Shown piece after piece: positions 1-64,000 of a stretch of DNA of 64,000 bases. The stretch is taken from the NCBI GenBank assembly GCA_024304885.1, contig JALJOM010000003.1, positions 2,018,110-2,082,109 on the forward strand, read 5' to 3'. The stretch comes from Beijerinckiaceae bacterium. GTDB lineage: Bacteria > Pseudomonadota > Alphaproteobacteria > Rhizobiales > Beijerinckiaceae. Below the pieces are notes generated by a model. That model was not told where the DNA came from and made no database searches. It saw nothing but the letters and a program-made list of their open reading frames with translations. Every line of letters starts with the position of its first letter. Positions within the stretch are counted from its first letter, which is position 1. The translations under genes and the position numbers were made by a program.

Positions 1-108
1 ATATGTGGTCGCCTTTCCGATGAATGTTCCTGCGCCCCTAGGACCCGCACGGCGCCGGGCGCGCGGCTTCGGACGGCATGATATCGGCGGGAATTTCGTC
101 GAAGGCGT

Positions 109-202
109 GGAGACGTGGCCGAGAGGCTGAAGGCGGCGGTTTGCTAAACCGTTATAGGGTTGTAAAGCCCTATCGAGGGTTCGAATCCCTCCGTCTCCGC
201 CA
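109..202 (+). tRNA. tRNA-Ser (GCT)
   Basis: A complete class II tRNA. The acceptor stem GGAGACG (109-115) pairs with CGTCTCC (192-198), followed by discriminator G199 and an encoded CCA (200-202). The anticodon GCT is at 143-145 in a seven-base loop. A long variable arm (stem TAGGG/CCCTA) and a T-loop TTCGAAT follow, as expected for serine. It decodes AGC/AGU codons. Confidence 0.96.
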
Positions 203-314
203 GCCGGGCGAGCCTTGCCCGGGCAAGCCCGCGGTGCAAGGACCGAGCCGCGCCGGGCACGTCGGGCAGATTCCGCCAAGGAGGCGAACCGCGACCGCTG
301 CCTAGGAGCACCTC

Positions 315-896
315 GTGACATTTCAGGTTGCATTCCTCCCTTTCTCCCTGCTGCGCGCGGGCGCAACGCCGAGCCGTTCGCTCGTGGTCATGGCGGTTCT
401 CGCCGGTCTCGCCTGGTGCGGGCGCGCCGAAGCCGCGCCGCCCGATCCGACCGGTCTCTGGCTGACCAAGGACGACGAATCGATCATCGAGATCGTTCCT
501 TGCGGCGACTTTTATTGCGGGACCTTGGTCTGGCTCAAGGAACCGACCGACAAGGCCGGAAAGCCCAAGACGGACACGGCGAACGAGGACGAGAGCCTGA
601 GAGATCGGCTGCTCGTCGGGCTCCAGGTCCTGATCGACCTCGCTCCGGAGAAAAGCCATTGGCGCGGCAAGGCCTATAACGCAGAGGACGGCAAGACCTA
701 CGACATCACCTTCAAGCCGGCGCCGGGCAAGGTCGTCGGCGACAAGGCCGAAATCCGTGGCTGCGTCTTGAAGATCTTCTGCCAGTCGGAAACCTTCACG
801 CGCGTGGAGGCCCTCCCGGGTGCTGCGGCGGCTCCCCCGGCCGCGGCCTCCGACAAGCCGAAATCCTCCGCGAAGCCGCGCGCGACGAAGCCTTGA
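315..896 (+). CDS. Exported DUF2147-family protein
   Basis: A 193-residue protein. The start is GTG at 315, with AGGAG at 304-308 six bases upstream. An ATG at 390 is in frame and would leave a short signal peptide (MAVLAGLAWCGRAEAA). Either way a hydrophobic stretch ends in an AEA-A cleavage site, so the product should be periplasmic. The mature part has the DUF2147 pattern: PTGLWLTKD, a paired-cysteine PCGDFYCG, the central SHWRGKAYNAEDGKTYD segment, and IRGCVLKIFCQSETFTR near residue 150. The tail is Ala/Pro/Lys rich. DUF2147 proteins are small exported beta-rich proteins of unknown biochemical function. The gene stands alone downstream of tRNA-Ser. Confidence 0.85.
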   Translation: MTFQVAFLPFSLLRAGATPSRSLVVMAVLAGLAWCGRAEAAPPDPTGLWLTKDDESIIEIVPCGDFYCGTLVWLKEPTDKAGKPKTDTANEDESLRDRLLVGLQVLIDLAPEKSHWRGKAYNAEDGKTYDITFKPAPGKVVGDKAEIRGCVLKIFCQSETFTRVEALPGAAAAPPAAASDKPKSSAKPRATKP

Positions 897-991
897 TCCG
901 GCATTCTCTGCCCTCTGGCCGATGCGGTGCTCATGATCTCGCCGCAAATTGTCGTGATCCTGCCGCGACTCGATCGAAACAGGGGCCGACC

Positions 992-1366
992 GTGAGCTTC
1001 CGTGCCCGAGCAGCTTGCGCGCTTCTCGTCATGACCGGGATCGCCGTCTGCTGCGCGGCGAGCCTGGCCGGTGCCGCACCCGGCGCTCGTGTAACGGCGG
1101 GTGACGAAAGCACGGTCCCGCTCCCCCCGCCGCGCCCGGCGGACCTCGGCGGAAAGCGGCGCGACGTCCTCACGCGCGGCCTGCAGGCGCCCCCTCCCCC
1201 GGCTCCGGAGCCCGCGGTGGTCGTTGCGACCGTGCCTCGGGCCTTGCCACAAGCCACCCGCGCGCGCATGCAAGAATGCGGGCTCGAATGGCAGCAGATC
1301 AAATGGACCGGCGCCGCGGGCGAAAGAACCTGGCGCGATTTCGCCATGGAATGCCTGCCGCGATAG
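992..1366 (+). CDS. Small proline-rich exported protein
   Basis: A protein of about 124 residues from GTG at 992. An upstream in-frame ATG at 893 would add 33 residues of non-signal-like sequence, so I prefer 992. The start is followed by basic residues and a hydrophobic core ending in SLAGAAPGA, a typical secretion signal. The middle is rich in Pro (PLPPPRPA, PPPPAPEPA). The C terminus has two cysteines in a compact motif (MQECGLEW ... TWRDFAMECL) that resembles the ends of other small secreted proteins of this order. No enzymatic motif is visible. Function unknown. Confidence 0.6.
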   Translation: MSFRARAACALLVMTGIAVCCAASLAGAAPGARVTAGDESTVPLPPPRPADLGGKRRDVLTRGLQAPPPPAPEPAVVVATVPRALPQATRARMQECGLEWQQIKWTGAAGERTWRDFAMECLPR

Positions 1367-1453
1367 GCGCTGTAGCCGCGACGCGCACGACATTTTCGTG
1401 TAGGATCTGCATTCTCTCCGCTCTAGAGCGGCTTCCGATCCGGCTCTTTCTGC

Positions 1454-2773
1454 GTGAAAATCCTATCTTCCCCCTCGATCGCGCATCAGCCGCTCGCGCT
1501 GGTCAACGCACGGCTCATCGACCCCGCCGCAGCCCGCGAGTCGCGGGGCGGCGTCCTTGTCATCGACGGCTCGATCCGCGATCTCGGCGCCGCGGTGACC
1601 GCTGCGAATCTCCCGCCGCATGCCCAGATCGTGGATTGCGCGGGCGATATCGTCGCGCCCGGCCTGATCGACATGCGCGCTTTCGTCGGAGAGCCGGGGG
1701 CCGAGCATCGCGAGACGATCGCGACCGCGACGGCCGCCGCTGCCGCCGGCGGGGTCACCACGATCCTGACGAGGCCAGACACCAACCCGCCGGTCGACGA
1801 GCCGGCCGTCGTCGATTTCCTTTTGCGTCGAGCGCGCGACACGGGCCGCGTTCGCGTCCTGCCGTCCGCCGCCTTGACGCGGGGCCTCGCCGGCGACGAG
1901 ATCGCCGAGATCGGCCTCTTGCAGGAGGCCGGTGCGGTCGCCTTCTCCGACGGCGCGCGATCGGTCCGCAATGCGCGGGTCATGCGCCGAGCCATGACCT
2001 ATGCGCGGGATTTCGACGCGCTCGTCATCCATTTCGCGCAAGACCCCGACCTCGCCGCCGAAGGCGTGATGAACGAAGGCGAGCTCGCCTCCCGGCTCGG
2101 CCTCGCCGGCATCCCCCGCGAAGCCGAGGCGATCGGCCTCGACCGCGACATCCGGCTCGTGCGCGCGAGCGGCGTGCGCTATCACGCGGCGCTCGTCACC
2201 ACGACCCTGTCGCTCGAGATCATCGCGAGGGCCAAGGCCGACGGATTGCCCGTCACCTGCGCCACCTCGATCAACCACTTGACCCTCAACGAGAACGACA
2301 TCGGCGACTATAGGACCTTCCTCAAGCTCTCCCCGCCCTTGCGCCACGAGGACGAGCGCCGCGCCCTCGTCGATGGCCTCGCCTCCGGAATCATCGATAC
2401 GATCGTCTCCGACCACGATCCTCAAGACGTCGAGACGAAAAGGCTTCCCTTTGCCGAGGCCGAATATGGCGCGGTCGGGCTCGAGACGATGCTGTCGGCG
2501 GGCCTGCGCCTCGTCGCCTCCGGCGAGGTGACGCTCGCGCGCTTGATCGCGGCGATGACGATCGGCCCCGCCGAGATCCTCGGCCTGCCCCAGGGCCGGC
2601 TGAGGATCGGCGCACCCGCCGACCTCATCCGCTTCGATCCCCACGAGCCCTATGTGGTGGATCCCGTAAAGCTGCATTCGCGCTGCAAGAACACGCCTTT
2701 CGACGCGGCACGCATGGAGGGCCGGGTGAAGCTCACCCTCGTCGGCGGCCAGATCGTGCACGAGGCGGGGTGA
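1454..2773 (+). CDS. pyrC: Dihydroorotase-like protein lacking the zinc histidines (PyrC')
   Basis: A 439-residue amidohydrolase-fold protein of the dihydroorotase family, starting at GTG 1454. Dihydroorotase closes carbamoyl-aspartate to dihydroorotate in pyrimidine synthesis. The fold is intact: N-terminal strand domain, GLIDMRAF near residue 72, EHRETIATATAAAAAGGVTT, SDHDPQDVETK near 318, and a C-terminal GAPADLIRFDP. Two active-site motifs are altered. The usual DxHxH reads DMRAF, and the DHAPH motif reads DHDPQ. Loss of these metal ligands matches the non-catalytic PyrC' proteins that act as structural partners of aspartate transcarbamoylase, so enzyme activity is doubtful. That inference rests on family knowledge. 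No pyrB is visible next to it. A partial copy of the dispersed repeat (from about 1425) overlaps the start region. Confidence 0.85.
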   Translation: MKILSSPSIAHQPLALVNARLIDPAAARESRGGVLVIDGSIRDLGAAVTAANLPPHAQIVDCAGDIVAPGLIDMRAFVGEPGAEHRETIATATAAAAAGGVTTILTRPDTNPPVDEPAVVDFLLRRARDTGRVRVLPSAALTRGLAGDEIAEIGLLQEAGAVAFSDGARSVRNARVMRRAMTYARDFDALVIHFAQDPDLAAEGVMNEGELASRLGLAGIPREAEAIGLDRDIRLVRASGVRYHAALVTTTLSLEIIARAKADGLPVTCATSINHLTLNENDIGDYRTFLKLSPPLRHEDERRALVDGLASGIIDTIVSDHDPQDVETKRLPFAEAEYGAVGLETMLSAGLRLVASGEVTLARLIAAMTIGPAEILGLPQGRLRIGAPADLIRFDPHEPYVVDPVKLHSRCKNTPFDAARMEGRVKLTLVGGQIVHEAG

Positions 2774-2801
2774 TCGAGATGACATTGCAGCAGAGACTAC
2801 G

Positions 2802-3386
2802 ATGATCCGAATTCTCGCCTTGATCGCCTGTCTCGTTCCCGCCGCTGCGCTCACGCAATCGGGCCACGGGGGTCACAATGGGGGCTCCGCGACGACGCAC
2901 AGCCACGACATGCATCAGCAGAGCAGCAAACCCAAGCCAACGGAACCGGGACAAAGTGCGTTTGCCGCGATACAGGAGATCGTCGGCATCCTCGAGGCTG
3001 ACCCGAACACCGACTGGTCAAAGGTGAATATAGATGCGCTCCGTCAGCACCTGATCGACATGAGCAACGTGACGCTCGAGGCCGAGGTGACGAACGAACC
3101 GGTTGATGGCGGCATGCGATTCGTCGTGACCGGTATAGGCCCGGTACGCGACTCCATCCAACGCATGGTCACATCTCACGCAGCGATAATGAACGGAGTC
3201 GATGGTTGGCGCTTCGAGGCAGCCGAGATCGGCAATGGTGCGGCGCTGACGGTACGGCCACCTGCCCAGGATGTCGCAATGCTACGAGGTCTCGGGTTCT
3301 TTGGCATCATGACGCTCGGCATGCATCATCAGCACCACCACATGATGATCGCGCGGGGACAAAACCCGCACCACTCTCCTCAGTGA
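2802..3386 (+). CDS. Histidine-rich exported protein, possible metal handling
   Basis: A 194-residue protein starting at ATG 2802 with a cleavable signal (MIRILALIACLVPAAALTQS). The mature N terminus is very rich in His, Gly and Ser (GHGGHNGGS, THSHDMHQQ), and the C terminus has a second cluster (GMHHQHHHMMIARGQNPHH). Together they suggest copper or another soft metal as ligand. The middle (residues 50-165) looks like a small folded domain with a conserved DALRQHLIDMSNVTL helix and a segment resembling a heat-shock-like beta domain. I do not recognise a named family. Codon use and GC are lower than in the neighbouring pyrC, so it may have been acquired with a metal-resistance locus. Confidence 0.65.
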   Translation: MIRILALIACLVPAAALTQSGHGGHNGGSATTHSHDMHQQSSKPKPTEPGQSAFAAIQEIVGILEADPNTDWSKVNIDALRQHLIDMSNVTLEAEVTNEPVDGGMRFVVTGIGPVRDSIQRMVTSHAAIMNGVDGWRFEAAEIGNGAALTVRPPAQDVAMLRGLGFFGIMTLGMHHQHHHMMIARGQNPHHSPQ

Positions 3387-3784
3387 GTATCAGAAACGGG
3401 CCGGGGCTTGGGCGTTTCCTTCTCCCTTTGGGAGAGGTGGCTGCGAAGCAGTCGGGCGAGGGGGTCTGGTCGAATCGGCGGTTTGCCGAACGAGCGGAGC
3501 TCGCTTTCGTAGTGCTGGGTATTGCCGAGCCCGCGCGGTCCGATCAGCACGATCGCCGCTTTGGCGGCGCCGATCGCCTGCTCCAGAGCTCGGACCCAGG
3601 GCAAGCCCGCCGTCAGCTCCCGGCGATCGAAGAAGGTGCTCACTCCTTTGGAGCGCAGGACCGCGTCGATCTCCGCCGCGTGCCGCGAGTCGGCGCGCGC
3701 ATAGCTCACAATGACATCATAGGCTCCGCTCGCCACGACGAGCCCCTGCCGATTGTTTGTAACGATCGAACGATATCCCTTCAC
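3380..3784 (-). pseudogene. Truncated TIR-domain protein
   Basis: Reading from GTG 3784, residues 21-100 match the first two thirds of a bacterial TIR domain: YDVIVSYARADSRHAAEID, STFFDRRELTAGLPWVRAL, AAIVLIGPRGLG, and an ESEL segment where the catalytic glutamate of TIR NADases would sit. After LRSFGKPP the frame runs straight into translated intergenic repeat DNA (LARLLRSHLSQREKET...), so the C-terminal third and any partner domain are gone. TIR enzymes of this type consume NAD+ in antiphage systems such as Thoeris or short-Argonaute loci. No such partner is nearby, and I infer a decayed remnant. The start codon is uncertain. Confidence 0.6.
3394..3470. repeat. Palindromic intergenic repeat (REP-like)
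   Basis: A stretch made of short inverted repeats: CTCCCTTTGGGAG, and GCTGC-GAA-GCAG. I recognise this as a repeat type scattered between genes in many proteobacteria. Here it forms the broken end of the TIR-domain gene. No second copy is visible in this window. Confidence 0.5.
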
Positions 3785-3846
3785 ATTCCGGTTAGGAAGT
3801 GGCCCGCGTCGAGCCCCTGTGGCCTGGGCCTCGGCTATGATGGGGC

Positions 3847-5664
3847 ATGAGCGAATCACTGCCCCGGTCGCGCGCGAGCCTCGGCGTCGAGCGTTCGGTC
3901 CTCGGCCGCGCCTGGCGCGACCGGCTCGATGCCGCGGGCCAGGCCCGCGCGCTCGCCATCGCGCAATTGCACGGAACGGGCGACCTCCTCTCACGTGTGC
4001 TCGCTGGCCGCGGAATCGGGCCGGACGCGACGCCCTTCTATCTCGACCCGACCTTGCGCCAGCTCCTGCCCGACCCGTCCTCTCTCGTGGATATGGATGC
4101 GGCCGCGGCCCGGATCGCAGCCGCGGTCGAGCGAGCCGAGACGATCGCGATCTTCGGCGACTACGACGTGGACGGCGCGGCCTCCTCCGCCCTCCTCGCC
4201 GACTATTTCCGCGCCTGCGGCGTGAGGAGCATCGTCTACATTCCGGACCGGATCTTCGAAGGCTACGGCCCCAACATGGAGGCGATCCGCAAGCTCGCGG
4301 CGGCCGAGGCGACGCTGCTGATCACCGTGGATTGTGGCACGGCGAGCCATGCCGCCCTCGCGGAGGCCCGCCGCCTCGGCCTCGATGCGATCGTGCTCGA
4401 TCATCACCAGGCGGGCGAGACGCTGCCCGAGGCGATTATCGTCAACCCCAACCGCCAGGACGACCTTTCGGGCCAAGGCCCGCTCTGCGCCGCGGGAGTC
4501 GCCTTCCTGACGCTCGTCGCCGTGCAGCGGCTCCTGCGCGAGCGTGGCTTCTTCGGCTCCGGCCGGGAGGTCCCAGATCTACTCGCAGGGCTAGACCTCG
4601 TCGCGCTCGCGACCGTCGCCGATGTCGCCCCGCTCACGGGCCTCAACCGCGCCTTTGTGGTGAAAGGGCTGAAGCTGATGCAGGCGCGGCGGCGCCCGGG
4701 CCTCACCGCGCTTCTCGACATCGCCGGCGCGAACGGCCCACCGCGACCCTATCACCTCGGCTTCCTGGTCGGTCCGCGGATCAATGCCGGCGGGCGGATC
4801 GGGGACGCGGGACTCGGAGCGAGGCTGCTCGGCCTCGAGGACCCGATCGAGGCCATGCGCATCGCGCGCGAGCTCGATGGGCTCAATCGCGAGCGCCAGG
4901 AGCTCGAGCGGGCGACCCTCGAGGAGGCCGAGGCGCAGGCGCTCGCTCTCCTCGCGACGGACGAAGGCAAGGCCGGTCTCGTCGTGGCGTCCGAGGGATG
5001 GCATCCGGGGGTCGTCGGGCTCGTCGCCTCGCGCCTCAAGGACAAGTTCCACCGGCCGACCTTTGCGATCGCGATCGATGCCGAAGGCCTGGGCACGGGC
5101 TCGGGGCGTTCGATTGCGGGCATCGATCTCGGCGGCTTCGTGCGCGCCGCGGTCTCCGCAGGCCTCCTCGTCAAGGGCGGCGGGCACAAGATGGCGGCGG
5201 GGCTCACCGTAGCGCGCGACCGCCTCGACGTATTCGCGGCCTTTCTCGAGGAAAAGCTGGCCGAGCCCGTGCGCGCGGCACGGGCTGGCGACTGCCTCTT
5301 GATCGATGCCGCCCTCACCGCCGCCGGCGCGACCCCCGAGCTCGCCGCGAGCCTGGAGCGTGCGGGTCCCTATGGCGCGGCCAATCCGGAGCCGGTCTTC
5401 GTGCTTCCGGCGCATCGACTGGCGGAGGTCGGCGAGGTCGGCCAAGGGCATATTCGCATCCGCGCGCTCGCGGGAGACGGATCGCGGCTCGACGGCATCG
5501 CCTTTCGTGCCGCCGCGGAGCCGCTCGGCCGTGCGCTTCGGGCTCTGCGCGGCGGCCGGGTGCATCTCGCGGGGTCGCTCGCGCTCGATCATCGTGGCGG
5601 GCGCGAGCGCGTAGAGCTGCGCCTTATCGACCTCGCACCTGCGGATGGCACGCCGTCGCCGTAA
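3847..5664 (+). CDS. recJ: Single-stranded-DNA exonuclease RecJ
   Basis: A 605-residue protein with every RecJ landmark. The DHH-family core has motif I FGDYDVDGAA (residues 103-112), motif II TVDCGTASH (~160), DHH itself in VLDHHQ (~185), and motif IV VADVAPL. A linker helix follows, then the DHHA1 domain with GGGHKMAAGL (~440), then a C-terminal OB fold. RecJ is a 5'-3' exonuclease acting in RecF-pathway recombination, mismatch repair and base-excision repair, using manganese at the DHH aspartates and histidines. Length fits the family (560-610). It starts at ATG 3847, 63 bp from the divergent TIR remnant, and ends about 95 bp before tRNA-Glu. Confidence 0.96.
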   Translation: MSESLPRSRASLGVERSVLGRAWRDRLDAAGQARALAIAQLHGTGDLLSRVLAGRGIGPDATPFYLDPTLRQLLPDPSSLVDMDAAAARIAAAVERAETIAIFGDYDVDGAASSALLADYFRACGVRSIVYIPDRIFEGYGPNMEAIRKLAAAEATLLITVDCGTASHAALAEARRLGLDAIVLDHHQAGETLPEAIIVNPNRQDDLSGQGPLCAAGVAFLTLVAVQRLLRERGFFGSGREVPDLLAGLDLVALATVADVAPLTGLNRAFVVKGLKLMQARRRPGLTALLDIAGANGPPRPYHLGFLVGPRINAGGRIGDAGLGARLLGLEDPIEAMRIARELDGLNRERQELERATLEEAEAQALALLATDEGKAGLVVASEGWHPGVVGLVASRLKDKFHRPTFAIAIDAEGLGTGSGRSIAGIDLGGFVRAAVSAGLLVKGGGHKMAAGLTVARDRLDVFAAFLEEKLAEPVRAARAGDCLLIDAALTAAGATPELAASLERAGPYGAANPEPVFVLPAHRLAEVGEVGQGHIRIRALAGDGSRLDGIAFRAAAEPLGRALRALRGGRVHLAGSLALDHRGGRERVELRLIDLAPADGTPSP

Positions 5665-5758
5665 GGGCTGAGCGACGGGTGCTTGCCAGCAAAACCGCCG
5701 CCCTTTATATGTCCGGCCGGCCGCCCGACGCGCTGACTCGCGCTCGGCCGTCATGCCT

Positions 5759-5834
5759 GCGCCCATCGTCTAGCGGTCTAGGACGTCGCCCTTTCACGGC
5801 GAAAACAGGGGTTCGAGTCCCCTTGGGCGCGCCA
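5759..5834 (+). tRNA. tRNA-Glu (TTC), hosts an integrated element
   Basis: A 76-base tRNA. The acceptor stem GCGCCCA (5759-5765) pairs with TGGGCGC (5824-5830), followed by discriminator G5831 and CCA (5832-5834). Anticodon TTC is at 5793-5795 in loop CTTTCAC. The 3' part from 5788 is duplicated at 20550-20596, which makes this gene the integration site of the phage-like element. The gene stays intact because the element supplies the same 3' end. Confidence 0.96.
5788..5834 (+). repeat. attL, 3' part of tRNA-Glu
   Basis: Left 47-bp attachment repeat, identical to 20550-20596 except G5817. It covers the anticodon arm, T arm and acceptor 3' strand of tRNA-Glu. Shortly inside it (5868-5890) lie TGTCCAA and GCCAATA, which resemble parts of the repeated integrase-side motif near attR. 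Confidence 0.9.
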
Positions 5835-5850
5835 GTAAAATCAAGCACTT

Positions 5851-6291
5851 ATGAAATTGATGCACTGCAGTGTCCAAGATTTAGCCAATAAGTTGGTATG
5901 TATCGGCATAGAGCGCCTTGCAGGGGCGTTAGTCGCCATCGTCCTCATACTCACCTCTTCGGCCGAAGCGGGATGCGCGGGTTGCGGCTGCAAGGGAGGC
6001 CCCGGCTACCGGGGCCCTAATGGCAAATGCGTCGGACGGGCGGATCTCGACCGGGTATGCGGTGATCCGCCGGAAACCCGATGCAAGTATGAAGGGCTTC
6101 CGAAGAAAGAGGAGCCCGACTGTGCCGGCTGCGGTTGCCGGGGTGGTCCAGGCTATCGAGCGAAAGACGGGCATTGTGTCGGCTGGCACGAGCTGAAGAA
6201 GATTTGCGGTGATCCGCCGACGACTCGGTGCTCCGCCGAGGGGCCGGAGGCCGCGGAGCGCGGGGCGAGCCGCACACGATCAAGGCAATAG
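5851..6291 (+). CDS. Exported protein with two Cys-rich tandem repeats
   Basis: A 146-residue protein. Residues 1-41 include a hydrophobic segment (LAGALVAIVLILTSSAEAG) that looks like a secretion signal. The rest is two 37-residue repeats at 42-78 and 91-127. Each has six cysteines in the same spacing: CAGCGC, GGPGYR, C-V, CGDPP, then TRC. The regular cysteine pattern suggests a small disulfide-knotted domain. It is the first gene inside the left end of the element, a common place for cargo not needed for phage growth, and it reads opposite to the structural genes. I do not recognise the family. Confidence 0.6.
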   Translation: MKLMHCSVQDLANKLVCIGIERLAGALVAIVLILTSSAEAGCAGCGCKGGPGYRGPNGKCVGRADLDRVCGDPPETRCKYEGLPKKEEPDCAGCGCRGGPGYRAKDGHCVGWHELKKICGDPPTTRCSAEGPEAAERGASRTRSRQ

Positions 6292-6306
6292 CAAGCGCGC
6301 CGCCGA

Positions 6307-6771
6307 TCACCGTCTGTGCCGCCATTGCTCGGGCGTCGTGAAAGTCCCCGCCCAAATCCCCCGACGCGCTCGACGGGCCTCCTCCTCGGCCCCGGCATAC
6401 TCGGTCGAGAACCGCCGATAAGCGACCGCGTGACCTTCCGAGACGAGCCAACGATTGAGGTTCAGACCTCCGAGCCAGCACGTCGCGAGCATCCTGCCAT
6501 AGCGATCGGTGCCGCTCGATTCGCACCGCACCGGTGACCGGCCGATCTTGTCCGCAAGAGCGAGCGCCGCAGCTTGCCCGCATCGCCAGCTCGAGCCGTC
6601 CGGCCGCGTGCAGGCCTGGCCCGATTCCGGCGCGTCGACGCCCTGGAGCCGGATGCGCTGCCCGTGGATTTCGATCGTATCCCCGTCGCGAACCGAGGCG
6701 GTACCGACGAGCGCGGGCTCGGCCTGAACCTGGCTCGCAATGAGGCAGGCAATAAGGGTTAACCGACGCAT
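6307..6771 (-). CDS. Secreted thermonuclease (SNase domain)
   Basis: A 154-residue protein with a signal peptide (MRRLTLIACLIASQVQA) and one staphylococcal-nuclease domain. Visible family features are VRDGDTIEI, IRLQGVDAPE (metal-binding Asp and the Arg upstream), DRYGRMLA with the catalytic Arg, and NRWLVSEGHAVAYRRFSTEY near the end. Two cysteine pairs (residues ~54-64 and ~83-98) are consistent with an exported enzyme. It should cleave DNA or RNA outside the cytoplasm using calcium. The Shine-Dalgarno GGAAGG precedes ATG 6771. It is separated by a terminator from the leftward genes upstream, so it probably has its own promoter or low read-through expression. Confidence 0.88.
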   Translation of the reverse strand: MRRLTLIACLIASQVQAEPALVGTASVRDGDTIEIHGQRIRLQGVDAPESGQACTRPDGSSWRCGQAAALALADKIGRSPVRCESSGTDRYGRMLATCWLGGLNLNRWLVSEGHAVAYRRFSTEYAGAEEEARRARRGIWAGTFTTPEQWRHRR

Positions 6772-6785
6772 CTTGGACCTTCCGC

Positions 6786-6823
6786 AAAAGAAAACGCCCG
6801 CTCCGGGAGGTGAGGGCGGGCGT
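6786..6823 (-). terminator. Rho-independent terminator
   Basis: On the minus strand ACGCCCGC (6823-6816) pairs with GCGGGCGT (6801-6794) around a 14-base loop, and a run TTTTCTTTT follows. It lies just after the leftward gene ending at 6885 and should end that transcript before the nuclease gene. Confidence 0.8.
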
Positions 6824-6884
6824 CATAGGCATGAGTCTAGGTGACGCGGTTGTCGCACGGGAAGCTTGCCCCGAACGTGCGCGG

Positions 6885-7364
6885 TCACACGATCCCTTCG
6901 ACGAGCTTCCCGGCGACGGCGAGGATGTCTCGGGCTTGGCGCACCTTGGCGAGGTCATCGTCCGACAAGGGCTTCGGCTCGTGACCAGCGGGCTCGATCG
7001 GCTCGTCACCCTCGCAATCGCAGCCGCCGATTCCGAGGCGAAACAGATCGGCCTTGATCGCTGCAATAAGGTCGGGTTCGACGGGATCGGCAGGCCGACC
7101 GATCAACACCATCTCGGAAATTGAGACCTCTAGGACTTCGATTTTGTGGTGTACGTCCTCGGCATACCGGGCCGGCGCCCACGCCAGGACTCGCGCCGCG
7201 GCGATCTCGTCATCAATCGCCGCGTCATAATCTTCTTCGCTGAGGTCCGGCGCGAAATGTCTCGCTCGGGCCGCGAGCCATCGCGAATAGGCGGCAGCGC
7301 AGTCGAGCGCATTGCCGGGCACGGGGGCGACGTTCGGGGTTTCCATGGTGTTTTGCGCGGTCAT
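6885..7364 (-). CDS. Hypothetical phage protein
   Basis: A 159-residue acidic protein with no motif I recognise. It is mostly predicted helix, with ARYAEDVHHKIEVLEVSI in the middle and a Cys pair (GGCDCEGDEP) near residue 113. It is the last gene of a short leftward set (7870 to 6885) and is followed directly by the terminator. The set sits between the regulator and the left end of the element, where accessory early genes often lie. Confidence 0.55.
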   Translation of the reverse strand: MTAQNTMETPNVAPVPGNALDCAAAYSRWLAARARHFAPDLSEEDYDAAIDDEIAAARVLAWAPARYAEDVHHKIEVLEVSISEMVLIGRPADPVEPDLIAAIKADLFRLGIGGCDCEGDEPIEPAGHEPKPLSDDDLAKVRQARDILAVAGKLVEGIV

Positions 7365-7387
7365 TGGTGCGCCTCCAGGTTAATCGG

Positions 7388-7630
7388 TTAGCCCGCCTCG
7401 GTTCCCGCGAGGAGCCGCGCCAATTCCGCAGGACGCTCTTTCTCGATCCGCTCGTTCAGAATGTCCCGGGCATCACCGAGGGCATTTTGCGCCGCTTGGC
7501 AAACGCGCCAGATTGCGTTGCGCTGCCTGTCCTCGTTCAGTTCATCGACTGCCATCACGATTGCTTCGATCAGGTCGTTGGCCTGATCCACGAGGTCGAG
7601 GGCTTCGGAAAAATCACTCATTGCAGGCAT
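7388..7630 (-). CDS. Small helical hypothetical protein
   Basis: An 80-residue protein, almost all helix (SDFSEALDLVDQANDLIEAIVMAVDEL...), without recognisable motifs. The likely start is ATG 7630 or the in-frame ATG 7621 (MSDFSEAL). It lies 23 bp upstream of the 159-residue gene and is probably co-transcribed with it. Confidence 0.5.
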   Translation of the reverse strand: MPAMSDFSEALDLVDQANDLIEAIVMAVDELNEDRQRNAIWRVCQAAQNALGDARDILNERIEKERPAELARLLAGTEAG

Positions 7631-7678
7631 TCCTTCGTGATCTGTGAGCGGGAGGGTGAGGGGCAGAAGCCCCTCGGT

Positions 7679-7870
7679 TCAGTTCCAGGCCAGGAAGAGG
7701 GCGCCGGGCTCGCCCGTGAGGTAGAGGCCCTTGCTTTGCAGCTCGGCCCGGCGGTTCTCGACGAATGTCTCGTCGCAGGGGTTGATCCGGGTCCGGCGGA
7801 AGGTCTGGCCTTCCATGGTGACGCGGGTTCCGCGGGCCTTGGCTTCGGCGATGAATTTCGAGAGGGACAT
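7679..7870 (-). CDS. Small hypothetical protein, divergent from the regulator
   Basis: A 63-residue basic protein (MSLSKFIAEAKARGTRVTMEGQTFRRTR...). It is the first gene of the leftward set and lies back to back with the Cro/CI-like regulator at 7938. No family recognised. Confidence 0.5.
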   Translation of the reverse strand: MSLSKFIAEAKARGTRVTMEGQTFRRTRINPCDETFVENRRAELQSKGLYLTGEPGALFLAWN

Positions 7871-7937
7871 TGGCTTGCTCCGTTGCAGCGAAATTGCTAC
7901 AGTGAAGCGAAATTAGAGCACAGCTCTGATTGTGTCA
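7871..7937. promoter_or_regulatory. Divergent control region of the element's regulator
   Basis: This 67-bp gap separates two divergent genes. It contains the inverted repeat AGAGC-ACA-GCTCT (7915-7927). It also has a recurring GCTACAG motif: TTGCTACAGTGAAGC in the gap, and again as TCGCTACAGGGTATC just inside the regulator gene. These look like operator half-sites for the regulator. Inference from position and symmetry. Confidence 0.4.
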
Positions 7938-8192
7938 ATGAAAATCGCTACAGGGTATCGAAAAGTGCTTCCGGCGCAATGCAGAATGGCGAGAGCCGCC
8001 CTGGCACTCGGCGTGCGAGAGCTTGCCGAGGCCGCGAAGGTCTCGACGAATACCGTGATCCGATTCGAGCGTGGCGAAGCCCTGAAAGAGCGCACGATCG
8101 AAGCCATCCGCGCCGCCCTCGAATCTGCCGGCGTCGAGTTCATCGCCGAGAACGGTGGCGGGGCGGGCGTGAGGCTCCGAAAGGGCGGGTGA
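7938..8192 (+). CDS. Cro/CI-like helix-turn-helix regulator
   Basis: An 84-residue protein from ATG 7938 (a GTG at 7932 is also in frame). Residues ~15-70 form a classic XRE helix-turn-helix: CRMARAALALGVRELAEAAKVS..TNTVIRFERGE, followed by the helix TIEAIRAALESAGVEFI. The end (AENGGGAGVRLRK) matches many short phage and plasmid regulators. It has no sensor domain. It is the only central gene in the element that reads rightward, with a symmetric control region in front, so it probably represses its own and the divergent transcript. Confidence 0.82.
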   Translation: MKIATGYRKVLPAQCRMARAALALGVRELAEAAKVSTNTVIRFERGEALKERTIEAIRAALESAGVEFIAENGGGAGVRLRKGG

Positions 8193-8508
8193 CACTCGGC
8201 ACTTGCCCCCAAATTTGGGGGCTGGAACATGCGCCCGCGCGCGTGAGGGAAAGGCTCTGAGCTGTACGACGAGATCGTACAATTGGGCGCGTCATCTCGA
8301 ACTGGCTCAGTTTTGAGCCCGTCGCCGAAGCCCTCAAATCTGAGGCTTGCGCGCAGATTTGCGCGGAAGGTGACGGCGAGGCCCGGTACATCCGCGGTGC
8401 CCCGCCGCCGAGCCGACGCCCCGGCCAAGCGTTTCGTGCCGCTCGACCGGGACGCCATGCTATCGCCGGTAAGGTGAGACCCGGCGAAATCTGCCGGCGG
8501 CGCAAACC
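8193..8508. other. Non-coding gap with two perfect palindromes
   Basis: No convincing gene in 316 bp. Short open frames exist (for example a 64-codon frame from TTG 8283), but none has a good ribosome site. Two notable structures are a perfect 18-bp palindrome GCCCCCAAATTTGGGGGC at 8205-8222, and TGTACGA-CGAGA-TCGTACA (7-bp arms, 8263-8281). The first could act as a bidirectional stop between convergent transcripts. The second looks more like a protein-binding dyad. Confidence 0.45.
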
Positions 8509-8715
8509 CTAGCGCGACGGCTGTCGATACGGCTCGATTTGCGCGAGCATCTTGGGTCGCTCGAATTCGGCGGACAGCACCCGGAGCGCGTTCGGATCGA
8601 TGCGCGCCATCGCCGCGCCGATCGGCGTCAAGCCCTGGAGGATCGCCGAATAGGGGGCCATGATTTCAGCAAACCGAGCCGCCGGATCGAAGATGGAAAG
8701 AGTGGCCTTGTTCAT
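8509..8715 (-). CDS. Small phage hypothetical protein
   Basis: A 68-residue protein overlapping the end of the upstream gp10-like gene by 4 bp (ATGA), so it is translationally coupled at the end of the structural operon. Sequence MNKATLSIFDPAARFAEIM... No recognised domain. Confidence 0.5.
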   Translation of the reverse strand: MNKATLSIFDPAARFAEIMAPYSAILQGLTPIGAAMARIDPNALRVLSAEFERPKMLAQIEPYRQPSR

Positions 8716-9137
8716 GTCGTGAACACCTTCATCACTATGTTGGCGAATTCCTCGCGGATCTCAGGTCCCTTCGCCATGACCGCCCCGCCGAAGACAGGCC
8801 GAGGCGGCATGTGCCGCGTCCCGAGTTCGAACAATTTCCCGCGCGCATCGTTCGTGCCGACATAAGCATCACTGTCGCCGACGACAACATGGCCGATGCT
8901 GTCGCGAAACTCGCCAGTCCGGAGCAAAGGCTCGTTCTCCGGGAAGCCCTTGGCGACGCGGTCGCGCTTCGTCGCCTCCGCCAGTTGCGGCCAGCCGTAC
9001 CGATACGATCCGATTGCGTCCTTCGCGTCTTCCTCGAGGATTTCGGCCGCTCGCTTCAAGGCCTCGCGCTGCGAGCCGTCGACCTCGACGGCAATATGAG
9101 CGAGCAAGGCGGCAAAGCCGGTGAGATTATGAGCCAT
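8712..9137 (-). CDS. HK97 gp10-like tail completion protein
   Basis: A 141-residue protein with the pattern of the HK97 gp10 / virion morphogenesis family: an N-terminal helical part, then LLRTGEFRDSIGHVVVGDSDAYVGTND, and the closing KLFELGTRHMPPRPVFGGA. Such proteins sit at the head-tail joining region and are needed to finish tails. It overlaps neighbours on both sides. In usual siphophage maps this gene precedes the tail chaperone and tape measure. Here it comes after them in the direction of transcription. Confidence 0.7.
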   Translation of the reverse strand: MAHNLTGFAALLAHIAVEVDGSQREALKRAAEILEEDAKDAIGSYRYGWPQLAEATKRDRVAKGFPENEPLLRTGEFRDSIGHVVVGDSDAYVGTNDARGKLFELGTRHMPPRPVFGGAVMAKGPEIREEFANIVMKVFTT

Positions 9138-9276
9138 CCGAATCCACCCACTTCATCCGGTCCCAATCGAACCGCCCACCGTCCAGCTCCCCGAAGATCA
9201 CGATCAAGCCGCGGCGCTCGTGATCCTCGAGCGCCATCGCAACCTCGAAAGGGACACCGCTTTTCACGAGGGCCAT
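9127..9276 (-). CDS. Short ORF overlapping the tail chaperone, possible frameshift extension
   Basis: A 49-codon frame from ATG 9276 (MALVKSGVPFEVAMALEDHE...DRMKWVDSDGS). An in-frame TTG at 9288 overlaps the TGA of the preceding gene. Its 3' end overlaps the start of the gp10-like gene by 11 bp. A small frame just after a tail assembly chaperone is the place where many phages make a longer product by ribosomal frameshift (lambda G and GT). Whether it is separate or a frameshift extension cannot be told here. Confidence 0.5.
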   Translation of the reverse strand: MALVKSGVPFEVAMALEDHERRGLIVIFGELDGGRFDWDRMKWVDSDGS

Positions 9277-9284
9277 CGCCTCGA

Positions 9285-9638
9285 TCAATCCGGCGTCCCG
9301 GCTGAGTTTTTTGCGTCGGCCACCGTCTTCTCGGAAATCCCGGCGAGCTTTTCGTAAGCACTCGCGATTGCCTCGAGACCAGGATCATCGAGCGCGCGGA
9401 TCACCGCGTCGAGTTCTGGTCTCGACTTCGGGAAGGTGTACGGCACGTCGTCGATCGACACCACAGACGCGCCGAGAACCATCGTCCCGACAACCTCAGG
9501 ATCGCCGGTCCTGGCCATCTCACGCACTGCGAGGCGTTGCGCCGTGTCGAGGCGTCGAGCTACGATGGTGCGATTGTAGCTGTCCACAACGGTTTCGGTC
9601 TTCGCATATTTCGCCCGAATGTCGTCGAGCACACTCAT
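9285..9638 (-). CDS. Phage tail assembly chaperone
   Basis: A 117-residue protein from ATG 9638, with GGGGAAG as ribosome site. It resembles gpG-like chaperones: RRLDTAQRLAVREMARTG, an IDDVPYTFPKSRPELDAVIRAL segment, and a GLEAIASAYEKLAG helix. Such proteins bind the tape measure before tail tube polymerisation. It normally lies upstream of the tape measure gene, but here it is directly downstream. Confidence 0.6.
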   Translation of the reverse strand: MSVLDDIRAKYAKTETVVDSYNRTIVARRLDTAQRLAVREMARTGDPEVVGTMVLGASVVSIDDVPYTFPKSRPELDAVIRALDDPGLEAIASAYEKLAGISEKTVADAKNSAGTPD

Positions 9639-9718
9639 AGTTGCTTCCCCATCTTGACGAGCATCAACCGCCACGCGGCAGCGGTCAAATTCAACATCGC
9701 GTGCAGGATGTTTCTCAT
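9635..9718 (-). CDS. Possible 27-residue peptide
   Basis: ATG 9718 opens a 27-codon frame (MRNILHAMLNLTAAAWRLML...) that fills the space between the tape measure stop and the chaperone start. It ends in an ATGA overlap with the chaperone. Hydrophobic. It may be real or only the leader that couples translation. Confidence 0.25.
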   Translation of the reverse strand: MRNILHAMLNLTAAAWRLMLVKMGKQL

Positions 9719-9724
9719 AGCCGA

Positions 9725-11902
9725 TCACACCGCGACGAGGCCGGCGTCAGGCGGCGTCCATGTCGATCCGCCGTCATGATAGGGCGCACGCGTCGGGAAG
9801 AGAGACGCCGAAATCGTCTCGCGAACGACCTCCTTGTGGATTTCGCGGCCGTTCAGGTGGAGATGGATATGCTGCTCCTTGGCGCCGCCACGGCTGCCCT
9901 TTGGCTCCACATGCCACCGCTCCCAAGGCATCGGGAAATGCAGCCCGTACCGATCCGCGTTCTTGTGCGCCCATGCCAGATCGCCTTGCAGATCGGCCGC
10001 GAGCCCCATTGTGTGCCGAGAGTGCCGCGCGACCCAATGGCCGCTGCCGTCAGACTTCGCGAAAAGCGAGTTCTGGTGCGCCTGCGACCGGAACCCGGAC
10101 ATGACCGAAAGCTTGTGCCCGGACGCATTCGCGTCCGCGATCATTGCCCCGAGCCGCGCTCTGAAATCCGGGTTCATCCCGCCGAGCGCATAGGCCGAGC
10201 CGCGAGCCGCAGCGCCGCCAGAGAGAGGAATTCCGCCGGTATCGCCGGAGAAAGACCCACCCGAACCGCCGTAGCTCGCATTCCAGACCCGGGCGCCGCC
10301 GAAGTCGCCCCCGCCCTCATAGCCGATCTTGCCGAGGCCGAATTTCTCGACGAGGCCGCCGATCCATTGGAACGCGGCGCCGATCTTCTCCGCGAGCCAT
10401 GTGACTGAATCCCCGAATGCCTTTACGGCGGCGATAAACGCCTCGCCGAGCTCGTTCTTGAACAAGAACCCGAGCGCACCGAGCGCAGCCGTTGCGCCAG
10501 CGATCGTCGCAATCGGGATGCCAGCGATCGCGCCACCGAGACCGAGGAGCGCGCCGGCGATCGTCACCGTTCCGCCGACCGCGAGAGCGACGCCGAGAGC
10601 CGCAATTCCCTTGCCTATATTTGCGATCGCGTCCGGATGTTGATTCGCGAACTCACCGATCTTCGTGAAGATCGCCGTGATGTCCTTCATGACCGGGATT
10701 GCGGCCTGCATCAATGGCGCTCCGATCGCGGACAACATACTTTCCCATTGTGCGCCGAAAGCCTTCTCGACGCCGAGCGGGTTCTTCTCCGCGAACTGCT
10801 TGTAGGATTCATCGAACGATTTGTGTTGCGTCACGATGCCGATATCCTTCGCGATCTGATCGCGAAAATCCGGGCTGCCGAACATGTAGAGCATACGCGC
10901 CGCGTTGCGGTTCGGCGCGATCTTGGCAATCAAGGCCTGCATTCGCGCATCGTCGCCCCCCGTCATCTTCTCGAGGCGAGGCCACAACACTTCACGCACC
11001 CATCCCGGCAAATCACCGCTATGCGCGAGCGAACCCTTGATCGCTCCCGGCTCGAGCTGCAGCTTGCTACCGCCGAATCCAGTCGCCTTGGTCTTCGACA
11101 TGTCGATCATGCCGAGCGACTTGAACGCTTCGCCCTGCTGCTTCGACAAAGTCATCGTGCCCATCATCAACTGATAGAGCGACATCATGCTTTGACCGGC
11201 CGTCGGACCACCGAGAGCTTCGGACGCAACCATGATGGAAGGAATCGATTTCGCCATGTCGGCGGAAATCCACGATGCGCCGGCGCGCCGCGCGAAGTTG
11301 ACGAATTGCGCCGGCCCGAACTTGCCGCCTTGCGCCAAAAACCACGGCATCGCCGCGTCCACGAAGGCATTCAGCCGATCCGGGCTCGTCGCAATGCCCT
11401 TCATCTCGCCGGTGCGCAACAGGTTCCAGAATGCACTTCCCTGCTCACCACCGACGACGTTTTCGAGCAGAGCGCTCGCCTTCAAGGCCTTCGGCGCCAT
11501 CTTCTCGGCAAGCCCGGTATCGCCGACGACGCCGCGCAACTCCAAGATCGTCTTCAAATGCTCGGCGGCCGTCGCGGTCGGTACCGCCTTCGCGACTTCC
11601 CGGAAAGAGGCAGCCGTCATCCGGTTGACCTCAGCAAGGCTGATACCGACGCGAACGAGCTGCTCCTGCCGATTCAGCAATTCCTTGCCGTGCTCGGCAA
11701 CGTCGCGATAGACATCGATGAGCTTGACAGCGCCGCCGATCGCCGCCGCCCCGATCAACACTTGATTGAGCCGAGCGAACCCCTTTTCCAGCTTCTCGAC
11801 GCCCATATTGAGGCCGAGCAAGTCCTTCGAGATGACCGCAAGGACACCCGAAACCGAGTTCGTCGCCGAAAGATGGATCCCGACCTCGTAGGGGGTCATC
11901 AC
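9725..11902 (-). CDS. Tape measure protein with C-terminal M15 peptidase domain
   Basis: A 725-residue protein. Residues 1-420 are alpha-helical, with LEKGFARLNQVLIGAAAIGGAVKL at the start, typical of tape measures. Residues ~430-520 are hydrophobic Gly/Ala-rich segments (GIAALGVALAVGGTVTIAGALLGLGGAIAG). A Gly-rich linker follows. Residues ~575-670 are a VanY-like M15 peptidase with SGFRS, the zinc motif HTMGLAADL and ERWHVEP. The length of the protein sets tail length in siphoviruses. The peptidase would cut peptidoglycan during DNA entry. At 725 residues the predicted tail is fairly short. Confidence 0.88.
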   Translation of the reverse strand: MMTPYEVGIHLSATNSVSGVLAVISKDLLGLNMGVEKLEKGFARLNQVLIGAAAIGGAVKLIDVYRDVAEHGKELLNRQEQLVRVGISLAEVNRMTAASFREVAKAVPTATAAEHLKTILELRGVVGDTGLAEKMAPKALKASALLENVVGGEQGSAFWNLLRTGEMKGIATSPDRLNAFVDAAMPWFLAQGGKFGPAQFVNFARRAGASWISADMAKSIPSIMVASEALGGPTAGQSMMSLYQLMMGTMTLSKQQGEAFKSLGMIDMSKTKATGFGGSKLQLEPGAIKGSLAHSGDLPGWVREVLWPRLEKMTGGDDARMQALIAKIAPNRNAARMLYMFGSPDFRDQIAKDIGIVTQHKSFDESYKQFAEKNPLGVEKAFGAQWESMLSAIGAPLMQAAIPVMKDITAIFTKIGEFANQHPDAIANIGKGIAALGVALAVGGTVTIAGALLGLGGAIAGIPIATIAGATAALGALGFLFKNELGEAFIAAVKAFGDSVTWLAEKIGAAFQWIGGLVEKFGLGKIGYEGGGDFGGARVWNASYGGSGGSFSGDTGGIPLSGGAAARGSAYALGGMNPDFRARLGAMIADANASGHKLSVMSGFRSQAHQNSLFAKSDGSGHWVARHSRHTMGLAADLQGDLAWAHKNADRYGLHFPMPWERWHVEPKGSRGGAKEQHIHLHLNGREIHKEVVRETISASLFPTRAPYHDGGSTWTPPDAGLVAV

Positions 11903-11904
11903 CG

Positions 11905-12144
11905 CTACACCCTGCTATCAGCGTCGAACAACTCGACCGCACGCGCCGTGCTTTCCAGCTCGGAAGCGAGATCTGCTACGGATCGGCCATAGATTTCCGG
12001 CTTCGACCCAGAGAACCCATGCAACAGCAATGTCGCAAATATGGCCGAGACCGTCGCTTCCATGCCCGGCGCCAGCTCGCCGGAGTCGCGAAGATGCGAC
12101 GCCAAGCGCTGCAACTTCTTTGCACAATCGAGAATGTCGGACAT
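11905..12144 (-). CDS. Small phage protein upstream of the tape measure
   Basis: A 79-residue helical protein (MSDILDCAKKLQRLASHLRD...AVELFDADSRV). It ends 2 bp before the tape measure start, so the two are co-translated. No family recognised. A helper for the tape measure is possible from position alone. Confidence 0.5.
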   Translation of the reverse strand: MSDILDCAKKLQRLASHLRDSGELAPGMEATVSAIFATLLLHGFSGSKPEIYGRSVADLASELESTARAVELFDADSRV

Positions 12145-12156
12145 TTCGCGGTCTCC

Positions 12157-12945
12157 CTACGCCGCACGATCGGCTCGATACTCGGTGACGTCTTTGTAGA
12201 ACTTGCCGTCGCGAATCTCGTCGGGAGTCGCCACCGGGTAATGAGCTTCGCCCGGCTTCACGACGACAATCGTCTCCTCGCCGTTGTGGATTTGACGAAG
12301 CAACCAAGGCGCGCTGCGCTTCTCCTCGACCTTCCTCGCGAGCGCGTCGAACTCGCGAGCACCGAGACCGGAGACGGCCCTGATATCGTTCTTGACTGTC
12401 TCGATCGTCGATTCGAACGCGACAACGTCGCCGTCCAACAGCTCGATCGCATCGATCTCGGCCCCGCGAAGCGTCGCCAGCCGAGCCGACCGAACTTGCT
12501 CGAAAAGCGCCGAATCGAGCCCGGAAACCAGCGCGGGCTGCTCCAACGCGGCATCGACGAACGCCGCATCGGCCTTGTCGCCGATCAAGAGCCCGGCCTG
12601 CTCCGGCCGCGACATGCCCCGAAGAATGCTCCGCAGCTCTTGCCGAAGCAGCGCCCCGGAAAGATCGGACTTGTCGAATTTCGGCAAAGCCAGTGCCGAC
12701 CGCTTGGCGTCGAGGTCCCGGCGCATCTCGTCGAGCGGCGCCGCCGCATCGCGAACATCCCGAAGCGCAGCGCGAAGGTGCCCGGTGATCGCCTTCTTTT
12801 GCCCTGTCGCGGAAAGATCGGCATTGGACTTCACGCCAGCCGTCTCGGCTGCGAACCGATCGGCCGCGGCCGTCAGCTTGCGAAGGGCATCGAGATGCGG
12901 GTGATCGGAAAAGCGATCGAGCAGGGATTGAAACCGCGCGTTCAT
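12157..12945 (-). CDS. Phage protein of unknown function after terminase
   Basis: A 262-residue protein lying directly after the large terminase with a 4-bp overlap. Residues 1-110 look coiled (LLDRFSDHPHLDALRKLTAAADRF, RRDLDAKRSALALPKF). The C-terminal third is more globular (APWLLRQIHNGEETIVVVKPGEAHYPVATPDEIRDGKFYKDVTEY). Phage maps usually have the portal here, but this protein is too short and shows no portal features. A structural or scaffold role is possible. I cannot assign it. Confidence 0.5.
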   Translation of the reverse strand: MNARFQSLLDRFSDHPHLDALRKLTAAADRFAAETAGVKSNADLSATGQKKAITGHLRAALRDVRDAAAPLDEMRRDLDAKRSALALPKFDKSDLSGALLRQELRSILRGMSRPEQAGLLIGDKADAAFVDAALEQPALVSGLDSALFEQVRSARLATLRGAEIDAIELLDGDVVAFESTIETVKNDIRAVSGLGAREFDALARKVEEKRSAPWLLRQIHNGEETIVVVKPGEAHYPVATPDEIRDGKFYKDVTEYRADRAA

Positions 12946-14519
12946 TGCATAACCTCGGTCGGTAGTGGAACAGGACGCCCGTCCGGCGTGAGCCAGCCTA
13001 GCTCAATGTAGCGTTCGCGATCGTGCGGGTGGAACAGGCCATACCGCCGGCAAAGCGTCTCGCGATCCATCGAGGCGATGAAATCCGCGCCACGTGGCGC
13101 GGCCGACGTCGAGTAAGTGCCAAATACCGGCGCCGGAGCGTAGTGCGTACCATCGGCGAGACCGAGCGCGCCGGCAACAGCATTCGCGATGTCGTCATGC
13201 GCACCCGGGGGATGATCGATCGAGTCACGCCCAGCCCGCGACGTGCGCCTTTCGAGGGAAACGAGCTGCGAAACCAGCTTGCGATCGTCGAGAAGCGCGG
13301 CACAACCGGAATTGAGCATCGGGAGCAGCCCGAGGTAGAGTTCCGAGCGGTTCTTGTCCGCCGGCAAATACTCGATCCCGTTCTCACGGAAGGCCGCACG
13401 CGGCCATTCGCCTGCATAGCGGTCGCCACGTACCGACGAAACCCGATAGCGGTGCAAGGTCGCGGCAAACTCGGCGACGACGCTCTGCGGATTGAACGGC
13501 GCCTTGACCTCTCGAATGAAATCGAGGACGGCAACATCCTTCTCGCGGTGCGCTATCGCCAGCGTCATGCTGTCCGAACTGCCGCCCGAGGGATCCACGA
13601 AACCGTGATAGGTGAGGCTCGGAAGCGGAGCGCGCTCATAAGTGCCTGTATCAATGCAGGACTCGACGGCATCAAGCGAAACGAAGGCCTCGACATCGCT
13701 TCGAAACTCTGCGCCGTATTCGGCCCGTGCGGCTTCGGGATCCGCCTCGAATTGCGCCGCGATCCATTCCTTGTCGAGGGTCGGATTCATGGTCAGGCTC
13801 GGCGCTTGTGCGACGAGGACGGTGCCGGGCTTTCCGAAGTGCCTTCGATAGGTCTTCCACAACTCGCCGCGGCGAGCGTAGGGCGAAGAAATCGCGACCA
13901 AAGGACCTTTCGTCGTCAAGAGGCTCGGCCGCAGAGCCCGAAGGATCTCTGTGTCGGGATTCGAGCTGCCGTCGATCCGCCAGAACGCAACCTCGTCGGC
14001 TACGATGCCGACGCACGTCCGGCCGCGCGTCGTGCGGAAGCTCGCGGTGCGGACCACGACATCAACCCCCGTCGCCAGCTCGATCGTGTCCACCGTCACG
14101 TTCTCGACGAGCGCCGCGAGCGCCGGAGAATCCTCGAGCGCGCCGCGAGCGAACCCGAGAAGCCCCGTCGCTTGCTCGACGGCCGAGGCGACCATTTGGA
14201 GCTGCGCCCGCTCCCGCGGCGCGAGCAAATGGCGATGGTCGATGCAACCCGCGATGTATGCGGCTAGGACGGCCATGGCGCGGCTTTTCCCGCCTCGACG
14301 GCCGATGACAGCCCAAAACTCGGGAACTGGCTCAGCGGGGCTCTCTGGCCTTCCTGTGAGGGTTTGAAAGATCGCAAGCTCGTCGTCGGTCAGGGGCTCG
14401 CCGCAGATCGCGATCAAGAGCACGCGCCAAGGTGCCCACGACTCGCCGGCGAGTTGCCCCGCGAAGAACTCGGGCGATTCGAGCGCGTAGCGCATCGTGA
14501 CGAGGCGCCGGCCGGTCAT
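12942..14519 (-). CDS. terL: Large terminase subunit
   Basis: A 525-residue packaging motor. The N-terminal ATPase has Walker A GRRGGKSR (73-80), Walker B VGIVADEVAFW (170-180), and a coupling SSPYARRGELW. The C-terminal RNase H-like nuclease has GFVDPSGGSSDSMT (~307) and GAHDDIANAVAGAL (~435), whose aspartates bind metal. It cuts concatemeric DNA and pumps it into proheads. It overlaps the small-subunit gene by 4 bp. All key residues seem present, so the enzyme may be active even though no portal or capsid gene is seen in the element. Confidence 0.9.
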   Translation of the reverse strand: MTGRRLVTMRYALESPEFFAGQLAGESWAPWRVLLIAICGEPLTDDELAIFQTLTGRPESPAEPVPEFWAVIGRRGGKSRAMAVLAAYIAGCIDHRHLLAPRERAQLQMVASAVEQATGLLGFARGALEDSPALAALVENVTVDTIELATGVDVVVRTASFRTTRGRTCVGIVADEVAFWRIDGSSNPDTEILRALRPSLLTTKGPLVAISSPYARRGELWKTYRRHFGKPGTVLVAQAPSLTMNPTLDKEWIAAQFEADPEAARAEYGAEFRSDVEAFVSLDAVESCIDTGTYERAPLPSLTYHGFVDPSGGSSDSMTLAIAHREKDVAVLDFIREVKAPFNPQSVVAEFAATLHRYRVSSVRGDRYAGEWPRAAFRENGIEYLPADKNRSELYLGLLPMLNSGCAALLDDRKLVSQLVSLERRTSRAGRDSIDHPPGAHDDIANAVAGALGLADGTHYAPAPVFGTYSTSAAPRGADFIASMDRETLCRRYGLFHPHDRERYIELGWLTPDGRPVPLPTEVMQ

Positions 14520-14953
14520 GGTGAGGCCTCGACATCGAAGTGCGCGTGCAGAGCGGCAGTCGCGGGCGCCTTCACGGTCTTTGCGCGGCGCTTGACCCCG
14601 AGCACTTCGAACAACCGCCGCAGATGCCCGGACAGCCGGCCGTGAAGATCGCCGGTCTCGGGGCTCATATCCCCCTCGGACATGCGGCTTTCGAGGAGCT
14701 CGAGCTGAACCTCGATCGCTGCAGCGCGCCGACAGAGCGAAATTTCGGCCGCGGACAGCGCCTCCTCGCCGCCGAGATCGGCGATATGCTGGCGAAAAAG
14801 GTCTCGCCAGCGCCGAGTCCAGGCCGATCGCCCGTCACCGCCCGCGGCGAAAACCCGCGTCCCGTTCGTGACCTTCGACCTAACCATGACCGACGCGGCG
14901 CCTTTCGCCGCGCGATCTGGAGTTCGAGCCACTCCGCTTGCCTGGCTTTCCAT
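14516..14953 (-). CDS. Probable small terminase subunit
   Basis: A 145-residue protein directly upstream of the large terminase with ATGA overlap. It has a basic N terminus, a helical core (RRWRDLFRQHIADLGGEEALSAAEISLCRRAAAIEVQLELLESRMSEG), and a C-terminal tail ending FDVEASP. Position, size and the central oligomerisation-like helices fit a small terminase that recognises the packaging site. No classic helix-turn-helix is obvious, so the call rests mainly on context. Confidence 0.6.
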   Translation of the reverse strand: MESQASGVARTPDRAAKGAASVMVRSKVTNGTRVFAAGGDGRSAWTRRWRDLFRQHIADLGGEEALSAAEISLCRRAAAIEVQLELLESRMSEGDMSPETGDLHGRLSGHLRRLFEVLGVKRRAKTVKAPATAALHAHFDVEASP

Positions 14954-15506
14954 GCCCTCAAAATCCGCGGTCTTGGACGTTTATTGGACAAGATACGCCG
15001 CTCCGGCTGAAATAACAAGTAGATACAATGCATTATAACACTATACAGCGCTCTATTTTCGCTGTGATACGGCGAAATAGCCTGTCAAGCAAACTGCAAA
15101 GATTGCGGCTGTGGATCATGGGGCCGCGAGCCCGGCAGGAAAATTCGGGCCGATATTATGGAACGTGACGCAAAGTTCAAGCATCCCCGTTCCTTCTCGG
15201 CTGGCCTTGCGGCCCTTCGGCTTGGCTCTGGCTTCCCGAGCAGAGCTTGGCCTTGACATTGAGCCTTGCCTGCTAAGACCCAGGCTATTCGACACGTTCC
15301 ACGATCCTTTGTTTCGCCCGTTTGTTTCGCTCGCCCCCTTCTAAGGAAGGGGGGCGAAACGAAACGCACAAGTTTCGGGTCGTTTCGCTCTCGGATGAAA
15401 CAGATATGTCCTTGCGTTATCAATCTGTTAGCCTCGATTTGTTTCGGCCGTTTCGCCTCGTTTCGCCTCGTTTCGTTTCGCCCCCTCGTTTCGCCTCGTT
15501 TCGCCC
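14954..15506. other. Non-coding gap with TTTCG-type iterons
   Basis: No gene in 553 bp between the terminase operon and the RepA-like ATPase gene. The left half has an AT-rich stretch (15000-15080). From about 15300 the sequence GTTTCG recurs many times, most densely at 15446-15515 with units such as GTTTCGCCTCGTTTCGCC. A hairpin of about 10 bp (CGCCCCCTTC / GAAGGGGGGCG) lies at about 15329-15355. Direct repeats next to a replication ATPase suggest a replication origin for the element. Inference. Confidence 0.5.
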
Positions 15507-16634
15507 CTATTTTCCCGGTTCAGCTAACGCTTGCTCGGCCTCTTTTTGACCCTTCGGGGTGACCTGCCATTTCCCGCCAATCACAGCTTTGACGAGCTTG
15601 CGCCGCTCTAGGTTGTGGAGGCGGATATTCACCCGAGCCTTCGTCCTTCCGATCGCTTGCCCCCATGCCTCTTGCGTCCCGCCTGGATCGGCGAGCATGG
15701 CTTGCACAAGAGCGAGGTCAGTTGCCGCCGATGCTTCGTCGCGGCGCTTGACGCTCTCGGCGTCGCAAGGGCGCATGACCGGCAGCAGGATTTCCCTGCC
15801 CTTGGCGTCGATCACGTCCGGGCTGGACGCTTCGTCGAAGCGGAGCGTCAGCGGTTCGAACTCGCGGCCCCTGAGCTTTCCCTGCCAATACAAGGATGCG
15901 AGCCCCGTCTCCGGGCTTTTCCACAGGGTCAGGTTGCCATCGACTTCGTTCAAGACGGCGCCCGATCCGTAGGGAATAAGGTTGTCCTCGGATGCGTTCT
16001 TGACCGGATGCGCGGCGACGACGACGGTAGGCTTGCCCTCGATCTTCGTGATAGGGCGAAGGCGGCGCATGAATTCTCCGGCCTGTGTGGCGCTATTCGC
16101 ATCATCGCCGTCGAACATCGCGGCGAGCGTATCCACAATCACGAGAGCGAACGGACGTTCGGCCGCGAGCCTGCGCAATTCGATGTGGACTTCCTCGGGC
16201 TTATGCCGCATGTCCAATATCAGCACATCGTCGATTATCTCGGTCGCGTCGATATTGAGCAGATATGTGGCAACCATCATTCGCGCGCGAACATCGTCGG
16301 GATTTTCGAAGGTCAAGTAGGCAACACGGCCGCGCGTGGGCTCGATCCCGAGAATGTCCAGCCTACCTGTACCGATGGCGAGCATTGCCGCTATCAGAAA
16401 CGCCGTCTTGCCGTGGCCCGTCCGCGCCGTCAGCGTGTATAGTGACGCTGAGCGCAACAGGCCCTCGATTGTGTAGCTCGGAGGCTCGAATTCGCCGAAG
16501 AATTCCGCGAGCGTCTTGAACTTAGGCCGCGGCGGCGGCGTCGCGTCGTGCCCATTGCTCCACGCAACACGCTCGATCGGCTCGCCGAGTTGCGCGAGCG
16601 AATCGAGATAGTCATGATCGACCGGCCCGTTCAT
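15507..16634 (-). CDS. RepA-like AAA ATPase (replicative helicase type)
   Basis: A 375-residue protein of the RecA/DnaB-like AAA_25 group seen in plasmid and phage replication. Walker A RTGHGKTAF lies near residues 71-79. Walker B LVIVDTLAAMFDGDDAN is near 164-180. Sensor-like VVVAAHPVKNASEDNL and GSGAVLNEVDGNLTLWK follow. Residues ~310-375 form a winged-helix-like end (TQEAWGQAIGRTKARVNIRLHNLERRKLVKAVIGGKWQVTPKG). It would open DNA at the element origin. Its 3' end overlaps the iteron cluster. Confidence 0.82.
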   Translation of the reverse strand: MNGPVDHDYLDSLAQLGEPIERVAWSNGHDATPPPRPKFKTLAEFFGEFEPPSYTIEGLLRSASLYTLTARTGHGKTAFLIAAMLAIGTGRLDILGIEPTRGRVAYLTFENPDDVRARMMVATYLLNIDATEIIDDVLILDMRHKPEEVHIELRRLAAERPFALVIVDTLAAMFDGDDANSATQAGEFMRRLRPITKIEGKPTVVVAAHPVKNASEDNLIPYGSGAVLNEVDGNLTLWKSPETGLASLYWQGKLRGREFEPLTLRFDEASSPDVIDAKGREILLPVMRPCDAESVKRRDEASAATDLALVQAMLADPGGTQEAWGQAIGRTKARVNIRLHNLERRKLVKAVIGGKWQVTPKGQKEAEQALAEPGK

Positions 16635-17122
16635 GGCGCACCGCCTTTCCGCGCCAGCCCGGCGGCGGCGATCAACGCGGCTTCGGCGCGACCGTCATCC
16701 TTCACGCGGGCGAACATCTCGGCATGACCCGGCCATCGGCGGATTGCTTCCGAGCGCGCGGCGTCTTTCGCGCCGTCCTTGCCCGGTGGAATGCCGACGG
16801 CACGCTTCCAAGTCGAAGGCGCGAGAAATGCGATAGGAAGCCCACAGGCCGCGAGGACGCCCTCGACGACGCCGCGAGCCCTTCCGAACGCGAAGGCGCC
16901 TGTAGGGCCTTCTCCGGGCCGTGCAGCGACATGCTCGACGTAGGCGAGGCTTGCGTGCGAGGCATAGGTGATCGACGCGAGCAAGGGCGCATTGACCGCG
17001 CGGCGGCCTTTCGGGCCGTCCTCGAGGCAAGGCATGTCGTGCACGCTGAGGAGCTCGCCGGCATCGGTCAGGACAGCGATCGCGCCCCTATTGCCGATAT
17101 CGATTCCGAGGATCGTCTTCAT
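16631..17122 (-). CDS. RuvC-like Holliday junction resolvase
   Basis: A 163-residue RNase H-fold nuclease. The acidic residues are in place: D7 in LGIDIGNRGAIAVL, E63 in YVEHVAARPGEGP, and the C-terminal KDDGRAEAALIAAAGL aspartates. The middle GRARGVVEGVLAACGLP and LAPSTWKRAVGI match phage RuvC relatives. Phages use such enzymes to resolve branched DNA before packaging. It overlaps both neighbours by 4 bp in the early operon. Confidence 0.82.
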   Translation of the reverse strand: MKTILGIDIGNRGAIAVLTDAGELLSVHDMPCLEDGPKGRRAVNAPLLASITYASHASLAYVEHVAARPGEGPTGAFAFGRARGVVEGVLAACGLPIAFLAPSTWKRAVGIPPGKDGAKDAARSEAIRRWPGHAEMFARVKDDGRAEAALIAAAGLARKGGAP

Positions 17123-17433
17123 CGCGGCGCCTCCTCGTCGAGGAGGTCGAGCGCTGCACCGATCAGCGTCGCGGGTCCGCCGTCATGATCACGAGTCAGC
17201 GCGTGGCGAATCGTGGCGAGCCCGGCGCCATGCTGTAGAGCGATCGAGACGATGATTGCGGCATCTCGGGCAAGAGCCTCGATCGGCGAGCCTGGCTTGT
17301 TCGACGACAGAAAGAGTTCCGCGATCTCGCCAGTCGAAGGGCGGCGTCCGACGCAAAGCGTGAATGCGTGGCCAGCGTACCGAAATTCGACGGTCTCGCA
17401 TTGCCGGCGATTTGGGAGGATTTCGCGCGTCAT
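17119..17433 (-). CDS. TSCPD-domain protein
   Basis: A 104-residue protein from ATG 17433. The sequence follows the TSCPD domain seen at the C terminus of B12-dependent ribonucleotide reductases and as stand-alone phage proteins: ETVEFRYAGHAFTLCVGRRPSTGEIAELFLSS, then KPGSPIEALARDAAIIVSIALQHGAGLATIRHAL. The catalytic reductase domain is absent, so it is not an enzyme by itself. It may act as an oligomerising or regulatory module. ATGA overlaps on both sides tie it to the early operon. Confidence 0.7.
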   Translation of the reverse strand: MTREILPNRRQCETVEFRYAGHAFTLCVGRRPSTGEIAELFLSSNKPGSPIEALARDAAIIVSIALQHGAGLATIRHALTRDHDGGPATLIGAALDLLDEEAPR

Positions 17434-17768
17434 CGACGAGTCCTCCCGAACTCGCTTCGCGCCGCTGCGATCACACCCTTTGCCCACGCCAGCGCTTCGA
17501 CGTGATGATCCTCGAGGCCCGGGGCGTTGATGGCCAACGTGAGATCTGGTTCATTGCTGAACCGTGCCAGCACGGTTCGATAATCGAAATTGAGCTCGAT
17601 CTCCGGGAGAAGCCGAAGCTCGTCGGCGAGGATTGCGATGTCGTAGCCGAGCGGCGTCGGATCTTCGGGATCCGCGTGCATCATCTCGAAGATCGAGCCG
17701 GCCAAAGCGATTTCGAACCGCTCGCGGCGCCGTCGCTCGGCCGCGAGATCGATGAGCGAGCGGGTCAT
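17430..17768 (-). CDS. Early phage hypothetical protein
   Basis: A 112-residue protein from ATG 17768 (MTRSLIDLAAERRRRERFEIALAG...), mostly helical and acidic. Its start and stop overlap neighbours by 4 bp. No family recognised. Confidence 0.5.
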   Translation of the reverse strand: MTRSLIDLAAERRRRERFEIALAGSIFEMMHADPEDPTPLGYDIAILADELRLLPEIELNFDYRTVLARFSNEPDLTLAINAPGLEDHHVEALAWAKGVIAAARSEFGRTRR

Positions 17769-18043
17769 CGGCCTGCCTCCTCGTCGAGCGCGGCTTGCGC
17801 ACGGGCTTCGGCCCGCCAGCGTCCCGCCATGTCGTCGAGCGCTGCGGCGAGCTCTTCCTCGGATCGACAGGCCTTGCGTGTGGTCTCGTGCGCGTGCACG
17901 CGAAGGGCGGCTCCCGCGGCGTCCTGTGGAGTCGGGAAGGTGCCGAGCGCCTGGCCGTCCTGGTCGGTCGCTCGCCAACCGGCGCCGGTTTGCTCGATCG
18001 TGCCGACGTGCTCGCCGGCGTCAGAGAAAACGCGGCCGATCAT
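17765..18043 (-). CDS. Early phage hypothetical protein
   Basis: A 92-residue protein from ATG 18043. The N-terminal half looks like a small beta domain (GRVFSDAGEHVGTIEQTGAGWRATDQDG), and the C-terminal half is helical and charged. It overlaps both neighbours by 4 bp. Function unknown. Confidence 0.5.
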   Translation of the reverse strand: MIGRVFSDAGEHVGTIEQTGAGWRATDQDGQALGTFPTPQDAAGAALRVHAHETTRKACRSEEELAAALDDMAGRWRAEARAQAALDEEAGR

Positions 18044-18372
18044 TGCCGCGCCTCGCGTCGCAGCTCGCGGATCTCGCGTCCGGCCATGCACGCGCTCGTC
18101 GCGGCGTGATGGAAGCGGCTCAGGGATTCGAGTGCGAGCGTATCGTCGCCGATCTCTGCGAACGATTGCGCGGTCTCGGCGTAGATTCGCGCGAAGGCTA
18201 GAGCTTCGTGCAGCGCGTCGCGCAACAAGGCGAGCTTTGCCTTGGCGATACGGCGATCTTGATTTTTCGAGGCGTGCGAGCTATCTCGGGAACCGTCACA
18301 GCGCCCCACGCATGACAAATTCCCGAGCCCCGCCGATTGCCCCTCGGCGGGGTTCGTCGTTGTGGAGGCCAT
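18040..18372 (-). CDS. Early phage hypothetical protein
   Basis: A 110-residue protein. The first 45 residues are low-complexity (MASTTTNPAEGQSAGLG...). The rest is helical (AKLALLRDALHEALAFARIYAETAQSFAEIGDDTLALESLSRFHHAA). It reads with the other early genes, 3 bp after the helix-turn-helix gene. No family recognised. Confidence 0.5.
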   Translation of the reverse strand: MASTTTNPAEGQSAGLGNLSCVGRCDGSRDSSHASKNQDRRIAKAKLALLRDALHEALAFARIYAETAQSFAEIGDDTLALESLSRFHHAATSACMAGREIRELRREARQ

Positions 18373-18375
18373 CGC

Positions 18376-18630
18376 TCAAACGACCTCCCCTTCGCGCTCG
18401 GCCTTCGCCGCCGCTTCCCGGTCACGACGCCAATCTGCGGCGGCCTCTTTCGAGACCAACGTCCTGGCCCCGATGCGCATGACGCGCGGACCGCGCCCGT
18501 CCTTTTGGAGGAGATGGAAAAAGGCAGGGCTGATGTTGTGCCGCTTGCAGAACTCTCTGATCGTGAATGCGTCCTTCGGCTCGAAATCGATCCCGAGCTT
18601 GTCGCAAAGTTCGCGAAATTCGGTACCCAT
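18376..18630 (-). CDS. Small helix-turn-helix protein (excisionase-like)
   Basis: An 84-residue protein. Residues ~20-65 fit the winged HTH of Xis/AlpA-type proteins: AFTIREFCKRHNISPAFFHLLQKDGRGPRVMRIGARTLVSKEAAADWR. Such proteins bend att DNA for excision or switch on early genes. It is the first gene of the leftward early operon and lies 108 bp from the end of the gene that follows the integrase, with AT-rich promoter-like sequence between. Confidence 0.7.
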   Translation of the reverse strand: MGTEFRELCDKLGIDFEPKDAFTIREFCKRHNISPAFFHLLQKDGRGPRVMRIGARTLVSKEAAADWRRDREAAAKAEREGEVV

Positions 18631-18738
18631 ATCTACGTCGCTCCATGTGTAGTAGATGGAGCGATCGTGTTCATGCCGCCGACTTATGTCACTGACAAAA
18701 TTTCATTGGTTTTTCTGTCAGTAGAAAATTACAAGTAT

Positions 18739-19140
18739 TTAACTCGATGAGTTGATTCGTCGGAAGATTTTTTTCCATTTTTCAATGTAACGAAATGCTG
18801 TGCGTTCTTCGAGATTTAGACAATTTTTTATTTCTTCGATCGCTTCTCTTGACGATTTGCCTTTTGCGGTTTCCCGCGCATAGGTCGCGCTCACTTTCAA
18901 TTCTACGCCTATTTCACGCGCGCGATTTACTGGGGTCTTTGTTTCAACCAATTCTAATCTGCATCCGAGGAAATCGGGATCGCCCGGATCGAGAAGCTCG
19001 GCGAGCGCGTCCCGAATACCGCATGGGATTGGCTCGTTGCTCCTCAACAGATTTGCGAGCGGCTTCGGGTCGGGGTCGGGCTTATTCGCTATCAGCGCCA
19101 AGACAGCTTGATCCCATTTAATATCATATGGGTATGTCAC
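18739..19140 (-). CDS. Hypothetical protein coupled to the integrase
   Basis: A 133-residue protein from GTG 19140, whose start overlaps the integrase stop (GTGA). The N-terminal part has WDQAVLALIANKPDPDPKPLANLLRS. The C-terminal part contains EIGVELKVSATYARETAKGKSSREAIEEIKNCLNLEERTAFRYIEKWKK, which looks like a DNA-binding helical segment. GC falls towards its 3' end. A role with the integrase is suggested only by coupling. Confidence 0.6.
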   Translation of the reverse strand: MTYPYDIKWDQAVLALIANKPDPDPKPLANLLRSNEPIPCGIRDALAELLDPGDPDFLGCRLELVETKTPVNRAREIGVELKVSATYARETAKGKSSREAIEEIKNCLNLEERTAFRYIEKWKKIFRRINSSS

Positions 19141-20411
19141 TGCGCTCCCCCGATCGCGACAACTTTCGTTGGCTGCACCGTCCCGAACGTCGGCGCGAAC
19201 TTGCGAATCGTCTCTGCCACGTAGGATGGCGCAAGGTGCGCGTAGTGCCTGGTCGTCATGCGGACGTCGGCATGACCGAGATTGTGGGCAACCACATTGA
19301 GCGGCACGCCGGCCATGACGAGGTGCGAGGCTGCGGTGTGCCGGAAGATGTGGAACCCGGCCTTGGCGACATTCGCGGCTTTGCATGCCTCGGCCATCGG
19401 CCGGAGCTGATGCGACGAGCCCCAGGCCGAGCCGTCGGCGTGTCGGAGCATTAGCTCGTCGTCGGCCCGTCCCGTGATGATCTGTCGGAAGAATGCCTGG
19501 CCTTCCTCGGTCAAGACGACGTGCCGGGCCTTGCCGCTTTTCGATTGAGCGACGAAGACCGTGCCGGCGTCTGGATTGAAGTCGTGAACCCGGAGCGCCG
19601 CGAGTTCGCCGTAGCGGCAGCCGGTGAACAGTGCACCGTTCACGAGGTCTCGGAAATCGCCTTGGGCCGCGTTCACGAGCCGGCGAACCTCGTCTTGCGT
19701 GAAGTACCGAAGCCGGACGCTCTCGACTTCCTTGAACGGCTTTACGGCTCGCCACGAGACGTCCGAATCGACCTTGCCGTCCCGGAAGGCTTGGTTGAGC
19801 GCGGCGCGAAGAACCGTCAGCGTCCGGTTCGCGCTCGCGCGCCGGCGCCGTCGCTCGTCGTCGGATTCGGGAGCGGGAAGTGCTCGTGCGGCCTTTCCGG
19901 CTTTGCCACGCACGTAGCGCGGCCGATCCGCCATATCTTTGAGCCACCGGGCGATTCGTTCCCGGGTGAGATCGACAACGAGGACATCGCCGAGGGCCGG
20001 CAAGATGTGCATCTCGGCACGGTTCTTCGCATCGACGATCGACTTCGAGCCTTCGTGCTCGAGCCGCTCGAAATAGGCGTCCATAGCCCGAGCGACGGTC
20101 AAGGGCTCGTGCTTTGCCGCGGCCCCCCGGACCTTCGCCGCGAGCTCGCGGGCCTTGGTCTGTGCCTGATAGAAGTCGAGGATTTCGAGGCCATCGGCGG
20201 CCGAGTGATCGTCTGCCGTGGCGATCGTCTCGACCGAATATCTCTCGTCGCCGATGTAGCGGCGAAGGACCCATTTCCCGCCTCGGATCCCCTTGCGATA
20301 GCCGAGGTGCAGGCCGGGGTCGATCGACCGGAAATAAGGTTTGCCCGACGCGGCCAGCTTCGCGCGCGCCGTCGGGCTGTCGAGCTTTCTTTCGCGGACG
20401 GTTTTCGCCAT
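19137..20411 (-). CDS. int: Tyrosine integrase of the tRNA-Glu element
   Basis: A 424-residue phage-type integrase from ATG 20411. An N-terminal arm-binding part (residues 1-80, with GGKWVLRRYIGDERYSVETI) is followed by a SAM-like core-binding domain (~100-210). The catalytic domain has Arg in TGCRYGELAAL, Lys in SKSGKARHVVL, HIFRHTAAS (HxxR), LGHADVRMTTRHY (His and the Tyr nucleophile). It lies 139 bp from the right attachment repeat, in the usual position for an enzyme that recombines attP with the tRNA-Glu 3' end. Confidence 0.95.
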   Translation of the reverse strand: MAKTVRERKLDSPTARAKLAASGKPYFRSIDPGLHLGYRKGIRGGKWVLRRYIGDERYSVETIATADDHSAADGLEILDFYQAQTKARELAAKVRGAAAKHEPLTVARAMDAYFERLEHEGSKSIVDAKNRAEMHILPALGDVLVVDLTRERIARWLKDMADRPRYVRGKAGKAARALPAPESDDERRRRRASANRTLTVLRAALNQAFRDGKVDSDVSWRAVKPFKEVESVRLRYFTQDEVRRLVNAAQGDFRDLVNGALFTGCRYGELAALRVHDFNPDAGTVFVAQSKSGKARHVVLTEEGQAFFRQIITGRADDELMLRHADGSAWGSSHQLRPMAEACKAANVAKAGFHIFRHTAASHLVMAGVPLNVVAHNLGHADVRMTTRHYAHLAPSYVAETIRKFAPTFGTVQPTKVVAIGGAQ

Positions 20412-20423
20412 GCCGAACCTCCC

Positions 20424-20464
20424 CTGTCCAATAACTGTCCAATATATTGAGGCGGAGTCCAATA
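20424..20464. repeat. GTCCAATA repeats beside the integrase
   Basis: CTGTCCAATA occurs at 20424-20433 and 20435-20444, and GTCCAATA again at 20457-20464. The spacing of 11 and about 22 bp is near one and two helical turns, as expected for integrase arm-binding sites or an operator over the int promoter. Similar partial motifs occur near attL at 5868-5890. Confidence 0.5.
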
Positions 20465-20549
20465 GACAAGGGTTTAGGTGCGTGGAGTTGAAGTTTTTGT
20501 CTTCAATGGGTTGCGCTTATTCATGTCGAGCTGTATGGACTAACTCTAA

Positions 20550-20596
20550 GCCCTTTCACGGCGAAAACAGGGGTTCGATTCCCCTTGGGCGCGCCA
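20550..20596 (+). repeat. attR, copy of the tRNA-Glu 3' end
   Basis: A 47-bp copy of 5788-5834 differing only at T20579. Nothing upstream supplies the tRNA 5' half, so this is not a second tRNA but the right attachment repeat. Confidence 0.9.
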
Positions 20597-21364
20597 ATGG
20601 CGTCAAGAGCTCGAAAGATTTCGGGGACCTCGACGGCGAATTCTCCCAGCTTTTGTCGAATATTAGCGTGCAGCCGCAGTGCGCGTTCGAGCTCATGTCA
20701 TCGAACCGGTTCCGAAACGGCGGTTCGAACGATCGGAAACCGCGAGCTTCTGCACGAGCCTGTCGAAGAGAAACCGGGCAGGGAAACGGTTCTGAAAATA
20801 GCGTCCGAACGTCGCGGTTCCCGCGCCGAGGAGCCGAAAGCCCGTTCGCATGACGGAAGCCGTGACAGCCGTCATTACTCTCCAAGAGATGAGCGCGACC
20901 GCTTCGGATGCGGGGAAAGGCAAGCTCTACCGCTGCATGGCAAAAGTGTCTTTGACCTCCAAGACGATGGGGCGTTCGGCCCATTTGACGAGACAGCAGA
21001 TAAGTTTTTGAAGGAATTGAGGACTAATGTTCTCGCAGATACCGAAACTGGCGTTGTTCGACGGCGAGTTTATACAGCAAGTTGGAAAATATTGCAAAAA
21101 TGATATTACAGAAATGACTTCGTTGCGTCACAAATATATACTGTTTATCCATATATAAGTGCGACGACAGATTTTATACGGATCCGTAATTGGGCGCATG
21201 AACAAAATATCAGGTCTATTAACTTTGGGTTATCTATGGTAATTACCGGGACTTGCGAGATCATCGCCCCTTAGTGAGGCCTATCGAGGCTGGACAGCCC
21301 ATCATAACGCCGTGGGTCCGTGGAGTTCTGCCTCACCGGACTATCACCACATCGTCAGTCGCTC
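20597..21364. other. Gene-poor stretch right of the element
   Basis: No supported gene in 768 bp. The first 330 bp are high GC with no frame that looks coding on either strand. From about 21050 to 21250 the DNA is AT-rich, unlike the rest of the backbone. It may be remnants of an older insertion at the same tRNA. The part before 21365 shows no clear promoter or ribosome site for the permease. Confidence 0.4.
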
Positions 21365-22297
21365 ATGCTCCGCCACATCGCCCTGCGCATCGCCGCCGCC
21401 GCCCCGACGCTCTTCGTCGTCCTCGCGCTCGCCTTCCTCGTGATGCGTGTCGCGCCGGGCGGGCCCTTCGATGCGGAACGGGCGCTCGATCCGGAAATCG
21501 CCGCCAACTTGCGCAAAATCTACCGGCTCGACCTTCCCCTCGGCGACCAATTCCGGGCGTATCTCACGAGCCTGCTGCACGGCGATCTGGGCCCGAGCCT
21601 GCACTGGCGCGATTTCTCCGTGAACGAGCTGCTCGCGATCGCCCTTCCCGTCTCGATGCGGCTCGGCGCGTCCGCCCTGGTTCTCGCGCTCGTCGTGGGA
21701 TCGGGCCTCGGCCTCGTGGCTGCTGCCTCGCGTGGTGGCGTGCTGCCACGCATCGTCGACGCTGTCTCGATGACCGGGCTCGTCTTGCCCTCCTTCGTGA
21801 TCGCTCCCTTGTTCCAGCTCCTCTTCGGCCTGACGCTCGGATGGCTGCCGGTGGGCGGCTGGAACGACGGCGCGCTCGCCAACCAAATCCTCCCCGTGCT
21901 GACGCTCGCGCTTCCCCAAATCGCGATCATCGCGCAACTGACCCAGGCCGGCATGCGCGAGACATTGACCATGCCGCATATCCGCACCTTGCACGCCTTC
22001 GGGCTGCCCTCCAGGCACATCCAAGCCCACGCGCTGCGCGCCGCCGTGCTCCCGGTCGTCTCCTATCTCGGGCTCGCAGCCGCCAATATCCTGACAGGCT
22101 CGGTCGTGGTCGAAACCATCTTCGGCATCCCCGGCATGGGCCGCTATTTCGTCGATGGAGCGCTCGGGCGCGACTATACGCTCGTCATGGGCACGGTGCT
22201 CGTCGTCGCCGCCCTCGTCGTGGTTTTCGACCTCCTCGTCGATCTTCTCTATTCCTGGCTCGATCCCCGCGTGCGGCTCGGGACACGCGAGGGATGA
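21365..22297 (+). CDS. ABC transporter permease, OppB/DppB type
   Basis: A 310-residue inner-membrane protein from ATG 21365. It has an N-terminal helix (APTLFVVLALAFLVMRVAPGGPFD), a periplasmic loop with RLDLPLGDQFRAYLTSLLHGDLGPSL, then five further hydrophobic segments. The EAA-like coupling loop (HALRAAVLPVVSYLGL) and the closing VETIFGIPGMGRYFVDGALGRDYTLVMG are diagnostic of dipeptide/oligopeptide permeases. A working importer also needs an OppC permease, a binding protein and ATPases. None is adjacent: parE converges from the right and the gene-poor stretch lies to the left. This is an orphan gene, perhaps the remainder of a broken operon. Confidence 0.85.
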   Translation: MLRHIALRIAAAAPTLFVVLALAFLVMRVAPGGPFDAERALDPEIAANLRKIYRLDLPLGDQFRAYLTSLLHGDLGPSLHWRDFSVNELLAIALPVSMRLGASALVLALVVGSGLGLVAAASRGGVLPRIVDAVSMTGLVLPSFVIAPLFQLLFGLTLGWLPVGGWNDGALANQILPVLTLALPQIAIIAQLTQAGMRETLTMPHIRTLHAFGLPSRHIQAHALRAAVLPVVSYLGLAAANILTGSVVVETIFGIPGMGRYFVDGALGRDYTLVMGTVLVVAALVVVFDLLVDLLYSWLDPRVRLGTREG

Positions 22298-22406
22298 AAC
22301 CCTTGCCGAGCCGAGCTTTTATCGAGGGAGCTCGGCGACGGAGCCGCTTGCCGCGGTTCCCGCGTCCGCCACACGGTGAAATCCGGTGGGCGTTATGGCT
22401 CCTTCG

Positions 22407-24443
22407 TCACAGCACCACGAGGTCGGCGGCGGCGGCGAAGGCGGCGCGCTCCTGGATGAAGGCGAAGCGCGCCTCGGGCTTGTTGCCCATCAGCCGCTCG
22501 ACCGAATCCGACGTCGCCGGCTGGTCCTCCTCGAGCACGACGACACGCAACAGATTGCGCTTCTCCTTGTCCATCGTCGTCTCCTTGAGCTGAGCCGGCA
22601 TCATTTCGCCGAGCCCCTTGAACCGGCTCACCTCCACCTTTCCCTTGCCGGTGAGGACCTTGGCCATCAGCTCGTCGCGATGGGCGTCGTCGCGGGCATA
22701 GACCTGCGTGGTCCCCTGCGTCAGCCTGTAGAGCGGGGGAACCGCGAGGTAGAGATGCCCGCCCTCGACGAGCTTCGGCATCTGCCGGTAGAAGAAGGTG
22801 ATGAGGAGCGAGGCGATGTGGGCGCCGTCGACGTCGGCGTCGGTCATGACGATGACCTTCTCGTAGCGGAGATCCTGCTCCTTGTAGTGGGTGCCCGTGC
22901 CGCAGCCGAGCGCCAGCACGAGATCCGACAATTGCGCGTTGGCGGCGAGCTTGTCGCGTGTGGCATTGGCGACGTTGAGGATCTTTCCCCGCAGCGGAAG
23001 GACCGCCTGGGTGGCACGATCCCGCGCCTGCTTCGCCGAGCCGCCGGCGGAATCCCCTTCGACGATGAAGATCTCCGAGCCTTCGGATGTGGCATTGGTG
23101 CAATCGGCGAGCTTGCCCGGCAGCCGGAGCTTGCGGCTCGCGGCCTTGCGCTGGACATCCTTCTCGGCACGGCGCCTGAGCCTCTCCTCGGCGCGCTCGA
23201 TCACGAAGTCGAGGAGCTTTCCCGCGGCAGAGGGCGAATCCGCGAGCCAATGGTCGAAGGAATCGCGCAAGCTCCCCTCGACGATCCGCGAAGCCTCGGT
23301 CGTCATCAGCCGGCCCTTGTTCTGGCCCTGGAACTCCGGCTCGCGCAGGAAGACGGAGACGATCGCGGCGCAAGACGTCATGACGTCCTCGCTCGTGATC
23401 TGGGCCGCGCGCTTCGCCTGGCCGATCCGCTCGGCATGGTCCTTGAGGCCGCGGGCCAAGGCGGCGCGCAGCCCCGCCTCGTGGGTCCCGCCGTCCGGGG
23501 TCGGGATCGTGTTGCAATAGGAATGCACGAAGCCGTCGTCGAGGCCGAGCCAGGTGATCGCCCATTCGAGCGAGCCGTGCCCGCCGGGCTTTTCCACCTT
23601 GCCCGAGAAAATCTGCTCGGCGACGAGATCCTTCCCCGCGATGTCCTGGACGAGGAAGTCTTTGAGCCCGCCGGGAAAATGGAAGGTCGCCTCGGCCGGG
23701 ATCGCGGAGTCCGCTCCGAGAAGCTCCGGCGCGCAACGCCATCGGATCTCGACGCCGCCGAAGAGATAAGCCTTGGCGCGCGCCATCTTGAAGAGGCGTG
23801 CCGGCTTGAACGCCGCGCCCTTGCCGAAGATCTGCTCGTCCGGCTTGAAGCGCACATTCGTGCCGCGCCGGTTCGACACCTTCCCGACCTGCTCGAGCTT
23901 ACCCGTCGGATGCCCTCGCTCGTAGATTTGGCGGTAGAGCACCTGCCCGCGCGCGACCTCGACCTCGAGGCGCTCGGCGAGCGCATTGACGACGGAGACG
24001 CCGACCCCGTGCAACCCACCCGAAGTCTGGTAGGCACCGGAATCGAACTTGCCGCCCGCATGCAGAGTGGTGAGGATCACCTCGAGCGCGGATTTCTTCG
24101 GGAATTTCGGATGCGGATCGACGGGGATCCCGCGCCCGTTGTCGGTCACCGACAGAAAGCCCGTGCCCTCGAGGCGGACATCGATGAAGGTCGCATGGCC
24201 CGCGACCGCCTCGTCCATGGCGTTGTCGAGCACCTCGGCGAAGAGATGGTGGAGCGCCGCCTCGTCGGTGCCGCCGATATACATGCCGGGGCGGCGCCGA
24301 ACCGGCTCGAGCCCCTCCAGAACCTCGATCGATGCCGCGGTATAGCCTGCCTCGCCGGGTGTGCCGTGGCGCGCGGACGTGCTCGCGTCCTCCCGCGCCG
24401 CCTTGCGCGCCAGGTTTCCGAAGAGATCACCGGTTCTTGCCAT
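22407..24443 (-). CDS. parE: DNA topoisomerase IV subunit B
   Basis: A 678-residue type IIA topoisomerase subunit from ATG 24443. The GHKL ATPase has DNAMDE (73-78), DNGRGIP (101-107) and SGGLHGVGVSVVNAL. The transducer domain follows, then Toprim with IVEGDSAGGSA and MTDADVDGAHI, and the C-terminal PLYRLTQG ... RFKGLGEMM. Topoisomerase IV unlinks daughter chromosomes. Subunit type is called ParE rather than GyrB from the length and from the absence of the usual GyrB insertion. The partner parC is not in the window. Confidence 0.93.
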   Translation of the reverse strand: MARTGDLFGNLARKAAREDASTSARHGTPGEAGYTAASIEVLEGLEPVRRRPGMYIGGTDEAALHHLFAEVLDNAMDEAVAGHATFIDVRLEGTGFLSVTDNGRGIPVDPHPKFPKKSALEVILTTLHAGGKFDSGAYQTSGGLHGVGVSVVNALAERLEVEVARGQVLYRQIYERGHPTGKLEQVGKVSNRRGTNVRFKPDEQIFGKGAAFKPARLFKMARAKAYLFGGVEIRWRCAPELLGADSAIPAEATFHFPGGLKDFLVQDIAGKDLVAEQIFSGKVEKPGGHGSLEWAITWLGLDDGFVHSYCNTIPTPDGGTHEAGLRAALARGLKDHAERIGQAKRAAQITSEDVMTSCAAIVSVFLREPEFQGQNKGRLMTTEASRIVEGSLRDSFDHWLADSPSAAGKLLDFVIERAEERLRRRAEKDVQRKAASRKLRLPGKLADCTNATSEGSEIFIVEGDSAGGSAKQARDRATQAVLPLRGKILNVANATRDKLAANAQLSDLVLALGCGTGTHYKEQDLRYEKVIVMTDADVDGAHIASLLITFFYRQMPKLVEGGHLYLAVPPLYRLTQGTTQVYARDDAHRDELMAKVLTGKGKVEVSRFKGLGEMMPAQLKETTMDKEKRNLLRVVVLEEDQPATSDSVERLMGNKPEARFAFIQERAAFAAAADLVVL

Positions 24444-24661
24444 GGGCCTATCTTGGTCCTCGAATCGTTGAGCCGAGTTTACGTTATCCTGCTGCGGAAG
24501 AAAAGAACATAAATAGAACACTCACGGGATCGTGCGCGACCCTCCCCGGGCAGCGCGGGTCTCCGTGCCCTCTTGATCCATATCATCGTGGCGCAGGTGC
24601 GGTGGCGTCAGATGATGTCGCGGAAGAGGCAGTCCGGCGTGTCGGCGAGGGAGGGGAGCTG

Positions 24662-25276
24662 ATGGTGAGCTTCACGTTTTCCGAAGAGGAGGTGCGGGCG
24701 GCGCCGCCCGAAGTCAGGCATTGGATCGAGGCGCGGCTCTCGTCGGCGCTCGGTCCGCGGCCCGGATCCGAGGCGCGCCCGTCCTCCCCCGAGCACGGAA
24801 CCCTCGCCGACTGCTCGCCCGACGAGATGGCGCAAGTCCTGAAGCTGATCTCGCAGAATATGCTCGTCACCCGAATCTTTTTCGAGCTCGCCCGCGACGC
24901 GCGGACAGGGCCGCGGATCGCGCCCTATCATGCGCTGAGCCTCGCCGAGATCCAGCGCCACGCCCAGCTCGCCGAGCCGCAGCAGCTCTTCGCCTGCCTC
25001 GGCGTGATCAACCAGGCGCTGCAGTCGGTTCGCGGCGACGCGCAAGCCGCGATGTTCGGCTTCGACGACGCCGGCCAACTCTATCTCCACGAGACCACGC
25101 ATTGCAGCATCCGGCAGCTTTGGGAACAATTGGTACAGGCCCATGCGGCGGAGGCGCGAGGTCCCGGGACGGAAGGCGGAGCCCCGGGGTTCCCCCCGCA
25201 GGGGATTGTTCCGCAGGAACCCTCGATGCGGCCGGAGCACGCGTTCGCGGGGACACCCTATGGGACGTCGGCCTGA
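24662..25276 (+). CDS. Conserved hypothetical protein
   Basis: A 204-residue protein from ATG 24662, with GGAGGGGAG just upstream. The centre (residues 50-150) looks globular: DCSPDEMAQVLKLISQNMLVTRIFFELARDARTGPRI, then LAEPQQLFACLGVINQALQSV and GFDDAGQLYLHETTHCSIRQLWEQL. The last 45 residues are Pro/Gly-rich and probably disordered. No motif I can name. It is divergent from parE. Confidence 0.55.
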   Translation: MVSFTFSEEEVRAAPPEVRHWIEARLSSALGPRPGSEARPSSPEHGTLADCSPDEMAQVLKLISQNMLVTRIFFELARDARTGPRIAPYHALSLAEIQRHAQLAEPQQLFACLGVINQALQSVRGDAQAAMFGFDDAGQLYLHETTHCSIRQLWEQLVQAHAAEARGPGTEGGAPGFPPQGIVPQEPSMRPEHAFAGTPYGTSA

Positions 25277-25566
25277 TTCCCGGATGGGGCAGCGCCGGAC
25301 TACCGGCATATTTTCATCGGAACGGATCAACGATAGCCAGGCCCAAGATCCTGCGGCCGTGCTGCATGTTTTCCGTGAGCAGCGTGTCTCAGCCCACCTC
25401 TATGGTCGCGACAGGGATCACGGCGGCGAAATAGCCCTCTGGTAGCCGCCACTTGCGCGCCTTCATCCTCGCGACGGAGCGCTCGCGCCGGTCGTTCTTC
25501 GTGACCTCGCGGCAGTGCTTCGTCGCGGCAACGATGTCGATCTCGTCTCCGGGTGCGAGCCCGGGC
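25277..25566. other. Gap with no confident gene
   Basis: 290 bp between two convergent genes. A minus-strand frame over 25389-25565 reads plausibly (PGDEIDIVAATKHCREVTKN, then PEGYFAAVIPVATIEVG), but it has no good start and may be a remnant. I make no gene call. Confidence 0.35.
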
Positions 25567-26853
25567 TCACATCCCCTCGGGGCGGCCGGCGACCGCGACG
25601 AGGAGCTTGCCGTCGCCGAAGAGGCGTCCCGCCGCGCGCTTCGCATCCTCCATCGTGACGGCGGCGATCAGCTTGTTGCGCTCGTCGAGGTAGGCGACGT
25701 CGAACCCGTCCGTCTGCAGATGCACGAGATGGCCCGCGATCTTGGTCGAGGTGTCGAAGCGCAAGGCATAGGAGCCGATCAAGTATTTCTTCGCCTTGTC
25801 GAGCTCCTCCTCGGTCGGGCCTATCGTCGCAAGGCTCGCGATCTCCGATTCGATCACGCTCATCGATTCGGCGGCGCGCTCGTTCTTCGTGGAGGTGCCA
25901 CCCGACAGCATCGCGGCATTGTCGAAGGTCACGAGCTGAGAATAGACCGAATAGGCGAGCCCGCGCTTCTCGCGCACCTCGCGGAAGAGCCGCGCCGAGA
26001 AGATGCCGCCCCCGAGAATGTGGTTGACGACCGTCGCGGGGATGAAATCGCGGTCCTTGCGGCCGATGCCCTGTCGGCCGAACCGGATCGTCGATTGCGG
26101 CACGTCGATCGGCACGACCTTGCGCGTCCCTTCGCCAGCGAAGCCGCTCGCGCTCACCGGAGCGAGCTCGGCCTTGTCGCGCAAGGGCCCGAACACGTCG
26201 TCGAGGTGCCTCGCGAGCGTCGCGGCATCGATCGCCCCGACAACGGCGATCTTCAGCGTGTCGCGCGCGAACATTGCAGCGCGCATCTCCACGAGATCGG
26301 CGCGCCCGAGCGTCGGCAGCGAGGCGAGTTCGCCGCGGACGGGCTGGCCATAGGGGTGTTCCGGATAGGACAGGGCGCGGAAGGTTCGCCCGGCGACATA
26401 GTCCGGATCGTTCGCCTCGCGCTTCAAGCTCGCCGCCATCTGGTTCACGACGCGCTCGAAAGGCTCCGGATCGAGGCGGGCCTCGCAGACGGCGAGGCGC
26501 AGGAGGTCGAAGGCGCGCGCGCTGTTGCGCGAGAGCGTCTGCATGCGCCCCGTCAAGATGTCGCGATCGGCCGAGAACGACATCTCGATCGCGTCCTCGT
26601 CGAGGGCGCGGTGGAAGGCGTCCGCGTCGAAGGACCCGGCGCCTTCGTCGAGGAGGCCGGCGAGCAGCGTGGCGGCGCCGGGCTTTCCCGCGGGATCCTG
26701 CGAAGCGCCCCCCTTGAAGGCGAATTCCAGGGCGACGAGCGGGACGGCGTAATCCTCGACGAGCCAGGCTTCGATGCCGCCCGGCGTGACGATCGTCTGC
26801 ACCGCCGCGGCGCGGGACGGGCTTTCGGTGCCGGCAAGTGCAGTCATGTCCAT
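25567..26853 (-). CDS. M16 peptidase family, non-catalytic partner
   Basis: About 428 residues from ATG 26853 (ATG 26847 and 26949 are alternatives). The M16 fold is clear: GGIEAWLVEDYAVPLVALEFAFKGG at the start, and the late RLFREVREKRGLAYSVYSQL substrate-binding motif (~310). The zinc motif HxxEH is missing. Where the active partner has HFLEH, this protein reads LLAGLLDEGAG. Such proteins form heterodimers with the active M16 subunit, as in mitochondrial processing peptidase. The active subunit is encoded immediately upstream in the same direction. Confidence 0.85.
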   Translation of the reverse strand: MDMTALAGTESPSRAAAVQTIVTPGGIEAWLVEDYAVPLVALEFAFKGGASQDPAGKPGAATLLAGLLDEGAGSFDADAFHRALDEDAIEMSFSADRDILTGRMQTLSRNSARAFDLLRLAVCEARLDPEPFERVVNQMAASLKREANDPDYVAGRTFRALSYPEHPYGQPVRGELASLPTLGRADLVEMRAAMFARDTLKIAVVGAIDAATLARHLDDVFGPLRDKAELAPVSASGFAGEGTRKVVPIDVPQSTIRFGRQGIGRKDRDFIPATVVNHILGGGIFSARLFREVREKRGLAYSVYSQLVTFDNAAMLSGGTSTKNERAAESMSVIESEIASLATIGPTEEELDKAKKYLIGSYALRFDTSTKIAGHLVHLQTDGFDVAYLDERNKLIAAVTMEDAKRAAGRLFGDGKLLVAVAGRPEGM

Positions 26854-27000
26854 GTGCCCAGAAGGCCGCGCCGGTTCGAGCTCACACGGGCGCGGCGGAA
26901 CGATTCTGCGCCTCGCGGCGCGGATCATGCGTCTCAGGAACCCTGCCAAGGTCGGTCCTCACGCGTCGAGGCCGACGAATGGCGCTCGAGCGCCCCACGG

Positions 27001-28374
27001 TCAAGCCCCGGCGGGGCCTCGTTGCGCGGTCTCGGGCGTCGCGGCGGGTAAAAGGAACCCCGTCACGCCGTGGGTGCGGTCGAGCCGGCGCGCGGCCTTC
27101 TGCACGTCCTCGGCCGTCACGGCCTCGATCCGTTCCGGCCAGTGCGCCACGTCCTCGAGGTCGAGCCCGGTCGCGAGCGAGGCACCGTACCAGCGCGCGA
27201 GAGTCGCCTGGTTGTCCTGCGCATAGATCGCCTCGGCGACGAGCCGCGTCTTGGCCCGGGCGAGGTCGGCGGGATCGACACCGTCCGTCGCGACCTTGTC
27301 GATCACGCGCTCGATCGCCTCGTCGAGCTCCTCGAGCGACACCCCCGGAGCCGGCATCGAGAAGACATAGAAACGCGTGTCGTCCACCGCGGTGCCTTGG
27401 TAATGCGCGCCGGCCGCAACCGCGATCTTCTCGTCGACGACGAGCGTCTTGAAGAGGAGGCTCGTCTGGCCGCCGCCGAGGAGATGGGCGAGCACCTCGA
27501 GCGCCGCGGCCTCGCCCGGCGCCCCGGTGCGATAGGACGGCACGAGGAAGACCTGCTGATAGGACGGCTGCTCGACCTTGGTGTCGGCGAGTGTCACGAG
27601 CCGATGCGCGCGGGGCTCGGGCTCCTTGGTCCTCGTGCGCCTCGGCGGCTCGCCGTGGCGCGGAATGGGACCATAGATCTTGCCGGCGAGGTCGATCACC
27701 TCGGCCGGCACGACATCGCCCGCAACGACGAGGATCGCGTTCTCGGGCGTATAGAAGCGATCGTAATAGGCGAGCGCATCCGTGCGATCGAGGCTTTCGA
27801 TCTCGTGGGCCCAGCCGATGATCGGCTTGCCGTAGGGGTGATGGGTATAGAGCGCCGCCTGCACCGCCTCGTTGAGCTGGTCGGAGGGATCGGAATCGGT
27901 GCGCATCCGCCGCTCCTCGAGCACGACGTCGCGCTCCGGCCCGACCACCTCGTCGGAAAGCACGAGGTTCTTCATGCGGTCGGCCTCGTAGTCCATGCAG
28001 ACAGGCAAGTGCTCCTTGGCCACGCGCTGGAAATAAGCGGTGTAGTCATTGGCCGTGAAGGCGTTCTCCTGGCCACCGAAATCGGCGATCATCTCGGAGA
28101 ACTTGCCCTGCGGATTGGCCTTGGTGCCCTTGAACATCAGATGCTCGAGGAAATGCGCGATCCCCGACTTGCCGAGCGGATCGTCGGCGGAGCCGTTGCG
28201 GTACCAGACCATGTGCGTGACGACCGGGGCGCGATGGTCCTCGATGACGAGGATGTCGAGCCCGTTGTCCAGCTTCGACTTGGTGATGGCGGGGCCGGCC
28301 GGCTTGGCCGAGGCCGAGCTGCCTGGCGTGAGAGAAAAGGTGCCGGGCACCGATGAGGGCTGGCCGAGGGGCAT
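27001..28374 (-). CDS. Zinc-dependent M16 peptidase, catalytic subunit
   Basis: A 457-residue protein from ATG 28374. It has the inverted zinc motif HFLEH in GIAHFLEHLMFKGT (~residues 73-77), and the downstream glutamate in ERDVVLEERRMRTDSD (~150). It also has the family's ENAFTANDYTAYFQRVAKEHL and a C-terminal M16C half. No signal peptide is visible, so it is probably cytoplasmic. Related two-gene systems degrade peptides, and the mitochondrial relative removes targeting peptides. Together with the downstream non-catalytic partner it should form one enzyme. Confidence 0.9.
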   Translation of the reverse strand: MPLGQPSSVPGTFSLTPGSSASAKPAGPAITKSKLDNGLDILVIEDHRAPVVTHMVWYRNGSADDPLGKSGIAHFLEHLMFKGTKANPQGKFSEMIADFGGQENAFTANDYTAYFQRVAKEHLPVCMDYEADRMKNLVLSDEVVGPERDVVLEERRMRTDSDPSDQLNEAVQAALYTHHPYGKPIIGWAHEIESLDRTDALAYYDRFYTPENAILVVAGDVVPAEVIDLAGKIYGPIPRHGEPPRRTRTKEPEPRAHRLVTLADTKVEQPSYQQVFLVPSYRTGAPGEAAALEVLAHLLGGGQTSLLFKTLVVDEKIAVAAGAHYQGTAVDDTRFYVFSMPAPGVSLEELDEAIERVIDKVATDGVDPADLARAKTRLVAEAIYAQDNQATLARWYGASLATGLDLEDVAHWPERIEAVTAEDVQKAARRLDRTHGVTGFLLPAATPETAQRGPAGA

Positions 28375-28558
28375 GGGCTCGCTTTCTCTTGGTCCTTGGT
28401 TCGTGCGCTCTGTTCGTGCGCTCGGGCCGCGCTTGGCGGGCCTCTCGGAACGCTTATAGAACATAAATTCGGCGAGCCGTCACGAGCTATCGGGAGGGAG
28501 GCTCTCTTCGGCCGGGTGACGACATCCTGGTCGTCCGGCGCGTCGGCAAGAGTCCTCC

Positions 28559-29593
28559 CTACGGCCTTTCGCGCCGTGCGGTTGCGGCCACCTTCCAGAG
28601 CGCGCGCATCACGAGCGGAACGGCGAGCTTCGACTCGCGCCGTGCCGCCGCCGCGGCCTCGGCGAGCAGCGCGACGAGGCTCTCGAGCGCCGCCGCCGAA
28701 AACGCGCGTGCGTGCTTCTCGACCATGTCGCGCCGCCTGAAATTGACCGGTCCCACCGGACCCGAGCGCAAACCTTCAGGCAAGCCGCCCTGCGACGCGA
28801 CCCCGGCACGCACGCGATGCAGCTCCAAGGCGTGGCTCAGCGCCACCGAAAGCAAGGGTCTCGGGTCGCCGTATTCGGCGACCACGCGCGCCATCTCGAC
28901 CTCGAGCGCCGGGAAATTCCCGGTGAACGCCGCGTCGAGCGCGGCATCGAGCGTCCGGCTCGACGCCTCGGACACGATCGCTTCCACGTGCTCGAGCCCG
29001 ATCTCGCCCGCGCCCCGCGCATAGAGCACCAGCTTCTCGATCTCGGACCGCGTGACGAGACGGTCCTCGCCGAGCAGGGAGACGAGATGCGCCTTGGCCT
29101 GCGGCGTGATCGACAAGCCGGCGGCCAAGGCCTCGGCACTGACCAGGCGACCGACGTCTGCGTCCGCGTCGGGATAGCATTCGATCGCCGCCGCGGCCTT
29201 CTCGCGCTCGCAGAGCTTGCGCAGCGCGGCCTCCTTCTTCAGCGCGCCCGCCGAGACGACGATCGTGCAGTCCCGCGGCGGGGCCGCGAGCAAGGACTCG
29301 AGCGCGGGGAGGAAGGCCTTGCCTTGCGCATCGATGTGGATCGCGCGTTTTCCCCCGAATAGCGGGATCGTGTTCGCCTCGTCGGCGAGACGCAGCGGAT
29401 CGGCGGCGAGATCGTCCCCGGAAATACGCAGGAGCTGGAACGGATCCTTCGGATCCTCGACCGCGCGCGAGAGAATCAGCCGCGAGCGCTCGGCCACGAG
29501 GCCGGTGTCGGGGCCGTAGACCAGATAGAGAAAGACATGCGCCGGCAGCGTCGCGAGGAAACGCTCGGCCTCACGGTTCTTGATCGCGACCAT
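28559..29593 (-). CDS. holA: DNA polymerase III delta subunit
   Basis: A 344-residue clamp-loader subunit. The N-terminal part has FLYLVYGPDTGLVAERSRLIL and the acidic pocket FQLLRISGDDLAADPLRLADEANTIPLFGGKRAIHID. It lacks a working P-loop, as expected for delta. Domains II and III have VSLLGEDRLVTRSEIEKLVLYA and the LLSVALSHALELHRVR helix. Delta opens the sliding clamp for loading. In related genomes holA often follows leuS and lptE, but here it is not with them. Confidence 0.9.
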   Translation of the reverse strand: MVAIKNREAERFLATLPAHVFLYLVYGPDTGLVAERSRLILSRAVEDPKDPFQLLRISGDDLAADPLRLADEANTIPLFGGKRAIHIDAQGKAFLPALESLLAAPPRDCTIVVSAGALKKEAALRKLCEREKAAAAIECYPDADADVGRLVSAEALAAGLSITPQAKAHLVSLLGEDRLVTRSEIEKLVLYARGAGEIGLEHVEAIVSEASSRTLDAALDAAFTGNFPALEVEMARVVAEYGDPRPLLSVALSHALELHRVRAGVASQGGLPEGLRSGPVGPVNFRRRDMVEKHARAFSAAALESLVALLAEAAAAARRESKLAVPLVMRALWKVAATARRERP

Positions 29594-29613
29594 GCCTCGT
29601 CCTTCGCAGCGCC

Positions 29614-29715
29614 TGGAGCGGTTTCCGATCCAGCCGAATCGGACACCAGCTCTAGATCCATGTTTTGTCGCATTTTCACGACGCGAACCGGAATCCGCTT
29701 CTCTGGAAAATGCTC
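29614..29715 (+). repeat. Dispersed ~100-bp repeat, copy A
   Basis: The block begins TGGAGCGGTTTCCGATCC, contains TGTCGCATTTTC and CGACGCGAACCGG, and ends CTGGAAAATGCTC. The same blocks in the same order occur at 36254-36350 (minus) and 62634-62713, and part of the first block at about 1425-1445. It lies between holA and the beta-galactosidase gene. Confidence 0.75.
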
Positions 29716-29861
29716 AAAACGCCACCCGTGCCCGGAATGAAGCGCATTGCGTTTCGCTCGCAAGCACTCATCTTGGGGCCTTTCCGGCCGAGGAGGCGAG
29801 ACGGACCCGGCGCGACCGGGCCGCGTCGCTCCCGTCGGAGGCGCGGACCTGACGAGGCGCG

Positions 29862-31836
29862 ATGACCCGCCAAAGGCTCAGCACCTGCTATTACCCCGAG
29901 CACGTGCCCGAGGAGATCTGGGCCGAGGACGCGGCGCGCATGCGAGGCCTCGGCCTCGCCCTCGTTCGGATCGGCGAGTTCGCCTGGTCGCGCCTCGAGC
30001 CCGAGCCGGGGCTCTATTGCTTCGACTGGCTCGCTCGCGCGATCGACACGCTCCACGGGGCGGGCCTTCGCGTGGTGCTCGGCACGCCGACCGCGACGCC
30101 GCCGAAATGGCTCGTCGATCGGATGCCGGACATGGTGGCGATCGACGCCAACGGCCACCCACGCAAGTTCGGCTCGCGGCGGCATTATTGCTTCAGCCAC
30201 GAACCCTATGCGCAGGAATGCGAGCGGATCGTCGGCGCGTTGGCGAAGGCGTTCGGGACCCATCCCGGTGTGGTGGCCTGGCAGATCGACAACGAATTCG
30301 GCTGCCACGATACGGTCGAGAGTTATTTAGAGGCGGCGCTCCTCGCCTTCCGTCGCTGGTGCCGCGCGCGCTACGCGACCATCGAGGCCCTGAACGAGGC
30401 CTGGGGCAATGTGTTCTGGTCGATGGAGCTTTCGAGCTTCGAGGCGATCGAGCTGCCCAATCTCACCGTGACAGAGGCGAACCCGGCGCACCGCCTCGAT
30501 TTCCGGCGCTTCGCGTCCGATCAGGTGGTCGCCTTCAACCGGCGCCAGGTCGAGATCCTTCGCCGGCATGCGCCGGGATGCGTGATCCTGCATAATTTCA
30601 TGGGGGCCTTCGCGGCCTTCGATCATCACAGGCTCGCGCAGGATCTCGATGTGGCGGCCTGGGACAGCTACCCGCTGGGCTTTCTCGAGACGAGCCGATC
30701 CGACGCGGCGTGGAAGGCGCGCTACCTGCGCATCGGCGACCCCGACTTCCAGGCATTCCACCACGATCTCTACCGCGGGTGTGGACGAAGCGGATGGTGG
30801 GTGATGGAGCAGCAGCCGGGCGGTGTGAACTGGGGTGCGTGGAATCCCCTGCCCGCACCGGGCGCCGTGCGGCTGTGGACCTTCGAGGCCTTGGCCCATG
30901 GTGCCGAGGTGGTGAGCTATTTTCCCTGGCGCCAGGCGCCTTTCGCGCAGGAGCAGATGCACGAGGCCCTGCTCTTGCCGAACGGCGAGCCGAACGAAGC
31001 CTATCACGATGCGGCGCAGGTCGCGCGGGAGCTCGCGCAGCTCGACGCGCGGGTCGAGACGGAGCGCGCCGAGGTTGCATTGGTCTTCGATTACGAGAGC
31101 GCCTGGGCCTGGAGCATCGCACCCCACGGCCAGGACTTCTCCTACCTCGCGCTCGCGCTCGCGATCTACCGCGGATTGCGCCGCGCGGGGCTGTCCGTCG
31201 ATGTCGTGCCCCCGACACGAGACGCCGTCTCAGGGCGAAAGCTCGTGCTCCTGCCGGGCCTCTTTGCGCCGCACGGCGAATTCGTCGAAGCGCTCGCCGC
31301 GAGCGGGGCCGTGGTCCTGATCGGACCACGATCGGGCTCGAAAACGCCGCACTTCCGCATCCCGCCCGAGCTTCCTCCGGGCGAGCTTCGCGCGCTCGTC
31401 GACGTCACGGTGCGCCGTGTCGAGACCCTACGGCCCGGGGTCACGGTTCCGCTCGCCGATTCGCTAGGCCGGTTCGAGCACTGGCGTGAAATCCTCATGC
31501 TCGGCGCCGGGGTCGAGCCCGTGCTCGAGACGAAGAGCGGCGAGGTCGCGCTGGCGCGGCGCGACCGCGTCTTCTATCTCGCCGGCTGGCCAGACGCGAC
31601 GCTCCTCGACGAGGTCCTGATGCGGGTTCTCGACCTCGCCGGTGTCGAGTGGTTGAAGCTCCCCGCGGATATTCGCGCTCGCGACAATGGCGAGATGTGC
31701 TACGTCTTCAACTACGGGCCGGAGCCCATCGACATATCTGCCCTCGTCGGTGATGTGCCCCTGCTCCTGGGGGACGAGAACCTTGCATCCTGTGGTGTGG
31801 CGGCGTTTCGGCGTCCCATGCGGGGATTCCGAGCCG

Positions 31837-31853
<17 letters not shown>
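29862..31853 (+). CDS. Beta-galactosidase, glycoside hydrolase family 42
   Basis: A 663-residue cytoplasmic enzyme. The N-terminal TIM barrel has YYPEHVPEEIWAEDAARM, IGEFAWSRLEPEPG and TPTATPPKW. The acid/base is E145 in WQIDNEFGC, and the nucleophile is E316 in WWVMEQQPGGVNW. A trimerisation domain follows (residues ~400-600, VALVFDYESAWAW...LLPGLFAPHGEFVEAL), then a small beta domain. It releases galactose from beta-galactosides. galK starts inside its 3' end and galT follows, so the three genes form an operon feeding galactose into the Leloir pathway. Confidence 0.93.
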
Positions 31854-32984
<1,131 letters not shown>

Positions 32985-32994
<10 letters not shown>

Positions 32995-34049
32995 GCCCAT
33001 CCGTGACCTTCCCGAGAACCACCCCCCACCGCCGCTTCAACCCGCTCACGCGAGAGTGGGTCCTGGTGTCGCCGCAGCGCACCGACCGGCCGTGGCAGGG
33101 TGCCGTGGAACCGCGCCACGACATTGCCCTGCCGGCCTATGATCCCGGATGCTCTCTCTGCCCAGGCAATGTGCGAGCGAGCGGCATACGAAACCCGCCT
33201 TATGCCGCGACCTTTGCCTTCGACAATGACTTTCCGGCCCTGCGCCCCGACACGCCTCCCGGCGCGATCGACGAGGGCGGGCTCCTTGTGGCACAGGCCG
33301 AGAGCGGGCTCTGCCGGGTGATCTGCTTCTCGCCACGCCACGATCTGTCGCTGCCGCGCCTGCCGCTGCCCGATGTCGTGAAGGTCGTCGAGCTCTGGAC
33401 CGAGGAATACCGGCGGCTCGGTGCGCTCGAATACGTCAACTCGGTGCAGATCTTCGAGAACCGCGGCGCCATGATGGGAACGAGCAACCCGCATCCACAC
33501 GGCCAGATCTGGGCGAGCCGAAGCCTGCCGAACGTGCTCGCCATGGAGACGCAGGCGCAGGCCGACCATCTCGCGCGCAACGGCTCGTGCCTCTTGTGCG
33601 CCTACCTCGGGCACGAGGAGAAGTTGCGAGAGCGGATCGTCTGCTCGAACGAGGATTTCGTCGCCTTGGTCCCGTTCTGGGCCATCTGGCCCTTCGAGAC
33701 GATGATCCTCTCTCGACGCCATCTCGGGGCGCTCGACGAGCTTTTTCCGCACGAGGCCGATGCCTTGGCAGACATTCTTCGCCGCCTGACGATCCGCTAC
33801 GACAATCTCTTCGAGGTGCCGTTCCCCTATTCCATGGGGTTCCATCAGAGCCCCACCGACGGAGCCCCACATCCCCATTGGCATTTCCACGCCCATTTCT
33901 ATCCGCCGCTCCTGCGCTCGGCCTCGGTGCGCAAGTTCATGGTCGGCTTCGAGATGCTGGGATCGCCTCAGCGCGACATCACGGCGGAAGCCGCCGCCGA
34001 GCGCCTTCGTGCGCTCCTCGAGGTTCATTATCTCGATCGCGTCCCTTAG
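32985..34049 (+). CDS. galT: Galactose-1-phosphate uridylyltransferase
   Basis: A 354-residue HIT-superfamily enzyme from GTG 32985, overlapping galK by 10 bp (GTG 33003 is an alternative). A zinc pair CSLCP is at 56-59. The active site [10 protein letters not shown] is at 167-176, with the nucleophilic His at 172. The second half-domain has SMGFHQSPT and [13 protein letters not shown]. It swaps UMP between UDP-glucose and galactose-1-phosphate. A galE for the next step is not in the window. Confidence 0.95.
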
Positions 34050-34068
34050 GCTGAAGATTCGATCGCGA

Positions 34069-34371
34069 TCATCGCGTTACGGGGCCGTCATCGCCACAAA
34101 GGAAATCCTGGCTGCGCGCGGCGCTCGGCCCGGCCGCTAACTTCGCGGCAGCGGATGCTCTTACCGACTTCAACAGTGTGCGGCGAGACGTCTGGCTCGG
34201 TGCCGCCTTGACGGGAACGAGGCGCACGGCAGGATGGCCATGCCGGGTCAGGAGGACCTCATGCCCCGCCCCGGCGCGTCGAACCGGCTCGGTCAATTGC
34301 CATTTGGCGTCTGTTAATGAAACAGCTCGGTGCTCGAGACAACGTTCACGAAGCCGGCACACCCCACACAC
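34069..34371 (-). CDS. Orphan Phd/YefM-like antitoxin
   Basis: The frame 34323-34069 reads VSLTDAKWQLTEPVRRAGAGHEVLLTRHGHPAVRLVPVKAA. This is the Phd/YefM dimerisation and DNA-binding fold, followed by a typical tail (AAGPSAARSQDFLCGDDG). Upstream codons from ATG 34371 (MCGVCRLRERCLEHRA) do not look like an antitoxin start, so the N terminus may be decayed. Antitoxins of this class neutralise a PIN or RelE toxin encoded just downstream. Here the downstream DNA is the end of galT on the other strand, so the toxin is missing. Confidence 0.5.
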   Translation of the reverse strand: MCGVCRLRERCLEHRAVSLTDAKWQLTEPVRRAGAGHEVLLTRHGHPAVRLVPVKAAPSQTSRRTLLKSVRASAAAKLAAGPSAARSQDFLCGDDGPVTR

Positions 34372-34827
34372 CTACCGCCTCTCCACGAAGAACCTACGCA
34401 ACAGGTCCGCCGCCTCTCTCTCCCGGATCCCGCCGTAGAGCTCCGGCGCATGATGGCAGGTCGGCTGCGAGAAAAACCTCGGACCGTGCTCGACCGCGCC
34501 GCCCTTCGGATCGCTCGCCGCCCAATAGACGCGTCGGAGCCGCGCGAAGGAGATCGCCGCCGCGCACATGGCGCAGGGCTCGAGCGTCACATAGAGGTCG
34601 CAGCCCGCGAGCCGTTCCGATCCGGCCGTGCGGCAGGCCTCGCGGATGGCCAGCATTTCCGCATGCGCGGTCGGATCCTTGTCTGCCAGGACACAGTTGC
34701 CGGCGCGGGATAGAATCGCGCCGTCACGGACGAGAACCGCGCCGACGGGAACCTCACCGCGCAGGCTCGCGGCCCGTGCCTCCGAGAAAGCGCAGGACAT
34801 GGGATCTGGTCTCGTGTCGTCTCGCAT
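34372..34827 (-). CDS. tadA: tRNA-specific adenosine deaminase
   Basis: A 151-residue enzyme from ATG 34827 (ATG 34800 is a shorter alternative). Zinc motif HAE is at 55-57 with the proton-shuttling Glu. PCAMC is at 84-88. The family's GEVPVGAVLVRDG and ARLRRVYWAASDPKGGAVEHG are present. It converts the wobble adenosine of tRNA-Arg(ACG) to inosine, and that tRNA is encoded at 62533-62609. It is divergent from the RluB-type gene with 76 bp between, an arrangement common in this order. Confidence 0.94.
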   Translation of the reverse strand: MRDDTRPDPMSCAFSEARAASLRGEVPVGAVLVRDGAILSRAGNCVLADKDPTAHAEMLAIREACRTAGSERLAGCDLYVTLEPCAMCAAAISFARLRRVYWAASDPKGGAVEHGPRFFSQPTCHHAPELYGGIREREAADLLRRFFVERR

Positions 34828-34903
34828 CGAGGTGTCCCGTACCGGCACGCGGCCGCGCCGATCATCGTTCGATTTCGGGTCCCGAACCTGATAACAGGAA
34901 GAC

Positions 34904-36643
34904 ATGCCGCAACGCTCGCCAAAAGACCGCAATGTCCCGCGCCGACGGTTCGGTACCCCGGAGCCCGATGCGCAGCGTAAGCCTGCCCCGCGCGGGAAGG
35001 GCTCGTCGGCGGCGACGCCCGAGGTGCGCGAGCAGCCTACGACGGAGCGAATCGCCAAGATCATGGCCCGGGCCGGGGCCTGTTCGCGGCGCGACGCCGA
35101 GACCTGGATCGAGGAGGGCCGCGTCGCGGTCAACGGCGAGGTTCTGCTGGACCCGGCCTTCAACGTCGGCGACGACGACGTGATCACGATCGACGGGACG
35201 CCGCTCCCGCGCCGCGCCCGCACCCGGCTCTTTCGCTTCCACAAGCCGCGCGGCCTCGTCTCGACCGACCACGATCCGGAAGGCCGGCCGACCATCTTCG
35301 ATCATTTGCGCGAGCATTGGTCGGGCGGCCCGCGGGTCGTGAGCGTCGGCCGGCTCGATATCAATACCGAGGGGCTGATGCTCCTCACCAACGACGGCGG
35401 GCTCGCGCGGGTGCTCGAGCTTCCCTCGACGGGCTGGGTTCGGCGCTATCGCGTGCGGGTGAACGGCGAGACGGATCAGGCCACGCTCGACGGCTTGCGC
35501 CGAGGGGTCACCATCGACGGCGTCTCCTACGCCGGGATCGAGGCGACGCTCGACCGCGTTCAAGGCGCCAATTGCTGGCTCACCCTGTCGCTGCGCGAGG
35601 GCAAGAACCGCGAGGTCAAGCGCGTGCTCGAGCATCTCGGCCTTGCGGTCAACCGGCTGATCCGGCTCTCGTTCGGCCCGTTCCAGCTCGGCGAGCTCGC
35701 CGAGGGCGCGGTCGAGGAGGTCCGCACCAAGGTGCTGCGCGATCAGCTCGGGCCCTCGCTGGCGAAAGCCGCAGGCGCCGATTTCACGAGTCCCTCGGGG
35801 GAGGAGGAGAGCGTCTCTCCGCCCGCGGAAAAGGTGAGACGCGAGCCGGAGCGCCGGTCGGGGCAAGGTCGCCGTCCGAGCGACGAACCACGGCCAAGAC
35901 CAAGACCTACGGATGGACCACGGGCGACAGCGCGCGCGACCGACGCAGGCTCACGGGCGCCGACACCCGCCGCGGTCCCCAAGGTGAAGCCCCCGTCTCG
36001 CGTGCGCAAGCATGTCTCGGTCTTGCGCCGCCAGGAGGCCGAGGCACAGGGCGGGCCGCGCAAGCGGATTGAAAGGGGCGAAACCGCCGACCGGAGCGGT
36101 CGGGTCGTTTCGGTCGAGCGTGTTGTCGCGGTGGCGCCGAAGCCCGCCGAGACGAAGGGCAGGACCCGCAATGCTCGCCACTTCGAAGCCCTGCGCAAGG
36201 GTCCCGAAGGTGCCGCAGAGCGCAAGCCACGCGGTCCGAAATCCCGCGCCTCTGGAGCAACTTCCAGCGAAGCGGACGCCGGCTCGCGTCGCGAGATTGC
36301 GACAAGACGAGAAAATAGGGTGGGTTCCAAGCGGATCGGAAACCGCCCCAGTGCGAGGCCGGACGGACAAGAGTCTCGGCACCGGTCGCTGCCGGAGCGC
36401 ACGTCCGCGCGGCCGAGGAGTGGCGAGGCTGCGGCAGGACGGGCGGAACGACGCGAACGGCCGAACAGCGCGGCAGGTGGCCCGACGCCCTATCGGTCGC
36501 AGAAGCGTGCACCCGCGAAGACTCGGACGGACGGTGCCCATCCTGGGGCGCGCGCGGAGCGCAAGCCCGCCGGGAAGAGGCCGCCCGACGGCGGCCATCC
36601 GAAGGGACGGAACCGACCCGGGTCGCCTCCCCGCAAGGGTTGA
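34904..36643 (+). CDS. RluB/RsuA-type pseudouridine synthase with long basic tail
   Basis: A 579-residue protein. Residues 45-105 are an S4 RNA-binding domain (RIAKIMARAGACSRRDAETWIEEGRVAVNG). Residues 108-285 are the synthase core, with catalytic Asp in VGRLDINTEGLMLLTNDG and LREGKNREVKRVLEHLGL. It modifies a uridine in rRNA. The remaining ~290 residues are an Arg/Ala/Pro/Gly-rich disordered tail, about doubling the usual length. Codons 451-482 of this tail are a copy of the dispersed ~100-bp repeat in reverse orientation, so a repeat insertion has been absorbed in frame. Confidence 0.9.
   Translation: MPQRSPKDRNVPRRRFGTPEPDAQRKPAPRGKGSSAATPEVREQPTTERIAKIMARAGACSRRDAETWIEEGRVAVNGEVLLDPAFNVGDDDVITIDGTPLPRRARTRLFRFHKPRGLVSTDHDPEGRPTIFDHLREHWSGGPRVVSVGRLDINTEGLMLLTNDGGLARVLELPSTGWVRRYRVRVNGETDQATLDGLRRGVTIDGVSYAGIEATLDRVQGANCWLTLSLREGKNREVKRVLEHLGLAVNRLIRLSFGPFQLGELAEGAVEEVRTKVLRDQLGPSLAKAAGADFTSPSGEEESVSPPAEKVRREPERRSGQGRRPSDEPRPRPRPTDGPRATARATDAGSRAPTPAAVPKVKPPSRVRKHVSVLRRQEAEAQGGPRKRIERGETADRSGRVVSVERVVAVAPKPAETKGRTRNARHFEALRKGPEGAAERKPRGPKSRASGATSSEADAGSRREIATRRENRVGSKRIGNRPSARPDGQESRHRSLPERTSARPRSGEAAAGRAERRERPNSAAGGPTPYRSQKRAPAKTRTDGAHPGARAERKPAGKRPPDGGHPKGRNRPGSPPRKG
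36254..36350 (-). repeat. Dispersed repeat, copy B, inside a coding region
   Basis: Reverse orientation relative to copy A. On the minus strand it starts GGGGCGGTTTCCGATCCGC, contains TGTCGCAATCTCGCGACGCG, and ends CGCTGGAAGTTGCTC. It encodes part of the disordered tail of the pseudouridine synthase. Confidence 0.7.
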
Positions 36644-36649
36644 TCGCCC

Positions 36650-37225
36650 ATGCGGATCGTCGGCGGCAGGCTGAAGGGCCGGATCCTCGCCGGGCCGACC
36701 TCGCAGGCGATCCGGCCGACCTCGGACCGGCTGCGCGAGACGATCTTCGACATCCTCACCCATGCCTATGGCGATCCGGTCGCAGGCGCGCGCGTGCTCG
36801 ACCTCTTCGCCGGAACGGGTGCGATGGCGCTCGAGGCTCTGTCGCGCGGCGCAGCCCAGGCCCTGCTGGTCGACAAGAGCATCGAGGCCGTTGCGCTCGC
36901 TCGTGCCAATGTCGCAGTGCTCGGCCTCGGCGATCGGGCAGAGGTCCTGCGCCGTGATGCGGCACGGCTCGGAACGGCGCCGAGCGGCGACGCCTTTACT
37001 CTCGCCTTCCTCGATCCGCCCTATGGCAAAGGGCTCGCCGGCCCCGCGCTCGAGGCTCTGCGGAGCGCCCGCTGGCTCGCGGAGGATGCGCTCCTCGTCG
37101 TCGAGGAGGCGAAGGGCGTGGAGGTTTCGGTGCCGTCCGAGCTCGCCCTGATCGAAGCACGGACCTACGGCGACACGCAGGTGGCGTTTCTGCGCTCCTG
37201 GGCGGGACGAGGAAAGGCGGACTAA
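36650..37225 (+). CDS. rsmD: 16S rRNA (guanine966-N2)-methyltransferase
   Basis: A 191-residue methyltransferase. It has MRIVGGRLKGRILAGP and IRPTSDRLRETIFDIL at the start, the SAM loop LDLFAGTGAMALEALSRGA (~49-67), and the catalytic motif as FLDPPYGKG (~120-128) in place of NPPY. It makes m2G966 in 16S rRNA. It starts 6 bp after the pseudouridine synthase gene, so the two rRNA-modifying enzymes are co-expressed. Confidence 0.94.
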   Translation: MRIVGGRLKGRILAGPTSQAIRPTSDRLRETIFDILTHAYGDPVAGARVLDLFAGTGAMALEALSRGAAQALLVDKSIEAVALARANVAVLGLGDRAEVLRRDAARLGTAPSGDAFTLAFLDPPYGKGLAGPALEALRSARWLAEDALLVVEEAKGVEVSVPSELALIEARTYGDTQVAFLRSWAGRGKAD

Positions 37226-37242
37226 CCGACAACAGGAAAAAG

Positions 37243-37270
37243 AATGGCGCGCCGGAGAGGATGAAACTGG
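37243..37270 (+). repeat. 28-bp direct repeat, left copy
   Basis: AATGGCGCGCCGGAGAGGAT and the next 8 bases match 39004-39031 at 25 of 28 positions. The two copies flank the DUF6602-type gene. The first 14 bases resemble the 3' end of tRNA-Arg at 62533 in the same orientation. Confidence 0.55.
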
Positions 37271-37360
37271 GCACCGCTATGTCATTGTAACTACGTATTA
37301 ATTTCCAGATCGAGAAGGGGCGTCTCCTTGGTCACAACTCACGATCCTGGCAATCACTCC

Positions 37361-38737
37361 CTAGAAAGAAATCCGGATGCGGCCCAATCCAATGTTGCCT
37401 TCCTTCTGGGCTTCACCGGATACTTCGTGCCAGGATTCTACACCTCGCTCCAATTCGCGCAAAAGCTTCGTGGTCCTGATGCGCGCTTCAGTTGTCGCGC
37501 TTTGAAGTTTTCCTGCGAGAGCGTCGAGCCTCCATCGGTCCTGTTCGAGAGACGTGAGCAACCTTCCATTGACTACCGTTGAGTAGAGCTTCTCGCGAAA
37601 ACAAGTGAGTTTGCCTTCAGCCTCGACTATGAGCCGTTCATTCGTCAGCGTCTGTTTGGCCTGTGTTAGCTTGATCCTGTTGACCTTGCACCACGTCTTC
37701 AGGCGGGCATCATCTGATTCAATTACTCCCTGAATCTGAACTACACGTAGTAACAACCATTGCTCGCGGGTCAGGCGCATTGGTTCCCATCCGAGCTCCT
37801 TCCTGGATAGTTCGTCGCTAGAGGTTTTAACCTCGCCGTACCTAACACCAAGTAAACCATCATCAGCTGTGAAAAACCGGGCGGTCAAGAGAGGCGTTGT
37901 TCGCCCCTGAGAAAGGTGCGCGTCGAAGGGATACGGCCACGCGAAGTCGGTAGCAAACCGATACCATAGCGTCTCTATGATGAAGTGTAACGGGTTGGCA
38001 GCACTTGTTGCCAAAAGCGGCCATACTCCTCGTTCATTTGCCGGTCGGAGATAGGGGTGACCGTTGTATCGAACTATCGTGTTCTCGCCGCAGACGATTA
38101 GATTTGGAAACTGGTATGGAATGAAGATCGGTCGTTGTGGCCAGATGAATTCACGGAAGTACTTCATGAATCCATCGCGCAAACCTCCCTCAGTTGAATA
38201 ACCGTCGTATGCAAACACGATCCTTAACGGCGCGTGATAGCTATGTGCGAAGTATGTAAGAGTAGCTTGATCGGCCACGTCCGGAGTTGGTACCCGCCCC
38301 ATGAGTTCGGCGAAGCGAATGGCCGCAGACTGGTCGTTGACACCATCGGCTGCGCTTGCCTCAAACTGGGTAAGAACGGATGCAAGGGTATCGTGTGAAG
38401 TTCGCAACTCCGAAGCATACAGGGTCTTCTTGACCTCAAACGCTGCCAAGACGTTTCGAACGGGCCATACGAACGACTCGGTGTAAGGGATTCGTCGCCC
38501 CTCCCCATGCACCAACATGCAGTCAATTTGCCTGCTTAGAGACTCGCCGGGTCCAGAGGCGAAACCCTGAACTAGTTTCAAGTTCAGGGTGTCGGGTACC
38601 ATTTCGCCGAGAATGGACCTGGAAAGCCCCTCATACATCGCGCCGATGGTAGGCCCATGACTGATGCTCTGCTCTTCGAGCTCCTTTTGTTCGTACTTCT
38701 GCAGAGCGAGAAGGATGTCGGCGACCGACTTCAGCAT
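37361..38737 (-). CDS. DUF6602-type protein, putative nuclease
   Basis: A 458-residue protein from ATG 38737, with GGAGGGAGA before it. The N-terminal ~150 residues match the DUF6602 pattern: SISHGPTIGAMYEGLSRSILGEMVPDTL, LVQGFASGPG, SRQIDCMLVHGEGRRIPYTESFVWPVRNVLAAFEVKKTL. The D in QIDCML followed by ExK in FEVKK is the spacing of PD-(D/E)xK nucleases. The C-terminal part has no known motif (residues 160-455). DUF6602 proteins often occur in defence islands, alone or with other systems. GC is clearly lower than in rsmD next door, and direct repeats flank the gene, so it was probably acquired horizontally. Confidence 0.68.
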   Translation of the reverse strand: MLKSVADILLALQKYEQKELEEQSISHGPTIGAMYEGLSRSILGEMVPDTLNLKLVQGFASGPGESLSRQIDCMLVHGEGRRIPYTESFVWPVRNVLAAFEVKKTLYASELRTSHDTLASVLTQFEASAADGVNDQSAAIRFAELMGRVPTPDVADQATLTYFAHSYHAPLRIVFAYDGYSTEGGLRDGFMKYFREFIWPQRPIFIPYQFPNLIVCGENTIVRYNGHPYLRPANERGVWPLLATSAANPLHFIIETLWYRFATDFAWPYPFDAHLSQGRTTPLLTARFFTADDGLLGVRYGEVKTSSDELSRKELGWEPMRLTREQWLLLRVVQIQGVIESDDARLKTWCKVNRIKLTQAKQTLTNERLIVEAEGKLTCFREKLYSTVVNGRLLTSLEQDRWRLDALAGKLQSATTEARIRTTKLLRELERGVESWHEVSGEAQKEGNIGLGRIRISF

Positions 38738-39337
38738 GCTCTGTCTCCCTCCGTTCGTCTCGATCTGGCTCAACATCGACCGCCCGCAGATAGGCTGCCG
38801 ATCAACCGACGCACTGTATGACCCGCACCGTTGCTCGACGACAACAAAGTTCGAGCACGACCTGCAAAGGCTAAGCGCCTGTCCGCTCCTTGAAAACCTC
38901 ATCTCTCAGGCCTGGATTGCACCGATCTCAAAATCTCGAGCAGGCTAAATGCGGAGGCCGAAGAAGCGGCGGCGGCAAACAGAGTTCGAATCCTGCCCGG
39001 TGAAATGGCGCGCCCGAGAGGATGAAAGTGAGAACATTTCGAGATGGAGCATCTGCGTAGAAACTTAGTGCAATCGATATCTTGTAAAAATATTGACCGC
39101 TTGCGGTCGATCGTTGCACGCACTTTATAAATATTCATCAATGACAGTAATGTTTTATACTAACAGGATTCGAACTCAGAGAAAATGGCTAACACACTAT
39201 TTGTCATCTGGATGCTAGTCACTGGGCGGCCGGTACACGCGGTTGCGTTCAGCAATACTTCTATCGTGCCTTGATACGCTGGATGCCTGTCACGACCGCA
39301 TGGAAGCACCTAAAACTATACCATAAAGGAACGGCCT
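38738..39337. other. Non-coding stretch upstream of the cas operon
   Basis: No supported gene in about 600 bp. It holds the right copy of the 28-bp repeat (39004-39031). It also holds a GTTCGAATCCTGCCCGG stretch near 38985-39001 that resembles a tRNA T-arm but does not fold as one, and a palindrome GACCGC-TT-GCGGTC (39095-39108) followed by TATAAA. The DNA from about 39040 on is AT-rich. Confidence 0.5.
39004..39031 (+). repeat. 28-bp direct repeat, right copy
   Basis: Matches 37243-37270 at 25 of 28 positions. Its first 12 bases after AA are identical to the 3' end of tRNA-Arg (62533-62544). Could be an old attachment site. Confidence 0.55.
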
Positions 39338-39366
39338 GTGACAGATTTGATAAACAAAGATAGAAT
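39338..39366 (+). promoter_or_regulatory. Likely sigma-70 promoter of the cas operon
   Basis: GTGACA (39338-39343), 17 bases, then TAGAAT (39361-39366). Both hexamers match the consensus at five of six positions. It lies 30 bp before the cas3 start. Confidence 0.5.
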
Positions 39367-39396
39367 GTAAAAGTTTAGGCGCGTACGGCTTTCTGA

Positions 39397-42135
39397 TTGG
39401 GAACAGGCTCGATTCTCGTGGACCATGCGATACTGCAATTGTGGGGCAAAGCAGAGCATGACGCGGGTGCCCGAAGTTTCCACCCGCTTGCTTTTCATTT
39501 GCTCGACGTCGCGGCTTGTGCCGAGGCTTGGCTCCGCGTGAGTCCGCGCTGGCTCGACAGGCTCGCGGGGCGGCTTGAGGTCGACCGCGATGCTTTGCGC
39601 GATCTCGTCGTCGTACTGATCGCCCTGCACGACATCGGCAAATGCGCGCGCGGGTTCCAAGGCAAGCGGCTTGAGCTTTGGCCGGAGGTTCTCGGGACAT
39701 GTCCGAAGGACCCTCTGTCCGTGCGCCACGATGCCGCCGGCCTTTGGTTGATGAAAGACGTCGACGAACTAGCGGACATCGCCGAGCGCATCTTGCCCGA
39801 GCTCTGCGCGTCGAACCGCGACCTCGTCTTTCAAGCGAGCTGCGGCCATCATGGCGAGCCGATCGACGGGAAGGAGATTCGCAATCCGAGGCACGACATA
39901 GGTCGCGAGTGCCGCAAGGTTGCCGTTGCTCTGGTAGAGGCTGTCCTCAGTCTGTTCGACCCGAAGCTTTCTTGCTCTATAGATGACCGGCACACGCCTT
40001 TGTTTTCCTTCGCCTTGTCGGGTCTCACGGTTCTTTCCGATTGGCTCGGTTCCAACCGGACCTGGTTTCCGTTCCGAACGCCCTCCGAGGTCGACGACCT
40101 CGATGACTATTGGAACCACATCGCACGTCCCTCGGCCGAGAAGGTATTGAAGGAATCGGGGCTCCTACCCGCGCGACCTGCGCAGGGCCAGGGACTCAGC
40201 GATCTATTCCCTACGATCCAGGCGCCGACCGAGCTGCAATGTTTCGCGGGCAAGGTGGAAATCGGCGACGGACCACAGCTCTTCGTCATCGAGGACATGA
40301 CCGGCGCCGGCAAGACCGAGGCCGCGGTCCTCCTCGCCTATCGCCTGATCTCGGCCGGCAAGGCACGCGGCCTCTACGTGGCGCTTCCCACGATGGCGAC
40401 GGCCAATGCCATGTTCGATCGGCTCGCCCGCTCCTATCGAGCCATGTTCGACAACTTGCCGACACCGTCGATCGTTCTCGTCCACGGCAGGCGTAGTCTC
40501 GTCGAGGGATTCGCGAGCTTGCCGAGTCGACTTGGCCGCAACGAAGACACGGATTTCGAGGACGACGACCCGTCAAGCACGACGGCGAGCGCGTTCTGCG
40601 CGGACTGGATCCGGCGCTCGGCGAAGCAAGCCTTCCTCGCGCAAGTCGGGGCCGGCACGATCGATCAAGCCCTGCTCGCTGTGCTCCCCGCCCGGCACCA
40701 ATCGCTGCGGCTCCACGGCCTTTCCGACAAAGTGCTCGTCATCGACGAGGCTCATGCCTACGATGCCTATATGGGCGAGGAGATCGAGACTTTGCTCCGC
40801 TTCCATTCGGCGCTCGGCGGCTCGGCCATCGTGCTCTCCGCGACCTTGCCGGCGGAGCGGCGTACGAGGCTCGTCCGGGCTTTCCGGCAAGGAGTCGAAG
40901 GACCGTCCTGGACCGCGAGCGCCATGGCCTATCCGCTCGTGACCACGGTCTCCGGTGCCACGGCGCGCGAGACGCCGCTCGCGCTGCGCGAGGCGCTTGA
41001 GCGCACCGTCGATGTTCAGCGTGTGGCCTCGCTCGACGACGTGCATGCGATCGCGCTTTCGGCTGCTCGGGCGGGCGCGGCGGTCGCCGTCATTCGCAAC
41101 ACCGTCGATGAAGCCATCGCGAGCCGCGACGCGCTCGCCGCCGAGTTCAGCGATGTGGTGTTATTTCACGCCCGGTTTGCGTTGTGCGACCGGGCGAGCG
41201 TCGAGGACGACGTGCTCGGGCGGTTCGGGAAAGACAGCAAGGGCAGGCGCAACTGCATTCTCGTCGCGACCCAGGTCGTGGAGCAATCCTTGGATCTCGA
41301 CTTCGATGTGATGCTGACCGACCTCGCGCCTGTGGATCTCTTGATCCAGCGCGCGGGGCGGTTGTGGCGGCATGAGCGCGGATTGCGGCCGGGCGCCGAT
41401 CGCCCGATCCTGCATATTCTTTCGCCCGAGCCGCCTGATGACGGCGAGCCGCGGTGGCTTTCCGGACTTCTCCCGGGGACATGTGGTGTCTACAGTAACG
41501 CTGCATTGCTCTGGCGCTCCGCCAAGGCATTGTTCTCCGCCGGAAAGATCGTGAGCAAGACGAGCGCGGATCTCGCGGCGGTTGAGAGCGGCGAGGTGCG
41601 CGCGCTCGTCGAGTCCGTCTACGGGGACGGGCGGCTCGAGATCCCCGAGGGCTTGCAAGCGGCCGAGAACGAGTCCGAGGGCATGCACGGCGCCGAGAAG
41701 GTCTGGGCCGCGCAGAACGTCCTGAAGCTCGATCGCGGATACGACCGCGCGGGCGCCCCGTGGGACAGCGATACGAAGGTGCAAACAAGGATCGGCGAGG
41801 AGGCGATCACCTTGCGGCTCGCCAAGGTCGAGGAGGGTCGCGTCGTTCCTTGGGCCGAGGTGGGGGATGGCGCGGACTGGCGAGCCTGGGCACTCTCCGA
41901 GGTCAGCGTGCGCAAAGCGCTCTGCGAGAGAACCGAAAATCCGGCGAACCTCGCAACGGCGATCGAGGCCGCGCAACAGGACTGGACCGTGTCAGAGATG
42001 GAAATTCCGATCTTGGTGCTGACAAGGGACGAAAAAGAAGCATGGCGCGGGATCGTTTCGAGCCGCAAGGCCCCGAGCAACAGGATCCGGTACTCTCCAA
42101 CGGCCGGTCTAGAGCTGAAAGCGAGCTGGGCCTGA
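39397..42135 (+). CDS. cas3: Cas3 helicase-nuclease (type I-E)
   Basis: A 912-residue fusion of the HD nuclease and SF2 helicase that shreds DNA marked by Cascade. The start is TTG 39397 (GTG 39418 is possible). The HD domain has FHPLAFH, IALHDIGK (HD at 78-79) and SCGHHG (~149-153). The helicase has Walker A MTGAGKTEAA (301-310), DEAH in LVIDEAHAYD (447-456), SATLP, then VATQVVEQSLDLDFD and QRAGRLWRH (motif VI). A Cas3 C-terminal domain follows. All nuclease and helicase residues seem intact. It is the first gene of the operon, with 78 bp before cas8e. Confidence 0.95.
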   Translation: MGTGSILVDHAILQLWGKAEHDAGARSFHPLAFHLLDVAACAEAWLRVSPRWLDRLAGRLEVDRDALRDLVVVLIALHDIGKCARGFQGKRLELWPEVLGTCPKDPLSVRHDAAGLWLMKDVDELADIAERILPELCASNRDLVFQASCGHHGEPIDGKEIRNPRHDIGRECRKVAVALVEAVLSLFDPKLSCSIDDRHTPLFSFALSGLTVLSDWLGSNRTWFPFRTPSEVDDLDDYWNHIARPSAEKVLKESGLLPARPAQGQGLSDLFPTIQAPTELQCFAGKVEIGDGPQLFVIEDMTGAGKTEAAVLLAYRLISAGKARGLYVALPTMATANAMFDRLARSYRAMFDNLPTPSIVLVHGRRSLVEGFASLPSRLGRNEDTDFEDDDPSSTTASAFCADWIRRSAKQAFLAQVGAGTIDQALLAVLPARHQSLRLHGLSDKVLVIDEAHAYDAYMGEEIETLLRFHSALGGSAIVLSATLPAERRTRLVRAFRQGVEGPSWTASAMAYPLVTTVSGATARETPLALREALERTVDVQRVASLDDVHAIALSAARAGAAVAVIRNTVDEAIASRDALAAEFSDVVLFHARFALCDRASVEDDVLGRFGKDSKGRRNCILVATQVVEQSLDLDFDVMLTDLAPVDLLIQRAGRLWRHERGLRPGADRPILHILSPEPPDDGEPRWLSGLLPGTCGVYSNAALLWRSAKALFSAGKIVSKTSADLAAVESGEVRALVESVYGDGRLEIPEGLQAAENESEGMHGAEKVWAAQNVLKLDRGYDRAGAPWDSDTKVQTRIGEEAITLRLAKVEEGRVVPWAEVGDGADWRAWALSEVSVRKALCERTENPANLATAIEAAQQDWTVSEMEIPILVLTRDEKEAWRGIVSSRKAPSNRIRYSPTAGLELKASWA

Positions 42136-42213
42136 TGCCGCAGCGCAACTGGAGTTGACGTATCAGATGAGTATTTCTCATGATCTTCTCTCCTCATTTC
42201 GAAGAGAGGCATT

Positions 42214-43899
42214 ATGGGATCATCAATGTTCAACCTCTCGGCCGAGCCTTGGCTTCCCGTCCGTCGGGCGAACGGAACGGTCGAATACATCCGCCCCGCG
42301 GAGATCACCTCCGACCACGCCACGAACCCCGTCGTCGCGCTCGCCTGGCCGAGGCCCGACTTCGATCTCGCCGCCCAAGAATTCCTGATCGGCCTTCTCG
42401 CCGCGATCTATCCGGCCGACCCGCGCGAGCCGAAGCAATGGATGCGCCTCTTCCACGAGCCGCCCCCGCCCGAGGTTCTCGAGGCACGCCTCGCGCCCTT
42501 CGCCCACGCCTTCGTGCTCGACGGCGACGGCCCGCGCTTCCTCCAGGATCTCGATCCGCTCGAAGCCGACCCATCTCCCGTCGAGGCGCTCTTCATCGAG
42601 GCGCCGGGCGCCATCACGGTAAAGCAAAACAAGGATCTCCTCGTGAAGCGCGGCCGAGTGTCCGTGCTGTCGCGAGCGGCCGGGGCCATGGCGCTCTACG
42701 CACTGCAACAATTCGCGCCTTCGGGCGGCGCAGGTCACCGCACGTCTCTCCGGGGAGGTGGGCCGCTCGTCACCTTGGTTCTTCCCGACACCGCCGACAC
42801 CAAAAGACCCGTCACGTTGTGGCAGCGCCTGTGGCTCAACACACCCGCGGATTACACGCTCGACCTCGACCGCACGAAGGACGCTTTCCCTTGGCTCGCG
42901 CCGACGCGGACCTCGGCCAACAAGGAGGTCGTCAACGAGACCGACGCCCACAAGCTGCAAGCCTTCTTCGGAATGCCGCGCCGCATCCGCCTCGTCCTCC
43001 AACCCAACATGGAAGGCAAGCCCTGTGACCTCACCGGCTTTGTCGATGACGTCATCGTAACCGGCTTTCAAACCAGTCCCTGGGGCGTGAACTATGGCGC
43101 TTGGCGGCATCCGCTCTCTCCCTACTACAAGGTGAAGCTGAACGCTCCTGAGACGCTCCCGGTCCATGCGCCGGAAGGGCGGTTGGGCTATCGGCAATGG
43201 CTCGGCCTCGTCTACAGGAACCCAGAGGCCACACGGCTTCCCGCAGCGGCGATCACAAGTGCGAAAGGACGCCTGACCAATCTCGGCAGGAGATGGGAAA
43301 AGACGTCCCGGCTCCTCGCTGGCGGCTTCGCCATGGACAACATGAAGGCCCTCGCCTTCGCCGAGACGGAGCTGCCTCTCCATTGCGTGGGTGACGCGAT
43401 GCTCGCCGAGGACATCGCCCGACTTGCAAGCCTCATGGTGGACGCAGCGGGAGTCGTGGCCTCGGCCCTCGGCACAGCGCTTCGGCTCGCCCTCTTCGGT
43501 CCGAAAAGCGAGGTCAAGGCCGACACGACCATTCTCGAAGCGGCGCGCGAACGCTTATGGGACGATACCGACAGCGACTTCCACCGTCTGCTCGACTTGG
43601 CCATCGAGGCCTTCACCGATGATACCGTCGAGAATCCGCAAGGCGCGCTCGCCGAGAAATGGCGCGCCATCCTCGCGCGCCGCGCGCTCGTGATCTTCGA
43701 CGACAGCGCACCCATCGAATCCTTCGATCTGATCCCGCCCGCGGATGTGGTCGCCGGGCGCAAGCTCCTGTCGCTTGCGATGAAAGGCTACGGCAAATTT
43801 GGCACCGAGCTCTACAAGGTGCTCGCACTCACGTCCCCCGAGGCTAGGAAGAAAGCTGGAAAGCAAGGAAAGCACGCCACCAAGGAGCTCCGCCCGTGA
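42214..43899 (+). CDS. cas8e: Cas8e (Cse1/CasA), Cascade large subunit
   Basis: A 561-residue protein, somewhat longer than the E. coli 502. It has the family start FNLSAEPWLPVRRANGTVEYIRPAEI, the SRAAGAMALYALQQFAPSGGAGHRTSLRGGGPLVTL region, WGVNYGAWRHPLSPYY and AGGFAMDNMKALAFAETELPLH. It recognises the protospacer-adjacent motif and recruits Cas3. It overlaps cas11 by 4 bp. Confidence 0.93.
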   Translation: MGSSMFNLSAEPWLPVRRANGTVEYIRPAEITSDHATNPVVALAWPRPDFDLAAQEFLIGLLAAIYPADPREPKQWMRLFHEPPPPEVLEARLAPFAHAFVLDGDGPRFLQDLDPLEADPSPVEALFIEAPGAITVKQNKDLLVKRGRVSVLSRAAGAMALYALQQFAPSGGAGHRTSLRGGGPLVTLVLPDTADTKRPVTLWQRLWLNTPADYTLDLDRTKDAFPWLAPTRTSANKEVVNETDAHKLQAFFGMPRRIRLVLQPNMEGKPCDLTGFVDDVIVTGFQTSPWGVNYGAWRHPLSPYYKVKLNAPETLPVHAPEGRLGYRQWLGLVYRNPEATRLPAAAITSAKGRLTNLGRRWEKTSRLLAGGFAMDNMKALAFAETELPLHCVGDAMLAEDIARLASLMVDAAGVVASALGTALRLALFGPKSEVKADTTILEAARERLWDDTDSDFHRLLDLAIEAFTDDTVENPQGALAEKWRAILARRALVIFDDSAPIESFDLIPPADVVAGRKLLSLAMKGYGKFGTELYKVLALTSPEARKKAGKQGKHATKELRP

Positions 43900-44480
43900 C
43901 CCACGACGAAATCAAACCTACGATCGGCAAGGCGGCGCTCACATGGTGGAGCGCGCTCCAGCCCAATCCCGACAAGACGAAAGTGAGGAAAGGAGACTCG
44001 GGTGCGTTGGCGCGTTTGCGCCGATCGGAGCTGATCGAAGCTGCGACAGAGGAAGCGACGGCAGACCTTTGCCGGCGCTTGCAGTCCTTCGTGCGGTTTC
44101 CGGGCACAGGATCCCTGGAGCGTGCCGCCGTGATCGCGGCGGTCCTCGCCCACATCCGGGAGCACGACTCGTCGCGTACCGTCGCCACAGCGGCAGGCCA
44201 AGCCAAAGGCGATGATCAGCGCGTGTTGCAGCCTCTGCGTCTGCGCCGGCTGCTGGCCGCGACGACACCGGACGAAAGCCTCATCGCGTTCCGCCGGCTC
44301 GTCGCGCTCCTCGGCCACAAGGTGAATGTCGCCGACCTCGCAGAATGCCTCTTCGACTGGCCTGACGAGACCCGAGGACAGCGACGGCGGACCCGATTCG
44401 CCTTCGACTACTATGGCGCTGGCGCTGCCGCACCCGAAGATTCGGCCGCGCCCGACAATCCCGACCACGCTGCGGCCTGA
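43896..44480 (+). CDS. cse2: Cas11e (Cse2/CasB), Cascade small subunit
   Basis: A 194-residue, helix-rich basic protein. It has WWSALQP near the N terminus, DSGALARLRRS, and a second bundle with RFRRLV-like IAFRRLVALLGHK and ECLFDWPDETRGQRRRTRFAFDYYG at the end, which matches Cse2. Two copies lie along the backbone of Cascade and steady the displaced strand. Coupled to cas8e by ATGA-type overlap. Confidence 0.9.
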   Translation: MTHDEIKPTIGKAALTWWSALQPNPDKTKVRKGDSGALARLRRSELIEAATEEATADLCRRLQSFVRFPGTGSLERAAVIAAVLAHIREHDSSRTVATAAGQAKGDDQRVLQPLRLRRLLAATTPDESLIAFRRLVALLGHKVNVADLAECLFDWPDETRGQRRRTRFAFDYYGAGAAAPEDSAAPDNPDHAAA

Positions 44481-44507
44481 ACCCCACTTGCCACAAAGGA
44501 TTATCAC

Positions 44508-45578
44508 ATGTCCCGTTTCATCCAGCTCCACATCCTCACCTTCTACCCGCCGTCGAACCTCAACCGCGACGACACTGGCCGGCCGAAGTCCGCGATCATG
44601 GGCGGCGTCGAGAGGCTGCGTATCTCGTCCCAGGCGATCAAGCGTGCCGTGCGCACGAGCGAGGCCTTCAAGCGGGCGCTCGATGGTCACCTCGGCGAGC
44701 GGACGCAGCGTTTCGGCGAGGAGATCGAGGAGCATCTCGTCGGAAAGGGCGCCACGGCCGACCAAGCGCGTAAGATCGCCCGCGAGATCGCGACGGTTTT
44801 CGGCAAGGTTGCCGAGCCCGAAAAGGGCAAGGCGGATGCGGCGTCTCCTTCGGCCCGCACGGCGCAGCTCGCTTTCATCGGCCCCGTGGAACGCGCCAAA
44901 GCCTTTTCGCTCGCCGAAGCGGCGCTTGCCGGAGAGGCGGTGAAGATCGACGCAGATACGATCCTCACCCGCGCCGATACCGCAGCCGACATCGCCATGT
45001 TCGGCCGCATGCTCGCCGACAACCCGCGCTTCAACCGCGAGGCGTCCGTCCAGGTTGCCCATGCGGTCACAACCCACAAGGTTGCGGTCGAGGATGATTT
45101 CTACACTGCGGTGGACGATCTCAAGACTCCGGAGGAGGATGCCGGCGCCGGCTTCATGGGCGAGCTCGGTTTCGGCTCCGGTGTCTTCTATCTCTATGTC
45201 TGCATCGACAAGGCGCTGTTGGTGAGGAATCTCGGCGGTGATACGGCGCTCGCCGACAAGTCCATCGAAGCATTGATCGAAGCGCTCGCCACAGTCTCGC
45301 CAACCGGCAAGCAGGCGAGCTTCGCGAGCCGCGCGCGAGCCTCCTACATTCTGGCCGAAAAGGGCAGCCAGCAGCCACGTACCCTCGCAGCCGCCTTCGC
45401 CAAGCCTGTGACCGGCGCCGACTACCTCGCCGAATCGATTCGCGCATTGCGGAAGGCACGTGAGGATATGGACCGCGCCTATGGTGCCTGCGCCGAGGCG
45501 TCCCGCGAGATGAACGTACCCGAGGGAAGTGGCGACCTCACGGGGCTCGTGGCCTTCGTCACGGAGCCTTCCGCATGA
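44508..45578 (+). CDS. cas7: Cas7e (Cse4/CasC), Cascade backbone
   Basis: A 356-residue RRM-fold protein. It starts FIQLHILTFYPPSNLNRDDTGRPKSAIMGGVERLRISSQAIKRAVRTS, which is the strongly conserved Cas7e opening. It ends with the glycine-rich VNEPEGS-like stretch (MNVPEGSGDLTGLVAFV). Six copies coat the crRNA spacer. It overlaps cas5 by 4 bp. Confidence 0.95.
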   Translation: MSRFIQLHILTFYPPSNLNRDDTGRPKSAIMGGVERLRISSQAIKRAVRTSEAFKRALDGHLGERTQRFGEEIEEHLVGKGATADQARKIAREIATVFGKVAEPEKGKADAASPSARTAQLAFIGPVERAKAFSLAEAALAGEAVKIDADTILTRADTAADIAMFGRMLADNPRFNREASVQVAHAVTTHKVAVEDDFYTAVDDLKTPEEDAGAGFMGELGFGSGVFYLYVCIDKALLVRNLGGDTALADKSIEALIEALATVSPTGKQASFASRARASYILAEKGSQQPRTLAAAFAKPVTGADYLAESIRALRKAREDMDRAYGACAEASREMNVPEGSGDLTGLVAFVTEPSA

Positions 45579-46327
45579 CCACCTACCTCATCTTCACGCT
45601 CGCGGCCCCGCTCGCCTCCTTCGGCGGCGTCGCGGTCGGAGAACGGCGCGCGAGTGCCGACCGGCCGATGAAATCGGCGATCCTCGGCCTGGTTGCCGGT
45701 GCTCTCGGCATCGAGCGCTCCGACGACGAAGCGCATGCGGCGCTCGCCGTGGACTGGCTTTACGCCGCGCGGATCGAGGATCTTCCGTCGCGCGCGCCGC
45801 GCCGGCTGATGACGGACTATCACACGGCCCAGACCTCGAAGCGAACCAGAAAGACGCGTCCCGCTACACGGCGCGAGGAACTGCAAGGGGAGGACATCGG
45901 CACGATCCTCACGTACCGCGAATATCGCACCGACTGCAGCTACACGATCGCGCTCTGGCCCACGACACCGACACCACGCCACAGCGCGGAGTCCATCGCT
46001 GCCGCTCTGCGCTGTCCGGTGTTCGTCCCCTACGTGGGCCGCAAGTCTTGCCCTTTGATGCTGCCCATGGCCCCCTACATCGTCGAGGCCGCGACGCTCG
46101 ACGACGCCTTCGCGGCGCATGATGCGGCAAGCGTGGGACAGGCCGGGTTTCGCGAGACCTACCGCCTCACCGCGACTCCTCGGCAGCTCGCAATGGAAGG
46201 TCCCCACGAGGAAAACCGCCTGGGCCGCGTCGAAAAACGCCGCGACTCGGTCCTCAGCCGCAAGCGCTGGCAATTCGCCCTTCGTGAGGAATTCGTCGGA
46301 GCACTCGCGCGAGGAGACGCGCCGTGA
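45575..46327 (+). CDS. cas5: Cas5e (CasD)
   Basis: A 250-residue protein. It opens YLIFTLAAPLASFGGVAVGERRASADRPMKSAILGLVAGALGIER, the Cas5e signature. LMTDYHTAQ, TILTYREYRTDCSYTIALW and FVPYVGRKSCPLMLPMAP follow. It caps the 5' handle of the crRNA inside Cascade. It overlaps both neighbours by 4 bp. Confidence 0.94.
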   Translation: MTTYLIFTLAAPLASFGGVAVGERRASADRPMKSAILGLVAGALGIERSDDEAHAALAVDWLYAARIEDLPSRAPRRLMTDYHTAQTSKRTRKTRPATRREELQGEDIGTILTYREYRTDCSYTIALWPTTPTPRHSAESIAAALRCPVFVPYVGRKSCPLMLPMAPYIVEAATLDDAFAAHDAASVGQAGFRETYRLTATPRQLAMEGPHEENRLGRVEKRRDSVLSRKRWQFALREEFVGALARGDAP

Positions 46328-47000
46328 GGAGCCTTTATCTCTCCCGCCTCGGCTTGCGGCGCGATGCTTCGCTCGCGGCACTAGAGCCGCTCCTCACCTC
46401 CGACGACGATGGTCGCCAGTCCGGTCTCGCCCATAGGCTCGTCTGGACGGCCTTTGCCGACGACGCCGATCGCCGGCGCGATTTCCTGTGGCGTGAGGAC
46501 GAGGCCCGCCGCCGCTGGTTTGTGCTCTCGGAACGCCCGCCCCATGACGTCCATGGCTTCTTCGAGGTCGAGACCAAACCCTTCGAGCCGGTCCTGTCCG
46601 GAGGCGACCGACTCGTATTCGCCCTCCGCGCCAACGCGGTTGTCACGCGCAAGGACGATAAAGGCAGGCCGAAGCGCAGCGACATCGTCATGGACCAGTT
46701 GCGAGCTTTTCCGCAAGGCGAGCGTGCGCCTCACCGCGATCGACTCGCTGACGAGGCCGGGCGCGCCTGGCTCGCCGCCCAAGGCCGCAAGGCCGGGTTC
46801 CGCCTCGACGAGCTCCGTGAGACGAGCTATCGCACGCGTGCCATCCCGCGCCGGAAAGGCAAGCCGATCGAGCTCGGGGTCCTCGACCTCGCAGGGACGA
46901 TCTCGATCGACGATCCGGCCCTTTTCCTGCCGGCGGTCGCAGCAGGCTTCGGCAAGGCGAAGAGCTTCGGCTGCGGCCTCATGCTGATAAGGAGGGCGCG

Positions 47001-47004
<4 letters not shown>
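46324..47004 (+). CDS. cas6e: Cas6e (CasE), crRNA-processing endoribonuclease
   Basis: A 226-residue protein of two RRM folds. It has LYLSRLGLRRDAS at the start, the HRLVWTAFADDADRRRDFLWRED segment with the catalytic-loop His, and the Gly-rich closing loop FGKAKSFGCGLMLI. It cuts the repeat hairpin (stem CCCCGC / GCGGGG) and stays bound to the 3' end of the crRNA. Confidence 0.94.
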
Positions 47005-48291
<1,287 letters not shown>

Positions 48292-48383
48292 GGGGATTCC
48301 GAGCGTCTGGGACATACCGAGAACATCGGTAGTGCTGTTTGACATCGTGAAAGAAACGACGGAACAATTGCTTAGCGGCAAGA
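48292..48383 (+). promoter_or_regulatory. CRISPR leader with array promoter
   Basis: Between cas2 and the first repeat. It contains TTGACA (48339-48344), 18 bases, AACAAT (48363-48368), placing a transcript start near 48375, just before repeat 1. The stretch is less GC-rich than its surroundings, and the distal repeats at the other end are degenerate, so this is the leader side. Confidence 0.65.
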
Positions 48384-49693
48384 GTGTTCCCCGCACACGC
48401 GGGGATGAACCGGTGAAGAGCTTCCCGGCGAGCGGTGCCAGCATGTGTTCCCCGCACACGCGGGGATGAACCGGCCGCCGGCGGATCGATCATCATCGCA
48501 TTCGCGTGTTCCCCGCACACGCGGGGATGAACCGACAAGAGCGGCTATTGAGGCATGAACGGGAAAGTGTTCCCCGCACACGCGGGGATGAACCGCCGCG
48601 AATGACGATCGGGAAGGCCGGCTGCAAGTGTTCCCCGCACACGCGGGGATGAACCGAGATCATTCAGGTTTTGGAAGAGCGCGAGTGTGTGTTCCCCGCA
48701 CACGCGGGGATGAACCGCTTTGATGGTGCAGGCCAGGAACGAGCTGGACGTGTTCCCCGCACACGCGGGGATGAACCGGGGGCGCCATTCGTCCATTCGA
48801 GTAATTGAAAGTGTTCCCCGCACACGCGGGGATGAACCGTTCGACAGACGAATCCGCAAGCGCGGACTCGAGTGTTCCCCGCACACGCGGGGATGAACCG
48901 GCGAATGCATCCGGACTCTGGCCTTACGACGCGTGTTCCCCGCACACGCGGGGATGAACCGCAGGTCTTCCTTTTGTTCAGGCGACATAGACCGTGTTCC
49001 CCGCACACGCGGGGATGAACCTCGATCCGCCACGTCGAGCGATCACCCCACGACGTGTTCCCCGCACACGCGGGGATGAACCGCCTTCAGCAACAGCGTC
49101 CCGCTGCTCTGGGTAGTGTTCCCCGCACACGCGGGGATGAACCGACTGAGGAACGCGGCTTGCGCGTATCTCATGGGTGTTCCCCGCACACGCGGGGATG
49201 AACCGCCATTGCATCAATCTTCTGCGCTCGTCAAAATGTGTTCCCCGCACACGCGGGGATGAACCGGACGGGCCGGAAAAAAATCTGGCATTGATGGTGT
49301 GTTCCCCGCACACGCGGGGATGAACCGACTCCCGGAATTGGCGACCGTCTGGCTCTAGCGTGTTCCCCGCACACGCGGGGATGAACCGCATCCCGCCATT
49401 GCGGGCAAGCGCATAACCGCGTGTTCCCCGCACACGCGGGGATGAACCGTCGGCGATGTTCGTCCCAACCGCAGTTGCGTTGTGTTCCCCGCACACGCGG
49501 GGATGAACCGCCAGGCGCGCGCTTGCGCAAAACTCCGCCGGAGTGTTCCCCGCACACGCGGGGATGAACCGACGGGTGGTATGTGCGCAGCGAGATCGTG
49601 TGGGTGTTCCTCGCACACGCGGGGATGAACCGCAATGAGCCACCACTATGGTATGTGATAAGAGGTGTTCCCCGCACACGCGGAGATGAGCCG
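48384..49693 (+). CRISPR. Type I-E CRISPR array, 22 repeats and 21 spacers
   Basis: A 29-bp repeat starts GTGTTCCCCGCACACG and ends GGGGATGAACCG, with the palindromic stem CCCCGC / GCGGGG. Units recur exactly every 61 bp from 48384 to 49665, so all 21 spacers are 32 bp. Variant repeats: 48994 (last base T), 49604 (one C to T change) and the final one at 49665 (two changes). The decay at the far end and the leader at 48292 give the same polarity. All spacers differ. By eye I found none that clearly matches other DNA in this window. Confidence 0.98.
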
Positions 49694-49708
49694 GGCAACC
49701 ATCGATCA

Positions 49709-51094
49709 TCACTTCGGCTTCAACAGCAGCTTCGCTTTGTCGAGTTTGCCATCTGCTGTCAGAATATTCCTGTTGAAGTCATCGACGTATGCATCGGTAA
49801 TAGCCAAGGCCACCTTGCGTGAGAAGCGTGGCACTTTCGTCCATCCACTCTGAGTGCCGAACCATCGCTTACAGTAAGTTTCTCCGATCTTGAATCGTTC
49901 GGAGGTATCGTTGGTTCTGACCAGTTTCGCCATGAGCTTGCGTCGGTAGCGTGCCGTTCGCTCGGGTCCGGGTTTCACATGAACGGCATTGGCGCCATAG
50001 CCGTTTCCGGGCTCTAGCTTGTAGCCGAGAATATCGACCCGCCACGATCGAGCGTGGCGAGCCTTAGCTGGGTGAAGTTCAATCTGTCCGCCGGGGAGCG
50101 ACGAAAATGCTTCCGTCACTGCCCCAACCGCTGCTCCTATCTCCTGTTTCGTCGACGCGCCCACATGCAGGTTGTCAGCGAACGAATAGTGATGGACCCC
50201 AGGCGGCAATTGAGCCTGGCCCATCGCTCGTCGGACAACCGCGCGCGCCAGCAGCGGGCTTAACACCGAGCCTTGAGGTAGGCCCCGGCGAACGATCTGA
50301 ACGGTGAGAGAAGAAAGCTCCTTTTGGGAGACATTTCCCACCGAGAGATCGGGGTACAGGCCTTCGATGCTTTTGAAGACCTTGCCGATCTCCGCACCGG
50401 GGTTCTTGACCACGATCTCTGCACACTTCGGAAGATAGAAGACATTCTTCTTGATCCGCCGATCGATCGGCAACCATCCGAAGTGGCCTGGTCTGATGGA
50501 CGGGAAGCAGTTCCTTACGTCAGGCGTCCACCACCAGTTTATGCCGTCGACGATGTCGCGGCATACGGTCTCGACGAGACCCTTCTCGCCTTTCGCTCCT
50601 TTCCTCGTAAAATCGAAGTCGTTGTCGATGCCGATCACCGACAGCACGTCGCGGACCGCGAAAGCCTGCGCTCTCCTCATCGGTCCGGGAGCAACGATGG
50701 GGCGATATTCGCCAGGCTTCCCGGATTTCTCGCGCCAATAGACGAACACAGGCTCGGACAGCGTCTGCCATACGGTCAGTTCGTTCGCCCGTTTGACGAT
50801 CTCCGCGTAGGACAGAGTCGGCGCCAATTTCATGGAGGCTCGAACGACCGCACAGATATACGCTTCGACCGAACCCCAGATCATCCCATTGGCCACCTGA
50901 AGCTGCTTGCGCATTCCCTTGTGGCTGGCCGCAGTGACCTTCCGCAGCCGCCGAACATGGGTCTTCGCGTTATGGATCAGCATGCCGATCTCTGCGTCCG
51001 TCAGTTTGCCGGCATCGCGGATCACTTCGATCGCATCGAGGATTCCATCGCGTATCCGATCGATTTCGGTTGGCAAACTAGCTTGCTCGCTCAC
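49709..51094 (-). CDS. Reverse transcriptase of unassigned class, next to the CRISPR array
   Basis: A 461-residue protein from GTG 51094. The fingers-palm motifs are clear: RPIVAPGPMRRAQAFAVRDVL (131-151, motif 2), WWWTPDVRNCFPSIRPGHF (187-205, motif 3 with D192), VRRGLPQGSVLSPLLA (268-283, motif 4), and HHYSFADNLHVGAS (301-314, motif 5). The usual YxDD reads FADN (305-308), with Asn for the second Asp. The first ~120 residues are a helical N-terminal extension. No maturase, HNH, protease or Cas1 domain is fused. The gene is the last of an operon with two small helix-turn-helix genes. It ends 15 bp from the last CRISPR repeat, in convergent orientation. I do not recognise retron signatures. 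It may belong to the uncharacterised or defence-associated reverse transcriptases. Confidence 0.85.
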   Translation of the reverse strand: MSEQASLPTEIDRIRDGILDAIEVIRDAGKLTDAEIGMLIHNAKTHVRRLRKVTAASHKGMRKQLQVANGMIWGSVEAYICAVVRASMKLAPTLSYAEIVKRANELTVWQTLSEPVFVYWREKSGKPGEYRPIVAPGPMRRAQAFAVRDVLSVIGIDNDFDFTRKGAKGEKGLVETVCRDIVDGINWWWTPDVRNCFPSIRPGHFGWLPIDRRIKKNVFYLPKCAEIVVKNPGAEIGKVFKSIEGLYPDLSVGNVSQKELSSLTVQIVRRGLPQGSVLSPLLARAVVRRAMGQAQLPPGVHHYSFADNLHVGASTKQEIGAAVGAVTEAFSSLPGGQIELHPAKARHARSWRVDILGYKLEPGNGYGANAVHVKPGPERTARYRRKLMAKLVRTNDTSERFKIGETYCKRWFGTQSGWTKVPRFSRKVALAITDAYVDDFNRNILTADGKLDKAKLLLKPK

Positions 51095-51336
51095 GATGCA
51101 TCTCTCCCCAACGTCGCTGCCATGGCCTCGATTTCGGCTCTACGGTATTTCTTGTTGCGGCCGTGCTTGATTTGCGCCGGCATCTTCCCGGCGGCTTGCC
51201 ATCGACGGACTGTTCTGATCGTGACATTCAGTGTCGCCGCTGCTTCTCTGATCGTGATCAGCTCGAATTCATCGGATCGTGCTTTGGCGTGAGCAATTGC
51301 AGCGTCGAGATCGATAGTCTGAGGTTGCACGGTCAT
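51091..51336 (-). CDS. Small helix-turn-helix protein coupled to the reverse transcriptase
   Basis: An 81-residue protein. Residues ~25-70 form a MerR/Xis-type winged HTH: FELITIREAAATLNVTIRTVRRWQAAGKMPAQIKHGRNKKYRRAEIEAMAATL. Its stop overlaps the reverse transcriptase start (GTGA), so the two proteins are made together. A DNA- or nucleic-acid-binding partner or regulator of the transcriptase is the simplest reading. Confidence 0.78.
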   Translation of the reverse strand: MTVQPQTIDLDAAIAHAKARSDEFELITIREAAATLNVTIRTVRRWQAAGKMPAQIKHGRNKKYRRAEIEAMAATLGRDAS

Positions 51337-51382
51337 GGCGACAACTCGAATATGCCAGTAGCAATGTCACACTTCCGTGCAA

Positions 51383-51622
51383 TTATCGGTAGTGCGTAGC
51401 GTTCGGCGCCTCCTGGTGGGGAAGCAATTTACTTGTGCTTTCGCGAGTTCGCCCTGCGAGCCAGATATCGAGGTCGTCTTTGTCATAGACGACCACACGC
51501 TGCCCGACCTTAGCGAAACGAGGTCCACCTCCATAGCAACGCATTTTTGCAAGCGTAGAGGGCGCTATGCGCAGATAGGTCGCGGCTTCACGAGCACGCA
51601 TTTTTTGAAGCGTTGACGACAT
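51383..51622 (-). CDS. Small helix-turn-helix protein, first gene of the operon
   Basis: A 79-residue protein with an HTH_17-like fold: MRAREAATYLRIAPSTLAKMRCYGGGPRFAKVGQRVVVYDKDDLDIWLAGR. It belongs to the same broad class as the next gene but is not a close copy. It lies 46 bp upstream of it. GGAGG lies nine bases before ATG 51622, and this site is part of an inverted repeat (see 51631-51678). Confidence 0.78.
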   Translation of the reverse strand: MSSTLQKMRAREAATYLRIAPSTLAKMRCYGGGPRFAKVGQRVVVYDKDDLDIWLAGRTRESTSKLLPHQEAPNATHYR

Positions 51623-51630
51623 TTCGAGGA

Positions 51631-51678
51631 ACCTCCGTACCTCGGTGGATATGTAGTGAAGTCTACTGATACGGAGGT
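51631..51678 (-). promoter_or_regulatory. Inverted repeat covering the ribosome site of the RT operon
   Basis: On the minus strand ACCTCCGTA (51678-51670) can pair with TACGGAGGT (51639-51631). The second arm contains the GGAGG ribosome site for ATG 51622. Inside the 30-base loop GTAG-ACTTCA-CTAC (51666-51653) forms a second small hairpin. As RNA this would hide the start site. As DNA it could also be an operator for the helix-turn-helix protein. Inference from pairing only. Confidence 0.5.
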
Positions 51679-52343
51679 CGGGTGCAATGACTTATGTTCG
51701 TGGTGGGATGCTCGGTAGCCCACGGTGCCCGAGCAAGGCGATGCGAAGTAGCCGTCCCAAGAGCATGGCCGAGCAACGCTGAAAATGTCGTCATCGAATT
51801 GCCTGACGTGGTCGGAACACAGGAAGCTCGAATGAGAAACAGCTTCGACTGCGACGCCCATGATGCAGCTGATTCGTCGCCGGCGGTATTCCAACCCACA
51901 ACATTTGTGACAAGACATCGAGGCATGCGGGCACCCAAAGGGGGTGCGTCACATGGCTTTGGCATGCAAATTTCTCGGGCGAGGACAGAGTCTTGTCGCT
52001 CGGGGGACGGGTAGATGAAGAAGATGAGAAATCCAGAAGAGAGATTATCGGGATTTCTCGCGAGCACGAGGCCGGCGTGAGGGTAACGGATTTTGCGGGC
52101 AAATTGGCTGGTCGGGGAAACGCTGTTTTTCGGGCGCAATCACACCCATTGCGCAATGTTTGCCGCTTGGCGAATGATTACAGCCAGGAGCTGTCGCTCT
52201 CTGCGTCGACGCAGTTGACTATTGGATGCGTAAATTCGGAGCGTTTCGGCTCCTGTCGCGGCTCGGTCACACAGGGCGACATGGCAAGCCAAGCATAGAA
52301 TGGAAGCGGAACCCGGGTTCCGCTTCTCTGTGCCTTCGCCGTA
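51679..52343. other. Gene-free stretch with a 22-bp palindrome
   Basis: No convincing gene in 665 bp. Minus-strand frames up to 158 codons exist but look random in composition. Near the right end is a perfect 22-bp palindrome, AAGCGGAACCCGGGTTCCGCTT (52304-52325 by position), which could act as a terminator between this stretch and the gene ending at 52344. A transcript from here into the helix-turn-helix/reverse transcriptase operon is possible, so a non-coding RNA cannot be excluded. Confidence 0.4.
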
Positions 52344-53147
52344 TCAAGCGGCTATGGTCGCTCCTTCTTGTATTTCCTCGGTGGAATGTGCGTCTGTGAA
52401 GGCCTCGGCAAAGATTTGTGCACAGGCGGACGAGCCCAGTCTTTTGGCCGCGTATAGCATGAACTCGCTTACCTTCTCGTCGGAGCAGGCCATCACACGT
52501 TTCAGTAGGCTCGTCCCACCACAGAAGTCCGAGCACACGTATTCAAGCGCCTTGGCGTCTACCTTCACGCCGGACTGAGCCTTGGCTTTTTCGATTGCGG
52601 CATTAATCACGCCGACTTGCTCGTCGTCGAATTTGAAGACCTTCGCATGCTTCGCATTTGAGATAGCAGACGACTGGCTTCCCGACGTGGTAAGCTCGGC
52701 TTTCACAAGCTTGTAGAGGTCGTCTTTACTGTTTTTCAGAGCCAACTTCGCCCAGGCCTCGGCATTCTCCTTGTTCAATACGCGCACAAGGATGCGCATC
52801 TTTGTCCAACCGATGCCTTTGAACACATCGAGGCCAATCGGGAGCTGGCGCAGCTTCTCATAAATCGTGACGAAATATCTCGCCTTCCGTGCGCTCATCG
52901 CATATCGCTTTCCGACAAATTCTTCGATAGTCGTGTCGGGCTTGTACCAGCCCTCGGCCTTCACCTTCGAGAGCACGCCACCCATTGTGAAATAGCTCTC
53001 GTTGATAACTTCTTGCAGCTGTACGATGCGCTCGAGCGCCTGTCCCTTCGTCAGATGATCAATCTCGTGCACGATATCGTCCATATTATTGGACTCCACC
53101 GTCACGTGGTTCGCCGTCTTCGCTTTTTTGATAACTTTGATCGTCAC
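52344..53147 (-). CDS. IGWTK-motif protein, long form
   Basis: A 267-residue protein from GTG 53147, chosen because GGAGGAG (53163-53157) lies nine bases upstream. An inner ATG 53084 is possible. Layout: a Lys-rich lead-in (TIKVIKKAKTANHV). Then a helical domain (residues ~30-130: ALERIVQLQEVINESYFTMGGVLSKVKAEGWYK, RYAMSARKARYFVTIYEKL, GIGWTKMRILVRVLNKENAEAWAKLA). Then a C-terminal part starting KVFKFDDEQVGVINAAIEKAK. The last ~70 residues are Cys- and Ala-rich helix. It has the same overall layout as the divergent gene at 53560, so the two are paralogues. No enzyme motif. Function unknown. Confidence 0.6.
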   Translation of the reverse strand: MTIKVIKKAKTANHVTVESNNMDDIVHEIDHLTKGQALERIVQLQEVINESYFTMGGVLSKVKAEGWYKPDTTIEEFVGKRYAMSARKARYFVTIYEKLRQLPIGLDVFKGIGWTKMRILVRVLNKENAEAWAKLALKNSKDDLYKLVKAELTTSGSQSSAISNAKHAKVFKFDDEQVGVINAAIEKAKAQSGVKVDAKALEYVCSDFCGGTSLLKRVMACSDEKVSEFMLYAAKRLGSSACAQIFAEAFTDAHSTEEIQEGATIAA

Positions 53148-53559
53148 CGTTAAGCACTCCTCCAGCGGATGGCTCTCGCTGTCGGACCGCTGCTGGAAGG
53201 CGGACCGACAGCATTCTACTGTCAGTGCCATCGCAGCCCTCCATGGCTCCGGTGTATCGCGCATCAGATGCGTGAGTGCTTCCAATATAAGAATTTTCGT
53301 GAACCAGGGCAATAGCAAAAATGGCGAGGCCCCGGCGCTCAAGCACCACAAAGATCCCGGCATACCAAACCTATCGCAACTCCGCTCGATGCAAGCCCGA
53401 CGAGCGTCCCGAAGAATTAGATGAAATCTGTAGCACGACAAAATTTGATCCGCATGCAGTTTGGCTCAATGTAGAAAAACTATTTGTTGTGCGCTTTTCA
53501 TTTGTCCTCGTCCGCTTATAAGCTACGATTTATTTCACCTGCTCAAATGGAGAACTGAA
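53148..53559. promoter_or_regulatory. Divergent intergenic region of the IGWTK pair
   Basis: 412 bp between two paralogous genes read in opposite directions. Near the left gene an inverted repeat GCTGTCGG (53178-53185) / CCGACAGC (53205-53212) would form a hairpin in its leader. The right half is AT-rich (53430-53545), with TATAAG just before the right gene's leader. No gene seen. Confidence 0.4.
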
Positions 53560-54060
53560 TTGAATCCGAACAAGATTTACGAAAAAGCTCTTGAATTGCT
53601 CGTCACACTCGACGCCTCCTTCCTCGAGTTGGGCAAAATTCTCCGCCTGGCCCAGGACGAAGATCCTGCTCTGTTCCAACAGCTGTTGAAGATTCCGGGA
53701 CTGGGCAGAAGGCGATGTTATCACCTGGTAAAGATCGATCGGACCTTCGAGGGCTATGAAGTCGACAAAGAGATTCTGATCGCGATCGGATGGACGAAAC
53801 TGTCGATCATCGCGCCCCATGTGTCGCACGAGACTATCGGTCTTCTCCTCGCGCTGGCACAGAGCGTCAAGGCGCATACGTTGACTGCGATGGTCAAGGG
53901 CGAGGTACCGACAAAGAGTGTGCAGCTGTTTTTCAAGCCTGAGCAATACAGCGCTTATGTCAAGGCGCTACTAGGGCATGGCGCCGTGAAAAAGGGCGAT
54001 CGCCTCCAGAAACAGGAAGAAGCGATCTTGCATCTCATCGAGACCAGTTACGTAAAATAA
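53560..54060 (+). CDS. IGWTK-motif protein, short form
   Basis: A 166-residue protein from TTG 53560, with GGAG seven bases upstream. It follows the long form in order: a helical N-terminal region (YEKALELLVTLDASFLELGKILRLAQDED), a GLGRRRCYHLVKIDRTFEGYEVDKEI segment, IGWTKLSIIAPHVSHETIGLLLALAQSVKAHTLTAMVKGE, then VQLFFKPEQYSAYVKALLGHGA. Similar IGWTK segments occur in proteins of plasmids and phages whose function is not clear to me. Ends about 100 bp before the transposon. Confidence 0.6.
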   Translation: MNPNKIYEKALELLVTLDASFLELGKILRLAQDEDPALFQQLLKIPGLGRRRCYHLVKIDRTFEGYEVDKEILIAIGWTKLSIIAPHVSHETIGLLLALAQSVKAHTLTAMVKGEVPTKSVQLFFKPEQYSAYVKALLGHGAVKKGDRLQKQEEAILHLIETSYVK

Positions 54061-54155
54061 TAGTCGGGACGGTCACGTCGAGACATTCGTGGGGTAGCGT
54101 AGGCTCGACGTAGAATAGCCTGGTACACGTGCTGCCCAACACCAGCGAGACCCTG

Positions 54156-54163
54156 TTTACTAA
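54156..54163 (+). repeat. Target-site duplication, left copy
   Basis: TTTACTAA directly before the left inverted repeat. The identical TTTACTAA is at 57129-57136. Eight bases is the duplication length of the IS1595 family. Confidence 0.85.
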
Positions 54164-54228
54164 GGCGATTATATCTTTTGCGAACCACGCGAATCGGTTA
54201 GTAACGTTACAGCTACCGAGGATCGGCC

Positions 54229-54528
54229 ATGCAACCTTCGACCCCATGCGATGCGCTCGCAAACGGCAAACGCCTTGAACTTCGTTACGATGGATACTCA
54301 CGCGTCGTTGAGGTTCATGCCGTCGGCATTTCCAGTGACGGCAATTGGCTCATGCGCGTTTGGCAGGTTCGCGGCGGCAGTGTCCATAACGAACCTGTCG
54401 GATGGAAGCTGATGCGACTCGACGAAGGCTTCTCTGCATATGTCCTCAATGAGGATTCCGTTGCTCCCCGCCCAGGCTACAAGCGGGGCGACAGAGCCAT
54501 GCCGCGCGGCATCAAGTGCCAGCTCTAG
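54229..54528 (+). CDS. Small WYL-like beta-rich protein (transposon cargo)
   Basis: A 99-residue protein. The core LELRYDGYSRVVEVHAVGISSDGNWLMRVWQVRGGS ... VGWKLMRLDE resembles the WYL ligand-sensing fold on its own, without a helix-turn-helix. The C terminus has PGYKRGDRAMPRGIKC. Such stand-alone proteins are frequent as hypothetical genes. It reads rightward from the left end of the transposon. Confidence 0.55.
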   Translation: MQPSTPCDALANGKRLELRYDGYSRVVEVHAVGISSDGNWLMRVWQVRGGSVHNEPVGWKLMRLDEGFSAYVLNEDSVAPRPGYKRGDRAMPRGIKCQL

Positions 54529-54622
54529 CCCGCAATCACACGGCCCAACCGGGAGCGCCGGAGCGTTATTCGTGGCGCAGTCACTAAGGTGCATATGCGC
54601 TCCGGCGGATCAAGAACCCGGT

Positions 54623-54805
54623 TCACTGGCCGGGTTTCTTCGGTTTCGGTTGCTTCGGTTCAACGGGCTTGTCAGGCGGGGGCCTGTGCCGCGCGACCTT
54701 CTTTAGCGCTTCCTCGAAATGCGACTCGTCCTCGTCGCAGCCGAGTTCGCGAGCGGCCTCAATGAATGCCCGCACCTGTCCTGCCGGTTCTTTGCGCTTT
54801 GTCAT
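54623..54805 (-). CDS. 60-residue hypothetical protein (transposon cargo)
   Basis: MTKRKEPAGQVRAFIEAARELGCDEDESHFEEALKKVARH, then a Pro/Lys tail (KPVEPKQPKPKKPGQ). I recall similar small proteins in this bacterial order but no known role. Its start overlaps the end of the PIN gene by 47 bp. GTG 54775 would reduce the overlap to 17 bp. Confidence 0.5.
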   Translation of the reverse strand: MTKRKEPAGQVRAFIEAARELGCDEDESHFEEALKKVARHRPPPDKPVEPKQPKPKKPGQ

Positions 54806-55328
54806 CTTCTACAAGTCCGAGCTGCCTGTATTTGTCCGGCAAACATAGCGTTGCCCGTCCAGATCCGATACGCAACCCAAGCTTGGCCAATTTATCAGCA
54901 TGTGTTGTTAATCGTAGAAGCCGACCATTTGTTGTCAACAATTCTTCGCACTTTCTGTCAAGCGCTGACGCAACATGAATGGAATCAGCGCCCTTCAGGG
55001 CTATGCCATGTTTCCAACGAAGATCACGTGCGTCTTCTCCGATAAATGGAGTTGTTTGTACAAGCTTAACGTATTGCCCTGACATCAAAATCGTTGAGAA
55101 TGCATTCTTGACTGCTTCGCTAATGTCTGTATCGCCGATATGTGTACATTCAGCAATTGTGAGAGTCGACGTAAAAATTTCTATCTCTTTATCACGACTC
55201 GCCTCAAGAAGCTTCTTCATATGCCAGACATCTTGCTCGCGATCTGTCGCGAGCGTCTTACCAATCGACGTCTTAACCATGTCGATGAAAGCACATGCAT
55301 CAATATAGAGTCGCCTAAACTCAACCAT
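54759..55328 (-). CDS. PIN-domain protein, putative ribonuclease (transposon cargo)
   Basis: A 189-residue protein. PIN acids: D10 in LYIDACAFIDMVK, Glu in STLTIAECTHIGD (~60) and Asp in LKGADSIHVASALDRKCEELLTTNGRLLRL (~124-127). Such enzymes are metal-dependent RNases, often toxins. Its start overlaps the end of the 264-residue gene by 8 bp, so the two are translationally coupled like a toxin-antitoxin or enzyme-partner pair. The partner does not look like any usual VapB-type antitoxin. Confidence 0.82.
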   Translation of the reverse strand: MVEFRRLYIDACAFIDMVKTSIGKTLATDREQDVWHMKKLLEASRDKEIEIFTSTLTIAECTHIGDTDISEAVKNAFSTILMSGQYVKLVQTTPFIGEDARDLRWKHGIALKGADSIHVASALDRKCEELLTTNGRLLRLTTHADKLAKLGLRIGSGRATLCLPDKYRQLGLVEDDKAQRTGRTGAGIH

Positions 55329-56115
55329 CGGCGTAAGTCTCTAATGCATCGTCCGATTCAAATAAAGGCGCGCTCCCGAAAAACTCCTCAAACTCCGAAG
55401 AGGATAGCATCCTAACCTTTCGAATTTGCTCCGCTCTTAATTCGACTGCCTGTCGCGTAGCTCTGTCAAATAACATATCTCCACTAACCATCAGTATGGT
55501 GGTTCGTTCTTTGACAGCATCGGCAACTGAACTGTAAAGAGTTGGTGGATATAAAATCTTAATTAGTACATCAGTAGATAGCTCACGAAGCTGAAAATTC
55601 GGCTCTCGAGCCTCCTTATACCAAGCGTGCAAAATGCCTTGGGCAGACCCATAAGACGGTATAGGCGTCTCTACGTGACGACGAAGAGCGGCGGTCGCAT
55701 TATACGTAATGCTTCTCCACTTAGGTTTCCCGCCTTTAGCTTTATATATTCCTAGGCCAATAACCTCGTCAGGATCAATAAGAGTGCCGATCCGCGCATA
55801 TTCAAGAATCGTCGCGGGGCGTACGCCAAAATTCAAATCTTCACTATCTGGGTCGAAATCCGCAAGCCCTTCAAGATAACGAGCAAATAATTGTACAGCC
55901 CCGGTGTCCACATCGTCTTGAAATTCGGCGTCATATTCAACGGAACCATTTTTGAAGTTCGCAGCTAGCCATTCTCCGGGCCGCGTCTCAATATCACAAT
56001 CAGCCGCAAGCGCTCTGAGAAACTTTTCCGCTTGCTCAGATATTTTGCCAAGCTTCGCCATAGGCGCGCCATGGCGGCCCTTATTGATGGCAAACCTCAC
56101 CTTGATACGCGGCAT
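55321..56115 (-). CDS. 264-residue partner of the PIN protein (transposon cargo)
   Basis: A 264-residue protein of unknown family. It has an N-terminal helical part (AKLGKISEQAEKFLRALAADCDIETRPGEWLAANFKNGSVEYDAEF), a middle with FGVRPATILEYARIGTLIDPDEVIGLGIYKAKGGKPKWRSITY, and an acidic C terminus (SSSEFEEFFGSAPLFESDDALETYADG). The acidic tail could bind the PIN protein. GC is lower than the backbone. Upstream of the PIN gene with 8-bp overlap. Confidence 0.62.
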   Translation of the reverse strand: MPRIKVRFAINKGRHGAPMAKLGKISEQAEKFLRALAADCDIETRPGEWLAANFKNGSVEYDAEFQDDVDTGAVQLFARYLEGLADFDPDSEDLNFGVRPATILEYARIGTLIDPDEVIGLGIYKAKGGKPKWRSITYNATAALRRHVETPIPSYGSAQGILHAWYKEAREPNFQLRELSTDVLIKILYPPTLYSSVADAVKERTTILMVSGDMLFDRATRQAVELRAEQIRKVRMLSSSEFEEFFGSAPLFESDDALETYADG

Positions 56116-56153
56116 CGCGATCCGACCGTTACAGCTCTCATGCCATCTGTACT

Positions 56154-57062
56154 CTATTCGGCCGATGAGTCCCGGTAAAGCAGCCTCTTCCCCTTCACGC
56201 CTTCCAAGGCACGATGCGCCCTTTCGGCGTCGTCAATTCCAAGCGCGACGCGATTGTTATACCGGAAATCGAACTCGGCGACGTAGCGGTGCAGGTGCTT
56301 CTCGCCGCAATGCTGATACACTCCCTTCATGCCGCGCTTGAAGATGCTGTAGAAACCCTCGACCGTGTTGGTGTGGACCTTGCCGCGGCCATATTCGCCG
56401 GCGCCATGGTTGACGTAATCATGGCTCGCGAAATCCTTCGCTAGGTGCGTGTACTGGCCGGCCTCGTCGGTCATAACCGAGGCTTCCTTAGCGATGTTGG
56501 CGCGAAGGATCGGCACAAGATGCGCGGCCGACGTGCCGTCAACATGGAAGCTGCGAACCGTGCCGCCGCGCTCCACAAGCGACAGGACGGCATGCTTGTG
56601 GGCATAGCCGCGGCGCTTCGGCATATCCTTTTTCTGACCGATGAAAGTCTCGTCGATTTCGATAATCTCGCCAGCACCACCCATGGGGGCAAGATCGCCG
56701 GAGCGCATAGCCTCACGAATGCGATGCGCGAGGAACCATGCGGCCTTGTAAGTGATCTCTAGAACCCGGTGCAGCTGATGCGCGCTGATGCCCTTCTTCG
56801 ACGAGGTCATCAGATAGACAGCCTGTAGCACCTTGTTCAGCGGGATATGGGCCTGCTCGAAAACCGTGCCGACCTTCACCGTGAACTGCTTTCGGCAATC
56901 GGAGCACTTGCGGAGGCCCATGCGGGTTTTGCGCAGATCATAGTGCTTGCCACTGACCGAGCCACAATGCGGGCAAACCAGGCCCTCGGGCCACAACACG
57001 CTTTCGAGATATTCGAAAGCCTTGGCCTCGTCGTGAAAGTAGGGCTTGGACAGGACAGACAT
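56154..57062 (-). CDS. tnp: IS1595-family (ISXO2-like) transposase
   Basis: A 302-residue transposase. The N-terminal zinc ribbon has CPHCG and CSDCRKQFTVKVGTVFE. The RNase H core has IIEIDETFIGQKK (first Asp), SVMTDEAGQYTHLAKDF (second Asp), and NHGAGEYGRGKVHTNTVEGFYSIFKRGMKGVYQH with the Asn/Glu of the third position. The length is normal for the family (290-310) and there is no frameshift, so it is probably active. Confidence 0.95.
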   Translation of the reverse strand: MSVLSKPYFHDEAKAFEYLESVLWPEGLVCPHCGSVSGKHYDLRKTRMGLRKCSDCRKQFTVKVGTVFEQAHIPLNKVLQAVYLMTSSKKGISAHQLHRVLEITYKAAWFLAHRIREAMRSGDLAPMGGAGEIIEIDETFIGQKKDMPKRRGYAHKHAVLSLVERGGTVRSFHVDGTSAAHLVPILRANIAKEASVMTDEAGQYTHLAKDFASHDYVNHGAGEYGRGKVHTNTVEGFYSIFKRGMKGVYQHCGEKHLHRYVAEFDFRYNNRVALGIDDAERAHRALEGVKGKRLLYRDSSAE

Positions 57063-57128
57063 TGCGGTAGCTCCGACGTTGAAGCTACCCTACATCATTT
57101 TTCGTGGTTTGCAAAGGATATAATCGCC

Positions 57129-57136
57129 TTTACTAA
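57129..57136 (+). repeat. Target-site duplication, right copy
   Basis: TTTACTAA directly after the right inverted repeat, identical to 54156-54163. Confidence 0.85.
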
Positions 57137-57217
57137 CCGCTCGTGATGCGTTCTGCTGGTTTCGTCTCCGGCCACGTAGACGATGGTCGCGTGCCGGTGC
57201 GGCAGGAGGGATATCCC

Positions 57218-57508
57218 GTGGGCAAACTCAGATCGACTTCTACATTGCCGCGGCGCTCGTTCGACGGATACACGGAACGGTGCGGCACGAGCGCTGGGGC
57301 CTCCTCGATCTCGAACCGAACGGCGCCAAGGGCCGGCGCTCCTCCAGTCGACCTCCTGACTTTACAGCAGGTTGCCGATAGGCTGCAGGTCTGCGTCAAG
57401 ACGGTGCGTCGTCTCGTCGAGAAGAACGGCGTCCCGATCGTCTACGTGGGTCGGCAGGTCCGAATTCCGACCGATCACGTCGTATTGCTGACGACCAAGC
57501 GATGGTGA
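57218..57508 (+). CDS. Excisionase-like helix-turn-helix protein
   Basis: A 96-residue protein from GTG 57218, with AGGAGGG eight bases upstream. After a Ser/Arg-rich lead, residues 50-95 are an HTH_17 domain: LLTLQQVADRLQVCVKTVRRLVEKNGVPIVYVGRQVRIPTDHVVLL. It opens the recombinase module and probably directs excision or regulates the recombinases. Confidence 0.75.
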   Translation: MGKLRSTSTLPRRSFDGYTERCGTSAGASSISNRTAPRAGAPPVDLLTLQQVADRLQVCVKTVRRLVEKNGVPIVYVGRQVRIPTDHVVLLTTKRW

Positions 57509-57647
57509 TCGGAAGTCCCGAAAATCCTCCGTTGTCCACGTGTGTCCCAGCGATCGTGACACCGTCTAGTGCCCAATCGGCCAATTTAAGCACCGAGCCT
57601 TCTCACGAATATCCCGTCGATTCCACGATTGTCCACTGGAGTTCACG

Positions 57648-59423
57648 ATGGTCACCATACCAAGCTCACGATCGAACAAAAACATTGCTGCACCCACTGA
57701 TCTTGAAACGCTCGCCGCTCTACTGGCGGTGATCGAAACCGACGATGGTCTTCCCGCCAAGCGCCGTGCGGACATTTGTTCCGGCGTGCGCTCGCTCTGC
57801 CGTGCCATGAACTTGCAGCCCGAGAGCACACCAGTCGATCCGAGAGTGATCGGAGATCGGCTTTCGGTGATGACACCTGTTGTGGCGGGCATGAAGAAAG
57901 GGCGGTTCCAAAACTGCAAATCTTTCATGGATGCGGCGCTCGCCTATGCGGATGCGCGATTTCATCGCCGTCGGAACAAAGCGCCGCTAGCCCCGGAATA
58001 TGTATCGCTTCTCGAGAAAGCTCCTGACCGGTGGGTCGCGGCAAGGCTGCGTCGCTTGTTTCACTTCGCCACGGAGCGGGGTGTCAAACCCGAAGAGATC
58101 GACGATGCATTATTTGAGGCCTTCCTCGAGCATCTGGAATGCAGCACGCTGCCGAACTTCAGGTCGGTCGACCGAACGACGAGGAAAAACTGGAACGCTC
58201 TCGCGGCGAAAGTGCCCGGCTGGCCCGCGGGCCCCGTAGGGGTGCCGTCCTACGTCGATCACTACGTCTTGTCGCCGGACGCATTCCCGCAGACTCTATG
58301 GGACGACGTCGATGCGTACCTCGCGTCACGTCTGTCGAAAGGCCCTGCCAATCTCGACGATCTCCTCTCCGAGGAAGAATTGTTCGGTGGTGCCGAGGCT
58401 GTAGAAAGCCGGTCCTCGCACGTTCGCGAATCGACCGCCGGCTTGATCCGCTACCGCGTGCGTCAATTCGCATCCGCCGTCGTGCTTCGGAACATCATGC
58501 ATCCGGATCAGCTCACCGGTCTGAAAGTGCTGGTCGCCCCGCCGACGGTGAGTGCCGGACTGAAATTCTTCATCCAAAGGGCCGGCAAGCAGCGGAATTC
58601 GCAAATCCGCGGTCTCGCCTCCGACCTGTTCATGATCGCCAAGCTGTGGGTACGAAGCTCCGACGAAGAACTCGCGAAGCTCGCCACCATCTGCAATAAG
58701 GTGCGGCCACACCACGAGGGGTTGCCGGAAAGCGCACGTCGCTCGCTCGCCCCGTTTCGTGACCCGGCCAATGTCCGCAAGTTCCTTGCGTTGCCCGACC
58801 GCATCATCAAGGACGCCGAGCGGCAGAAGACAATCGACCGGGCGACGGCGAACCGCGTGGCGACGGCGCTCTGGATCAAGATCGCACAGCGTGCGCCGCT
58901 GCGGATTTCGAACCTGCTCGAGACCGATCTGTCCAAGAATATCCTGCGGTCTCACAGCGGCAAGGATGCTTCGGTCGCGCTCTTCTATCTCCCTGATCAG
59001 GTCAAGAACGCGAAGGCACTCGAGGTGCCGCTGCCTCAAGGAACCGTGAAGCTCCTCGATCTTTATCTGCAGAAATACCGCAAGGCGCTGGTCGATACGC
59101 CGAGCCCCTGGCTGTTCCCCGCCCCCGACGGAAGTCCGAAACGGCCCAACGTCATGTCCAGCGACATCCAGCGCCTCATGCGCGACGATCTCGGATTTGC
59201 GATCAACCCGCACAGCTTCAGGCATGTGGCAGCCAAGCTCTATCTGTCGATACATCCCGGCCGCTATGTCGACGTGCAGCTGCTGCTCGGACACCGCAAG
59301 CTCGAAACGACGGTCAAATATTACTGTGAGCTGGAGGCAGAGGAAGCCTTCAAGCATTTCGACGCGATCTTGTTGAAGCTCGAAGAAGCGACCGAACCGA
59401 AGAGAGGGACCTATGAGCCATAA
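57648..59423 (+). CDS. Large tyrosine recombinase
   Basis: A 591-residue protein, with GGAG eight bases before ATG. The N-terminal ~380 residues are a long, mostly helical region with no phage arm-binding domain. The catalytic domain holds Arg in APLRISNLLETDL, HSFRHVAAKLYL (HxxR), and LLGHRKLETTVKYY (His and Tyr nucleophile). Lys is likely in PDQVKNAKALEVPL. Long recombinases of this kind occur with a second recombinase in the same operon on integrative elements. It overlaps the next gene by 11 bp. Confidence 0.85.
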   Translation: MVTIPSSRSNKNIAAPTDLETLAALLAVIETDDGLPAKRRADICSGVRSLCRAMNLQPESTPVDPRVIGDRLSVMTPVVAGMKKGRFQNCKSFMDAALAYADARFHRRRNKAPLAPEYVSLLEKAPDRWVAARLRRLFHFATERGVKPEEIDDALFEAFLEHLECSTLPNFRSVDRTTRKNWNALAAKVPGWPAGPVGVPSYVDHYVLSPDAFPQTLWDDVDAYLASRLSKGPANLDDLLSEEELFGGAEAVESRSSHVRESTAGLIRYRVRQFASAVVLRNIMHPDQLTGLKVLVAPPTVSAGLKFFIQRAGKQRNSQIRGLASDLFMIAKLWVRSSDEELAKLATICNKVRPHHEGLPESARRSLAPFRDPANVRKFLALPDRIIKDAERQKTIDRATANRVATALWIKIAQRAPLRISNLLETDLSKNILRSHSGKDASVALFYLPDQVKNAKALEVPLPQGTVKLLDLYLQKYRKALVDTPSPWLFPAPDGSPKRPNVMSSDIQRLMRDDLGFAINPHSFRHVAAKLYLSIHPGRYVDVQLLLGHRKLETTVKYYCELEAEEAFKHFDAILLKLEEATEPKRGTYEP

Positions 59424-60498
59424 TAACTTCTATGGCCGCGCATTGCCGCTTTCGAAGTGGCCGGAGCCGGATCGCCTTGCCTGGATCGATGCCCAGGCCG
59501 AAGACGACGATCTCCTCGGGATTCGCCGGCCCGCAGCTCGCTGGCGTGCGAGCACGAAAGAGCTCCACAGCCGCTGTTACGGGATTTGGCTCGCGTGGCT
59601 CCACTCGCAAAACCTGCTCCACGCCCACGAGGCCCCCGCGGATCGGGTGACGAAAGCGAGGCTCGCTGCCTATCTACAAGCCGAGCACGCTTCCGGAAAC
59701 ACGGCTCGCACGCTCATCAATCACGCCGTCGGTCTGCGCCACATGTTCGAGGCCCTCACGCCCGAGCGCGATTGGACGTGGATGCTGCCGATGATCGGCA
59801 AGTTGAAGACGGCGGTAACGCCGACAAGAAACCATTCCGATCTTCCCTCGATCCGTCAGCTCTTCGAGCTGGGGCTCGCTCTGACCCAACGTGCGGAATG
59901 CGAAGGCACCGGCACGTTGAAACAACGTGCGATCGTATTTCGAAACGGGTTGGCGATCGCCATGCTCGCTGCACGCCCTCTGATGAGACGTGCCAATCTC
60001 GCGTCGATAAAGATCGGCGAGCATCTCTCGAGGGAAGGCGCCACCTATCGCTTGCAATTCTCCGACGAGGAGATGAAAGGTCGGCGCAAGCGGGGTGGGC
60101 TGCTGCCTCAGATGCTTACCGCCCCGATTGAACGATATATCGATCTTTATCGACCGGCCCTCCTCGGGTCGAAACCTGATCCTGACGGCGTCCAGTTCAT
60201 TTCTGCCCTCGGCCGCCCGATCTGTCCCCATGCTCTGTCACACGAGATCGGTAAAGTGACGGATGCCGTCTTCGGCCGGCGGATCACGACACACGAGTTT
60301 CGCCACGCGGCGGTGAGCTCTATCGCGAAGGAGGACCCTGCCCATGTGGGAATCGTTCCTTCGGTCCTGGGGCATGCCGACTACCGGACGTCCGAGGCAT
60401 ATTACGTATTCGCTGACGAGCACGCAGCCTTCCAGCGTCTCGATAGAGCAGTGGAAGCGCTGATCTCCGGCAAGCACGACATGGATCACGAAGCCTGA
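59413..60498 (+). CDS. Second tyrosine recombinase
   Basis: A 361-residue recombinase from ATG 59413, inside the end of the previous gene. It has a SAM-like N-terminal domain (RWRASTKELHSRCYGIWLAWLHSQN ... LINHAVGLRHMFEAL). The catalytic domain has Arg in RPLMRRANLASI, Lys in DEEMKGRRKRGG, HEFRHAAVSS and LGHADYRTSEAYY. It has only moderate likeness to the 591-residue protein. Translation coupling suggests the two work as a pair. Confidence 0.88.
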   Translation: MSHNNFYGRALPLSKWPEPDRLAWIDAQAEDDDLLGIRRPAARWRASTKELHSRCYGIWLAWLHSQNLLHAHEAPADRVTKARLAAYLQAEHASGNTARTLINHAVGLRHMFEALTPERDWTWMLPMIGKLKTAVTPTRNHSDLPSIRQLFELGLALTQRAECEGTGTLKQRAIVFRNGLAIAMLAARPLMRRANLASIKIGEHLSREGATYRLQFSDEEMKGRRKRGGLLPQMLTAPIERYIDLYRPALLGSKPDPDGVQFISALGRPICPHALSHEIGKVTDAVFGRRITTHEFRHAAVSSIAKEDPAHVGIVPSVLGHADYRTSEAYYVFADEHAAFQRLDRAVEALISGKHDMDHEA

Positions 60499-60669
60499 GG
60501 CGTCACTCGCCGCGAGCACGTTCAGTGACGTCCTCTACGATCCCCAGTCCGGGGAAATGGATCGCAAGTTTTGAGCAATAGCGGTTAGTCTCTGAGGTGG
60601 GATAACCGCTGTCCCACATGGCCTCGAACCCTCTGGTTGCCATTTCGATTCGTCTCTACAGACTAGGGG

Positions 60670-60948
60670 GTGGAACAGCAGCCGGGCCCAAATCCGAACC
60701 GCACGGACGACCGAGATGCGACGAGCGCCGTCGCAACCGAGGTCGTTGCTCGCACACGCACGCAGCGGCGGCGTCTGAGTGGGGATGGACGAAAGCAGAG
60801 AAGCAAAGCGACGACGGCCGCTTCACCTGCCGCCGAAACCATTGTCACCGATCTGCCGCGGCGTCTTCCACCGACCAAGAGTGAGCTTGCACTTTGGCGG
60901 GCCTTCCTCGCCGACGAGATCGAGGCCATACTCCGGGACGGAGAATGA
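60670..60948 (+). CDS. Small basic protein before the serine recombinase
   Basis: A 92-residue protein from GTG 60670. The first 60 residues are low-complexity, Arg/Ala/Thr-rich. The end (PPTKSELALWRAFLADEIEAILRDGE) is a compact acidic helix. It stops 6 bp before the serine recombinase start. It could be an accessory factor. The alternative frame from 60618 is less likely. Confidence 0.5.
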   Translation: MEQQPGPNPNRTDDRDATSAVATEVVARTRTQRRRLSGDGRKQRSKATTAASPAAETIVTDLPRRLPPTKSELALWRAFLADEIEAILRDGE

Positions 60949-60954
60949 TCGCCC

Positions 60955-62562
60955 ATGACCCGTGCCGCTATCTATGTTCGCGTTTCGACGATTCGCCAGG
61001 CAGAGCGAGACTTGTCGCTTCCCGACCAGCTTGCCCAGTGCCGTGCCTATTGCGAACGGCATGGGTGGGAGATCGCGGAGGTCTTTTCGGAACCCGGCGC
61101 ATCGGCGCTCGACGATGATCGGCCTGTCTTTCAAGAAATGATCTACAAGGCGACACGCGCCGATCGCCCTTTCGACTATGTCGTCGTTCATTCGCTGAGC
61201 CGCTTCAGCCGTGATGCGCTTCATTCCGAGCTCTATGTCCGCAAGCTGCGCAAGGCCGGCGTCGAGCTCGTCTCGATCACACAAGCCGTCGCACCCGACG
61301 CAAGCGGCGAGATGGTCCGCAAGCTCCTGAACGTCTTCGACGAGCATCAATCGCGGGAGAATGCGAAACACGTCCATCGGGCCATGTGCGAGAATGCCCG
61401 GCAGGGCTTCTGGAACGGCTCGCATGCGCCCTACGGCTATCGGGTCGAGGTCGCCGAACGGCGGGGAAACAAGGACAAGAAGGTCCTCGTCGTCCACGAG
61501 GACGAGGCGAGGATCGTACGACAGATTTTCGCAATGGCGGCCGGCGCAGAGGGCAGACCGATGGGCGTGAAGGCCATTGCAACCTACTTCAACGAGCGTG
61601 GCATATTGCGTCGAGGTCGCAAGTTCGCGACCGGCAGCCTCTACGACCTGCTCACCTCGACCACCTATTGCGGCCGCCATTACTTCAATCAAACCGACAG
61701 TCGCAACGGAACGCCACGGCCGCCGTCGCAGTGGATCGAGCTCAGGGTTCCAGCCCTCGTCGACGAGGAAGCGTTCAATGCCGTGCAAGGCGTGCTGAAG
61801 AGCCGCAATCCAAAACGGCTGCCGCCCCGCGTCGCCAATGGCCCGACCTTCCTCGCAGGGCTTGCCCGCTGTGGTCACTGTGGCGCGGCCTTGATCCAGA
61901 ACACCGGCAAGGGTGGTGCCTACCGCTACTATTGCTGCTCACGGAAGCTGAAGGAGGGTCCGACGGCCTGCCGAGGCATGCGTATCCGCATGGACAAGCT
62001 CGACGGCATCGTTATCGGCGAAGTCGCGAAGAGGGTGCTCGAGCCCGAGCGGCTGACCGAGATGCTGCAAGTCTATGTCAAAGCCGCATCCGACCGCGAG
62101 AACGCCGACCGTGATCGGCTGGCCAAGCTACGACGCGATCAGGCTGACGCCGAGGCCGGGATCATGCGGCTGCTCGAACTCGTCGAGAAGGGACTGATGC
62201 ATGCCGAGGACGCGGAGCTGCGGGAGCGTTTGATCGGCCTGAAACTGCGGCGGGACGAAGCTGCCAAGGAAATCTCCTTGATCAAGGAGCGCATGGCGAC
62301 GGGTGAACCCGGGGTCACGCCGGAGAAGGTCCGACGTCTCGCCATCCTTCTCCGAGAGAAGCTCTACGACGGCCCGCCGGAATTGCGTCAGGCCTATGCC
62401 CGGCTGCTCATGGAGGAAGTGTCGGTCAGCGACAAGGAAATCCGGATCAGCGGCTCGAAGCAGGTGCTGGCACGGGCTGTGACCGAGGGAACGGATGTAC
62501 CCGTGCCCGCGGTTCTCTCTTTTGTTCAGGACTGGCGCGCCCGAAGAGATTCGAACTCCTGA
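60955..62562 (+). CDS. Large serine recombinase ending inside tRNA-Arg
   Basis: A 535-residue recombinase. The resolvase domain has the nucleophile S11 in IYVRVSTIRQAERD, and VVHSLSRFSRDALHSELYVRKLRKAGVELVSITQ. A recombinase domain follows (~165-265, APYGYRVE, GVKAIATYFNERGI). The zinc ribbon has CGHCG ... YCCS ... C. A coiled-coil follows, then the C-terminal arm. The last codons (RARRDSNS) are read from the antisense strand of tRNA-Arg, ending 30 bp inside it. This overlap suggests that the gene's end is formed by the attachment site on integration. Confidence 0.9.
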   Translation: MTRAAIYVRVSTIRQAERDLSLPDQLAQCRAYCERHGWEIAEVFSEPGASALDDDRPVFQEMIYKATRADRPFDYVVVHSLSRFSRDALHSELYVRKLRKAGVELVSITQAVAPDASGEMVRKLLNVFDEHQSRENAKHVHRAMCENARQGFWNGSHAPYGYRVEVAERRGNKDKKVLVVHEDEARIVRQIFAMAAGAEGRPMGVKAIATYFNERGILRRGRKFATGSLYDLLTSTTYCGRHYFNQTDSRNGTPRPPSQWIELRVPALVDEEAFNAVQGVLKSRNPKRLPPRVANGPTFLAGLARCGHCGAALIQNTGKGGAYRYYCCSRKLKEGPTACRGMRIRMDKLDGIVIGEVAKRVLEPERLTEMLQVYVKAASDRENADRDRLAKLRRDQADAEAGIMRLLELVEKGLMHAEDAELRERLIGLKLRRDEAAKEISLIKERMATGEPGVTPEKVRRLAILLREKLYDGPPELRQAYARLLMEEVSVSDKEIRISGSKQVLARAVTEGTDVPVPAVLSFVQDWRARRDSNS

Positions 62563-62609
62563 CCCCTAGATTCGTAGTCTAGTGCTCTATCCAGCTGAGC
62601 TACGGGCGC
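62533..62609 (-). tRNA. tRNA-Arg (ACG)
   Basis: A 77-base tRNA on the minus strand. The acceptor GCGCCCG (62609-62603) pairs with CGGGCGC, then discriminator G62536 and CCA (62535-62533). The anticodon loop CTACGAA gives ACG, read as ICG after TadA. The 3' end faces the accessory region, as expected for an integration site. Confidence 0.96.
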
Positions 62610-62633
62610 CTGCCTAGGCCGCTTTGCGACCCG

Positions 62634-62713
62634 GGCGGATCGGAAAACGGCTCTCCTTACTTGCATTCTCGCATTTTCGTGACGCAAACCGGAGGCCACG
62701 CCGGAAAATGCTC
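62634..62713 (+). repeat. Dispersed repeat, copy C
   Basis: Shares with copies A and B the blocks GGATCGGAAAACGG, CGCATTTTCGTGACGCAAACCGG and CGGAAAATGCTC in order, though the internal spacing is shorter. It lies just right of tRNA-Arg. (The second block is longer than 20 bases, so only its edges CGCATTTTC and GCAAACCGG should be used for comparison.). Confidence 0.6.
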
Positions 62714-62718
62714 GAGCC

Positions 62719-62744
62719 GATCGGCGCCGATTTGTGCGCCGATC
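62719..62744. terminator. Hairpin downstream of the TonB-plug gene
   Basis: GATCGGCGC (62719-62727) and GCGCCGATC (62736-62744) form a perfect 9-bp stem with an 8-base loop. No T-run follows on either strand, so it is a weak terminator at best. The rest of 62745-62935 holds nothing I can call. Confidence 0.35.
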
Positions 62745-62935
62745 AGCGGTCCCCGTCACCGATGCTGCACGGACGGCAGCGAGTCCACCGGTCACCGCTC
62801 GAAAGCGCGGTCACGCAGGAGCGACGGAGACGAGAGCAGTCCTTTAGCGATTGCCGTGGGCCGTTGCAATGGCCGAACCGGGGCAGAAGCTAACGCGTGC
62901 CGAGAATCACGCCGGCGCGATCGCAGCCTGGCGCC

Positions 62936-63265
62936 TCACCGACCGACCATGACGCCGGGGACGTAGCGCAAGGCCTCGCCGAGCGTCGTCGCCTGCTGGT
63001 CGTCCATCAGGCTGCGCGGCACGACGGTGACGCTGCCGGGGACTTGCATTACCGGAACACGCGTGCCGCCGGGCCCGGTCACATAGGGGACATAATAGCC
63101 CGTTGCGGCTGCGCCTGCCCCTCCGGGGCTCGTGACGACGCGTGCCTTGGCGCCGCGGACGAAAGGCTCGGCATAGGCGACTTGGACCGCTTGAAACAGG
63201 ATCACAGCGCCGAGACCGACTGCGAGCAGCGTCGTGCGCGGCGACGTCCAATCTGGATAGTGCAT
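62936..63265 (-). CDS. Short TonB plug-domain protein, probably truncated
   Basis: A 109-residue protein with an N-terminal membrane helix (TTLLAVGLGAVILFQAVQVAYA). A Gly/Val-rich linker follows, and then the first part of a TonB-receptor plug: VPGSVTVVPRSLMDDQQATTLGEALRYVPGVMVG. Full receptors continue for some 600 residues. Here the frame stops right after GVMVGR. It is either a stand-alone plug-like protein or the 5' remnant of a siderophore receptor. Confidence 0.6.
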   Translation of the reverse strand: MHYPDWTSPRTTLLAVGLGAVILFQAVQVAYAEPFVRGAKARVVTSPGGAGAAATGYYVPYVTGPGGTRVPVMQVPGSVTVVPRSLMDDQQATTLGEALRYVPGVMVGR

Positions 63266-63389
63266 GGAACCCGCTCCTCGGAGTCTCGGCCAGGCCGCCT
63301 CGAAGGATTCGAGCCGCCCTCGATCAGATAGGGCTCGATCGACAGGGATCCAAGCGGACGCGCGGCGGGCTCCGTGCGAGGCGATGGCC

Positions 63390-64000
63390 TCAGGAGATGG
63401 CCTTGACGCGCCGTCGCTCGACCGATGACGGGATCCTCAGGCTCTCGCGATATTTCGCGACGGTCCGGCGGGCGATGTCGATATTGACTGTCTTGAGCTT
63501 TGCCACGATCGCATCGTCGGAAAGAATTTCGGTCGGGCGCTCCTGATCGATCATCTGCTTGATCCTGTAGCGCACCGATTCGGCCGAATGGGCTTCCGAG
63601 CCGTCACGCGCGGCGATCGAGGCGGTGAAGAAATACTTGAGCTCGAAGAGCCCCCTCGGGGTCGCCATGTACTTGTTGGAGGTCACCCGCGAGACGGTCG
63701 ATTCGTGCATCCCGATCGCCTCGGCGATGGTCTTCAGGTTCAAGGGACGCAAATGCTCGACGCCCCGCGCGAAGAAAGCGTCCTGCTGGCGCACGATCTC
63801 GCTCGACACCTTGAGGATCGTGCGCGCCCTTTGCTCGAGGCTCTTGGTGAGCCAGTTGGCGGTCTGCAGGCAGGACGACATGAAGGTCCTGTCGGCCTCG
63901 TTGGCCTTCAGCTTGCCGATTCGTGCGGCGTAGGTGTGATTCACGAGGACCCGCGGCAGGACCTCGGAGTTGAGCTCGACGTGCCAGGTGCCGTCGGGCA
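63390..64000 (-). CDS. rpoN: RNA polymerase sigma-54 factor (3' part)
   Basis: The frame enters from the right edge (WHVELNSEVLPRVLVNHTYAARI) and covers the C-terminal two thirds of sigma-54. It has LEQRARTILKVSSEIVRQQDAFFARGVEHLRPL, the core-binding end, LKTIAEAIGMHESTVSRVTSNKYMATPRGLFELKYFF (helix-turn-helix), and the RpoN box ARRTVAKYRE near the end. It recognises -24/-12 promoters for nitrogen and other regulated genes. The gene continues beyond the window, and no start is visible. Confidence 0.96.
   Translation of the reverse strand, partial: PDGTWHVELNSEVLPRVLVNHTYAARIGKLKANEADRTFMSSCLQTANWLTKSLEQRARTILKVSSEIVRQQDAFFARGVEHLRPLNLKTIAEAIGMHESTVSRVTSNKYMATPRGLFELKYFFTASIAARDGSEAHSAESVRYRIKQMIDQERPTEILSDDAIVAKLKTVNIDIARRTVAKYRESLRIPSSVERRRVKAIS

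Follow-up and report, generated by a model that had tools for sequence, protein, structure and literature searches.

A rare, island-borne lineage of bacterial reverse transcriptases with frequent anti-phage neighbours and a frequently altered motif C

Helix-turn-helix (HTH) partners occur in some retrons. The DRT10 (UG17) system combines a reverse transcriptase (RT), a partner protein and an upstream RNA, and a tyrosine recombinase lies beside two of three systems, according to the available excerpts of PMC12632851. Type I-E CRISPR loci of Streptomyces have adjoining RTs with a WGDD motif (PMC6013744 and PMC8934634, as excerpted); a first-pass annotation of the DNA studied here, in which CRISPR-linked RTs were taken to be Cas1 fusions in type III systems, was incomplete on this point. 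Within the excerpts available, no paper describing the RT family reported below was found, and the one literature match for YADN together with 'reverse transcriptase' was a paper on E. coli W.

The window, a 64,000-nucleotide stretch of a Beijerinckiaceae genome (contig JALJOM010000003.1), carries a member of this family. The family itself, its island setting and its recurrent partners are well supported: its members are rare, reside on mobile islands of bacterial genomes, commonly have anti-phage genes for neighbours and in many cases deviate in motif C. We regard it as roughly an even question whether the reading we favour holds for the window RT: a stand-alone enzyme of group II descent that integrative islands carry as accessory cargo and that most likely serves as an anti-phage or anti-element system.

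The RT gene, its relatives and their kinship

The RT and its neighbours in the window are as follows.
49709..51094, minus strand: stand-alone RT, 461 aa, motif C FADN (RVT_1, 40.7 bits; in a clade of 11 intact RTs, support 100/98)
51091..51336, minus strand: HTH1, 81-aa HTH_17 protein (HTH_17, 2.3e-9; 4-bp overlap with the RT start)
51383..51622, minus strand: HTH2, 79-aa HTH_17 protein (HTH_17, 7e-7, scanned as 51395-51622)
51623..52343, minus strand: intergenic stretch of 721 bp upstream of HTH2 that could hold a promoter or RNA (fold scan)
52344..53150, minus strand (that of the RT): GWTK gene 1, 268 aa (PHROG 17202, 8e-39; kin in phages; start codon at 53150 chosen by us)
53461..54060, plus strand: GWTK gene 2, 199 aa, divergent from the RT operon
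57648..60498, plus strand: two tyrosine recombinases of the island, 591 and 361 aa (Phage_integrase; homologs of two recombinases near the G553 RT, 25% and 31%)

The RT gene is a single open frame with a GTG start, and such an RT is present once in the source genome. It matched Pfam RVT_1 (cut-off 29.6 bits) and no second Pfam domain at E ≤ 1, which confirmed the earlier description of a 461-residue RT with FADN replacing YxDD and no fused domain. Motifs A and B read PDVRNCFPS and RRGLPQGS. Structure prediction from four sequences gave no usable model (pLDDT 40.8, pTM 0.32).

Twelve relatives were found, giving 13 RT loci with the window. The RT is intact in 11 of these; that of Bosea has an internal stop, and the N-terminus of that of G714 is missing from the same ORF. 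Identity of the relatives to the window RT is 16-25%. A single-protein search with the window RT found no relative in the plasmids, phages, genome_contigs or viral_contigs collections. When whole genomes were searched, 3 of 199 in the family sample matched, the window's own included (yielding G011 and G187); this and the other prevalence figures are low estimates, because the family-sample search missed G033, whose RT was found via integrase flanks. Three of 385 genomes in the class sample matched, yielding G553, and the third, G201, was a generic RT. A four-row profile matched 15 of 385 genomes at 1e-8 and yielded G434; a five-row profile matched 13 of 397 at 1e-12 and yielded G858, G606, G650 and G714. 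The phylum sample (23 of 398 matched) held no further kin among the part of the matches that was read, and those of the weaker profile matches (below about 87 bits) that were read were group II RTs. A degenerate DNA pattern, GL-P-QG-[SA] followed by xDN, matched six times in genome_contigs and not at all in viral_contigs; three of the six were chance matches and three were RTs, from a Bosea MAG, Mesorhizobium loti and a MAG labelled Acidimicrobiales (L083). L083 is a 4.2-kb contig with an integrase, an HTH gene and the family RT, and its taxonomic label may be a binning error.

A maximum-likelihood tree was built from 32 RT domains with the motif C columns omitted. Its 21 references were eight group II, five retron, three Abi (AbiK/Abi-like), one Cas1-fused, one DGR, one DRT10 and two phage RTs; the tree lacks most UG groups, many of which are covered by PADLOC models. 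The 11 intact family RTs formed one clade apart from all 21 references (bootstrap 100, SH-aLRT 98), in agreement with earlier tree versions, and the tree program flagged the window RT as a long branch, with a warning that such branches attract one another. Within the clade the window and G553 RTs paired (92/90). The window RT thus fell outside the group II, retron, Abi, DGR and DRT10 sequences included, and the earlier statement that it fits neither Cas1-fused RTs (one row) nor retrons (five rows) was supported. In a blastp comparison of the window RT with 29 sequences, itself left out, the top seven partners held five family members before the first group II RT.

The family does not match the PADLOC class models, its scores lying far below those of true members: the best UG match was UG4 for the window (20.4 bits) and UG4 (56.5 bits, G858) and UG17 (54.7 bits, G434) for the family, against 446 bits for a true retron, 485 for DRT10 and 680 for AbiK. 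Generic RT and Cas-RT models gave 32-62 bits on the family. The only NCBIfam RT model to match the window RT at E ≤ 0.1 was TIGR04416 (39.6 bits, cut-off 300), and the G011 RT has an RVT_N-like N-terminus (24.4 bits, below the 28.1 cut-off); together these two matches suggest group II descent. The maturase domain GIIM was absent from the nine family RTs scanned (control L106, 46.4 bits), and no Rfam match of any kind was obtained in window positions 47900-57200 at E ≤ 1. Judged from such similarities, the family most likely descends from group II intron RTs but has neither a maturase domain nor a recognisable intron RNA.

Two named classes were set aside for the window RT. As a group II intron RT it has no GIIM and no intron RNA match and lies outside the eight group II rows; as a retron it lies outside the five retron rows, with a best retron-type score of 11.1 bits against 446 for a true retron, and the VTG string, a retron motif, is absent from it. 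For DGRs, no TR/VR-like pair was noted among the repeats of window positions 36500-63500, and a single DGR row was present in the tree.

Partner genes and the island setting

HTH1 and HTH2 belong to the HTH_17/MerR/excisionase-like class. The RT had been described as co-translated with two HTH genes; the 4-bp overlap agrees with this for HTH1, but HTH2, farther upstream of the RT, is separated from HTH1 by 46 bp without overlap. The span then annotated ended at 51678, 56 bp past the HTH2 start. HTH1 is 48% identical over 52 aa to the HTH protein adjoining the G553 RT, and HTH2 is 54% identical over 65 aa to that adjoining the G033 RT. Five of the 13 loci have an HTH_17 gene next to the RT: upstream in the window (twice), G553, the L083 MAG and G033, and downstream in G187. 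An HTH gene of another kind lies upstream of the RT in G434, and none was found in G650 or G714. Thus an HTH gene beside the RT recurs in relatives, while the exact HTH-HTH-RT order occurs in the window alone. HTH_17-like hits also turned up in 8 of the 31 control loci, which measure 4-20 kb and all stem from one family of genomes. Such hits are expected near recombinases, so the HTH genes could belong to recombination.

A second kind of partner, absent from the first-pass annotation, was named GWTK here after a shared motif. The window's two GWTK genes are related to each other. Gene 1 has matches in 49 phage records, the 20 listed being 79-110 kb, and is 33% identical over 203 aa to a gene beside the G650 RT; gene 2 is 29% identical over 175 aa to the divergent gene beside the G033 RT and 36% over 96 aa to that beside the G606 RT. 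GWTK genes were present in 5 of 13 RT loci (the window, twice, G606, G033, G650 and G714) against 0 of 31 controls, and in all five loci one copy is divergent from the RT operon. Neither HTH_17 nor GWTK was found in G858, G011, M. loti, Bosea or G434.

In 11 of 13 loci the RT has a tyrosine recombinase no more than 6.6 kb away, or in 10 of 12 by the fairer count, since G033 was found through its integrase. The two genes overlap by 4 bp in G011 and Bosea and are 0.2 kb apart in G187 and G033, 0.8-3.4 kb apart in G858, the L083 MAG, G434, G553 and G606, and 6.4 kb apart in M. loti. The distance in the window is 6.6 kb, with an IS1595-type unit intervening. No recombinase was found in G650 or G714 within the 18-20 kb fetched. 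A tRNA gene lies beside the RT locus in 7 of 13 cases. Homology unites the integrases of the G187, G011, Bosea, G434, G858 and M. loti loci, and two of the three recombinases in G553 are homologs of the window's pair.

This proximity, and the two loci in which the RT overlaps the integrase end by 4 bp, could mean that the RT and its HTH partner act in the life cycle of the island itself, be it excision, integration or copying, and not in defence. The resemblance of HTH_17 to excisionases (PHROG 66) and the agreement of recombinase type with RT kinship for the window and G553 point the same way. Against this, most recombinases of both types had no RT in the flanks seen. The G011-type integrase occurs at 21 places in 109 genomes of the family; of the 20 other flanks fetched, one (G033) had a family RT, making 2 of 21. 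For the window's first recombinase type (TR1), a family RT adjoined none of the 12 places fetched out of 30 others. The RT relatives also accompany at least two unrelated recombinase types, and G650 and G714 have no recombinase nearby. In one control locus (L119, 9292-13808), a tRNA-Met gene, an integrase and two small genes are followed by a retron-type RT in the same integrase-side slot. Since most integrase places seen lack the family RT and the L119 slot holds another, the RT is probably cargo and dispensable for the integrases, and a life-cycle role is unlikely.

Several further features of the window's island were recorded. The intervening 2.97-kb IS1595-type unit (54162-57130) is bounded by 28-bp inverted repeats and holds two genes besides its transposase (56154-57062): one encodes a PIN-domain protein (54759-55328), the other a 264-aa protein that belongs to no known family. 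Within 60955-62609, a large serine recombinase (CcrB-like, far below the cut-off) overlaps by 30 bp the 3' end of a tRNA-Arg gene (62533-62609, minus strand), which is likely to be an attachment site; a search for a second copy of this site found none in the window. The regions downstream of rsmD in five of nine same-genus genomes contained nothing of window positions 37.2-64 kb, but their gene order differs and they do not delimit an empty site. About 100 bases of a pseudouridine synthase gene (36249-36349) match some 35 other places in the same genome at 74-89%.

Motif C, a possible RNA partner and the CRISPR array

The FADN motif is no oddity of one gene: xDN recurs across the family. It is present in 7 of 11 intact RTs: FADN in the window, YADN in G187, G858 and the L083 MAG, YVDN in G606, YCDN in M. 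loti and HCDN in G011. The M. loti, Bosea and L083 RTs were found by a pattern that requires DN, and without them the count is 5 of 9. The broken Bosea gene also has xDN (HCDN). The xDD RTs are those of G553, G434, G033 and G650, the last reading LADD. At least four changes between DN and DD are required on the tree. Such recurrent changes, together with the 16-25% identity to the window RT noted above, could mark a former polymerase that is now a relic or a nucleic-acid-binding regulator, with xDN as the sign of loss. The motif A aspartate and the first motif C aspartate are, however, invariant in 10 of 10 aligned sequences, motif B is kept, 11 of 13 genes are intact and DD members persist within the clade, so that loss of polymerase function appears decidedly improbable. 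In viral polymerases, substitutions at the second motif C Asp reduce activity or shift the metal requirement, and Birnaviridae and Mononegavirales have Asn at this position, according to the available part of PMC4634563. By analogy, Asn in place of the second motif C Asp need not abolish RT activity.

The 721-bp stretch upstream of HTH2 could hold a non-coding RNA that is new and hence unrecognised, in which case the operon would be a retron-like or DRT-like system, for which the upstream RNA, partner and recombinases of DRT10 (PMC12632851, as excerpted) are a precedent. Fold z-scores in the stretch were -3.61 at 51919-52066 and -2.66 at 52200-52343; the lowest of the 396 windows scanned was -3.83, so the fold at -3.61 does not lie beyond the extremes. 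No Rfam match was obtained in this stretch, and the loci of 8 of the 12 relatives gave only tRNAs at the gathering score. The G033 locus leaves little room, with 66 bp between HTH and GWTK and 99 bp between HTH and RT, and the class models score far below true members. An unrecognised relative of retrons or DRTs that carries an RNA of its own is therefore improbable, slightly more so than a relic enzyme.

The CRISPR locus of the window is a complete type I-E system: Cas3, Cse1, Cse2, Cas7, Cas5, Cas6e, Cas1e and Cas2e all match NCBIfam models. The cas operon is on the plus strand, and the array has 22 repeats with a 61-bp period. The final repeat ends at 49693, confirming that the RT gene stops 15 bp from it. 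The RT side is the trailer end, because the last two repeats are degenerate, and new spacers enter arrays at the leader, the opposite end. The RT gene is separate from cas1 and convergent with the array. Among the 12 relatives, 11 of the loci fetched held no CRISPR array, and in none of the 12 did any of the eight Cas proteins of the window have a homolog. Arrays were likewise absent from the 31 control loci. The convergence on the type I-E array, remarked in the first-pass annotation, is a real arrangement, but probably incidental, given the trailer-end position and the 11 relatives' loci without an array.

The exception is G650, in which two ORFs (L073, 152-3480) match successive parts of Cas13a (7os0, E 2.6e-26 and 1.1e-31). 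This Cas13a-like gene is split into two overlapping ORFs, and three 36-bp repeats, a short array, lie about 3.8-4 kb from the RT; the family may thus have a loose link to CRISPR islands. A CRISPR-coupled RT was set aside for the window, where the gene is separate and convergent at the trailer end with no Cas1 fusion. Cooperation of the RT with the type I-E system next to it, such as a part in spacer acquisition from RNA, is very improbable: the 15-bp distance, the G650 array and the lack of arrays in controls favour it, but the RT sits at the degenerate end of a convergent array, the other relatives' loci lack arrays, none of the 12 has homologs of these Cas proteins, and the CRISPR kinds of the window and G650 differ.

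Defence genes, proposed working and described systems

Defence genes were found in 8 of 13 RT loci among selected ORFs scanned. Besides type I-E CRISPR-Cas in the window, they comprise a CBASS cyclase (605 bits) and effector (316 bits) in G553, DpdE (624 bits) and a DrmMI-like protein in G434, type I methyltransferases (714-912 bits) in G858, G606 and M. loti, Dcm (257 bits) and Vsr (91 bits) in G011, and, in G650, the Cas13a-like ORFs and array with a candidate defence gene, PDC-M11A (294 bits). A weak TmtA match in G033 (51 bits) was not counted. The M. loti island (L094, 6321-9541) also carries a PRTase-CE conflict protein (168 bits) and a 641-aa partner without a PADLOC match. Homologs of 12 such defence proteins were found in 0 of 31 control loci, a comparison that is biased, since the ORFs to be scanned were chosen by hand and the queries for the controls were taken from RT loci. 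With leave-one-out queries from other loci, HsdM was found in 3 of 11 RT loci against 0 of 31 controls (Fisher p 0.014).

Defence is accordingly the likeliest use of the RT on the basis of gene neighbourhood, yet islands carry defence genes anyway. The RTs probably belong to a gene set that is as yet uncharacterised and may be defensive. For regulation, template, product and protection by the operon, we infer the following from the gene arrangement. As accessory cargo of the island, the RT would be carried near a recombinase, with HTH_17 and/or a divergent GWTK protein accompanying many members, and the operon would defend island and host cell from phages or competing elements. The HTH protein may hold operon expression low until infection relieves the repression; alternatively, the GWTK protein, kin of a siphophage protein, may sense or mimic a phage component. 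The RT might then make DNA that blocks infection or stops the cell. A more specific version is tentative and on the whole not expected to hold, though less improbable than a life-cycle role: a distinct RT immune module in which HTH is a switch, GWTK (with kin in siphophages of 79-110 kb) a sensor or decoy, and the Asp-to-Asn RT an enzyme with altered metal use, speed or template need, unusual by design and not dead. If true, bacterial RT immunity would extend past the classes modelled in PADLOC 2.0, and islands would use yet another RT. The phage-like GWTK partner would offer a concrete trigger hypothesis, and the clade provides natural xDN/xDD pairs among near kin for a test of the second motif C aspartate in RTs.

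Compared with described systems, the window RT resembles RTs of CRISPR loci (RT-Cas1 and those of Streptomyces type I-E) in lying beside a CRISPR locus. It differs from RT-Cas1 in having no Cas1 fusion and in lying outside the Cas1-fused RT in the tree, and from the Streptomyces RTs in FADN against WGDD (PMC6013744, available part). With group II intron RTs of the LtrA type the family shares the TIGR04416 match and, in G011, the RVT_N-like N-terminus, whereas motif B is GTPQG in the group II rows and of the GLPQGS type in the family, which has neither GIIM (0 of 9) nor an intron RNA match. The position of the RT as integrase-side cargo is shared with retrons; the window RT departs from these in the missing VTG, in its place outside the five retron rows and in weak matches to retron class models. 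From DRT10 (UG17) the family is set apart by UG17 scores of 35-55 bits in three relatives, with none reported for the window, against 485 for true DRT10, and by the SLATT partner, which is absent from the window operon. With DRT10 and other UG/Abi defence RTs it nevertheless has in common a stand-alone RT, a partner gene, a defence-island setting and nearby recombinases.
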